Below, in pieces: positions 1-34,140 of a stretch of DNA of 34,140 nucleotides. Location of the stretch: contig MHYA01000188.1 of assembly GCA_001825675.1 (NCBI GenBank), positions 20,854 through 54,993 of the forward strand, read 5' to 3'. Each line of letters begins with the position of its first letter. Position 1 is the stretch's first letter. Made by a program: the position numbers and the translations under genes. The notes below the pieces were generated by a model that worked only from the letters and a program-made list of their open reading frames with translations, made no database searches and was not told where the DNA came from. Source of the DNA: Planctomycetes bacterium GWF2_42_9. GTDB lineage: Bacteria > Planctomycetota > Phycisphaerae > Sedimentisphaerales > UBA12454.

Positions 1-626
1 ACAAATTGTTTGCTGTATTCGATGTAATGCCATTCCTCGACCATAGGATTTGTAGGGCTTGCAGGCGATTGAAACGTATTAACCTGTGCGCTATCAGCGA
101 ACACTATTACATTATGCGGAACCTTAACCTGTTTATCAAAATTAATGACAAAAGGTGTCAGTCCTCTCCTATCCAAACTCAATTCCGCGTTAATACCATA
201 AGTCATCCATTTGGTGTTATATTTTGGTTTATATCTGCTGCTGCCGTATGGAAACGAAGGACATATCTCAACCGAATCATATTTTATATAAGGATACAAC
301 TTCGCTTGTTTCCTGAACAATGGCCTCTTGCCTTCCATCATAGTAGACGCAATCCCCGGCTCAAATCCGTAATACCACAATGTTCCCCACTGCCCACTTT
401 CATCTTTGACGTAAGATGCCTGCATAAAAACATTTCGTTTATTATCCTCAAGATACATATCGAACGCTATTGATAATTGTTTGAGATTCGAAGTACATAT
501 AACTTTTTTAGCCTGCCTTCTTGCCGAATTTAAAGCAGGAACAAGTATTGCCAGCATGATCGCTATGATCGAAATCACTACCAGCAGTTCAACAAGCGTG
601 AATCCTCTAGTTTTCCGATTATTCAT
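1..626 (-). CDS. Type II secretion/prepilin-like protein, C-terminus cut by window edge
   Basis: The reverse strand opens at an ATG (626-624) and stays open to the window edge, giving about 208 residues of an incomplete protein. It begins [20 protein letters not shown], a type IV prepilin-like leader with a G/F cleavage site and Glu at +5, followed by a hydrophobic helix ending in [14 protein letters not shown] and then CTSNLKQLS. This N-terminus is typical of the large pseudopilin-like families of planctomycetes and related phyla (DUF1559/XcpT-like annotations). The leader would be cut by a prepilin peptidase and the protein held in or exported through the inner membrane. The start lies two bases after the stop of the dockerin-like gene, so the two are probably translationally coupled and belong to the cobalamin-riboswitch operon. 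The specific role is unknown. Confidence 0.85.
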
Positions 627-628
627 TA

Positions 629-1801
629 TCAATCCTTTTTATACCAAGCCGCTTCATTTCGCCAGTGATTAGCAAAAATTCTAAAATCCTGAAAATCAAT
701 AAAACCGCTATCATTAATATCACCTTTAAGATACGTACCATCGCAAAGATAATCTTCCTGCATCAGGTACAGATCATTAAAATCGACTATGCCGTCACCA
801 TCCAAATCCGCCGACCAGAATTCGGCAGCCGTCATATTAAAACTATAAAGAGTGTAAGGCCCATAAACATAAGTATTCTGGTCTAGCTCGCTTTTACCGT
901 AATATATCGTACCGCTTTTTATATCTTCTGTGATTCCGGCAAATTTAAAATTCGGCAAAGGAAAACCGTGGGGATTTGCATATATATTCCCATCGATTGA
1001 TGTTACTGTATAGTTGTTTGGATCAGATGTCGGCACAATTTTTGCGATTCCAACATAACTTCCCATATAAATATTATAGTCGGCATCAATTACTATCGAA
1101 TCCGAACCTGCCAGCAGAGCGTTATTGACAATAAGTTTTGCAGCAACTATAAAACTATTATCCTCAGCAAAACTGTCAAGCTGTCCTCTGGAAATTCTAT
1201 ATATATCTACATAACCAAGCCCGCGGCCGTCAAACACCGGCTTAAAATCTGCCACATAAAGATTATCAGCATAATCAAATGCGATCGCACCGGAGTTCTT
1301 AGATGATACTTGCGTAACCTGCGTTTCACTTCCATTGCCGCTCATATCCAGCATAAAAATTGTATTGTTAACAGGACCTACTCCGTTGCTGAAAAGTTGA
1401 TTGTCCCGATACCTCGAAGCTGTAGAATAATAATTGCGGTTCAAAACTGTTTTTTCAGCGGCAATGCTGTTTAGCATTTCAACGTAAACCGCTTTTTGTG
1501 ATTCTCCTGTCGGCAAAAATACATTATTACTATCGCTTAAAAACGAAAAATCTGCAGGGTCCCACGTACTGGTTGTTGAATAGCCTGCATTCGCAAAAAC
1601 AACATTAAAACTATCGCTCACATTCGAATAGTAGTAAATGTCTTTGCCGTTAAAAGCATAAAGCAGGCCGTCAGCTTCACAAAAATCTATTCGCGTAAAC
1701 CCTTTGCTGTTTACGGTCCCTGCCGTTGCAGGTATTTCCGCTGCCGCCAGTTTGCCGACAGCAGCGGAAAGAAAAATCAAAATTAAATAAAAATATTTCA
1801 T
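629..1801 (-). CDS. Secreted beta-propeller-like protein with C-terminal dockerin-like repeats
   Basis: The 390-residue protein starts with a signal peptide ([21 protein letters not shown], cleavage near AAA). The middle (about 30-325) is built of short beta-rich repeats such as [16 protein letters not shown] and [15 protein letters not shown], which look like blades of an SMP-30/YncE-type propeller. The last 59 residues carry two calcium-loop segments, [13 protein letters not shown] (from 332) and [14 protein letters not shown] (from about 360), the layout of a type I dockerin. No enzyme motif was recognised. The gene sits directly between the PEP-CTERM gene (stop and start abut) and the prepilin-like gene, behind a cobalamin riboswitch. 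BtuG-type propellers of Bacteroidetes bind B12 at the cell surface, so a B12-capture role is a reasonable inference. Sequence homology to BtuG was not tested. Confidence 0.75.
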
Positions 1802-2545
1802 TTATTTCTTACGTAAAAAACAAACCCCGGCCAGCAGCATCAACACCGTAGCCGGTTCGGGAATAACATCCGCAAAACCTACTACATCCGCAAGTCCGCT
1901 GTCCCCTGGAATATCAGTAACGCGAACATACATGATCCAATCAAGCGAAACACCTATCGCATTGCTGATATCCACCTGCGTTCCGCCGCATCCTCCTGCA
2001 TAATCAGCCTCTACATCGTTAGGCATTCTGCCCATATATGAAATACCGGGCGGTGTAGCATGAACAAAATTGCCAGCCGATGCTGTGTAAGGATATAAGG
2101 CGTCAGCATAAGTATTCGCAATCTCATAAAAAGCTATCCCATCCTGACTGACTTCAATTTTCGCGGGTTCAAAATAAGCATACACGATACTGCCGTCGCC
2201 CTCCCAATCAGTCGCGAAAAATGCGTTTCCAAAAATCAAGAAATCTATTCCATATTCAACATCTTCAGGATTATTAAGAACCTTGTGGTCGAATGCAATT
2301 GTTATAGAACCGCCATTACCAAGACTTAATACTTCTGATGCTTCCCAAGGTGCAGCTGCTATAGAAACAGGCCATGCATAACCATCCGACACAGGCGGAG
2401 CACCAAGCACAACATCAGGATTGTTATATCCAACATCTGCCCCAATACCCTGGGTAAATGAAATTATTGAACTTGCGTATGGCGATGCATTCAACATTGA
2501 ACAATATGCTAAAATAATATTTACAATTACTAAACTGCGTTTCAT
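1802..2545 (-). CDS. PEP-CTERM surface protein, first gene of cobalamin-riboswitch operon
   Basis: The 247-residue protein has an N-terminal signal peptide (MKRSLVIVNIILAYCSMLNA) and ends with VIPEPATVLMLLAGVCFLRKK, split here as a PEP motif, hydrophobic helix and basic tail. This is a PEP-CTERM sorting signal recognised by exosortase, so the product is exported and probably surface-attached. The body contains NNPDVVLGAPP, LSLGNGGSITIAFD, IDFLIFGNAFF and EPAKIEVSQDGIAFYEI. I recall this pattern from 'cell surface proteins' that recur in B12-regulated loci of several phyla. That recollection needs a database check. GGAG lies 11 bases before the ATG. The gene is the first one downstream of the cobalamin riboswitch, about 230 bases after its terminator, and leads a three-gene run of exported proteins. 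Its biochemical function is unproven. Confidence 0.8.
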   Translation of the reverse strand: MKRSLVIVNIILAYCSMLNASPYASSIISFTQGIGADVGYNNPDVVLGAPPVSDGYAWPVSIAAAPWEASEVLSLGNGGSITIAFDHKVLNNPEDVEYGIDFLIFGNAFFATDWEGDGSIVYAYFEPAKIEVSQDGIAFYEIANTYADALYPYTASAGNFVHATPPGISYMGRMPNDVEADYAGGCGGTQVDISNAIGVSLDWIMYVRVTDIPGDSGLADVVGFADVIPEPATVLMLLAGVCFLRKK

Positions 2546-2620
2546 TTTCTTCTACTCCAAAAACAAGGTTAAATTAATCAAAACGATATCCACATTGGGT
2601 CTGTTGCGGCCGATTGTTAG

Positions 2621-2641
2621 CCCCCTGATTTATTCAGGGGG
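2621..2641. terminator. 8-bp perfect hairpin in the leader of the PEP-CTERM operon
   Basis: CCCCCTGA and TCAGGGGG form an 8-bp stem around a 5-base loop. There is no T-run on the minus side, and only TTTGTAT on the plus side, so it is a weak terminator at best. It lies in the 5' leader between the riboswitch terminator and the PEP-CTERM start codon and could equally act as an mRNA-stabilising hairpin. Confidence 0.35.
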
Positions 2642-2741
2642 TTTGTATCGACCGCCAGGCAGACCTCAAAAGCATTAAGCTTTGTGGAATTGGACAAAAC
2701 TAAATTTCAGCCATAAAGTCCAAAAGAAATAAATATTTTTA

Positions 2742-2772
2742 TCTCTGTGAGCTCTGTGTCCTCTGTGGCTAA
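2742..2772. repeat. Dispersed intergenic repeat fragment (CTCTGTG-type)
   Basis: Three imperfect copies of a CTCTGTG phrase run head to tail and end in CTCTGTGGCTAA. The same style of low-complexity phrase occurs at 8221-8240 and 11528-11553 (GCCACTAAG/CACTAAGGC). I recall similar phrases between genes of many unrelated environmental bacteria. Here it lies in the leader between riboswitch terminator and gene. Confidence 0.45.
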
Positions 2773-2815
2773 AAACAAAAAAAGCCGCCGTTCCCGACAA
2801 AAGGAACGGCGGCTT
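2771..2815 (-). terminator. Intrinsic terminator of the cobalamin riboswitch
   Basis: GCCGCCGTTCC (2784-2794) pairs perfectly with GGAACGGCGGC (2803-2813) around an 8-base loop. On the minus strand the stem is followed by TTTTTTTGTTTTT (2783-2771). This is a strong Rho-independent terminator reading leftward, placed just after the cobalamin aptamer and before the PEP-CTERM operon. It is the likely off-switch of the expression platform. Confidence 0.9.
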
Positions 2816-2859
2816 ATAATCCAAAACAAAAATGCTGCGATAAACGCAACATATTCGTC

Positions 2860-3068
2860 GGTGTTCCTTACGCGAGAACTCTCAACAAATTTTCGATTTC
2901 AGCAAGGTTTTCTGACTTGCGTTTTCACAAAGAACCCTTCCCGTTCTGAAATTTCGAATTTGAGATTAAAATTTTCAAAACAGTGGTACGACTTCTTTGG
3001 TCATCAAACGCTTACAGCGGCGCGACCGTTACGGCTTTTAACCGTATTCCCTTTACCAAAATCAATAT
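2860..3068 (-). ncRNA. Cobalamin (adenosylcobalamin-type) riboswitch
   Basis: Read on the minus strand, this leader carries the conserved blocks of the cobalamin aptamer in order. They are AAAGGGAATACGG with the paired AAGCCGTAACGG (about 3055-3025), CGCCGCTGTAAG (about 3022-3011), ACCACTG (2987-2981), CGGGAAGGG (2943-2935), and the B12 box GCAAGTCAGAAAACC followed by TTGC (2920-2902). The flanks TGATTT/AAATCG can close P1. A further hairpin, GTTC-loop-GAAC (2879-2863), has a loop containing CGCG that could kiss the CGCG of the upstream multi-arm loop, as in known L5-L13 contacts. An intrinsic terminator follows at 2815-2771. Ligand binding is expected to lower expression of the downstream PEP-CTERM/propeller/prepilin operon. 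Confidence 0.93.
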
Positions 3069-3085
3069 TTTCTTTTTAAAAGAAC

Positions 3086-3107
3086 AGGCGTAGTTTACTC
3101 TGCGCCT
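3086..3107. terminator. Weak hairpin after the coiled-coil gene
   Basis: AGGCG (3086-3090) pairs with CGCCT (3103-3107) over a 12-base loop. On the minus strand GTTCTTTT follows. It could end transcripts of the upstream coiled-coil gene, but the stem is short and it overlaps the likely riboswitch promoter. Confidence 0.3.
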
Positions 3108-3120
3108 TTATATCTGTAAA
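3092..3120 (-). promoter_or_regulatory. Sigma-70 promoter for the cobalamin riboswitch transcript
   Basis: On the minus strand TTTACA (3120-3115) and TAAACT (3097-3092) are separated by exactly 17 bases. The predicted start of transcription falls about 20 bases before the aptamer's first conserved block. Spacing and position fit, but the hexamers are each one or two bases off consensus. Confidence 0.5.
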
Positions 3121-3128
3121 CAAAAATC

Positions 3129-3854
3129 TTATTTTAGCACAAAAATTACAATCAACAGCGCGATAATCGCAAACGTGCAAACTCCCATTGCAGTTATAAA
3201 AACCCACATAAACCGCTTATGCTGGGTATTTAGAATGTATTTCAGATACCTGTCGCTGGCGGAGAATGTTTTGCCCATCTGCTCAATACTTCCAGCCTGC
3301 TCGGCGACATTATCCTTCAATTTATCAGTGATCGTGTTAAATTTCCGCATCCCCTCAACGATTTGATTATCAACCGCGGCCGAGGCAGCAATCTGTCCTG
3401 CCATTTCCTTTATCGCGGCCGTTTGCGTTTCGGATGCCGCCGGTATTTTCGCGATCGTCTCGGCAAACTGCTGATTTTTTAATGCCTGCGTCTTCAACTG
3501 CTCAATAAGCGACTCCACAACCATTTTCTGATTTTTCATACCCTCTGGTAAGTTCTGAAGAAGCTGGGGAATTTCATCAATCCGTTGCATCAACTTTGCA
3601 TTTTGCGCAACGTGCCTGTCGAGATTTTCATTAATAGATCCCAGTTTTTGAACAAGCTGCTCAAAAGAATTCTGGATCATTTGAAGTGCTTCTGTTCGTT
3701 CAGGTAAATCTGTTCTGCGCGGAAGCGGAATGATGTTGTGAAAATTTTTGGGCAATTCTGTGGTTTCCGGCCCCTGCAAATGCTCATATACATTACCTTT
3801 TTTCTTTGCAGAAAACCATTTTGTCGTTCTTGTTATCAGCTCTTTGATTGCCAT
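3129..3854 (-). CDS. Coiled-coil protein with C-terminal membrane anchor
   Basis: The 241-residue product is rich in Gln, Glu and Lys through the centre (about residues 55-205), with heptad-like stretches such as FEQLVQKLGSINENLD and MGKTFSASDRYLKYIL. It ends in one strong transmembrane helix (MWVFITAMGVCTFAIIALLI) and a short VFVLK tail, so it is probably a tail-anchored inner-membrane protein. It resembles the helical signalling part of chemoreceptor-like proteins only in general composition. There is no sensor domain or enzyme motif. I chose the ATG at 3854 because AGGGAA lies 8 bases upstream. An in-frame TTG at 3878 has no comparable support. It is a single gene divergent from the dehydrogenase. 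Function unknown. Confidence 0.8.
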   Translation of the reverse strand: MAIKELITRTTKWFSAKKKGNVYEHLQGPETTELPKNFHNIIPLPRRTDLPERTEALQMIQNSFEQLVQKLGSINENLDRHVAQNAKLMQRIDEIPQLLQNLPEGMKNQKMVVESLIEQLKTQALKNQQFAETIAKIPAASETQTAAIKEMAGQIAASAAVDNQIVEGMRKFNTITDKLKDNVAEQAGSIEQMGKTFSASDRYLKYILNTQHKRFMWVFITAMGVCTFAIIALLIVIFVLK

Positions 3855-4074
3855 AACTTTTCCCTGTCGCGGTTGCAATACTATACATAAACTGTTAATC
3901 CGTTACGATATATAATGTGCCCAAAGTCCTATAAAAGCAAGAAAAATCCTTACAATCATCCCTATTCGTCTTAATTTTTAGATATTTGGTCTATTGTATT
4001 TAAACATAATGCTTATTGAGAAAATCGACTGCTTTAGAGAATATACTTTGTGGTTCATTTGGAAAGGTTTTACG

Positions 4075-5256
4075 ATGAAAGCTCTTGTTTACCATGGCGT
4101 TCACGATGTCCGTATCGATGAAGTTCCACACCCAGAGATTAAAGACCCGACCGATGCCATAATCAAGGTTACACTTACCGCCATTTGCGGTTCTGATCTG
4201 CATATGTATGATGGCTATATCCCAATGATGAAAAAAGGTGATATTCTCGGCCATGAATTTATGGGCACAGTAGTGGAAACAGGCGCTGAAGTTAAAAAAC
4301 TAAAAATCGGCGACAAAGTTGTTGTACCATTTCCCATCGCTTGCGGACATTGTTTTTACTGCAAAAATGGAATGTTCTCGCTTTGCGATAATAGTAACCC
4401 CAACAAAAAGGATGCTGAAAAATTTTATGGTTATACCGCTGCGGGCATTTATGGATATTCTCATTTATTTGGGGGTTTCCCCGGCGGTCAGGCCGAATAC
4501 GCGCGCGTTCCCTATGCTGATGTCGACACATTTAAAGTACCAAACGAAATCCCTGATGAAAAAGTTTTATTTCTGTCCGATATTTATCCGACCGGCTATA
4601 TGGCCGCTGATTTTTGCCAAATCCAACCAAATCAGACTATTGCAGTTTGGGGCTGCGGACCAGTTGGCCAATTCGCCATACGCAGTTGTCTTATGCTTGG
4701 AGCAGAGCGTGTGATAGCTATTGACAGATTCCCCGAACGTCTGCAAATGGCAAAAGCTGCCGGACCCAACGTGGAAGTCATCAACTATCTTAAAATTAAA
4801 CACATAACGCAGAATTTGAGAGAAATGACTAACGGCCAAGGCCCGGATGCCTGCATCGATGCTGTCGGTCTTGAAGCACACGGAAAAGGGATTTCAGCAA
4901 AATATGATAAAGTAAAGCAAACGATCAAACTACAAACAGATCGTCCCACCGTCCTTCGAGAGACAATACAAGCATGTCGAAAAGGTGGAATCGTCTCGAT
5001 AGTCGGCGTTTATGGCGGATTTATAGATAAAATGCCTATAGGCTCTGCTTTTAATAAAGGATTGATTCTAAGAATGGGCCAGACACCGGTACAGAAATAT
5101 ATTGAGCGTCTCTTTGAAACGATTGTTAATGGTAAAATCGATCCTTCTTTTGTAATCACGCACAGATTGCATCTCGAAGATGCACCGCGTGCTTACGGCA
5201 TTTTCAAAAATAAAGAAGATAACTGCATCAAAGTCGTACTCAAACCCTGGCAATAA
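4075..5256 (+). CDS. Zinc-dependent alcohol dehydrogenase (formaldehyde dehydrogenase-like MDR)
   Basis: The 393-residue protein is a medium-chain dehydrogenase/reductase. Catalytic zinc ligands are seen at Cys38 (ICGSDLH) and His60-Glu61 (LGHEFMG). A structural zinc loop is formed by Cys90, 93, 96 and 104 ([15 protein letters not shown]). The NAD(P) Rossmann motif is GCGPVGQFA, followed by [11 protein letters not shown]. The insert [17 protein letters not shown] and overall length match the glutathione-independent formaldehyde dehydrogenase-like group, which oxidises alcohols or aldehydes in the cytosol. The exact substrate cannot be read. GGAAAGG lies 8 bases before the chosen ATG. The in-frame upstream ATG at 4009 lacks a ribosome site. 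The FAH-fold gene follows 42 bases later but has its own promoter. Confidence 0.9.
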
Positions 5257-5261
5257 AAATC

Positions 5262-5299
5262 TTTACTAGTTGGCAGTGATTATATTATAATCGCAGCTA
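5262..5299 (+). promoter_or_regulatory. Promoter giving a probable leaderless mRNA for the FAH-fold gene
   Basis: TTTACT (5262-5267) and a perfect TATAAT (5286-5291) are 18 bases apart. The A of the ATG (5299) is the eighth base after the -10 box, which is where transcription normally starts. No Shine-Dalgarno is visible before the ATG. Confidence 0.55.
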
Positions 5300-6219
5300 T
5301 GAAACTGATTACATTCAAAAACAACAACGTATGCTCTTTTGGTGCTCTAACTGAAAAAGGCATTATTGATTTAAGCGGCGGTTTTGAAAGCATTATCGAA
5401 ATCATTACCAATTACCCGCAAAATCTCGAAAAAGCAAAAACACTAATCAATAAAAGCTCCATCTTCATTAACCCTTCTTCGGTTGAACTTTTAGCACCAA
5501 TATTAAAACCTGGAAAAATCCTCGCTCTTGCCGGCAATTATGCCAAACACATTATTGAAGCAGGTCTGAAACTCGGCCTGACTGCTTCACCCCGGCAAAC
5601 GACTGTTCCGAGGCCATTCATCAAACCGGCAACCGTTATAAATCATCCCAACGCAATCATCCCCTGGCCGTCATACAGTCGTGAAATAGATTACGAACTT
5701 GAACTTGCGATCGTCATTGGCAAAACCGCAAAATGCGTCAGTCCGCAGGATGCGAAAAATTGTATCGCAGGCTACACAATCGCAAACGATGTCTCTGCTC
5801 GCAGCGTTACTTTTAAACAAGGCCGCGAAAAAAGACCCTGGGATGAATTTTATGATTGGCTCAACGGCAAATGGGCTGATGGTTTTCTGCCGCTTGGCCC
5901 CTGCATTGTTACCGCCGATGAATTTGCCGACCCGCAAAATTTACAAATGACTCTCAAGGTAAATGGTGAAATCCGCCAAAACGCGAACACTTCGGATATG
6001 ATTTACAACGTCTATGATATCGTATCGTTCTTAAGCAATATGATGACGCTTGAGCCAGGCGATATTATCGCGACAGGCACTCCCGAAGGCGTCGGAATGG
6101 CAACAAGCAACTACCTCAACGCCGGCGACAAAATCGAATGTTACATTGAAAAAATCGGAACGCTGACAAACACACTCGGCTCCAAACCTGAAAATTTCTA
6201 TGAACCATTGGCGAAATAA
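5299..6219 (+). CDS. Fumarylacetoacetate hydrolase-family protein
   Basis: The 306-residue protein has the FAH C-terminal catalytic fold. Visible marks are GKILALAGNYAKH (72-84), PRPFIKPATVI, the metal-binding DYELELAIVIG (Glu133, Glu135), NDVSARSV (Asp164) and LEPGDIIATGTPEGVG near the C-terminus. Relatives hydrolyse or isomerise 2-keto- or acylpyruvate-type acids (2-hydroxyhepta-2,4-diene-1,7-dioate isomerase, oxaloacetate decarboxylase, 2,4-diketo-3-deoxy-sugar acid hydrolases) with Mg2+ or Mn2+. The protein contains the usual N-terminal domain and is full length. It sits just after the zinc dehydrogenase on the same strand, which would suit a sugar-acid route, but the pairing is only suggestive. 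The mRNA appears to be leaderless. Confidence 0.9.
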   Translation: MKLITFKNNNVCSFGALTEKGIIDLSGGFESIIEIITNYPQNLEKAKTLINKSSIFINPSSVELLAPILKPGKILALAGNYAKHIIEAGLKLGLTASPRQTTVPRPFIKPATVINHPNAIIPWPSYSREIDYELELAIVIGKTAKCVSPQDAKNCIAGYTIANDVSARSVTFKQGREKRPWDEFYDWLNGKWADGFLPLGPCIVTADEFADPQNLQMTLKVNGEIRQNANTSDMIYNVYDIVSFLSNMMTLEPGDIIATGTPEGVGMATSNYLNAGDKIECYIEKIGTLTNTLGSKPENFYEPLAK

Positions 6220-6223
6220 AGAA

Positions 6224-6245
6224 GGCCGCGATATTAAACGCGGCC
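6224..6245. terminator. Bidirectional terminator between FAH-fold gene and rpoD
   Basis: GGCCGCG (6224-6230) pairs perfectly with CGCGGCC (6239-6245) over an 8-base loop. On the plus side GTTCCATAATTTTAATTTTTT follows in two short runs of T. On the minus side TTCTTTATTT follows. It lies between the convergent ends of the FAH-fold gene and rpoD and probably serves both. Confidence 0.75.
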
Positions 6246-6287
6246 GTTCCATAATTTTAATTTTTTATATTTTATTTTTGATTTTCG

Positions 6288-8153
6288 TTATGCTGATTTC
6301 TGATCAACGAATCCTTCCAGTCTTCTGCTTCTGACCGGATGCTGAAGTTTGCGAATAGCTTTCGCTTCAACCTGACGAACACGTTCACGTGTAACTTTGA
6401 AAATTCTGCCGACTTCTTCGAGCGTGTACGTATAACCATCGCCCAGACCGTAACGCAATTTAATGATTTCGCGTTCACGATAAGTCAGCGTCTTCAAAAT
6501 CTCATCGATCCTGTCCTTCAGCATCTCGTGCGTTGCCGATTGCACGGGCGATTCTGCCGATTCGTCCTCAATGAAATCGCCGAAATAGCTGTCTTCGCTT
6601 TCACCGATCGGCCTGTCAAGACTTATCGGGTGTTTTGAGATTTTCAGAACGCGTCTTGCTTCCGAAACGCTCAACTGTGTTTCAGCGGCAATTTCTTCGA
6701 TCGTAGGTTCACGTCCAAGTTTCTGCAAGAGTTCCTTACTTACAATTCTCAATCTGCTCATCGTCTCAATCATATGAACAGGTATTCTGATTGTACGTGC
6801 ATGGTCAGCGATCGCTCTTGTGATAGCCTGGCGAATCCACCACGTCGCATAAGTACTGAATTTATAGCCTCTGCGGTATTCATATTTATCAACCGCACGC
6901 ATCAGGCCGGTATTGCCTTCCTGAATAATATCAAGGAAACTCAAACCGCGATTGCGGTATTTCTTCGCGATCGAAACAACCAATCTCAGGTTACCGCTGG
7001 AAAGCTGCCGTTTCGCAAGTTCATATTGCGAGAAAACCGCCCGCACAGCCTTTAGTCTTCGCTCAAGCTGCTCCGGCGTTTCAAGCACCATTTCCTCCAT
7101 CCCGGCAAATTCCTGCTTCATCGCGTCAATATCTTCCTGCACGTAATCAGCGTTCGGCCCTGCCGTGATGTATTGATTAAGCTGACGCATTTTTGAAAGA
7201 ATGCCTTCCAGCTTTTTCATCAAAGGCTGAATCCTGCTTGTTCGCAAGCTCAATTCCTCAAGCAGACTCGCAACTTTTGCGCGGTTGAATTTAAGCTGCT
7301 TATATACCTTTTTCTTTTCAGTCTCGTTCTGTGTACCCAGAAAATCGCTGAAAAGTTTTGTATTTTTCTCAAGCAATTTATTTACAGTTTTCAAATTCTC
7401 CGGCAGTCTGCTGCGTACAACCGAACGAATAAGATTTTCCGATGTACTCATTTTCATCGTTCGATCGAAAGGCAAAGCGCCCTCGCTTACCTGCTGAAGT
7501 ATTTCGATCGCCGCTATTGCGCAATAATCGCTTTCGAGCACTTTTCTGCGGAATGCCATTCTTGTAAGTTCAATTTTACGTGCAAGTGAAATTTCCTGCT
7601 CACGTGTCAGCAGCGGTATTTCGCCCATTTGCGTAAGATACATTCTTACAGGGTCATCGATTCTGCCTGTATCTATCAGTTCGTTTTCGAGCAGAGTATC
7701 TTCTGTATCCTCTGCCGCTTCAGCTTCTTCATCGACAAACACTTCGTCATCGACTTCGAATTCCTCTTCATCGTCTTGTTTTTCTATTTCCGCTTCATCG
7801 AGCAGCGAAATGCCCATTTCATCGAGCGTCATAATCAAATTCTCAAGCCTTGCCGGAGAAATAGATTCATCAGGAAGCTCATTATTCATTTCTTCATAAG
7901 TGATGTAGCCCTTTTTCTTGGCTTTTTCAATGATGAGCTTGATTTTATCCTCAATAGTTTTTTGAGTCGCCTCCGGGGTTGCAGGCGTTTGACCATCTTT
8001 GCTTTCCTGCTGCTCAGACTGTTTCATCGCAGCTTCAGCGGCTGCCAAAGCCTCGATATTCTTCTCGGCTTGTTTCATCTTCGCTTTGCGATCTTTGTCT
8101 TTATCTTTTTCTTTGTCTTTCAAATTCTTGCTGTCTGCTTTTTTCTTTGTCAC
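6288..8153 (-). CDS. rpoD: RNA polymerase primary sigma factor RpoD
   Basis: The 621-residue protein is the housekeeping sigma-70. A lysine/alanine-rich N-terminus precedes region 1.1 (about 65-125, [20 protein letters not shown]) and a very acidic linker. Region 1.2 is [18 protein letters not shown]. Region 2 contains [20 protein letters not shown] and [15 protein letters not shown], which hold core binding and the -10 recognition helix. Region 3 and region 4 follow, the latter with [15 protein letters not shown] and [17 protein letters not shown] for -35 binding. It directs most transcription in the cytosol. The start is GTG at 8153, with AGGAAA 8 bases upstream. It lies downstream of dnaG as in the classical macromolecular-synthesis cluster, but without rpsU in this window. 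Confidence 0.97.
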
Positions 8154-8184
8154 TTCTGTTTCCTGAATAATAGTAGAAAAACTC

Positions 8185-8198
8185 TCGGCCGCGGCCGA
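8185..8198 (-). terminator. GC-rich palindrome in the dnaG-rpoD gap
   Basis: TCGGCCGCGGCCGA is a perfect 14-base palindrome. On the minus strand it is followed after GAG by TTTTT. It may be a terminator or attenuator partly separating rpoD from dnaG transcripts. The stem is short because the palindrome has no natural loop. Confidence 0.45.
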
Positions 8199-8220
8199 TT
8201 CCGTATTTTTTATTTTAATT

Positions 8221-8240
8221 CATCGTGCCTTAGTGGCTTA
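8221..8240. repeat. Dispersed intergenic repeat fragment (GCCTTAGTGGC-type)
   Basis: The phrase GTGCCTTAGTGGCTTAG between dnaG and rpoD resembles the reverse complement of the repeat at 11528-11553. It is short, so identity as a repeat copy is tentative. Confidence 0.35.
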
Positions 8241-8245
8241 GACGA

Positions 8246-10030
8246 TTAAGTTGTCAGCATTCCCGGATTTCGCCTGTCCGGCCGGGCTTTTATCGAGGAA
8301 ATTCTTTGAAGAATATCATCATCTTTAGTTTTAGTATAATTTGAATCCTGTTTTCGTTTATATTCCATTAAAGCATCGAGTGCACCGTTAAAACGTCTTC
8401 GCAGCGTGTCCATATCCTGACCATTACCGCTCAATCTTACCAAAAGGCCTGCCAAATCCTGCGATTCCGTTTTTGCGAGCATACCAGCAAGTGAAAATTC
8501 TACGTTTTCAGCTATGCTTTGTTCAATAATCGACCACGCCTCACGCAATAATGGAACATCAAAGTCGCCAACCTTTACCTTTTTGGCTGCCGATTCGAAA
8601 AGCCTTGGCTCATTTAAAATAGTTTCGATAATTTCTTCCTGTGCCTTTGCTCCGAACCCTGCCAACTCACGGCTTGATACCATCGAGTTTTCAACTGTAT
8701 TGACAATAGCCTGTCTGCTTTGTCCGCGTCTGCCAAGTTCTTTTCTTATATCATCGGCGGGTATTTCCAGCGTTTTGCTTATCCTGTTCACTATAAGACC
8801 AAACGTAATCGCGTCCAGCGTTCCGCCTTTTGATGCCATCGCGACAGAACGCAAAAATTCTTCCGTCGCAGCTTTCCTATCGGATATATTTTCGCTCTTG
8901 CCGAATTTATCCGTCAGCCTGTCCCAGCGATATTTCATAACATCTGTCGCATTAACCATCAGATTTTTAAACGCCTCACCGCCTGCCGCATAAACAAAAT
9001 CGCACGGATCTTTTCCCTGCGGAACTGACGTAACTTTAATATCGATGCTTTCAGCCAAGCAAATTTCAAGTGCCCTTTCAGATGCCGCCGCACCTGCAAC
9101 ATCACTATCGAAAATCAGTACAATATTTTTCGCGTAACGTCTCAAAAGTTTTGCATGACCTGCTGTAAAACTTGTGCCAAGCGTCGCGACCACATTTTTG
9201 CATCCAGCCTGATGCGTCATTATAACATCAGTATAGCCTTCAACGACCGCTACCATTCCGCTTGTAACAATTTCGTGCCTGGCCTTATCTAGCCCATACA
9301 CGCAATTACTCTTATCGAAAATGACCGACGTCGGCGAGTTCATATATTTCGCAGGATCATCGCCGAGCGTTCTTCCGCCAAAACCAACCACCCTGCTGGC
9401 TGCATCAATTATCGGAATCATCAGCCGATTGCGGAATTTATCATAGTTCTTGCCCTGCTCATTTGAGACGATCAAACCAGCCGCAAGCATCAGCTTATCA
9501 GGAATATTTCTTTTCCTTGCCGCCGATAAAAAATCATCCCATCTGTCAAGTGCGTATCCGAAACCATATTCTTCCGAAGTAGCATCTGTAAGATGCCTGC
9601 TTTTAACATACTCTCTGCATTTTTCGCCGATTTCGCTATCGAGCAGATTCTTTCGCCAGAACTTCATCGCCCAGCGGTTTACTTTTTCGACATCCGCCGC
9701 ATCAATACCGCTCGGCTCATTTGCGCCTTTAGCTCTGGCAAAATCTAATTTGATGCCTGCCCGTTCAGCGAGTCTTTCAACCGCCCGCATGAAAGTCAAA
9801 CCTTCACGCATCTGAATGAATTTGATAACATCTCCGCCGGCACTGCACGCATAACATTTGAAGATTTGCTTGTCAGCACTGACATTCAAACTCGGCTTGT
9901 GGTCGTCGTGAAACGGACATAATCCAGTCATTTCCCTGCCCTTGCGGGTGAGTTTGACATGCTCTGAAATGACATCTATTATATCATTAGCCTGTTGTAC
10001 TCTGGTAATTTGGCTATGCTCAAGTTTCAT
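8246..10030 (-). CDS. dnaG: DNA primase DnaG
   Basis: The 594-residue protein makes RNA primers for replication. The N-terminal CHC2 zinc finger has Cys38, His41, Cys59 and Cys62 (LCPFHDDHKPS and KCYACSAGGD). The catalytic core includes YGFGYALDRWDDF, RLMIPIIDAASRVVGFGGR and a Toprim domain with Glu264 (VVEGYTDVI) and Asp308/Asp310 (IFDSDVAG). The C-terminal third is helical and would bind the DnaB helicase. Length is normal for bacterial primases. It is the first gene of the dnaG-rpoD pair, with 92 bases before rpoD. A weak ribosome site (AAGGA) lies farther than usual, about 15 bases, upstream of the ATG. Confidence 0.97.
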   Translation of the reverse strand: MKLEHSQITRVQQANDIIDVISEHVKLTRKGREMTGLCPFHDDHKPSLNVSADKQIFKCYACSAGGDVIKFIQMREGLTFMRAVERLAERAGIKLDFARAKGANEPSGIDAADVEKVNRWAMKFWRKNLLDSEIGEKCREYVKSRHLTDATSEEYGFGYALDRWDDFLSAARKRNIPDKLMLAAGLIVSNEQGKNYDKFRNRLMIPIIDAASRVVGFGGRTLGDDPAKYMNSPTSVIFDKSNCVYGLDKARHEIVTSGMVAVVEGYTDVIMTHQAGCKNVVATLGTSFTAGHAKLLRRYAKNIVLIFDSDVAGAAASERALEICLAESIDIKVTSVPQGKDPCDFVYAAGGEAFKNLMVNATDVMKYRWDRLTDKFGKSENISDRKAATEEFLRSVAMASKGGTLDAITFGLIVNRISKTLEIPADDIRKELGRRGQSRQAIVNTVENSMVSSRELAGFGAKAQEEIIETILNEPRLFESAAKKVKVGDFDVPLLREAWSIIEQSIAENVEFSLAGMLAKTESQDLAGLLVRLSGNGQDMDTLRRRFNGALDALMEYKRKQDSNYTKTKDDDILQRISSIKARPDRRNPGMLTT

Positions 10031-10055
10031 TAAATACTGTCAATCCTTGATATAA

Positions 10056-10084
10056 ATATTATCCCGATAGGGGTTTAGGCAAAA
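10056..10084 (-). promoter_or_regulatory. Candidate dnaG promoter
   Basis: On the minus strand TTTTGC (10084-10079) and TAATAT (10061-10056) are 17 bases apart, about 25 bases before the dnaG start. The -10 is one base from consensus and the -35 is poor. It is the best candidate seen in the 293-base dnaG/GH76 gap. Confidence 0.35.
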
Positions 10085-10272
10085 AAATAAAAGACACTTA
10101 GTATAGGTACTTATGATGCCTAAAGTCAAATTAGCACCGAAAACCTGCTTTTTAATACTGAAAATAGCGGTTTGTAATTAATACGTCAATTGGTTTAACA
10201 GTAAAACTTACCTAGTTATCGAAACAAATACAATTTAAAATAATATAGAAAGATAAAAAATAGAGTATTGAT

Positions 10273-10301
10273 TTGACAAATTATGCGAGCCGAAATAACT
10301 T
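10273..10301 (+). promoter_or_regulatory. Sigma-70 promoter of the GH76 gene
   Basis: A perfect TTGACA (10273-10278) is followed 17 bases later by TAACTT (10296-10301). The predicted transcription start gives a short leader of about 16 bases that holds the AGGAA ribosome site before the ATG at 10324. The rest of the gap back to 10031 shows no gene. Confidence 0.6.
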
Positions 10302-10323
10302 GCCCTTATATTTAGGAATTTTT

Positions 10324-11403
10324 ATGCTCAAAACTCCATTTACGTCTCTTTTAATACTGTTTACGTTCGGTTCGTTTGTACACGCAGCAGGTACTTCCGC
10401 TGCCGAGGAAATGTTCGCTGCATATAATAAAGTCTTCTGGGATGCTAATTCGTCTCAATTCCGTGAAAAATCAGACAGCCCAAAGATAGAGAGTAATTTT
10501 TGGATGGCTGCTGAAGAGCTGGAAATGCTCGAAGATGTTTACGAATACGGCAAAGATCCCAATGTTTTGAAACAGTGCATTGCCTATTACAATGGCTTCA
10601 CTGATCCAAACCGATTTGGAACAGATTGGCTGTCGGTAGAACCCGGCGGTCATTTCAACGACGATATGATATGGATCACTATCGCTACCATGCGATTGTA
10701 TCAGTTCACCGGCGAAACAAAATATAAAGAGCAGGCCAAAAAAACTTTTGACGCTGTCTGGCAGCGAGGATGGGACGAAGTTCTCGGCGGCGGTATTCAC
10801 TGGAACCGTGATAAAGGCGGAAAAACTTCCTGTGTAAATTTCCCCGCGGGTATAGCCGCTGTTATGCTCTGTGATGCTTTCAAAGATGAAGCATACCTTG
10901 ACAAAGCCAAACAGTTATATTTCTGGGCACAGAATAATCTTGTCAATAAATCCAAAGGGATTGTCTGGGATAATAAAAGTAACAACGGTGAAATCGGCAA
11001 AGTCTGCCTTACCTATAATCAAGGCACATATATCGGCCTGGCACATCTGCTCTACAAAAGAACTAATGACGTTTCGTATTATAACGATGCCAACTGCGCA
11101 ATGACTTACGCAAAGCGTAAGTTCTGCCATCCCAACACAAATATTCTTCAAAACGAAGACTGGTGCAGCGACTCTATGGGATTTAAAGGCATATTCATCA
11201 GGTACGCATCGAAATTCGCTCGTGAAAATAAATTAAACGTATATACCGATTGGCTGCGTGAAAACGCTAAAACCGTTTACGCAAACAAAAGAGCTGATGG
11301 TTTGACATATACGAATTTCAATTTTAAATGCCCGGAAGGTTCAATCCCAGCCTGGGCCGCAACTCCAGGCGTAATTATTATGCAGACAAATTATGAAAAT
11401 TAA
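10324..11403 (+). CDS. Secreted glycoside hydrolase family 76 protein (alpha-1,6-mannanase-like)
   Basis: The 359-residue protein has a signal peptide (MLKTPFTSLLILFTFGSFVHA, cleavage near residue 21) and so acts outside the cytoplasm. The mature part is an (alpha/alpha)6 barrel. FNDDMIWITIA carries the paired Asp113-Asp114 that GH76 enzymes use as nucleophile and acid/base. DEVLGGGIHWNRD, SCVNFPAGIAAVMLCDAF and CLTYNQGTYIGLAHLLY are further family blocks. GH76 members cleave alpha-1,6-mannan backbones of yeast-type mannans. That specificity is only inferred from family. AGGAA lies 8 bases before the chosen ATG, and an in-frame TTG at 10273 overlaps the promoter. It stands alone with its own promoter and a 3' hairpin. 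Confidence 0.88.
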   Translation: MLKTPFTSLLILFTFGSFVHAAGTSAAEEMFAAYNKVFWDANSSQFREKSDSPKIESNFWMAAEELEMLEDVYEYGKDPNVLKQCIAYYNGFTDPNRFGTDWLSVEPGGHFNDDMIWITIATMRLYQFTGETKYKEQAKKTFDAVWQRGWDEVLGGGIHWNRDKGGKTSCVNFPAGIAAVMLCDAFKDEAYLDKAKQLYFWAQNNLVNKSKGIVWDNKSNNGEIGKVCLTYNQGTYIGLAHLLYKRTNDVSYYNDANCAMTYAKRKFCHPNTNILQNEDWCSDSMGFKGIFIRYASKFARENKLNVYTDWLRENAKTVYANKRADGLTYTNFNFKCPEGSIPAWAATPGVIIMQTNYEN

Positions 11404-11410
11404 TTTTTAG

Positions 11411-11432
11411 TCTGAAAATTATCATTTTCAGA
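11411..11432. terminator. 9-bp perfect hairpin after the GH76 gene
   Basis: TCTGAAAAT and ATTTTCAGA form a perfect 9-bp stem with a 4-base loop eight bases after the stop codon. No T-run follows on the plus strand, so it may be a 3'-end protecting hairpin rather than a classical terminator. Confidence 0.5.
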
Positions 11433-11527
11433 ACTGCACAGCAAGAATAGTACTGCAAGTATTTGTAAGTTTGAGCATTTAGTAAATTGCGCTTGAATTG
11501 TTTTTTTAAGCCACACATACAACTTAT

Positions 11528-11661
11528 AGCCACTAAGACACTAAGGCACTAAAAACTATATATATTATTTGAACCACGAATTAACGCGAATAAACACTAA
11601 TTATAAATTAAAGACAATACGAGATTCTTCACTACGCTACGGCTCCGTTCAGAATGACAGG
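11528..11661. repeat. Cluster of dispersed intergenic repeat fragments
   Basis: Three phrases lie in a row. The first is GCCACTAAGACACTAAGGCA (from 11529). The second is ACCACGAATTAACGCGAATA (from 11572). The third contains TTCTTCACTACGCTACGGC followed by GTTCAGAATGACAGG (11625-11661). The last resembles the piece at 16821-16852 (TTCGCTTCGCTC...GTTCAGAATG). Such phrases recur between genes in this window and look like remnants of short mobile repeats. Confidence 0.5.
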
Positions 11662-11789
11662 GGTGCGCATACATAAAATTTTTTGAAATATTGCGCAGGT
11701 TTGGGCTAATAGGTGAGAACAACAATATTTATTGCCTTAATAAAGCGCAATTAAATTTTGGTCAGTAAAAAACACACCCTAATATTTTA

Positions 11790-11849
11790 AAAATGCTACA
11801 TATAGATTTAAAATGCTACATAGGTTTTCAATATGCTACTTCAAAATAG
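11790..11849. repeat. Three-copy 20-base tandem repeat
   Basis: Three head-to-tail units of 20 bases begin at 11790, 11810 and 11830. Units 1 and 2 share AAAATGCTACATA, and unit 3 is a diverged copy (AATATGCTACTTC). The spacing of two helical turns would suit protein binding to one face, but no partner is known. Confidence 0.7.
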
Positions 11850-12141
11850 GTTTCAGAGGATAGTTGATAGTGGTTAGTTGCGGAAATTTACAAGAGAGTG
11901 GAAAAAAGCGAATTTCGGTGGAATTTTTAGGCAAAATCAGAAAAAAACATAAGATTCGGGGTAAAATCAGAAAAATTCAGAGAGCCTGATAGCGCAGATT
12001 TTATCCCCTCCATTTTTTTCTTTCGAGGTAGAAAAAAACAAAAATTCGGGGATCTCCGCTTCGCTACGACACCAACAAAAGAAGTCAGTAGCGGATAGTT
12101 CATACTAAAAGAATTGCCAGCTCTACTTAATTACCTCTATG

Positions 12142-12936
12142 TTATTGCATGATGAAATTTAACAATTCTTCACATCCTTTATTAGCATCATCATGCTCTT
12201 CTGAAGAAATCATTTCAATTCCCCAATTTTTAAATATTTTCTCCTGTATCGGATTGGGGCGATTTGAAAAGAAATAAGAAGATGGCCTACCATTATCAGA
12301 TTCCCATATTTTAGTAAGTTTGTAAAATAACAATCTAATATTGATGTCAGATAAACTGTATCCAATAAAAAAAACAGATTTGCCAAGAATATCCGACCGC
12401 AGTTTAATATCTAAAGGATCCTCAAAATCGAGGCGACGAAAATAACTACTTTCATCAAGAACAATAGATTGGTCATCATCAAAATCACCATGAAATTTTA
12501 TTATCTGTGTTATACCATCATTTTGATTTAACAAATCGCTTACTTTTGCAATTTTTGTATAATTAACCTTATAATGTTCAAATGCCTTTTCAATCCATCT
12601 GTCATAATTTGTGGTATAAATAATTGGAAATTTTCCGTTAGCAATGAGTTCATGAACTTTTGATTTCTTCATTTCCTCTTCTATTTTAGCTGTATGCCAA
12701 TTTATGTCCATCCAACTACGTAACCCTCCAAGTTTAGTTTTTGTCAATTTATAATATTCTGCTAAAGCTAATGGGCTTCCGTATGTTTTAAAAACATCGG
12801 GATCAAAATCTAATTGTTTTGCAATTTCACTAATAAGCTGTTTCCATGTTGGTAATCCCAAGTTCGAAGAAATTCCTGAACCTACAAATAAAATAAGCGC
12901 TTTTCGTCTATAAGCATCTTTTAATAAATTCTTCAT
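12142..12936 (-). CDS. komC: SIR2-like NADase effector, KomC-like
   Basis: The 264-residue protein is a SIR2_2-type domain. It has [15 protein letters not shown] (Gly19-Ser20-Gly21, the NAD-binding loop), [15 protein letters not shown] (Asn110, Asp112), [10 protein letters not shown] (His149, the catalytic position) and [17 protein letters not shown]. Defence-associated proteins of this class hydrolyse NAD+ to stop growth of infected cells. Its ATG overlaps the komB stop by 4 bases (ATGA), with GGAG 7 bases upstream. As third gene after an adenosine deaminase and a HAM1 protein, it matches the effector of the reported Kongming system. The zinc ribbon of true sirtuin deacetylases is absent. 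The symbol is assigned by architecture and fold motifs, not by alignment. Confidence 0.82.
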
Positions 12937-13490
12937 TTTGAACTCCGAGTTAAATATTTACAAAAATTTTCAATTGCTTTCTTACGCATTGATATATCAT
13001 TTTTCAAACAACCCATCTCTGCGAAAGTTTTTTTGTGGCCTTCTGGAATAAATACACAATCCCATTGAAAATCTCTATTACCTTTAGGTGTATCTGGAAC
13101 GTTCCCCCCTATTTTTCCTTCAAAGAAATGGATTTTCTGTGAATCACAATAACCAATTACTGTTTTTGCAATTAAAAAAGCATCGCCTAAAGAGCAGACA
13201 ATTTTAGCGAAAGTATCTGCTCCTAATTTATCCCAGAAAATCTGCGTTAATCCACCAGGAAAATCATTCAAGCTTCTTATATACAATCCGGTATGTTCTA
13301 CAAAAACTTCTTTACCGATTATATCAAAAGCTTTTAAAACCTTGTCTTTAACTAATTTTTTTACATCATCTGTTTGAATTTCATCAATTTTAAGATTTAT
13401 AGGAATAACTTCTATATTGCTTCGTTCCAAAATCTGCTTAACTTCAACGATTTTGTATTGATTATTTGAAACAAAACGAATTTTTTTCAC
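12933..13490 (-). CDS. komB: HAM1/ITPase-like protein with altered active site, KomB-like
   Basis: The 185-residue protein has the non-canonical purine NTP pyrophosphatase fold: [16 protein letters not shown] (the S/TxNxxK nucleotide loop), [43 protein letters not shown] and [13 protein letters not shown]. In active ITPases the VE(D)TGL position holds the catalytic Asp. Here His66 replaces it, so pyrophosphatase activity is doubtful and a binding or sensing role is likely. In the reported Kongming system KomB works with the SIR2 protein KomC as the sensor for a deoxyinosine nucleotide. The start is GTG, overlapping the komA stop (GTGA), with AGGG 7 bases upstream. It also overlaps komC by 4 bases. 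Base composition is AT-rich like both partners. Confidence 0.85.
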
Positions 13491-14491
13491 TGTAGTCCCT
13501 TTATAAAAGTATATTTTTTTTGTTTATCAAACATATTTTCAATTTGTGAACTATCATTAACAGCATTAATAAATAGTTTATAATCTTCACTTAAAGATGC
13601 GTCATGAAATCCTGGATTATCAGAGCAAATGACAAATGGAACGTTATTTTTTATGAAATCAGAAACAGGATGCTTGTTTAGAGATTTTACGGCCCCAGTC
13701 AAATAATTGCTGATTGGACAAACTTCTATACAAATATCTTTTTCTTTCAAAAGCTGCATAACTTCTTTGCTTTTTGATGCAGCAGTTCCATGGCCAATAC
13801 GATCTGCTCCATAGTTAATAATAGCATCTCTAATATTATTCGGGTTTCCTGTTTCACCTGCATGTATTGTTATTTTTAAGTTATATTTTTCTTTTGTTAC
13901 TCTAAATAGTTTAGCTAATTCTTTAGGACACTGATAATCCTCGTCTCCTGCTAAATCAATCCCTACTATGGATTTCGGACATCCTAATGCTTCATACGCT
14001 TTCAATAGAGCTTTAAAATTATCAATACAATAATCACCTCTAGATACGGTTGGGATAAAACCTGCTTTAATACCGTATTTTTCTGAAAAAACATCTAAGT
14101 ATTCCAAAAGCCAACGCAAAGCTTCAGTAACTGTTATGTCGTTTAATAATGATATATATATTACACTGTTTCTAATTTCTGCGAAACGAACATTATCTTT
14201 CTTCAAATTTATAAACGCATCTTCCATCATAAGTTTGAGACTAGATCGATGATTTGGAACCAACCGAAAAACATCCCAAATGCGAATATATTCTTGTAAC
14301 GATTTGTATGGTTTTGTTTTTTCTAAATATGGATTTATATCAATAGTTTCTGAATAGAAAGATTTCTCTTTATGCAATATATCTTGCATCATTGCTTTCG
14401 AAATCAAACCATTTAAATGGACATGTAAATCTCCTTTTGGTAAAAATTCTACACATAACTCCTTTTTGCTGTCGTTCTCCTTGCTGTTCAT
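13487..14491 (-). CDS. komA: Adenosine deaminase-family protein, KomA-like
   Basis: The 334-residue protein is a metal-dependent amidohydrolase of the adenosine deaminase family. PKGDLHVHLNG supplies His23 and His25, TIHAGETG His210 and the catalytic Glu213, DRIGHGTA His234, and VICSDNPGF Asp291. All zinc and catalytic positions are present. In the reported Kongming system KomA deaminates dAMP to dIMP, which kinases turn into the dITP-type alarm. Whether this protein acts on nucleotide or nucleoside cannot be read. I chose the ATG at 14491 because AGGA lies 10 bases before it. An in-frame GTG at 14521 would add 10 residues. It is the first gene of the three-gene operon. The sequence is more AT-rich than neighbouring housekeeping genes, suggesting transfer. 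Confidence 0.85.
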   Translation of the reverse strand: MNSKENDSKKELCVEFLPKGDLHVHLNGLISKAMMQDILHKEKSFYSETIDINPYLEKTKPYKSLQEYIRIWDVFRLVPNHRSSLKLMMEDAFINLKKDNVRFAEIRNSVIYISLLNDITVTEALRWLLEYLDVFSEKYGIKAGFIPTVSRGDYCIDNFKALLKAYEALGCPKSIVGIDLAGDEDYQCPKELAKLFRVTKEKYNLKITIHAGETGNPNNIRDAIINYGADRIGHGTAASKSKEVMQLLKEKDICIEVCPISNYLTGAVKSLNKHPVSDFIKNNVPFVICSDNPGFHDASLSEDYKLFINAVNDSSQIENMFDKQKKYTFIKGLQ

Positions 14492-14902
14492 TGGCAAAAT
14501 ATCCTGATTTAAAGATTCCACAAAAACTCTTCATTTCAATTCTATCCATTTTTATTCCACATTCAATAAAATTCCTTTAAAGCATCTAAATTGGACGTTG
14601 GATGTTCAGAGTTCGATGTTGGACGTGAGAATTCGGCGGAAAAATGGACATATCAGACAAATTGGACGTGGCGGACAATATGGATTCAACCAAAAGGGTT
14701 TAATTCCCTTTTAAGTCTCAAATAAGAATTTTTGGGATTTTGTCCCATATAAGTCGCGGTTTTAAGGCCGCAACGGCGATTTTTAAAATTTTTTAAATTT
14801 GTTCGGTTTTTGTTAGGGTAACTCCAAACGTTTTGCCGATAAAAATTCTGATAAGACTTTAAAAAGTAAAAAGAAGAATCAAAGAAGACAAGGATGTGAA
14901 AA
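14492..14902. other. Gene-free stretch between komA and the lexA transcript
   Basis: These bases hold upstream regions of two divergent transcripts. TTGGACGT occurs three times (14591, 14619, 14662) inside a GGACGTTGGATGTT-type repeat phrase. Two hairpins follow, AAAAGGG/CCCTTTT (14692-14712) and TGGGA/TCCCA (14733-14747), then a GCGG/CCGC inverted pair near 14755-14772. A small palindrome ACTTTAAAAAGT (about 14859-14870) lies before the plus-strand gene and could be an operator. No gene is convincing here. Confidence 0.6.
14591..14670. repeat. TTGGACGT-type repeat phrase
   Basis: Three copies of TTGGACGT occur within 80 bases, two of them in a phrase of alternating GGACGTTGGATGTT and GATGTTGGACGTG. 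I recall this type of phrase from intergenic DNA of many bacteria. It borders the AT-rich defence-like operon on its upstream side. Confidence 0.5.
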
Positions 14903-15388
14903 ATGGACGAAAGAAACAGTTTCAGCAGGATGCCGCTTTGCCGATTCGGACCCGGCGGCTCGTACGTAAATGATTGGCCGGCAAGAGTATCCAAAACATC
15001 AAGCAAACCAATCGGTTCTGTTCTCGATGCAATATCAAAAATGCTGGATACAGTCATCAATGAGGAATTAATGCAGAATTCCACATTAGAAAAAATTAAC
15101 ACTGCAATACAGAACGCTCAATTAACTGATCTCACGGAGGACGAAATTGAGTACTATAAATCAAATGACAATAACGCCCAGACAGTTTCAGGTTCTGAAA
15201 CTGGTGGACAACTCACGGCAGAACCGATGCTATTCGATAACTATGCAGGAGTTGGCCAACATTCTGGGAACAAGCAGAACAACAGTATTCGAACACATCG
15301 CAGGATTAAAAGAAAAAGGACTGCTTTCAGCCGCACCTGGCAAGGCACGCTCTTTGAACCTTACGTCCAAAGCGTTAAAGTTGCTTAA
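14903..15388 (+). CDS. Small unknown protein overlapping lexA
   Basis: The frame begins at an ATG with AGGA 9 bases upstream and runs 161 residues. The first 85 or so (SVLDAISKMLDTVINEELM, LTEDEIEYYK) have the look of a real, partly helical and acidic protein. The last 80 (from about residue 83) overlap the start of lexA in another frame and become low-complexity and basic (THRRIKRKRTAF). I do not recognise the family. The true product may be shorter in evolution, with its original stop lost near 15150. Because it shares a transcript with lexA, translation of this frame probably affects lexA expression. The upstream half is more certain than the overlapping half. Confidence 0.55.
   Translation: MDERNSFSRMPLCRFGPGGSYVNDWPARVSKTSSKPIGSVLDAISKMLDTVINEELMQNSTLEKINTAIQNAQLTDLTEDEIEYYKSNDNNAQTVSGSETGGQLTAEPMLFDNYAGVGQHSGNKQNNSIRTHRRIKRKRTAFSRTWQGTLFEPYVQSVKVA
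15136..15149 (+). promoter_or_regulatory. Shine-Dalgarno that fixes the TTG start of lexA
   Basis: GGAGG (15136-15140) sits 6 bases before TTG (15147). The nearest in-frame ATG (15165) is 24 bases from it, too far. The lexA frame is closed by TAA at 15123, so TTG is the best start. Confidence 0.75.
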
Positions 15389-15797
15389 AGAATCGGCAGT
15401 CGAAGATTCCGCATCGGCTGAATCAAACGACGGCATTCCCCTGCTTGGCAGAATTGCCGCCGGTTCGCCTATCGAAGCAATCGAAAACGCAGAACGAATT
15501 TCGATGCAGACAACTTTCGGCAACGATGAAAACACATTCGCTCTTAAAGTTCAGGGTGATAGTATGATCGGCGACGGCATCTTTGACGGTGATTATGTTG
15601 TGTGCCAGAAAACCAATGTCGCGCAGAATGGAAGAATCGTGGCCGCCGTTGTCGATAATGACAGCGCAACAGTAAAACGATTTTTCAAGGAAGCAGACAA
15701 AGTCCGCCTTGAGCCTTCAAACCCTGCCTATAAACCGATATATACGCAGAACTGCACGATCGCAGGCGTTGTGGTCGGATTAATGCGAAAACTTTAA
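15147..15797 (+). CDS. lexA: LexA repressor (SOS response)
   Basis: The 216-residue protein has a winged helix-turn-helix at residues 8-75 (TPRQFQVLKLVD, ITMQELANILGTSRTTVFEH) and an S24 peptidase domain. The self-cleavage site is Ala105-Gly106 (GRIAAGSPIEA). The catalytic dyad is Ser139 (VQGDSMIGDGI) and Lys177 (SATVKRFF). It represses DNA-damage genes and cleaves itself when RecA is activated. The start codon is TTG, chosen from the strong GGAGG 6 bases upstream. It overlaps the preceding unknown gene by 242 bases in another frame, which is unusual. The gene ends in a strong intrinsic terminator. No known SOS box was recognised upstream, and planctomycete LexA sites may differ from those I know. 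Confidence 0.93.
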   Translation: MSTINQMTITPRQFQVLKLVDNSRQNRCYSITMQELANILGTSRTTVFEHIAGLKEKGLLSAAPGKARSLNLTSKALKLLKESAVEDSASAESNDGIPLLGRIAAGSPIEAIENAERISMQTTFGNDENTFALKVQGDSMIGDGIFDGDYVVCQKTNVAQNGRIVAAVVDNDSATVKRFFKEADKVRLEPSNPAYKPIYTQNCTIAGVVVGLMRKL

Positions 15798-15820
15798 AAC
15801 AACAATTCCTACATACACGC

Positions 15821-15857
15821 GAGCAGAGTATTGCAAAATACCCTGCTCATTTTTTTT
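15821..15857 (+). terminator. Strong intrinsic terminator after lexA
   Basis: GAGCAG-A-GTATT pairs with AATAC-C-CTGCTC over a GCAA loop, leaving one A/C mismatch. A run of eight T (8 of 9 with the preceding A) follows. It ends the lexA transcript 24 bases after the stop. Confidence 0.92.
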
Positions 15858-16001
15858 ACGCATCTCGCAATGACATTATACGCCAAGTTAAGTATTTTGC
15901 TTAGCTAAATAGAGCAACAATCCTATTGCTAATAAACAAAAAATGTAGGTAAATGTGCCTAGTTCATTAAACGCAACAAATATTTAGAATAGGAGAGTAG
16001 G

Positions 16002-16703
16002 ATGAACTCAAGATTATTAAAAACCGCAATAGTTATAAGTTTTATTGTTTCCTCAATTGCTTTTGCAACTTTATCGCAGGTTAATCTTATTTCACAGAAT
16101 CACATAGTTCAGGGCTATGTAGATGATCCGCCGGGTTCACAAACATATTATCTTACAGGCACTCAACCCATTAGCGGTTCTTGCTCTTCTTCATTCGGGG
16201 GAGCACAAAGTTGGACTGAAGACCTTGGCGTGCACGGCACTACAGCGGGAGGTTCGTGGTCTTATTGGGGGGAGGCAAGTGTTGCTTATATATTTTATCC
16301 TTTGGGCAATATTCTGGATTTTTCATTTACACAAAGCTGCGGCTGGAGCGCTTCGCCGGCTGGTTCGTGGTTCAGTTTTTACATTAAAGATTTGGAAACC
16401 AATGAATCATTAATTTCTTTTACCGGCGACGATGATTTTATTTGGGCTAACCGGATTGACGACACGAATGGAGAAATATACGAAGGACAAAGTCAATTTT
16501 CCGTATTCACCGACCACCGATATGAACTATATTTATTCATCCACGCAGATGCGATGGACGGTACAGGCGTGAGCCTTACAGCGAACATAGTTCCTGAACC
16601 GACAACTATATTACTCCTGATTATTGGCACTGGATTGATCAGAAAAACCAGGAAAACGTCAAGTCGTAATTCAGTGCATATCAAAGTCAATGTTGAAAAA
16701 TGA
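16002..16703 (+). CDS. PEP-CTERM exported protein
   Basis: The 233-residue protein has an N-terminal signal peptide (SRLLKTAIVISFIVSSIAFA) and near the C-terminus VPEPTTILLLIIGTGLIRKT, a PEP-CTERM sorting signal. Unusually, about 17 more polar residues follow the basic stretch. The body is rich in Gly, Ser, Trp and aromatic residues (SWTEDLGVHGTTAGGSWSYW) and is predicted to be beta-rich. No enzyme motif was recognised. GGAG precedes the ATG by 8 bases. It is a single gene between the lexA terminator and the convergent sugar operon. In this lineage such proteins are many and mostly of unknown function. Confidence 0.8.
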   Translation: MNSRLLKTAIVISFIVSSIAFATLSQVNLISQNHIVQGYVDDPPGSQTYYLTGTQPISGSCSSSFGGAQSWTEDLGVHGTTAGGSWSYWGEASVAYIFYPLGNILDFSFTQSCGWSASPAGSWFSFYIKDLETNESLISFTGDDDFIWANRIDDTNGEIYEGQSQFSVFTDHRYELYLFIHADAMDGTGVSLTANIVPEPTTILLLIIGTGLIRKTRKTSSRNSVHIKVNVEK

Positions 16704-16708
16704 TGAAT

Positions 16709-16871
16709 ATAAGCATTGTGGTTTTTGAAGGCAAAAGACGACATTCTTCTCCCTCTGAATTTTGTTTTCAAGTCCCCGCAGGTGGGATTATAAGCAACAA
16801 AATTCCTGAAGCATCGGGAGTTTTCGCTTCGCTCAACACTGCGTTCAGAATGCAGTCAAAAACATGCTTAT
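16709..16871. repeat. 163-bp nested inverted-repeat element (MITE- or terminator-like)
   Basis: ATAAGCAT...TTTTTGA (16709-16728) is mirrored by TCAAAAA...ATGCTTAT (16856-16871). Inside, CATTCT (16742-16747) pairs with AGAATG (16847-16852), and GAATTTTGTT (16757-16766) pairs perfectly with AACAAAATTC (16796-16805). It lies exactly between two convergent genes and includes a TTCGCTTCGCTC...GTTCAGAATG phrase like the one at 11625-11661. It has no coding capacity. Confidence 0.55.
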
Positions 16872-16878
16872 TCCGCCT

Positions 16879-18111
16879 TTAATCTCTTAATGATTCTTTT
16901 ATCACTTCTACCGCCAGTTTTTCCTGCTCTAAACTAAGTTTTGACGGTATTGGTAACAAAATTGAATGTGCAAAAAGGTCATCACTTTTCGGACAATTAC
17001 CTTTTTGATAAGTGTACACGCTTTCAGAATTCTCACTTAAATTCCATGGATTTCCCGCCGGCGACAATGGGACTTTATTAACTAGCGATGGTATATTATA
17101 ATAAATATGTAAACCATAATCAGCTATCCTGAAAACATTGTGAAGGCCTTTAGTTTTCATTTTATTTGCCGCAGATATAGCCTGATTTTCGCTATTCAGA
17201 ATCATTATTAAAAATGGGCCACTATCGCCGGCAGCGTCATACAGTTTGCGAAACTTAAAGCCCTGAACATTACTCAGCATCTTCTTAATCCTGTTTTTAG
17301 AATTTCGCATATTGTTTATAATTGCAGGCAGCTTGTCAAGCTGAACCGATGCTATCGCTCCACATAATTCAGACATTCTCCGGCCCTGACCCCAATTAAT
17401 TGCATAAGGTTCCGGCACAGCTAATCTGCCATTAACTCTAATCAATCCCATATCGTGCAAGGCAAAAGCCTTATAATACAATTTTTCATCGTTGGTAATA
17501 ATCAGTCCGCCTTCACCACTGGTCATATTCTTATTCAACTGTAGACTAAATATTCCCATATCGCCAATGGTTCCTACTTTTCTACCTTTATAAGAACCGC
17601 CATTGCATTGTGCACAATCTTCAAGAACCGCAATTTTATGCTTTTTAGCAATCTCCATTATCGCATCCATATCGCACGGACAGCCGGACATGTGAATTGG
17701 AACTATCAGCTTTGTTTTAGATGTTATCTTTTTTGCCAAATCATTAGGGTCAAGACAAAAACTTTCGTCCACTTCACATAATACCGGAATCGCATTATTA
17801 GCAACAACCGCTCCTATAGTTGCAACCCACATATAAGACGGAACAATAACTTCAGAACCCGGCCCAACACCTAAAGCCTGCATACAGGTTATCAAAGCAC
17901 CAGTACCGCTATTTACACCAAGTGCATACTTAACGTCATAATACGTTTTGGCCTTCTCTTCAAAAGCATTCACATACTTTGCATCATTAAGGCCGTAATA
18001 TCTAAACAGTGAGCCATTTCGCAGAACATCGAGCAAGACCTCTTCCTCTTTACTGTCGATCCAATGTGCTCCGGGAAATTCATACGGCCAATTAACCTCA
18101 CCTTGTTTCAT
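16879..18111 (-). CDS. DegT/DnrJ/EryC1/StrS-family PLP aminotransferase
   Basis: The 410-residue protein is a fold-type I PLP enzyme that transfers an amino group to a keto sugar or keto cyclitol. NSGTGALITCMQALG (68-82) binds the cofactor phosphate. PSYMWVATIGAV follows. EDCAQCNGGSYKGRKVG contains Asp165. FSLQLNKNMTSGEGG carries the Schiff-base Lys194. It is full length. Its ATG overlaps the stop of the SGNH gene (ATGA), with AAGG 8 bases upstream, so it is the last gene of the long sugar operon. Most DegT proteins act in biosynthesis of amino sugars. Its place at the end of a catabolic operon is therefore unusual, and it may run in reverse on an amino-sugar-derived intermediate. Confidence 0.92.
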   Translation of the reverse strand: MKQGEVNWPYEFPGAHWIDSKEEEVLLDVLRNGSLFRYYGLNDAKYVNAFEEKAKTYYDVKYALGVNSGTGALITCMQALGVGPGSEVIVPSYMWVATIGAVVANNAIPVLCEVDESFCLDPNDLAKKITSKTKLIVPIHMSGCPCDMDAIMEIAKKHKIAVLEDCAQCNGGSYKGRKVGTIGDMGIFSLQLNKNMTSGEGGLIITNDEKLYYKAFALHDMGLIRVNGRLAVPEPYAINWGQGRRMSELCGAIASVQLDKLPAIINNMRNSKNRIKKMLSNVQGFKFRKLYDAAGDSGPFLIMILNSENQAISAANKMKTKGLHNVFRIADYGLHIYYNIPSLVNKVPLSPAGNPWNLSENSESVYTYQKGNCPKSDDLFAHSILLPIPSKLSLEQEKLAVEVIKESLRD

Positions 18112-18833
18112 TTTTTAACCTTCTTTAAATCATTATAAACAGTTTGACAAATAATTTCATTTCCTTTGGCGGTAAGATGTATACCGTCTTTCATAACTAT
18201 TTCCTGTGTAGAAAACTCCTTACAGGCTTTTCTTAATGCCGTTTCTATGTCTATTATTTTTACATTCTTCTCCCGGCAAAAATCTCTAGCTGCTTGTCGA
18301 TATAATTCAACATACCGGTCAAATCCGCCATAAGCAGCGTATCGTACACTCTTACCATCGCTATGCCAATCATCAATAATAGGAGGATAACTTAACAGCA
18401 TCATTTGTGTTTTAATAGCTTCATACATGATATTCAGATTATGCTTAAATTCTTCCACTGAAACTGCCCTGTCAGCAACAGTTCCAGCATCATTTCCACC
18501 GAATTGCACCAAGACAATATCCGACTGAAAAGAAAGAACATCTTTTTCAAAACGCATAAGTCCTTCACGCGATGTATTACCGCCAATGCCTGAATTCACA
18601 ACAGTCCAATGAATATTTTTTTTATGGCTGTTAAGTTTTTTTTCAAGAAGAGACGTCCATTTTTGTTCAGTACCAAGACCGACAGCCGCAGTTATAGAAT
18701 CACCAAAAGCAACTATTTTGATTTGTTTATCTTTCAGGCTGGATGCTCGTTCTTTCCCAATATAATTACAGCAGCCTCCTATTGTTATTATTGTCGCTGC
18801 CATAATAAGCATAGTAATTTTATTTTTTATCAT
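18108..18833 (-). CDS. SGNH/GDSL hydrolase lipoprotein
   Basis: The 241-residue protein has a lipoprotein signal with lipobox ITIGGC (Cys21), so it is probably anchored in a membrane facing the periplasm. The SGNH blocks are VAFGDSITAAV (Ser46), NSGIGGNTSREGL (Gly), VLVQFGGNDAG (Asn) and KDGIHLTAKGN (Asp/His). Family members are esterases, often removing acetyl or other acyl groups from carbohydrates. This fits the operon, which also encodes a separate alpha/beta-fold esterase and a PIG-L deacetylase. It overlaps the aminotransferase start by 4 bases. GGAG lies about 11 bases before the ATG. The substrate is not readable. Confidence 0.9.
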   Translation of the reverse strand: MIKNKITMLIMAATIITIGGCCNYIGKERASSLKDKQIKIVAFGDSITAAVGLGTEQKWTSLLEKKLNSHKKNIHWTVVNSGIGGNTSREGLMRFEKDVLSFQSDIVLVQFGGNDAGTVADRAVSVEEFKHNLNIMYEAIKTQMMLLSYPPIIDDWHSDGKSVRYAAYGGFDRYVELYRQAARDFCREKNVKIIDIETALRKACKEFSTQEIVMKDGIHLTAKGNEIICQTVYNDLKKVKK

Positions 18834-18856
18834 TTAACGTTGCTCCGAACCCCAAT

Positions 18857-19573
18857 TTAACGATTAGCATTATTTGGTAAATAGTGTTCAGTAAATGTTC
18901 TACCCCAGCGATAAGACGGCCGAAAGGCTTCTGCCATTTTGCATCTGGCCTGCAATCCTCTAAATTTAGCGGGAATCTCAAGGAATGCTTCCATCTCATA
19001 ACCAAAAATATCTTTCATCCATGAATTTTGGCTTTTATGCTGTGCAACCATTTCGACTTTTTTATTAAAAACATCAGTAATGTCAACGTAAAGTTCAGGC
19101 ACAAACCCCACACCTGCAACAGTATCCATATAATATACGTGCGGTATATCAGAACAGATTTTACTTTCAGTTTTAATAAGCGGAATCGTTGCCATGTGAA
19201 TACAATCATCTACTATCCTGCCTGATATGGAATGGTCAGGATTATAATCATCTATCCAATGGCAGAATACAACATCGGGCCGTACAATTCGAAAAGCCTC
19301 AATAAACTTTAATCGCGTTTCTTTAGTATCCATTAGAAATTCATCATCAAAATCCAGCCATATAAGTTTTGCGCCGATTAAATCCGCGGCTGCCTGGGCT
19401 TCTTTTTTTCTGACTGCCGCAATCTCATTTGCACTTAGTGTAGATGACCCAACATTACCATTAGTAGCTACACAGAAAAAAACATTTGCTCCCTGCTTAG
19501 AATATAAAGAAGCAGTCCCACCTGCAAAAGTTTCTATATCATCTGGATGAGCACCAACAAAAAGAACGTTCAT
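18857..19573 (-). CDS. PIG-L/LmbE-family N-deacetylase
   Basis: The 238-residue protein starts MNVLFVGAHPDDIETFAGG, where His9, Asp11 and Asp12 form the zinc site and catalytic base of the PIG-L/LmbE family. HWIDDYNPDHSISGRIV supplies the distal His. Relatives deacetylate N-acetylglucosamine on inositol, on bacillithiol or mycothiol precursors, on chitooligosaccharides and on antibiotic amino sugars. In this operon it points to an N-acetylated sugar among the substrates. I chose the ATG at 19573 because AAGG lies 7 bases upstream. An in-frame ATG at 19591 has no good ribosome site. It sits between the GH4 and SGNH genes with gaps of 43 and 23 bases. Confidence 0.92.
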   Translation of the reverse strand: MNVLFVGAHPDDIETFAGGTASLYSKQGANVFFCVATNGNVGSSTLSANEIAAVRKKEAQAAADLIGAKLIWLDFDDEFLMDTKETRLKFIEAFRIVRPDVVFCHWIDDYNPDHSISGRIVDDCIHMATIPLIKTESKICSDIPHVYYMDTVAGVGFVPELYVDITDVFNKKVEMVAQHKSQNSWMKDIFGYEMEAFLEIPAKFRGLQARCKMAEAFRPSYRWGRTFTEHYLPNNANR

Positions 19574-19616
19574 AAATTGCCTTTCAATCATTTTTATGAA
19601 TAAACCTATAATTATT

Positions 19617-20993
19617 TTAGAATGGCATAAGTTCTTGTTCTGATTTGAATAGCTCTAAGGCCATTTCTTTGATTTCAGCGGGGCTGCAAACCGCGGCAGT
19701 TAACGGATCAAGCATCAGGGCATGAATTGCGGCCTCTTTAGATTTTTCTATGCAGGCGATTGCTGCTAATTCATAACTTCTCATATTTGAATCGCAAATA
19801 GCCGCACATTGAGGAGGCAAATCGTCAAATCGTGTTGGCATTATACCTTTGTTGTTCACCAAACACGCCACTTCGACAACTCCATCAGCAGGCAAATTGT
19901 AAATAAGTCCCTTATTGGGAACTGTTGCATAGATTACGAAAGGATTATTGGTTTCCATTGCCTGGATTATATAACTGGCATATTCCCAGCTTCGTTCAAG
20001 TTGAATTTCTGTCTGCTCACTAATCTGCTGCAGGCGTTTTTCATCGCTGTCTTTTCGCCATTTAGGCCAATTATTTGCATAGTATCCGCTTTCGCCACGG
20101 TATCCAGACCTACAGTATTTTTTTATAATATCCGGGCGTTTACGGTAGTATGGCAAATATTCACTTAGATGACCGCTCGATTCAGTAATAAAATAACCAA
20201 AATGAAGCATCATATCAAAACGCACCGGATCCTTTTCCCAAAGAGCGGTATCTTTTAAAACTTTTTCTTTGAGAATATCGTACATATCGACATTACCAGA
20301 TGACAGTTGCGTGAACCATGCAAGATGATTGATCCCGCCGCATTCCCATTTAAGTTTTTGATATGGTATTTCAAGATACTCTGCAAGTTGATGACTCGAA
20401 CCCTGCACGCTATGACATAATCCTGCCACTTTCGCTTTGCTGGTACGAGATGCAGCAAGACATAGAATGCTCATAGGATTTGTATAGTTAAGCACCCAAG
20501 CGTTCGGACAGAGTTCTTCAATATCTTTCAGAATATCCAGAAAAGCCGGCACAGTGCGAAGTGCTTTCATAAGACCGCCGGGGCCTGTTGTATCGCCAAT
20601 ACATTGATCGATACGATATTTTAAAGGAATATGATATTCCGATTTTACGCAATCAATACCATTGGCTTCAATACAGTTAATGACATAATCAGCTCCGGCA
20701 AGAACTTTTTTTCTATCAGCCGAAGCGGTAACTTTCCATTTACTTGCTTTTTTCTGAATTATTTTTAGTGCCGCCTGCGAAGCTAATGCCAGGCGAGTCT
20801 CGTCAATATCAACGATTACCATTTCCCCTTCATCTGCTCCCGGAATAGATAGAACATCAGTAAAAAGCGGTACAAAGAAAACGCTTCCGGCTCCTAAAAA
20901 AACTATTTTAAGCGGTCGCTCCACTTTAGCAGACATACCTAGGTTATCAGCAATTTTCATATGTTCCGCATGACCGGCTATAGAATCTACCAC
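19617..20993 (-). CDS. Glycoside hydrolase family 4 enzyme
   Basis: The 458-residue protein belongs to the NAD+- and Mn2+-dependent GH4 family, which cleaves glycosides by oxidising C3 of the sugar and eliminating the aglycone. IVFLGAGSVFF (30-40) binds NAD. IGDTTGPGGLMKALRTVP, NYTNPMSI, LCHSVQGSS (metal ligand Cys193) and GGINHLAWF (metal ligand His223) are clear family blocks. The CHSVQG form fits the alpha-galactosidase (MelA) or alpha-galacturonidase (LplD) side rather than the maltose-phosphate side, but specificity is not certain. The start is taken as GTG with AAAGG about 8 bases upstream. In-frame ATGs at 20960 and 20936 would trim 11 or 19 residues. The protein is cytosolic, so its substrate must be imported, probably by the adjacent symporter. 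Confidence 0.92.
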   Translation of the reverse strand: MVDSIAGHAEHMKIADNLGMSAKVERPLKIVFLGAGSVFFVPLFTDVLSIPGADEGEMVIVDIDETRLALASQAALKIIQKKASKWKVTASADRKKVLAGADYVINCIEANGIDCVKSEYHIPLKYRIDQCIGDTTGPGGLMKALRTVPAFLDILKDIEELCPNAWVLNYTNPMSILCLAASRTSKAKVAGLCHSVQGSSHQLAEYLEIPYQKLKWECGGINHLAWFTQLSSGNVDMYDILKEKVLKDTALWEKDPVRFDMMLHFGYFITESSGHLSEYLPYYRKRPDIIKKYCRSGYRGESGYYANNWPKWRKDSDEKRLQQISEQTEIQLERSWEYASYIIQAMETNNPFVIYATVPNKGLIYNLPADGVVEVACLVNNKGIMPTRFDDLPPQCAAICDSNMRSYELAAIACIEKSKEAAIHALMLDPLTAAVCSPAEIKEMALELFKSEQELMPF

Positions 20994-21060
20994 TTTTAAA
21001 GACCTTTCATAAATTTTAATTTTATTTTTAAATTGACTGGATATTATTTGAAAGCCAAAA

Positions 21061-23154
21061 CTACTTATTGGCCGTTATCTGCGACTTATCGGCGACATTT
21101 TCATGATTAACAACTCTGCCATCATCAAGATCATTTATTTTTATGGCATTTAAATCCCTGAAAAGTGAACGTACATCTCTAATGCCCCCTATCAAAATCC
21201 ACACAGTAAAAGCTACACCTGTCAAAGCGACAAGAACTGTAAAACACGTCCAATAGCCAACCCAGAAATTATCAGATAAATCCTTAATAAACAGACTGTA
21301 ACCTGTCAGCACCAGAAATAATGCGTATACCACAAGCGACCAGCCGAGGAAAAAGTAATATACAAATTTATCAACCTTGGTAAATTCCTTACTGGGCAAT
21401 AAAGCCTTCCAGCCAGTGGGCGGCACCACAACTCCATCTTTGTGATCTGTTTTAATTGCATACTCACCTCTATGGAGCATTCGCTCAATATTAAACGCAG
21501 GTCTTTTCAAGAACAGCCAGGCGGTTAATGAGAACAAGACATAATTAAAATAAGCACCAATAAGAGCGAAAAACGTTAGCCAGATACCCTCAAACGGAAA
21601 AACATCGGGTTTAACTTCCCAGTTGATGCCAGGCACATTTTTGGAAATAGTCTCAACAACATTTGTAAAATTAATAAGAAAATCAGGCGTATTATTTGAC
21701 ATCCAGGGATAAAGATGGCCTGCCCATAATTGCTGTACAATAAAACCACCTGCCGCAATAAAGATACCTACAATCATAGCCGCCCAGGCAGCAGCAGCAG
21801 TACCACGTTTCCAGTAGAGGCCAAGCGTTATAACCGTACCTCCGCCTGCTATATAAATTGCGCCGCTCAAGTGAATATACATCCACAGATATTCTGTCTG
21901 CTTAATCAGTACGGCAAGCAGGAATGAAAGGACAGCCACACCTACCACAGCCAGCTTTAATAACTTTAGATGAGCTTTAGGGCTAAGCGGTGTCTTTCTG
22001 AAGGGCATCACCACATCCTGAATAAAGATAGCGGCCCACGAATGTATCATTGTATCCCACGAAGCAATCAGGGTACATAGCATCATTGCCACAAAAAGCC
22101 CCATAAGACCAACAGGTAATAATTTTGCCAGAACGGTCGGCACCAACATCTGCGTGCGAAGCGATTCTGTATTGAGACTGCTCAAAAGATTATTAACGTT
22201 TCCGGCAATCGTTGAATACCTAGCATTATGCATTATGGCATAAGCAATAATAGGTATGAGTATCAAAATAATATATTGCAGCATTCCGCGAAAAGCGCCC
22301 ACAAATGTTGCCATCTTTGCTTCGTGAGCAGATTTCGCCGCACATCCGTAACCTTGCGAGCCCGGCCATGATAATCCGCCTCCGTGAAACGGAAGAACCA
22401 TCAACAACAAAAAATAGAAAAAATTAAATCCTTTCGTGTTTTGCGTATGAATAGGATTAATCAGCGAAGCCTGTTCGGGAGCCGCTTTTACAGTTTCGAC
22501 TATCACAGACCAATCAAATTTGGTGAAAAGAACAGTGCCGATTATCAAAAGCCCAACCATCACAAAAACGCCTTGTGAAAAATCGGTAACCATTATAGCT
22601 ATTTGTCCGCCGATAAAAACAAAGAACATAGCAATAAGCAGAAGCGCTGCCATAAGAACCAGTTGCGTTGACAGACCTGTGCCGGGTATTGTTTCAGGCA
22701 AACCACAGAAATATATAAAGAATCGCGCGCAAACGGCAGGATGAATACCAAAGTTAATCATTCCAGATACCCAGGACACAATTCCTGCAAAAACTCTGAA
22801 TTTGCGGCTATAACGTATTTCAAGAAATTGCGCCGTAGTCAATGCACGCGTCTCACGATATCGATAAATGCACCAGCCTGTTACAATAGCAATAATCCCC
22901 GCCGGTGCGGCTAACTGACCCCACCAGTTCGCGGTAAAACCTGCAGAATAATACATTTCAAAATAAGCAATCGTAGAAACTAGACTTGTGCCGGCAACAC
23001 CGAAAGAGATGGACAGCAAAAAACGCCCCGCACATCGGCTTGCCGAGAGAAAATCTGATACACTGCGATTATACTTGCTTGAATATAACGCAATTAAAAA
23101 AGCACCGAACAAAGACGCGAAAACTATTAACCAATCTATTCCGCCAAGATTCAT
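21061..23154 (-). CDS. Sodium:solute symporter (SSS family)
   Basis: The 697-residue protein is an inner-membrane transporter with about 13-15 hydrophobic helices. It begins with GGIDWLIVFASLFGAFLIAL and has the family's early SASRCAGRFLLSISFGVAGT stretch. GGQIAIMVTDFSQGVFVMVG and LPFHGGGLSWPGSQGYGCAA are further SSS marks. A longer C-terminal part adds several helices (residues about 510-670). It drives uptake of a sugar or organic solute with Na+. It is the only transporter in the operon in this window, so it probably brings in the sugar or disaccharide acted on by the GH4, GH57 and dehydrogenase products. Neighbouring gaps are 67 and 42 bases. Confidence 0.93.
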   Translation of the reverse strand: MNLGGIDWLIVFASLFGAFLIALYSSKYNRSVSDFLSASRCAGRFLLSISFGVAGTSLVSTIAYFEMYYSAGFTANWWGQLAAPAGIIAIVTGWCIYRYRETRALTTAQFLEIRYSRKFRVFAGIVSWVSGMINFGIHPAVCARFFIYFCGLPETIPGTGLSTQLVLMAALLLIAMFFVFIGGQIAIMVTDFSQGVFVMVGLLIIGTVLFTKFDWSVIVETVKAAPEQASLINPIHTQNTKGFNFFYFLLLMVLPFHGGGLSWPGSQGYGCAAKSAHEAKMATFVGAFRGMLQYIILILIPIIAYAIMHNARYSTIAGNVNNLLSSLNTESLRTQMLVPTVLAKLLPVGLMGLFVAMMLCTLIASWDTMIHSWAAIFIQDVVMPFRKTPLSPKAHLKLLKLAVVGVAVLSFLLAVLIKQTEYLWMYIHLSGAIYIAGGGTVITLGLYWKRGTAAAAWAAMIVGIFIAAGGFIVQQLWAGHLYPWMSNNTPDFLINFTNVVETISKNVPGINWEVKPDVFPFEGIWLTFFALIGAYFNYVLFSLTAWLFLKRPAFNIERMLHRGEYAIKTDHKDGVVVPPTGWKALLPSKEFTKVDKFVYYFFLGWSLVVYALFLVLTGYSLFIKDLSDNFWVGYWTCFTVLVALTGVAFTVWILIGGIRDVRSLFRDLNAIKINDLDDGRVVNHENVADKSQITANK

Positions 23155-23196
23155 ACATATCCTTATTTTTTCGTTTATCTATATTGTTATAGTCTT

Positions 23197-24585
23197 TTAC
23201 TCACCAAAGTATTTCATTTGCATCATTTGTTTTTCAACGGATGCAATCTGTGTTTTCATCAGCGATGGCGAATAGATACTTTTGCGATGTTCCATTCCCA
23301 AAGATTTCATCGCGGCAGCAATTAAATCGTTGGCGGCATACAAATCATCCAATGTTTCCTGCACATTAAACCTGCCTGGACTTGTCGGAGCCGGCGGCCA
23401 ACGTGAATCACTAACATACGCTCCAGTTAATCGTTCTAAAGCAAATCTCAATTCGCCGTCAATTCTTTCTATTGGCGTGCCAACAGCTTCGGCTAATGCT
23501 TTTATTCCCTCGAAGACCATTCTGCAAGTCGGGTCAAGAATACGGGCTTGTTCAGTATTTGCCCAAGCCTTTGCAGTGCCGCCATGCCAGGCAATACCAT
23601 TTTCAACTTCCAAAACTTTGTCCGTTGGAATAATTTTCTTCGCCGATGATATAGCCTCGCTTGGCGTAGCCAATTCGTATCCCATAGCAATCGCGCTGTC
23701 GAGCATCTCTTCAAAACGGTGAACGCTGTCAGGTTCGGCTTCAAAGAACCGGGCCTGATTGAATTGCTTAACATAAAAATATGCACTGGAACCAATATAT
23801 TCGGCATCTTCAGCAAAAGGCATTATAAAGCTGCCAGATCGCTCTATACGGCTTTTCCAGTTATGAAAAATAGTATTTATTTCATCAAGTTGCACGGGTT
23901 CGTTACGAACTCCCTCTGTCGCACCCATTAAATACCACAGCATTGGATTGGCCATCATATCACTGCGGAATATCATCTTCAAACCATTTGGAGCAACAGA
24001 TGGGTTTGTAATAAATTGCAAAAATTCGGGCTTATCCTGAATAAACTCTTCAATTTTGAAAAGTTTATTTTTGTTGCTATGGCCTGCAACGTCAAACTCC
24101 AGACCTGCGGCTTTGCGAATTTCATCAAACGATAAAAAGAATGAATCGCCATCCATTACCAATGATTCAAAGCCGGCTTTCAAAAAAATATCAGGAATGT
24201 AATCCGTCCAACTGCATTCAGGATTCCAGCCTGTATTTGGCGCATATCCGGTATGTGTTTCCCAGGCTTGCCTTCCTTTTTTCAGTGTCTCAAGTCCAAT
24301 TGCAGGATCTATATTTCCGAGCATAATATGAATATATGGAGAACCGACAGGTTCTATTTGGCCTGATTTCACCAAGGCTGCAAGTTTATCCATCACTTTC
24401 GGACAAAGCGTTGCAATCGCGTCAACAGTAAAACCTGATGCTTCAAAACCAATTTTATAACCTTTACGTGCAACTAAATCGAAGAGTTTTTCATAGCACT
24501 GTTCAATAACCCATGCACGTTTGGAAGGTTCCAGTTGTGAATATTGTAAATTGCCATGCGGCAAAAATATAATTTTAGGTTTCAT
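23197..24585 (-). CDS. Glycoside hydrolase family 57-like protein
   Basis: The 462-residue protein has the GH57-type N-terminal (beta/alpha)7 barrel. LPHGNLQYSQL (His10) opens the barrel. YKIGFEASGFTVDAI and PVGSPYIHIMLGN follow. NTGWNPECSWTDYIPDI places a likely nucleophile at Glu123. LVMDGDSFFLSF and MPFAEDAEYIG give further acidic positions (the second Asp probably acid/base). There is no signal peptide, so it is cytosolic. GH57 members cleave alpha-glucan or alpha-galactoside bonds. The family also overlaps in fold with GH38, so specificity is open. The start follows the MDR stop by 6 bases, with GGAAA upstream. It is full length for a compact GH57. Confidence 0.8.
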   Translation of the reverse strand: MKPKIIFLPHGNLQYSQLEPSKRAWVIEQCYEKLFDLVARKGYKIGFEASGFTVDAIATLCPKVMDKLAALVKSGQIEPVGSPYIHIMLGNIDPAIGLETLKKGRQAWETHTGYAPNTGWNPECSWTDYIPDIFLKAGFESLVMDGDSFFLSFDEIRKAAGLEFDVAGHSNKNKLFKIEEFIQDKPEFLQFITNPSVAPNGLKMIFRSDMMANPMLWYLMGATEGVRNEPVQLDEINTIFHNWKSRIERSGSFIMPFAEDAEYIGSSAYFYVKQFNQARFFEAEPDSVHRFEEMLDSAIAMGYELATPSEAISSAKKIIPTDKVLEVENGIAWHGGTAKAWANTEQARILDPTCRMVFEGIKALAEAVGTPIERIDGELRFALERLTGAYVSDSRWPPAPTSPGRFNVQETLDDLYAANDLIAAAMKSLGMEHRKSIYSPSLMKTQIASVEKQMMQMKYFGE

Positions 24586-24591
24586 ATTTTT

Positions 24592-25656
24592 TTATTTCCA
24601 ATTGATAAGTGTTTTTATTCTGTTGTCGCGGTTTTTGTCAATGTCTTCGTACTCAAACGGAGCTTTTTCCAGAGGAACTTCTTTATCCCAAAGAATTTTT
24701 GTATCAAATTTGCCTTCTGATGCCAATTTTAGGATACTCTCTTTGTCGCCTGCTCTTAAAGCGCAACTCATAGATATTCGAAGATTTCGGTTGAACCATT
24801 CCTGATAAGGCGTCAGGCAGATTGGGTCTGGATAATCGCCCTGAAGATGAATTCTTCCGCCATCATCATCGCGTTCCCATCCGCCATTTCGTACCAGCTT
24901 GCGAAGATTATTAACGACCGTCGCATCGCCCGTAGCTTCGATAACCACATCTGCCATTCTTCCGCCCGTGATGTCGGCAACTAACGATATCAGATTTTCG
25001 TGTGCGGCATTGTGGCAGATCGTATAATCGGCATATTTTTTTACCCTGTCGATTTTCCACTGTCCTTTGTCAATCGCGATTGTTTTCGCACCCGCAAGTT
25101 TTGCAAGCTGCAACGCAGAAAGACCAACTGCCCCCATACCTGTAATGATTACAGTTTCACCTTTTTTGATTCCAACTTTATCGATACCTTTTTTAGCTAC
25201 TGCCCCAAGATAACAAACAACGGCATCCTGAAAGCTAAGGTTATCGGGAATAATCGCAGGCATATCAAAGGGAGACGGCGCAGTAAAACTATTCTTGATA
25301 GATATCCCGACCTGTCCACCCCAAGCCGCACAATAATCCGGGAAATTGCGAATCTCATTGGACATTACTCTATCTCCAACTTTATATGTTTCACCAAGCG
25401 CCGATTTCATTTTAGCTTTCGGGCCTACATATTCAACCACGCCAACCTGTTCATAGCCTGGAACAAGCGGATACCAAAGCTCACCGCCAAGTTTGCCAGT
25501 TTTGCCGTTCCACGTTTTAACCTCCGTACCGCTGCTTATGGCACTGTACATAGTTCTTATGACAATACTTTCATCGGTAACTTCCGAAAGCCTGATGTCC
25601 TTAACAACAGCTTTCAAAGGTTTTTCAATTATTATAGCTTTGCATATTTCGAACAT
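24592..25656 (-). CDS. Medium-chain dehydrogenase/reductase lacking zinc ligands
   Basis: The 354-residue protein is an MDR-fold oxidoreductase. Its Rossmann part has VIITGMGAVGLSALQLAKLAGA and a conserved acidic end, TIAIDKG. At the usual catalytic-zinc positions the Cys-Gly-Ser-Asp motif is replaced by AISSGTEV and GHE by GYEQ (residues 67-70). The four-Cys structural loop is absent. It is therefore either a zinc-free MDR or binds metal differently. The SSGTE pattern is seen in sugar/polyol-related MDR proteins linked to Gfo/Idh/MocA enzymes. It may oxidise or reduce a sugar intermediate from the operon. It lies between the TIM-barrel isomerase and GH57 genes with gaps of 12 and 6 bases. 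Confidence 0.88.
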   Translation of the reverse strand: MFEICKAIIIEKPLKAVVKDIRLSEVTDESIVIRTMYSAISSGTEVKTWNGKTGKLGGELWYPLVPGYEQVGVVEYVGPKAKMKSALGETYKVGDRVMSNEIRNFPDYCAAWGGQVGISIKNSFTAPSPFDMPAIIPDNLSFQDAVVCYLGAVAKKGIDKVGIKKGETVIITGMGAVGLSALQLAKLAGAKTIAIDKGQWKIDRVKKYADYTICHNAAHENLISLVADITGGRMADVVIEATGDATVVNNLRKLVRNGGWERDDDGGRIHLQGDYPDPICLTPYQEWFNRNLRISMSCALRAGDKESILKLASEGKFDTKILWDKEVPLEKAPFEYEDIDKNRDNRIKTLINWK

Positions 25657-25668
25657 ATTATTTTCCTA

Positions 25669-26460
25669 TTATATATTTAACATTTTTTTGAGTGTATCGA
25701 GATCATCTATTGAGCCGTCAAAAACATCTGAAGTGTCCTCATATTCAATCGCATAAAAACCGGTGTAGATTTCGCCTAAACGCTTCAAAATAGGCGTAAA
25801 ATCAATTACACCATCTTTTATTCTGCAATATTGTTTTACATTGCCGTCAAATTTGACGCTTTTGAAATGAGTAAACACAATCGGATGTTTGATTTCCATC
25901 AAGGCTTTAAATGGGTCAACACCATACATAAAGAAATTAGCAGGATCATAATTCAAACCAATGTTGGGTTCATTAGCACCGTCAAGTATTCTGTTCACCT
26001 GTTCGGCTGTAGTTGTCAATCCCCCGTGATTTTCAAGAGCAACTGTTAAATTATATTTCGCTGCGTGCCTTGCAATATGTTTGAGAGAAAAACTAACCTG
26101 CTGATATACTTCTTCATCTTTTCGCTTCTGCCAACCGGCAAAAACAATCAGCACCTTTGGCAAAAACTTTGCGGCTTTGTCAATTTCATCGCAACACTTG
26201 TCAATTTCAGCTTCAAAGTCCGGCATCATAAAATCACCATTGACATTGAAACTTGCACATTTCATATCATATTTGCCCGCCTTCTTAAGAGCGACAGATA
26301 TTTCATTCTCTGTCATATCAGGATCAAACAAACCGGATGCACCGGCGAAAAACTGGCCGCAATAGTAACCTATGCCACTACTGCTTAGCCATTTGAGCTG
26401 GTCTTCAAAAAATACATTGCGAAAGCCCCACGGGGAAGATGTAAAATTAATTCTATTCAT
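25669..26460 (-). CDS. Sugar phosphate isomerase/epimerase-like TIM barrel
   Basis: The 263-residue protein has the xylose-isomerase-like barrel. Metal-binding residues are visible at Glu143 (ALENHGG), Asp172 (NYDPANFF), His198 (FTHFKSV) and Glu239 (YAIEYED). Relatives epimerise keto sugars, dehydrate inosose, or cleave 3-keto-glycosides together with Gfo/Idh/MocA oxidoreductases. The last option is attractive because two such oxidoreductases lie in the same operon, but it is an inference. There is no signal peptide. Length is normal. It lies between the esterase and the MDR gene (gaps of 27 and 12 bases). Confidence 0.88.
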   Translation of the reverse strand: MNRINFTSSPWGFRNVFFEDQLKWLSSSGIGYYCGQFFAGASGLFDPDMTENEISVALKKAGKYDMKCASFNVNGDFMMPDFEAEIDKCCDEIDKAAKFLPKVLIVFAGWQKRKDEEVYQQVSFSLKHIARHAAKYNLTVALENHGGLTTTAEQVNRILDGANEPNIGLNYDPANFFMYGVDPFKALMEIKHPIVFTHFKSVKFDGNVKQYCRIKDGVIDFTPILKRLGEIYTGFYAIEYEDTSDVFDGSIDDLDTLKKMLNI

Positions 26461-26487
26461 ATTAAACCTTATGCTTCTAATTAGTAC

Positions 26488-27291
26488 TTAAACTTGATAG
26501 TCGCACCATTTCTCAAATAATAACGGCCACATTGAAACTTCACGAAAGCCCTGTCCCAAACCAAATCCGTGCCCGCCAGACGGAAAAATATGTAATTGCG
26601 ATTCAACCCTGTTTTTGCGAAGGGCATTGTAGTACATAAGACTATGCTCAACAGGAACAGATGTATCATCAGATGCGTGCACCAAAAACGCAGACGGCGT
26701 ATTTTCATTTACCCAGATTTCATTTGAAAATTGCTCGACTAACTCATCAGACATATCAGTGCCCATTAAATTGCGAGCGGATTCTCTATGAGCATAAGGC
26801 GGTTTCATAGAAATGACCGGATAGATTAATGCCGTAAAATCAGGCCTGCTTGAATATCCATCAAGCAATAATTTATTTTCCTTATCGAATTGCGGCCAGT
26901 GCACAGCAACAGTCGAAACAAGATGACCGCCTGCCGAAAAGCCAAGCATACCTATTTTGAGCGATGCAATCCCAAACCGCTCGGCATTGGCCCTAACATA
27001 GCTGACTGCCCTTACAGCGTCTCTAACGGGGAGCGGACAGGAAGAAGATTTACCCAAACGATATTTGAGTACAAAGGCAAGTACATTTTTAGAAGCTAGC
27101 CAACTTGCTACCGCGTAACCCTCTTTTTCCATCGACAGATGCTCATAAGCGCCGCCCGGACAGATAATGATTGCGCATTTAGGATTAGCAGGCCTAAATT
27201 CAATTAATTGCGGCCTTTCTGATTCGTTGACATCAGTCGCATCAACGTTCTGCCATATATCCCAAATATCTAATTTTCTATTCATATTCAT
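26488..27291 (-). CDS. Alpha/beta-hydrolase esterase (acetyl-esterase-like)
   Basis: The 267-residue protein has the serine-hydrolase triad in a compact alpha/beta fold. IIICPGGAYEHLSMEKEG forms the oxyanion region. LGFSAGGHLVS gives Ser119, HASDDTSVPVEHSL Asp209, and PSGGHGFGLG His241. This pattern fits the BD-FAE/endo-1,4-beta-xylanase-B-like esterases that remove acetyl groups from sugars. There is no signal peptide, so deacylation would occur after uptake. The start (ATG 27291) is one base after the stop of the Gfo/Idh/MocA gene, which implies translational coupling. A second in-frame ATG lies two codons later. Confidence 0.9.
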   Translation of the reverse strand: MNMNRKLDIWDIWQNVDATDVNESERPQLIEFRPANPKCAIIICPGGAYEHLSMEKEGYAVASWLASKNVLAFVLKYRLGKSSSCPLPVRDAVRAVSYVRANAERFGIASLKIGMLGFSAGGHLVSTVAVHWPQFDKENKLLLDGYSSRPDFTALIYPVISMKPPYAHRESARNLMGTDMSDELVEQFSNEIWVNENTPSAFLVHASDDTSVPVEHSLMYYNALRKNRVESQLHIFPSGGHGFGLGQGFREVSMWPLLFEKWCDYQV

Positions 27292-27292
27292 T

Positions 27293-28540
27293 TCAAATTA
27301 CTTTTTCAACATTTTGATTCAAACGCGATTTTTCGGCAGCAAACACTGCTATGTGACTATTCAACGATTCGTCTATACCGGATAATATTGACGAAGTGTC
27401 TTTTGTAGAAACAGCTTTGATAAATTCACGCATTATTGCGTAGTCGCCGCCGCCGTGGCCTGTATCGATACCACCATCTGAAAAACCGATTTCAATACAC
27501 TCGGTCTTTCTGGTAAGGAAATCGTAATGCAAAATTTTATTTCCATCTCCAATCAGTTGTCCGCGAGTACCGAATATCCTGGTAACTCTGTCTGTTTGTT
27601 CGCAGAAAGCGGTCATTGTAAAATTCGCGGTAGAACCGTTATCAAACTCCATAGCCACAACCTGATGGTCAACGACATCATTATCACACGCATAAACACA
27701 TCTGCCAAAAGGCCCATTTCTTAACGCGGTCATTACATTTTCCACCGTATGTTCGTTTATTATCGCACGAACCTGCCAATCGTAATTACCTTCTTGAGCA
27801 GGTTTAAGGTATATTTTCACAGCCGAGTATGGGCAGTTCTTTTCGCATAAACAATCCAAACATCTATTCGCGGCTCCGACAGGTTTGTTTTCTTTTCTGA
27901 AATGTTTCAAATTCCCAAACGATGAAACTTTTTTTATCGGAGAAGCTACTATATATTGCAGCCAATCTATATCGTGGCACGATTTGGCCATAAGCATAAA
28001 CACGCATTCATTCTGGTTTCGCCAGCTTCCGCGAACAAACGAATGCGCCTGGTGCGCAAATCCAACCTGCTCCAGATGCTGAACAGAAACAACATCGCCT
28101 AACACGCCGGACTTAATTATACTTTTAACTTTTTGAGTATAATCCGTGTATCGCATAACATGGCAGACGGCAAACATTATATTATTGGCTTTGACCACAT
28201 CAGCTATCATTTTGCAGTCTTCTTCTTTTGTCGCCATCGGCTTTTCAAGCAATATCGCATAGCCCTTATTGGCAAATGCCAAACAAGGCTCAACATGCAT
28301 AGAATCCTGCGTCGCTATTATCACGGCGTCCGCAAGTTTAGGCATTGACGCAAGTTCTTTCCAATCACAAAATACATTTTGAGACGGGATGCTAAACTCT
28401 TTTGCCATTTTGTTTCGGCGATATTCGAGCGGTTCGGCGACCGCCACAACTTCGGCCAAATCGGGATGCTTCTTTGCATAACTTGCGTAAACAAAACCCC
28501 GCCCGCCTCCACCGGCAATGGCTAATCTTACTTTAGACAT
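27293..28540 (-). CDS. Gfo/Idh/MocA-family oxidoreductase with four-Cys insert
   Basis: The 415-residue protein is an NAD(P)-dependent sugar or cyclitol dehydrogenase. Its N-terminal Rossmann motif is AIAGGGGRGFVYAS, followed by the family's LLEKPMATKEED (Glu99-Lys100-Pro101, Lys catalytic). MAKSCHDIDWLQYIV gives the His-Asp pair. A short insert has RCLDCLCEKNCPYSA with Cys227, 230, 232 and 236, which could hold zinc or an iron-sulfur cluster. The C-terminus (IDTGHGGGDYAIMREF) is normal. The second such protein at 31487-32791 shares three of these Cys in similar place. It probably oxidises a sugar hydroxyl in the first steps of the operon's pathway. The substrate is unknown. Confidence 0.92.
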   Translation of the reverse strand: MSKVRLAIAGGGGRGFVYASYAKKHPDLAEVVAVAEPLEYRRNKMAKEFSIPSQNVFCDWKELASMPKLADAVIIATQDSMHVEPCLAFANKGYAILLEKPMATKEEDCKMIADVVKANNIMFAVCHVMRYTDYTQKVKSIIKSGVLGDVVSVQHLEQVGFAHQAHSFVRGSWRNQNECVFMLMAKSCHDIDWLQYIVASPIKKVSSFGNLKHFRKENKPVGAANRCLDCLCEKNCPYSAVKIYLKPAQEGNYDWQVRAIINEHTVENVMTALRNGPFGRCVYACDNDVVDHQVVAMEFDNGSTANFTMTAFCEQTDRVTRIFGTRGQLIGDGNKILHYDFLTRKTECIEIGFSDGGIDTGHGGGDYAIMREFIKAVSTKDTSSILSGIDESLNSHIAVFAAEKSRLNQNVEKVI

Positions 28541-28566
28541 AATAAAACCTTATAAATTGCATATAA

Positions 28567-29343
28567 CTATATATTCGATAGATGCGATTTCAGTTCAATA
28601 ACATCACAACGACAGTGCCGATTAGGATACAGGAATTGACCTGTTTCCATAAACTTCGCGACATTTTTTTTATGAAGCTGCCCTGTACGATCAACAAACT
28701 GTCCCCACCAGCCTGCATTGCCTTCAAGCGGACAAGCGTAAGACGTTTTAAACCATTGGTCAGGAAAAAGGGAATAAAACGGCTCAATATTATTCAGCCA
28801 GCTTGCACATTGCACCTTTACAACGTCGGGACGAGCCTTTTCAGATTTTTCTATTATCTTTAAAATCGCCGCGATCAATTCTTTTCTATGATTAAAAGGC
28901 GTATCAGGCGCATAATAATTACGAAAATGAAGCGTAAGAAAATCGGGCTTTTCAGGGCCAAAATATTCACAGTGATACTCGAAAGTAAAACCAGCATACG
29001 AATTCTCAATATTTTTACGTGCGGCAGTTAAATCTTTTTCCATCCGAGCTTCAAAATGCGGCTTCAACGCTTCCCATCCTGCCTGCGGAAATTTTGCATC
29101 GCCAACTGCACGCCAAGTATTCTCAAGATGCTGAACGATTTTGCAGAAATCAGCATTACATTCCGGCGAAATCTCCGATTTGTAAATATCACAATACGCG
29201 TATACTTCTGAAAGTTTAGACAAAACTTCCGAAAATGCCTTGCCTTGCTGAACAAGATGCACTACATACCACATCTGTAACTGCATCATATCCCGCAATG
29301 TCTGGGTATACTCTTCCAGACTCATATTCCTTGTCCAAACCAT
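28567..29343 (-). CDS. Unknown conserved-looking protein of sugar operon
   Basis: The 258-residue protein has no signal peptide or membrane helix and was not recognised. Its first half is helical with many charged residues (MSLEEYTQTLRDMMQLQMW, ARKNIENSYAGFTFEYHCE). The second half has distinctive Trp/Asn-rich blocks, LTLHFRNYYAPDTPF, VQCASWLNN, and NAGWWGQFVDRTGQLHKKN, then PNRHCRCD near the end. These look like an active or binding site rather than a structural protein. The start ATG directly abuts the stop of the six-hairpin glycosidase gene, and the Gfo/Idh/MocA gene follows after 26 bases. This strict placement suggests a dedicated step in the same pathway. An alternative ATG lies six codons downstream. 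Confidence 0.8.
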   Translation of the reverse strand: MVWTRNMSLEEYTQTLRDMMQLQMWYVVHLVQQGKAFSEVLSKLSEVYAYCDIYKSEISPECNADFCKIVQHLENTWRAVGDAKFPQAGWEALKPHFEARMEKDLTAARKNIENSYAGFTFEYHCEYFGPEKPDFLTLHFRNYYAPDTPFNHRKELIAAILKIIEKSEKARPDVVKVQCASWLNNIEPFYSLFPDQWFKTSYACPLEGNAGWWGQFVDRTGQLHKKNVAKFMETGQFLYPNRHCRCDVIELKSHLSNI

Positions 29344-31470
29344 TTACCTCACCGTTATTGTGCTTAATTTATTAATCGTAACAATCTGTTTTTTAATGTT
29401 TTTGTATAATGGATTTACATCGATAATTCTTTTTATATTTTCATGTGTTGTATTTTTAATTTTCAAATATTTTAGCCGGCCTTTACAAACCTTCGCAGAA
29501 ACTGCCAATCCATCCGCAAGTCTAATATTTTTAAACTCAATATCTTTCCACTGCCCGTCAAGGCCATAGAGAATTCTGATGTCGTTATCTTTTCCATCAT
29601 GGCAAAGAGCGTCGGCCATAGCCCATACAAATAAAGAATGACAAGTCGAATACCAATACCCAATCGGAAATCCATCGATGCGAATCTTTTCCGGGAGAGC
29701 ACCAAGCGAACTAATATGTTCCTTAACGTGCGTTATCCATTTTAAGCACTCTTTGCCGTCTTTGATATGCGACAAAGCAATCGCAGCTCTCAAACCAAGC
29801 CATGGCCAATCACGATAATTCTGTTCAGGCTGAATTGTATTAAGTCCCCAGGGTGTTTTGGAATCTTCAATGCAGGCGTAAACGCTTTTATCATTGACTC
29901 CCAAAGGCAGGTTCAAGATAAAAAAATCAAACTGCAAAGCGGCAAGATATTGAGCGCCGACAAACGGCATTAAAACGCCTTTTTTGTAATTAGCCTCTAA
30001 ACCTTTGTATAGCTTTTCTGATATTTCCCTATAATATGAATTATCACTGCTTTTGGCTGAAGGAGCCATTTCTGCATAAGCCGCGAATGTGCGTGCATAA
30101 ATTAGAGACGTAAAAGTATCATTAGATACCGTTATATCCGATTCGTTGCCGGCATGACAATCTTTCGCAACGGCAAAAGCACCTTTATCCTCAATGAAAT
30201 ATTTTTTTGCAAAATCAACAATCTCTCGACATTGAACAATATCTTTTTCTGTAATATTTTTGTGCCCGCTTATTTTCCACTGCCAGTAAAACTTAAGAAC
30301 TATAAAGCCTGCCATTACCGGCTTGTTCAAAAGAATATGTTCTTTCAGGTTAGCCCTAAGATGCCTGCCGAGATAATTGCTCCAGCCAGAATAGGCAGCT
30401 CCCGTAAGCCCGGCTTGGGCTGCAAGTTTTTTCGCGTCATTGGCCTGTCTTCTATAAAAATCAAGATGATGATCAGCTTCCTGTAAATGATTGGTTTTCA
30501 ACAGAGCCTGATGTGAAAAAAACGCGTCATACGGAACATTGACACCGCCGCCCCAAAGATTCGGCAGCATTCCGCAAGTAATACCGCCTATTTCGCGGTG
30601 CTGGTTTGCACGAATACTGTACTGACTCAAATCGTACAGATATTGCATTTGCTTGTCTGGAACACTGATACGCGATTTGTCCGAATATTCTTTCCAGATA
30701 CGAATATGTTCACGTTTAACAGCGGCATACCCATCTCGCTTAACGTTCTTCATGGTTGAAACAGCGGCCTTTTTGAAATCTTCCAGGTCTGAAGTATCAA
30801 CCAGAACAAAGAATTTGCTGGCAGTCCATCCCCTTTGAACATCATCAAAATAAACTCCGCGTCCATTATATGGATAATTATCTATACCGTCGGGCTGCAC
30901 ATCTGATGCCATAATACCATAGCCCTGTTCCAAACTTATCGCATAATCGACCGCAAGGCTTTTGTCCTGCAAATACTTGAATTTCAGAGCGGAAGTTTCA
31001 CGAAGTTTTGCGGCATTCATCCCACAAATCGGTTCGTCAAGATAGAAAGCTATCCGAACCTTCGACTTCGCCGGCTTGCCTTGAATATGATAATTTTCAC
31101 AAAGAATATGCCGGTCGGTCATAAATGATTCGATGCGTAAATCAACTCCGCCGATTTTGACATTAGTCGTCAAGACAGCTTTAACAGGATCAAATTGCTG
31201 ACAATAATCGTTTATGTCCCACGACTCACCATCAACAATGACTTGGTATCCGGTACGAATAATCGGTTGAATAAACTTATGCGTTTCTTCGGCATATTTC
31301 GAATGTGAAGTTTTATACCATCCTAACGCAACACCCTGATACTGTTCAAAATGAGCGTGAGCAACGCAACCTGCCATCATACTGCCTGAATAATCAACGA
31401 GTGCAGCATCTGCGCCATTTGACAAGAGCATTGGAAAATAATTTTCTTTTGACTTAACGGTTGCCTGCAT
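29344..31470 (-). CDS. Six-hairpin (GH65/GH95-like) glycosidase-like protein
   Basis: The 708-residue protein has a beta-rich N-terminal domain (about 1-250, with LLSNGADAALVDYSGSM and CENYHIQGKP) and an (alpha/alpha)6-type catalytic region. LPNLWGGGVNVPYDAFFSHQ is the recognisable block, typical in style of GH65/GH94/GH95 clans. GLRAAIALSHIKDG and GYWYSTCHSLFVWAMADALC follow. A beta-sheet tail ends the protein. The catalytic residues were not fixed, so enzymatic activity is likely but not shown. There is no signal peptide. I chose the ATG at 31470 because AAAGG lies 6 bases upstream. A longer frame from 31512 would overlap the previous gene. It sits between a Gfo/Idh/MocA gene and the unknown gene in one operon. 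Confidence 0.75.
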   Translation of the reverse strand: MQATVKSKENYFPMLLSNGADAALVDYSGSMMAGCVAHAHFEQYQGVALGWYKTSHSKYAEETHKFIQPIIRTGYQVIVDGESWDINDYCQQFDPVKAVLTTNVKIGGVDLRIESFMTDRHILCENYHIQGKPAKSKVRIAFYLDEPICGMNAAKLRETSALKFKYLQDKSLAVDYAISLEQGYGIMASDVQPDGIDNYPYNGRGVYFDDVQRGWTASKFFVLVDTSDLEDFKKAAVSTMKNVKRDGYAAVKREHIRIWKEYSDKSRISVPDKQMQYLYDLSQYSIRANQHREIGGITCGMLPNLWGGGVNVPYDAFFSHQALLKTNHLQEADHHLDFYRRQANDAKKLAAQAGLTGAAYSGWSNYLGRHLRANLKEHILLNKPVMAGFIVLKFYWQWKISGHKNITEKDIVQCREIVDFAKKYFIEDKGAFAVAKDCHAGNESDITVSNDTFTSLIYARTFAAYAEMAPSAKSSDNSYYREISEKLYKGLEANYKKGVLMPFVGAQYLAALQFDFFILNLPLGVNDKSVYACIEDSKTPWGLNTIQPEQNYRDWPWLGLRAAIALSHIKDGKECLKWITHVKEHISSLGALPEKIRIDGFPIGYWYSTCHSLFVWAMADALCHDGKDNDIRILYGLDGQWKDIEFKNIRLADGLAVSAKVCKGRLKYLKIKNTTHENIKRIIDVNPLYKNIKKQIVTINKLSTITVR

Positions 31471-31486
31471 TTCAAACCTTTCGTTA

Positions 31487-32791
31487 TTACGATTTTTTAG
31501 TCGAAAAATCAACTAAACTATCTATTGAAACAAACTGTCCATTTTCAACAGAGCGGTTTGCTGCTATACCTGTTAAAATTGACCATGCTCCCTGAACATA
31601 GTCTGCTGCGCGTTCCAAAGGATCATTTTGCCTGATTCCGAACAAATCCTGCAGCATCACATCATCGCCGCCGCCATGTCCGCCTTTGGCATCCGGGACT
31701 TCAATGCTGTACGATGAGGCGAAATGCGGATACATTGTAATGGTCGATTCATTTTTATTAATCTGTCCCTGAATAGTACCATCTCCATTTATGTATGAAG
31801 ATTCAATACATTTATGCTCAAGTCGGCCGCGAGTTCCATTGAATTCTATCCGATAGCCTTCCCATGGCGAAAAAGCCGTCAGAGCGTAACTAAGCAGAAC
31901 GCCATTTTCATATTTGACCATAACATTGGCGGAATCTTCAATGTCAATCGCAGTTGAAAACACGCATTTGTCGCGATAATAGCCATCTTGCTTTTCATTA
32001 TTTAAGTACAATTGCTCCATCTCATTGCTGTCTTTTAAATTCAAATAGAATTTGCATATCTTTTTCGACTCACAATCAAAACATCGCTGACCGGGATTGT
32101 TTAGACCTAAAGCATCTGCTTGAGCCGGTACATAGTACCCCCTCTTTCCCATTGAAGCAACCGCGACAGGTCTTGATCTAATCCACCAGTTAACCAAATC
32201 AAAATGATGAGTGGCTTTATGAACAAGAAGACCTCCAGAATTTTCTTTGTTCCTGTGCCACCTGCGGAAATAATCCGCGCCATGTTTGGTATCAAGATTC
32301 CATTGAAATATAACTGACTGAATATCACCTATTTCACCTCGCATAAGGATCTCTTTTATTTGCGAACGAATAGGCGAATAACGATAGTTAAATGTTACAC
32401 GTACAGACTTTCCGGTTTTACGCACTGTATCAATTATCTGCTGACATTTCTTTTCATCGATTGTCATTGGTTTTTCTGTAATAACATCGCTACCGGCTTC
32501 AAGAGAACGGCAGATATATTCACTGTGTTCCTTATCGCGCGTACAGACTACCACAACATCTGGCTTATGCCTTTGAAGCATCTTATCAAAATCTTTACTG
32601 TGATAAACTTCAACTGCTATCCCATCATGGCTGCAAGCTCTTGCCGCCAAATCAGCTCTGCCCAAGTTAATATCACAAACCGCAATAAGTACAGAAGTAC
32701 TCTTGTACGTTTCAGTAATAGCTTTTTGGAACATCTTTGAACGGGAACCAGTTCCAACAATAACGTATTTCTTTTTCGCTGCTTCAGTCAT
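31487..32791 (-). CDS. Gfo/Idh/MocA-family oxidoreductase
   Basis: The 434-residue protein has the Rossmann start YVIVGTGSRSKMFQ, the catalytic ITEKPMTIDEKK (Glu106-Lys107-Pro108), and GGLLVHKATHHFDLVNWW with the family His. The C-terminal DAKGGHGGGDDVMLQDLF segment is normal. A short insert, NNPGQRCFDCESKKICKFY, has Cys237, 240 and 246, echoing the four-Cys insert of the paralogue at 27293-28540. There is no signal peptide. Together the two enzymes could perform successive or opposite oxidation steps on a sugar. It follows the GH2 gene by 40 bases and precedes the six-hairpin protein by 16 bases. The ribosome site is weak. Confidence 0.92.
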   Translation of the reverse strand: MTEAAKKKYVIVGTGSRSKMFQKAITETYKSTSVLIAVCDINLGRADLAARACSHDGIAVEVYHSKDFDKMLQRHKPDVVVVCTRDKEHSEYICRSLEAGSDVITEKPMTIDEKKCQQIIDTVRKTGKSVRVTFNYRYSPIRSQIKEILMRGEIGDIQSVIFQWNLDTKHGADYFRRWHRNKENSGGLLVHKATHHFDLVNWWIRSRPVAVASMGKRGYYVPAQADALGLNNPGQRCFDCESKKICKFYLNLKDSNEMEQLYLNNEKQDGYYRDKCVFSTAIDIEDSANVMVKYENGVLLSYALTAFSPWEGYRIEFNGTRGRLEHKCIESSYINGDGTIQGQINKNESTITMYPHFASSYSIEVPDAKGGHGGGDDVMLQDLFGIRQNDPLERAADYVQGAWSILTGIAANRSVENGQFVSIDSLVDFSTKKS

Positions 32792-32831
32792 ATTATTTTC
32801 TTTTATTACACAAAGTTAATATCTTCGACGT

Positions 32832-34140
32832 TTAACGAGTATTCAATACTTTCGTTCTGACCGTTTTCACCTGCATCCATTCGCCCATAACCGCCGGCTC
32901 AACCTTTGTGCTGTACCAATTTTCATTGATTTTGACCCAGGCAGTATATTCTCCGCCGCCGGCCTTACACCAAAACCACGCTTTGCCTTGTTTGTCCGTT
33001 AATGAACCTAATGGGCCGGTTGGCTGGTTCGTAGGAATGAGCCAGACGATACTATTATAGACAGGATTATCATTTTCATCAATGACCTGAACGATTATTT
33101 CAGGACTAAACTTCGGCTGTAATTTCGGAACTTCCTTAAAATTGTCTTTCAATGCATCATAAGTCCTTAGATGCATTGTTCGAGGTGAATTGGTGTCCCA
33201 AAAATTATAGCTCGTTCTGCCATTTACATACGATTCAGGCTTAGTATCTGGCCCAGACTGTGCAGGCCAGTTTACAACAGGTGTCATTTGTCCAAATTTA
33301 ACATTGGGCCAAATTTCCATTAAAGGATGATATGTCATACATCCCTCAAAAGGCCATATACCGGGCAGTTCAATACTGCGCCAATACTGAATTCTCTGTG
33401 CTACTGTTTTTGTACCTGAATTAAGTCGCCTCCAAAACTTCTCTGTGGGATCTTTGCCTTCATTAATACTCGCTAAAGCCTCATTCTGATATGTCCAGGC
33501 AAAATCTCCCCCCAGGCTGATTTCGCCTTCACTGCAAGGTTTACCATATTTGTTCTTCCAGTCTTTAAATACATCCAACTCCACATAATGCCCGTCAACT
33601 ACCTGCAAACGCGGATCATCGGTCATACCTTTGTAGATCAAGCCATTAGTGCCTTGTAAGTGATCAACTCGTGTGGGATCGAATTTTTGAGCTTTTTCGC
33701 TCATTCTCAACATCGCAGAAACTATCTCTTTTTCGAGTTTTGTGGCCGGTTCTTTTGAACGAACGGTAAAGTTTTCATTTGACGTGCTCCACATCGCGAT
33801 AGATGGATGATTTTTCAAATAATCAAGCTGAACAAGCACCCAATCCATTACTTTATCTGCTTCGCTTTCAAGATAATTGCCTTGTTCATCCCAGCACCAT
33901 AATCTTTGTGTTAATATTTCAAATGATGCGGACGTTTTAAGAAGCATTCCCATCTCATCAGCAACATCTGCGAAACTCGGATAACTTGTTCCATCTGGAT
34001 ACCATCTTAGCATATTGATATTCGCCTGCTGAGTATAATCGGCGTAAAACCATCTTATATGTGCTCGGTGAGAAGGCATAAAAAGAGCAGGGTCTTTACT
34101 GGTTCCCTGGATCATAAAAGGCTTACCATTGAAATAAAAG
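32832..34140 (-). CDS. Glycoside hydrolase family 2-like protein, N-terminus cut by window edge
   Basis: The open frame runs past the last base of the window, and the residues before the first ATG (34115) read FYFNGKPFMIQG, the usual entry to a GH2 TIM barrel. The visible 435 or so residues include INMLRWYPDGTSYPSFADVA, WSTSNENF (acid/base Glu) and GKPCSEGEISLGGDFAW (likely nucleophile Glu). A C-terminal immunoglobulin-like or carboxypeptidase-regulatory-like domain follows (VQVIDENDNPVYNSIVWLIP and GGEYTAWVKINENW). GH2 enzymes release beta-linked galactose, mannose, glucuronate or similar residues. The missing N-terminus would show whether it is secreted. It is the first gene of the operon seen here, with more genes possible to the right. 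Confidence 0.87.
   Translation of the reverse strand, partial: FYFNGKPFMIQGTSKDPALFMPSHRAHIRWFYADYTQQANINMLRWYPDGTSYPSFADVADEMGMLLKTSASFEILTQRLWCWDEQGNYLESEADKVMDWVLVQLDYLKNHPSIAMWSTSNENFTVRSKEPATKLEKEIVSAMLRMSEKAQKFDPTRVDHLQGTNGLIYKGMTDDPRLQVVDGHYVELDVFKDWKNKYGKPCSEGEISLGGDFAWTYQNEALASINEGKDPTEKFWRRLNSGTKTVAQRIQYWRSIELPGIWPFEGCMTYHPLMEIWPNVKFGQMTPVVNWPAQSGPDTKPESYVNGRTSYNFWDTNSPRTMHLRTYDALKDNFKEVPKLQPKFSPEIIVQVIDENDNPVYNSIVWLIPTNQPTGPLGSLTDKQGKAWFWCKAGGGEYTAWVKINENWYSTKVEPAVMGEWMQVKTVRTKVLNTR

Follow-up and report, generated by a model that had tools for sequence, protein, structure and literature searches.

A conserved gene overlapping lexA in Phycisphaerae encodes a putative SOS protein with a candidate sliding-clamp-binding motif

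In the lexA-imuA-imuB-dnaE2 mutasome, an SOS gene is found beside lexA, and ImuB uses a clamp motif. Another protein with a clamp-type motif is SocB of the Caulobacter SocAB system, a toxin that, according to the accessible part of its description, blocks replication elongation through binding to the sliding clamp (PMC9690074). The same text gives QL(S/D)LF at the C terminus as clamp-binding motif, and an excerpt of a further study reports that, in the case studied, the glutamine at position 1 and the hydrophobic residues at positions 4 and 5 are conserved (PMC4549789). For alphaproteobacteria, the LexA box is given as GTTC-N7-GTTC in the accessible text of PMC3323433. Long out-of-frame overlaps are of a kind that is excluded by annotation, for which pop, lying antisense to ompA, is an example in the portion available of PMC7103648. 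The gene finder Prodigal allows, in the available passage of its description, same-strand overlaps of at most 60 bp (PMC2848648).

Here, we describe a gene (termed X) that overlaps lexA in Planctomycetes bacterium GWF2_42_9, whose genome comprises 4.86 Mb in 214 contigs. The window, i.e., the whole stretch of DNA that was analysed, is 34,140 nucleotides long, and the features of the locus are collected in Table 1. As in the mutasome, a putative SOS gene stands beside lexA, but X encodes a protein of about 160 residues without a Pfam match and is also present in genomes in which no Y-family polymerase was detected (e.g., G002, G003, and G006). X is likened to SocB by its candidate clamp-type motif and by a proposed action on DnaN, and differs from it in being part of a lexA unit, in overlapping lexA, and in carrying two LF motifs and a GPGGD motif. 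X-lexA and pop/ompA are both pairs of overlapping protein-coding genes of the kind excluded by annotation; X-lexA, however, is a same-strand and class-wide overlap, and in some genomes its frames are separated. Under the Prodigal limit as quoted, X and lexA cannot both be called. Searches of the open-licence literature gave one paper on Vibrio SOS but, among the matches listed and as judged by title, none on the X-lexA overlap, which does not show its absence from print.

On the comparative evidence of its sequence, X is a conserved protein-coding gene overlapping lexA. We propose that X and lexA form a two-gene SOS unit, in which X would be SOS-induced, largely disordered, and able to grip the sliding clamp, and to this reading we assign a probability of roughly 0.62. 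The initial annotation had described a frame with a good ribosome site that runs into lexA in another frame, and indeed both open reading frames are present, with AAGGA before X and 242 nt shared. It had likewise placed a GGAGG for the TTG start of lexA inside the first gene, where it is found 6 nt before the TTG.

Table 1. Features of the X-lexA locus (positions in the window)
Feature	Position	Strand	Remark
X (161 aa)	14903-15388	+	ATG start; frame differs from lexA
lexA (216 aa)	15147-15797	+	TTG start; Pfam LexA_DNA_bind E=1.2e-7, Peptidase_S24 E=1.7e-32
X/lexA overlap, 242 nt, two frames	15147-15388	+	lexA side is the winged-helix domain
X ribosome-binding site AAGGA	14890-14894	+	before X ATG; assigned by inspection of the sequence
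lexA Shine-Dalgarno GGAGG	15136-15140	+	within X; 6 nt before lexA TTG
LexA-type operator, direct repeat GTTCGG-N5-GTTAGG	14801-14817	+	upstream of X; presumed LexA binding
X N-terminal motif PLCRFGPGG (consensus roughly PxCxFGPGGD[FY])	14933-14959	+	outside lexA
X motif 1 EPMLF	15221-15235	+	QxxLF or ExxLF in relatives
X motif 2 QGTLF	15341-15355	+	candidate sliding-clamp-binding motif

X is apparently a near-universal SOS gene of a whole bacterial class, and no family model searched covers it. A query of the 90 N-terminal residues matched 39 of 59 genomes (own genome included) at E<1e-3, the best matches lying just upstream of lexA (one, in G030, on a split contig); LexA was found at E<=1e-10 in 53 of the 59, in some of them as distant paralogues only. 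A profile of X matched 344 of 397 Phycisphaerae genomes and 261 of the 283 good ones, many of the hits outside the order covering only the overlapped tail, as judged from a partial inspection. In 99 of 100 loci, a LexA-like frame overlaps X in the same phase, L163 giving none by that search. Both genes are present in 20 loci of other families (two of which are contigs of named loci) and in seven more, and GPGG is found in the X frame of 17 of the 20 and six of the seven. In a sample of the phylum, 41 of 392 match the profile, of which 39 belong to the class. The two weak matches outside it (G509 and G730) were read as a shadow of LexA: their X-frame ORFs lack QxxLF, and one contains stops.

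A genome-wide scan, which relied on a single motif pattern, yielded 128 confirmed loci. The titles of 80 of these mostly name Sedimentisphaerales, Phycisphaerae, Phycisphaerales, or Planctomycetota, while a few disagree (Blastopirellula, Kuenenia, and uncultured bacterium); the order and class names given for the range of X are inferred from such record titles. Seven genomes (G007, G015, G027, G038, G048, G050, and G058) were without X in the class search, and in them LexA is either absent at 1e-10 or distant only; this comparison covers those seven, and ten more genomes of the order are also without X. A match to the CxFGPGGD DNA pattern in G050 lies, by eye, inside an apparent other gene and was taken as chance.

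The motifs of X were tallied over 150 loci, which reduce to 121 non-redundant proteins. The N-terminal motif G[PT]GGx[FY] is present in 116 of them, one of the five exceptions being cut by a contig end. Motif 2, defined as the last LF or FF in X, is the best-conserved part of the protein: it begins with Q in 111 of 121, with QGTLF (49) and QGSLF (45) as the commonest forms and E, H, R, or S in the remaining 10 (L157 included), and it always lies 0-16 residues from the C terminus. An LF-type motif 1, sought 36-47 residues before motif 2 with preference for the candidate nearest to 40, was found in 120 of 121 proteins, the spacing being 40 in 111. It begins with Q in 51 proteins and with E in 43, as it does in the window. 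Both LF motifs are encoded within the overlap. As a side observation, X of several families (including L002 and many of the order) ends in KVA, KTA, or SAA, which is reminiscent of ssrA-like degradation tags. In family f4 and in many of the loci outside the order, motif 2 is followed by only a few more residues of X.

In general, QxxLF motifs of DnaE and Y-family polymerases bind the sliding clamp. In this clade, where both are presumed clients of the clamp, 8 of 10 DnaE proteins carry GQLGLFE, GQLGLFG, GQMGLFE, GQKGLFD, GQFNLFG, or GQASLFG, and, among 12 Y-family polymerase loci inspected (four of which showed another ORF), seven of the eight readable tails contain QxxLF motifs such as GQKLLFSE, QQLTLFED, and GQLELFEE. 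X has a QxxLF-type motif near its C terminus, and the resemblance of motif 2 to these polymerase motifs is the reason why the sliding clamp is proposed as the target of X. The most likely docking site for the tail of X is the beta sliding clamp (DnaN). With its two motifs some 40 residues apart, the tail could reach both pockets of a dimeric clamp.

The most serious alternative, which we nevertheless regard as unlikely, is that X is a real protein of the SOS unit whose LF motifs have a different target from the clamp, such as LexA, RecA, a polymerase subunit, or a protease adaptor. Many linear motifs that do not bind the clamp end in LF, motif 1 reads ExxLF in 43 of 121 proteins, and motif 2 mostly has Gly, sometimes Ser, at position 2, a deviation from the Leu of the strict QL[SD]LF consensus. 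Against such a target speaks that the DnaE and Y-family polymerases of the clade themselves use QxxLF, in many cases with an acidic residue after it, and that the position of motif 2 close to the C terminus is usual for clamp motifs, as stated in the accessible part of PMC9690074.

Searches for the family of X place the protein outside the models searched. Among 40 members searched in Pfam and NCBIfam, no family was matched by more than one member (best E 0.01), and neither a Y-family nor a RecA-like domain, as expected of ImuA or ImuB, was found; X of the window itself has no Pfam match. PHROGs gave weak hits only and no convincing relative, and no convincing relative was obtained from the PDB (best match E 0.37). 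The AlphaFold model of X is poor (pLDDT 60.6 and pTM 0.19), with helices at residues 36-56 and 59-71 and no confident fold; such a low-confidence model is compatible with disorder but uninformative. X was also considered as a partner of translesion polymerases. This idea found no support, as X does not track Y-family polymerases, and 23 of 40 relatives lack a match to PF00817.

A LexA-type operator stands in the promoter region of X. With up to 3 mismatches allowed, the window contains no other match, and 0.07 are expected. In most loci of the order, GTTCGG-N5-GTTNGG precedes X, with the reverse complement seen by eye in family f4. All 10 core bases are present at 111 of 139 scorable X loci (redundancy not removed, both orientations allowed). 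Of 3,000 windows placed at random in these loci, 149 also reached 10 of 10, and the operator is included in some of them. Of the 48 operator sites listed in 59 relatives, 38 lie at X-lexA and 10 elsewhere. Three of these 10 (L234, L281, and L282, in genomes G044, G023, and G019) stand 56-76 nt before a recA gene confirmed by Pfam, and the other seven operator-like sites do not precede recA. The position of X immediately after a LexA-type operator, which also precedes recA in three relatives, supports an SOS link, in agreement with the small SOS-linked protein suggested by the initial annotation. The operator resembles the alphaproteobacterial box as given in the excerpt of PMC3323433, reading GTTC-N7-GTTN here, but has a wider core (GTTNGG-N5-GTTNGG) and occurs in Planctomycetota. 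An element TGCCGATA was noted at window positions 14834-14841, and inspection by eye shows CCGATA elements like it close to the operator of many relatives; possibly, they are part of the X-lexA promoter.

If X were mainly a leader frame, its translation would open or occlude the lexA ribosome site and the protein itself would be irrelevant. The lexA Shine-Dalgarno sequence inside X fits this idea, as does a lenient match, by which 48 of 50 loci have an SD-like site ahead of a potential lexA start. Yet the conservation of motif 2 goes well beyond the demands of lexA, and X is open both where the LexA protease domain is lost (L157, L161, and L163) and where the overlap is gone (L076), which makes a mere leader improbable. 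In L157, L161, and L163, the lexA frame has 66, 126, and 71 codons, respectively, and no protease domain was found in any of them, while X is open with both LF motifs present (motif 2 of L157 being ECTLF). The tuning of lexA by X translation, which had been put forward in the initial annotation, thus cannot be the whole story. G018, with a contig equal in length to that of L161, has no other LexA at 1e-10. L163, which is absent from the X profile, matches it at 3.5e-29. Compared with its nearest relative, 26 of 64 positions are alike in the X frame of L163 and 20 of 64 in the LexA frame, and X is higher against all four nearest; in 300 control pairs, LexA was more alike on average (36.3 versus 29.8 for X), and X was equal or higher in 51. 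The operator retains 7 of 10 core bases in L157 and 9 of 10 in L161 and is unrecognisable at its place in L163.

In L076, X lies outside lexA and keeps QKWLF...QELLF, 40 residues apart. Its lexA alone uses CGT, TCC, and CTG at the constrained codons, where the others have CGC, TCT (or TGT), and TTG/TTA with one exception each; GCG at the constrained codons of L076 also occurs in one other locus. A profile from which L076 was left out found its X at 5.7e-16, compared with 0.062 for the best of 500 shuffled decoys. The tail alone was found at 0.0014 with this general profile and at 9.6e-7 with one built from family f4 tails, for which the best decoy reached 7.4e-4; all E-values refer to a set of 500. 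An origin of the L076 arrangement by tandem duplication of the overlap is not supported, as the similarity of its two DNA stretches does not exceed that of shuffles. The score of the lexA-like reading of X was also reached by 17 of 300 shuffles. The X-like reading of lexA scored 73, above all 300 shuffles (maximum 48), which conservation of LexA alone could cause.

It is still less probable that X is a shadow frame, kept open by LexA conservation and a codon usage that avoids stops, even though part of the X-frame similarity does stem from the conserved LexA helix-turn-helix (as apparently in G509 and G730). When synonymous codons were shuffled within each of 49 lexA genes, 131.8 stops were expected in the X frame over the overlap and none was observed, the stretch being defined to end at the X stop and the sum over related sequences not being a count of independent events; the control frame had 246 stops versus 201.8 expected. 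Synonymous constraint in the overlap, which the initial annotation had proposed to look for, is present in all five groups compared (43 of the 50 loci, one group being nested in another). The ratio of synonymous differences is 0.79-0.88 for lexA codons 9-79, lowest at codons 55-72 (0.51-0.68), weakly reduced at 37-54 (0.73-0.98), and shows no constraint at 1-18 (1.10-1.28), compared with 1.07-1.14 for codons 82-216 beyond the overlap. X thus combines stop avoidance with fewer synonymous changes, as a protein-coding overlap should.

The same holds for motif 2 in particular, for which the sequence comparison indicates selection in the X frame. The lexA residues GKARSL, which X reads as QGTLF, use CGC for Arg in 48 of 50 loci and TCT for Ser in 44 of 50; elsewhere in lexA, 92 of 383 Arg codons are CGC and 43 of 367 Ser codons are TCT. 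Under synonymous shuffling of lexA, QxxLF is expected at the motif 2 site in 0.7 of 115 loci and was observed in 104 (L076 and L163 were set aside, and four of the remaining 119 were skipped with a short, cut, or masked lexA frame); for 22 loci taken as outside the order, of which L158 and L159 were so placed by look only, 21 were observed versus 0.2 expected. This excess, the stop avoidance, and the reduced synonymous change contradict a shadow frame, as do the N-terminal motif lying upstream of lexA in 116 of 121 proteins and the cases of L076, L157, L161, and L163.

For the order, one lexA locus was taken per genome, 50 in all with that of the window. In 49 of them, X overlaps lexA in the same phase and no stop interrupts its frame there (two of the 49 are cut upstream by a contig end); in the exception, L076, X lies upstream of lexA, side by side. 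Wherever it overlaps, X ends inside lexA. Counted from LexA residue 8, the end falls on the identical base in 27 of the 49, and the ends span 45 nt overall, with an earlier stop in family f4 and a later one in part of f6. There is no conserved stop near 15150, which was to be sought in relatives, the stop in the window being at 15386-15388, and the upstream frame is conserved rather than the artefact of an indel. A recent stop loss with read-through into lexA, or an indel or assembly error, can practically be dismissed: no supporting point was found, and overlaps of the same phase and similar extent occur across order and class in many separate assemblies. X-lexA is a deep and long same-strand overlap that allows a direct test of how overlapping genes evolve, as it comes with natural controls: the frames are separated in one genome, and lexA has decayed in three.

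Returning to X as an SOS-induced protein that grips the clamp, we infer LexA control of X-lexA through the operator. LexA would repress the unit by binding to the direct repeat at 14801-14817, and DNA damage would release this repression. X would then be made from its own ribosome site and lexA from the second site inside X. In the protein, the N-terminal motif is followed by a central helix and then by a basic tail, in which the two LF motifs are spaced by about 40 residues. Its CxFGPGGD[FY] motif probably recruits one partner, whereas the last motif, Q[GS][TS]LF, may serve as the main clamp anchor and the first as a second, weaker contact. At the fork, X might compete with or manage polymerases during the SOS response. 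We infer disorder, partner recruitment, and the effect on replication alike. X points to a possible new way for the SOS response to act on the replication clamp.

A bolder reading, which we consider doubtful, would make X a class-wide SOS checkpoint factor of Phycisphaerae, in which the two LF motifs fill both pockets of one dimeric clamp, CxFGPGGD brings a second factor, and the clamp motif is written out of frame in the message of the LexA DNA-binding domain so that repressor and effector constrain each other's sequence. If this were so, mimicry of X might give phages whose small proteins carry CxFGPGGD access to the same partner. The motif PxCxFGPGGD[FY] was seen near the C terminus of small proteins on viral contigs (L305 2580-3023, L306 2800-3093, L307 2809-3084, and L339 3-455), three contigs being found by profile and four, including those three, by DNA pattern; mimicry of X or a shared linear motif are possible explanations.

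Two further observations concern other genes. Second LexA-like genes are found at G000:C41:2669-5596 and G000:C146:27147-30094, where extra DnaE-type polymerases follow within about 2 kb; they are perhaps separate lexA-dnaE2 cassettes, in an assembly that is listed with 7% contamination. On the minus strand of the window, positions 12142-14521 hold three adjoining genes with SIR2-like (PF13289), Ham1 (PF01725), and adenosine deaminase (PF00962) domains and PADLOC matches to the ThsA and CARF-ADA models, a trio that presumably resembles the Kongming anti-phage system.
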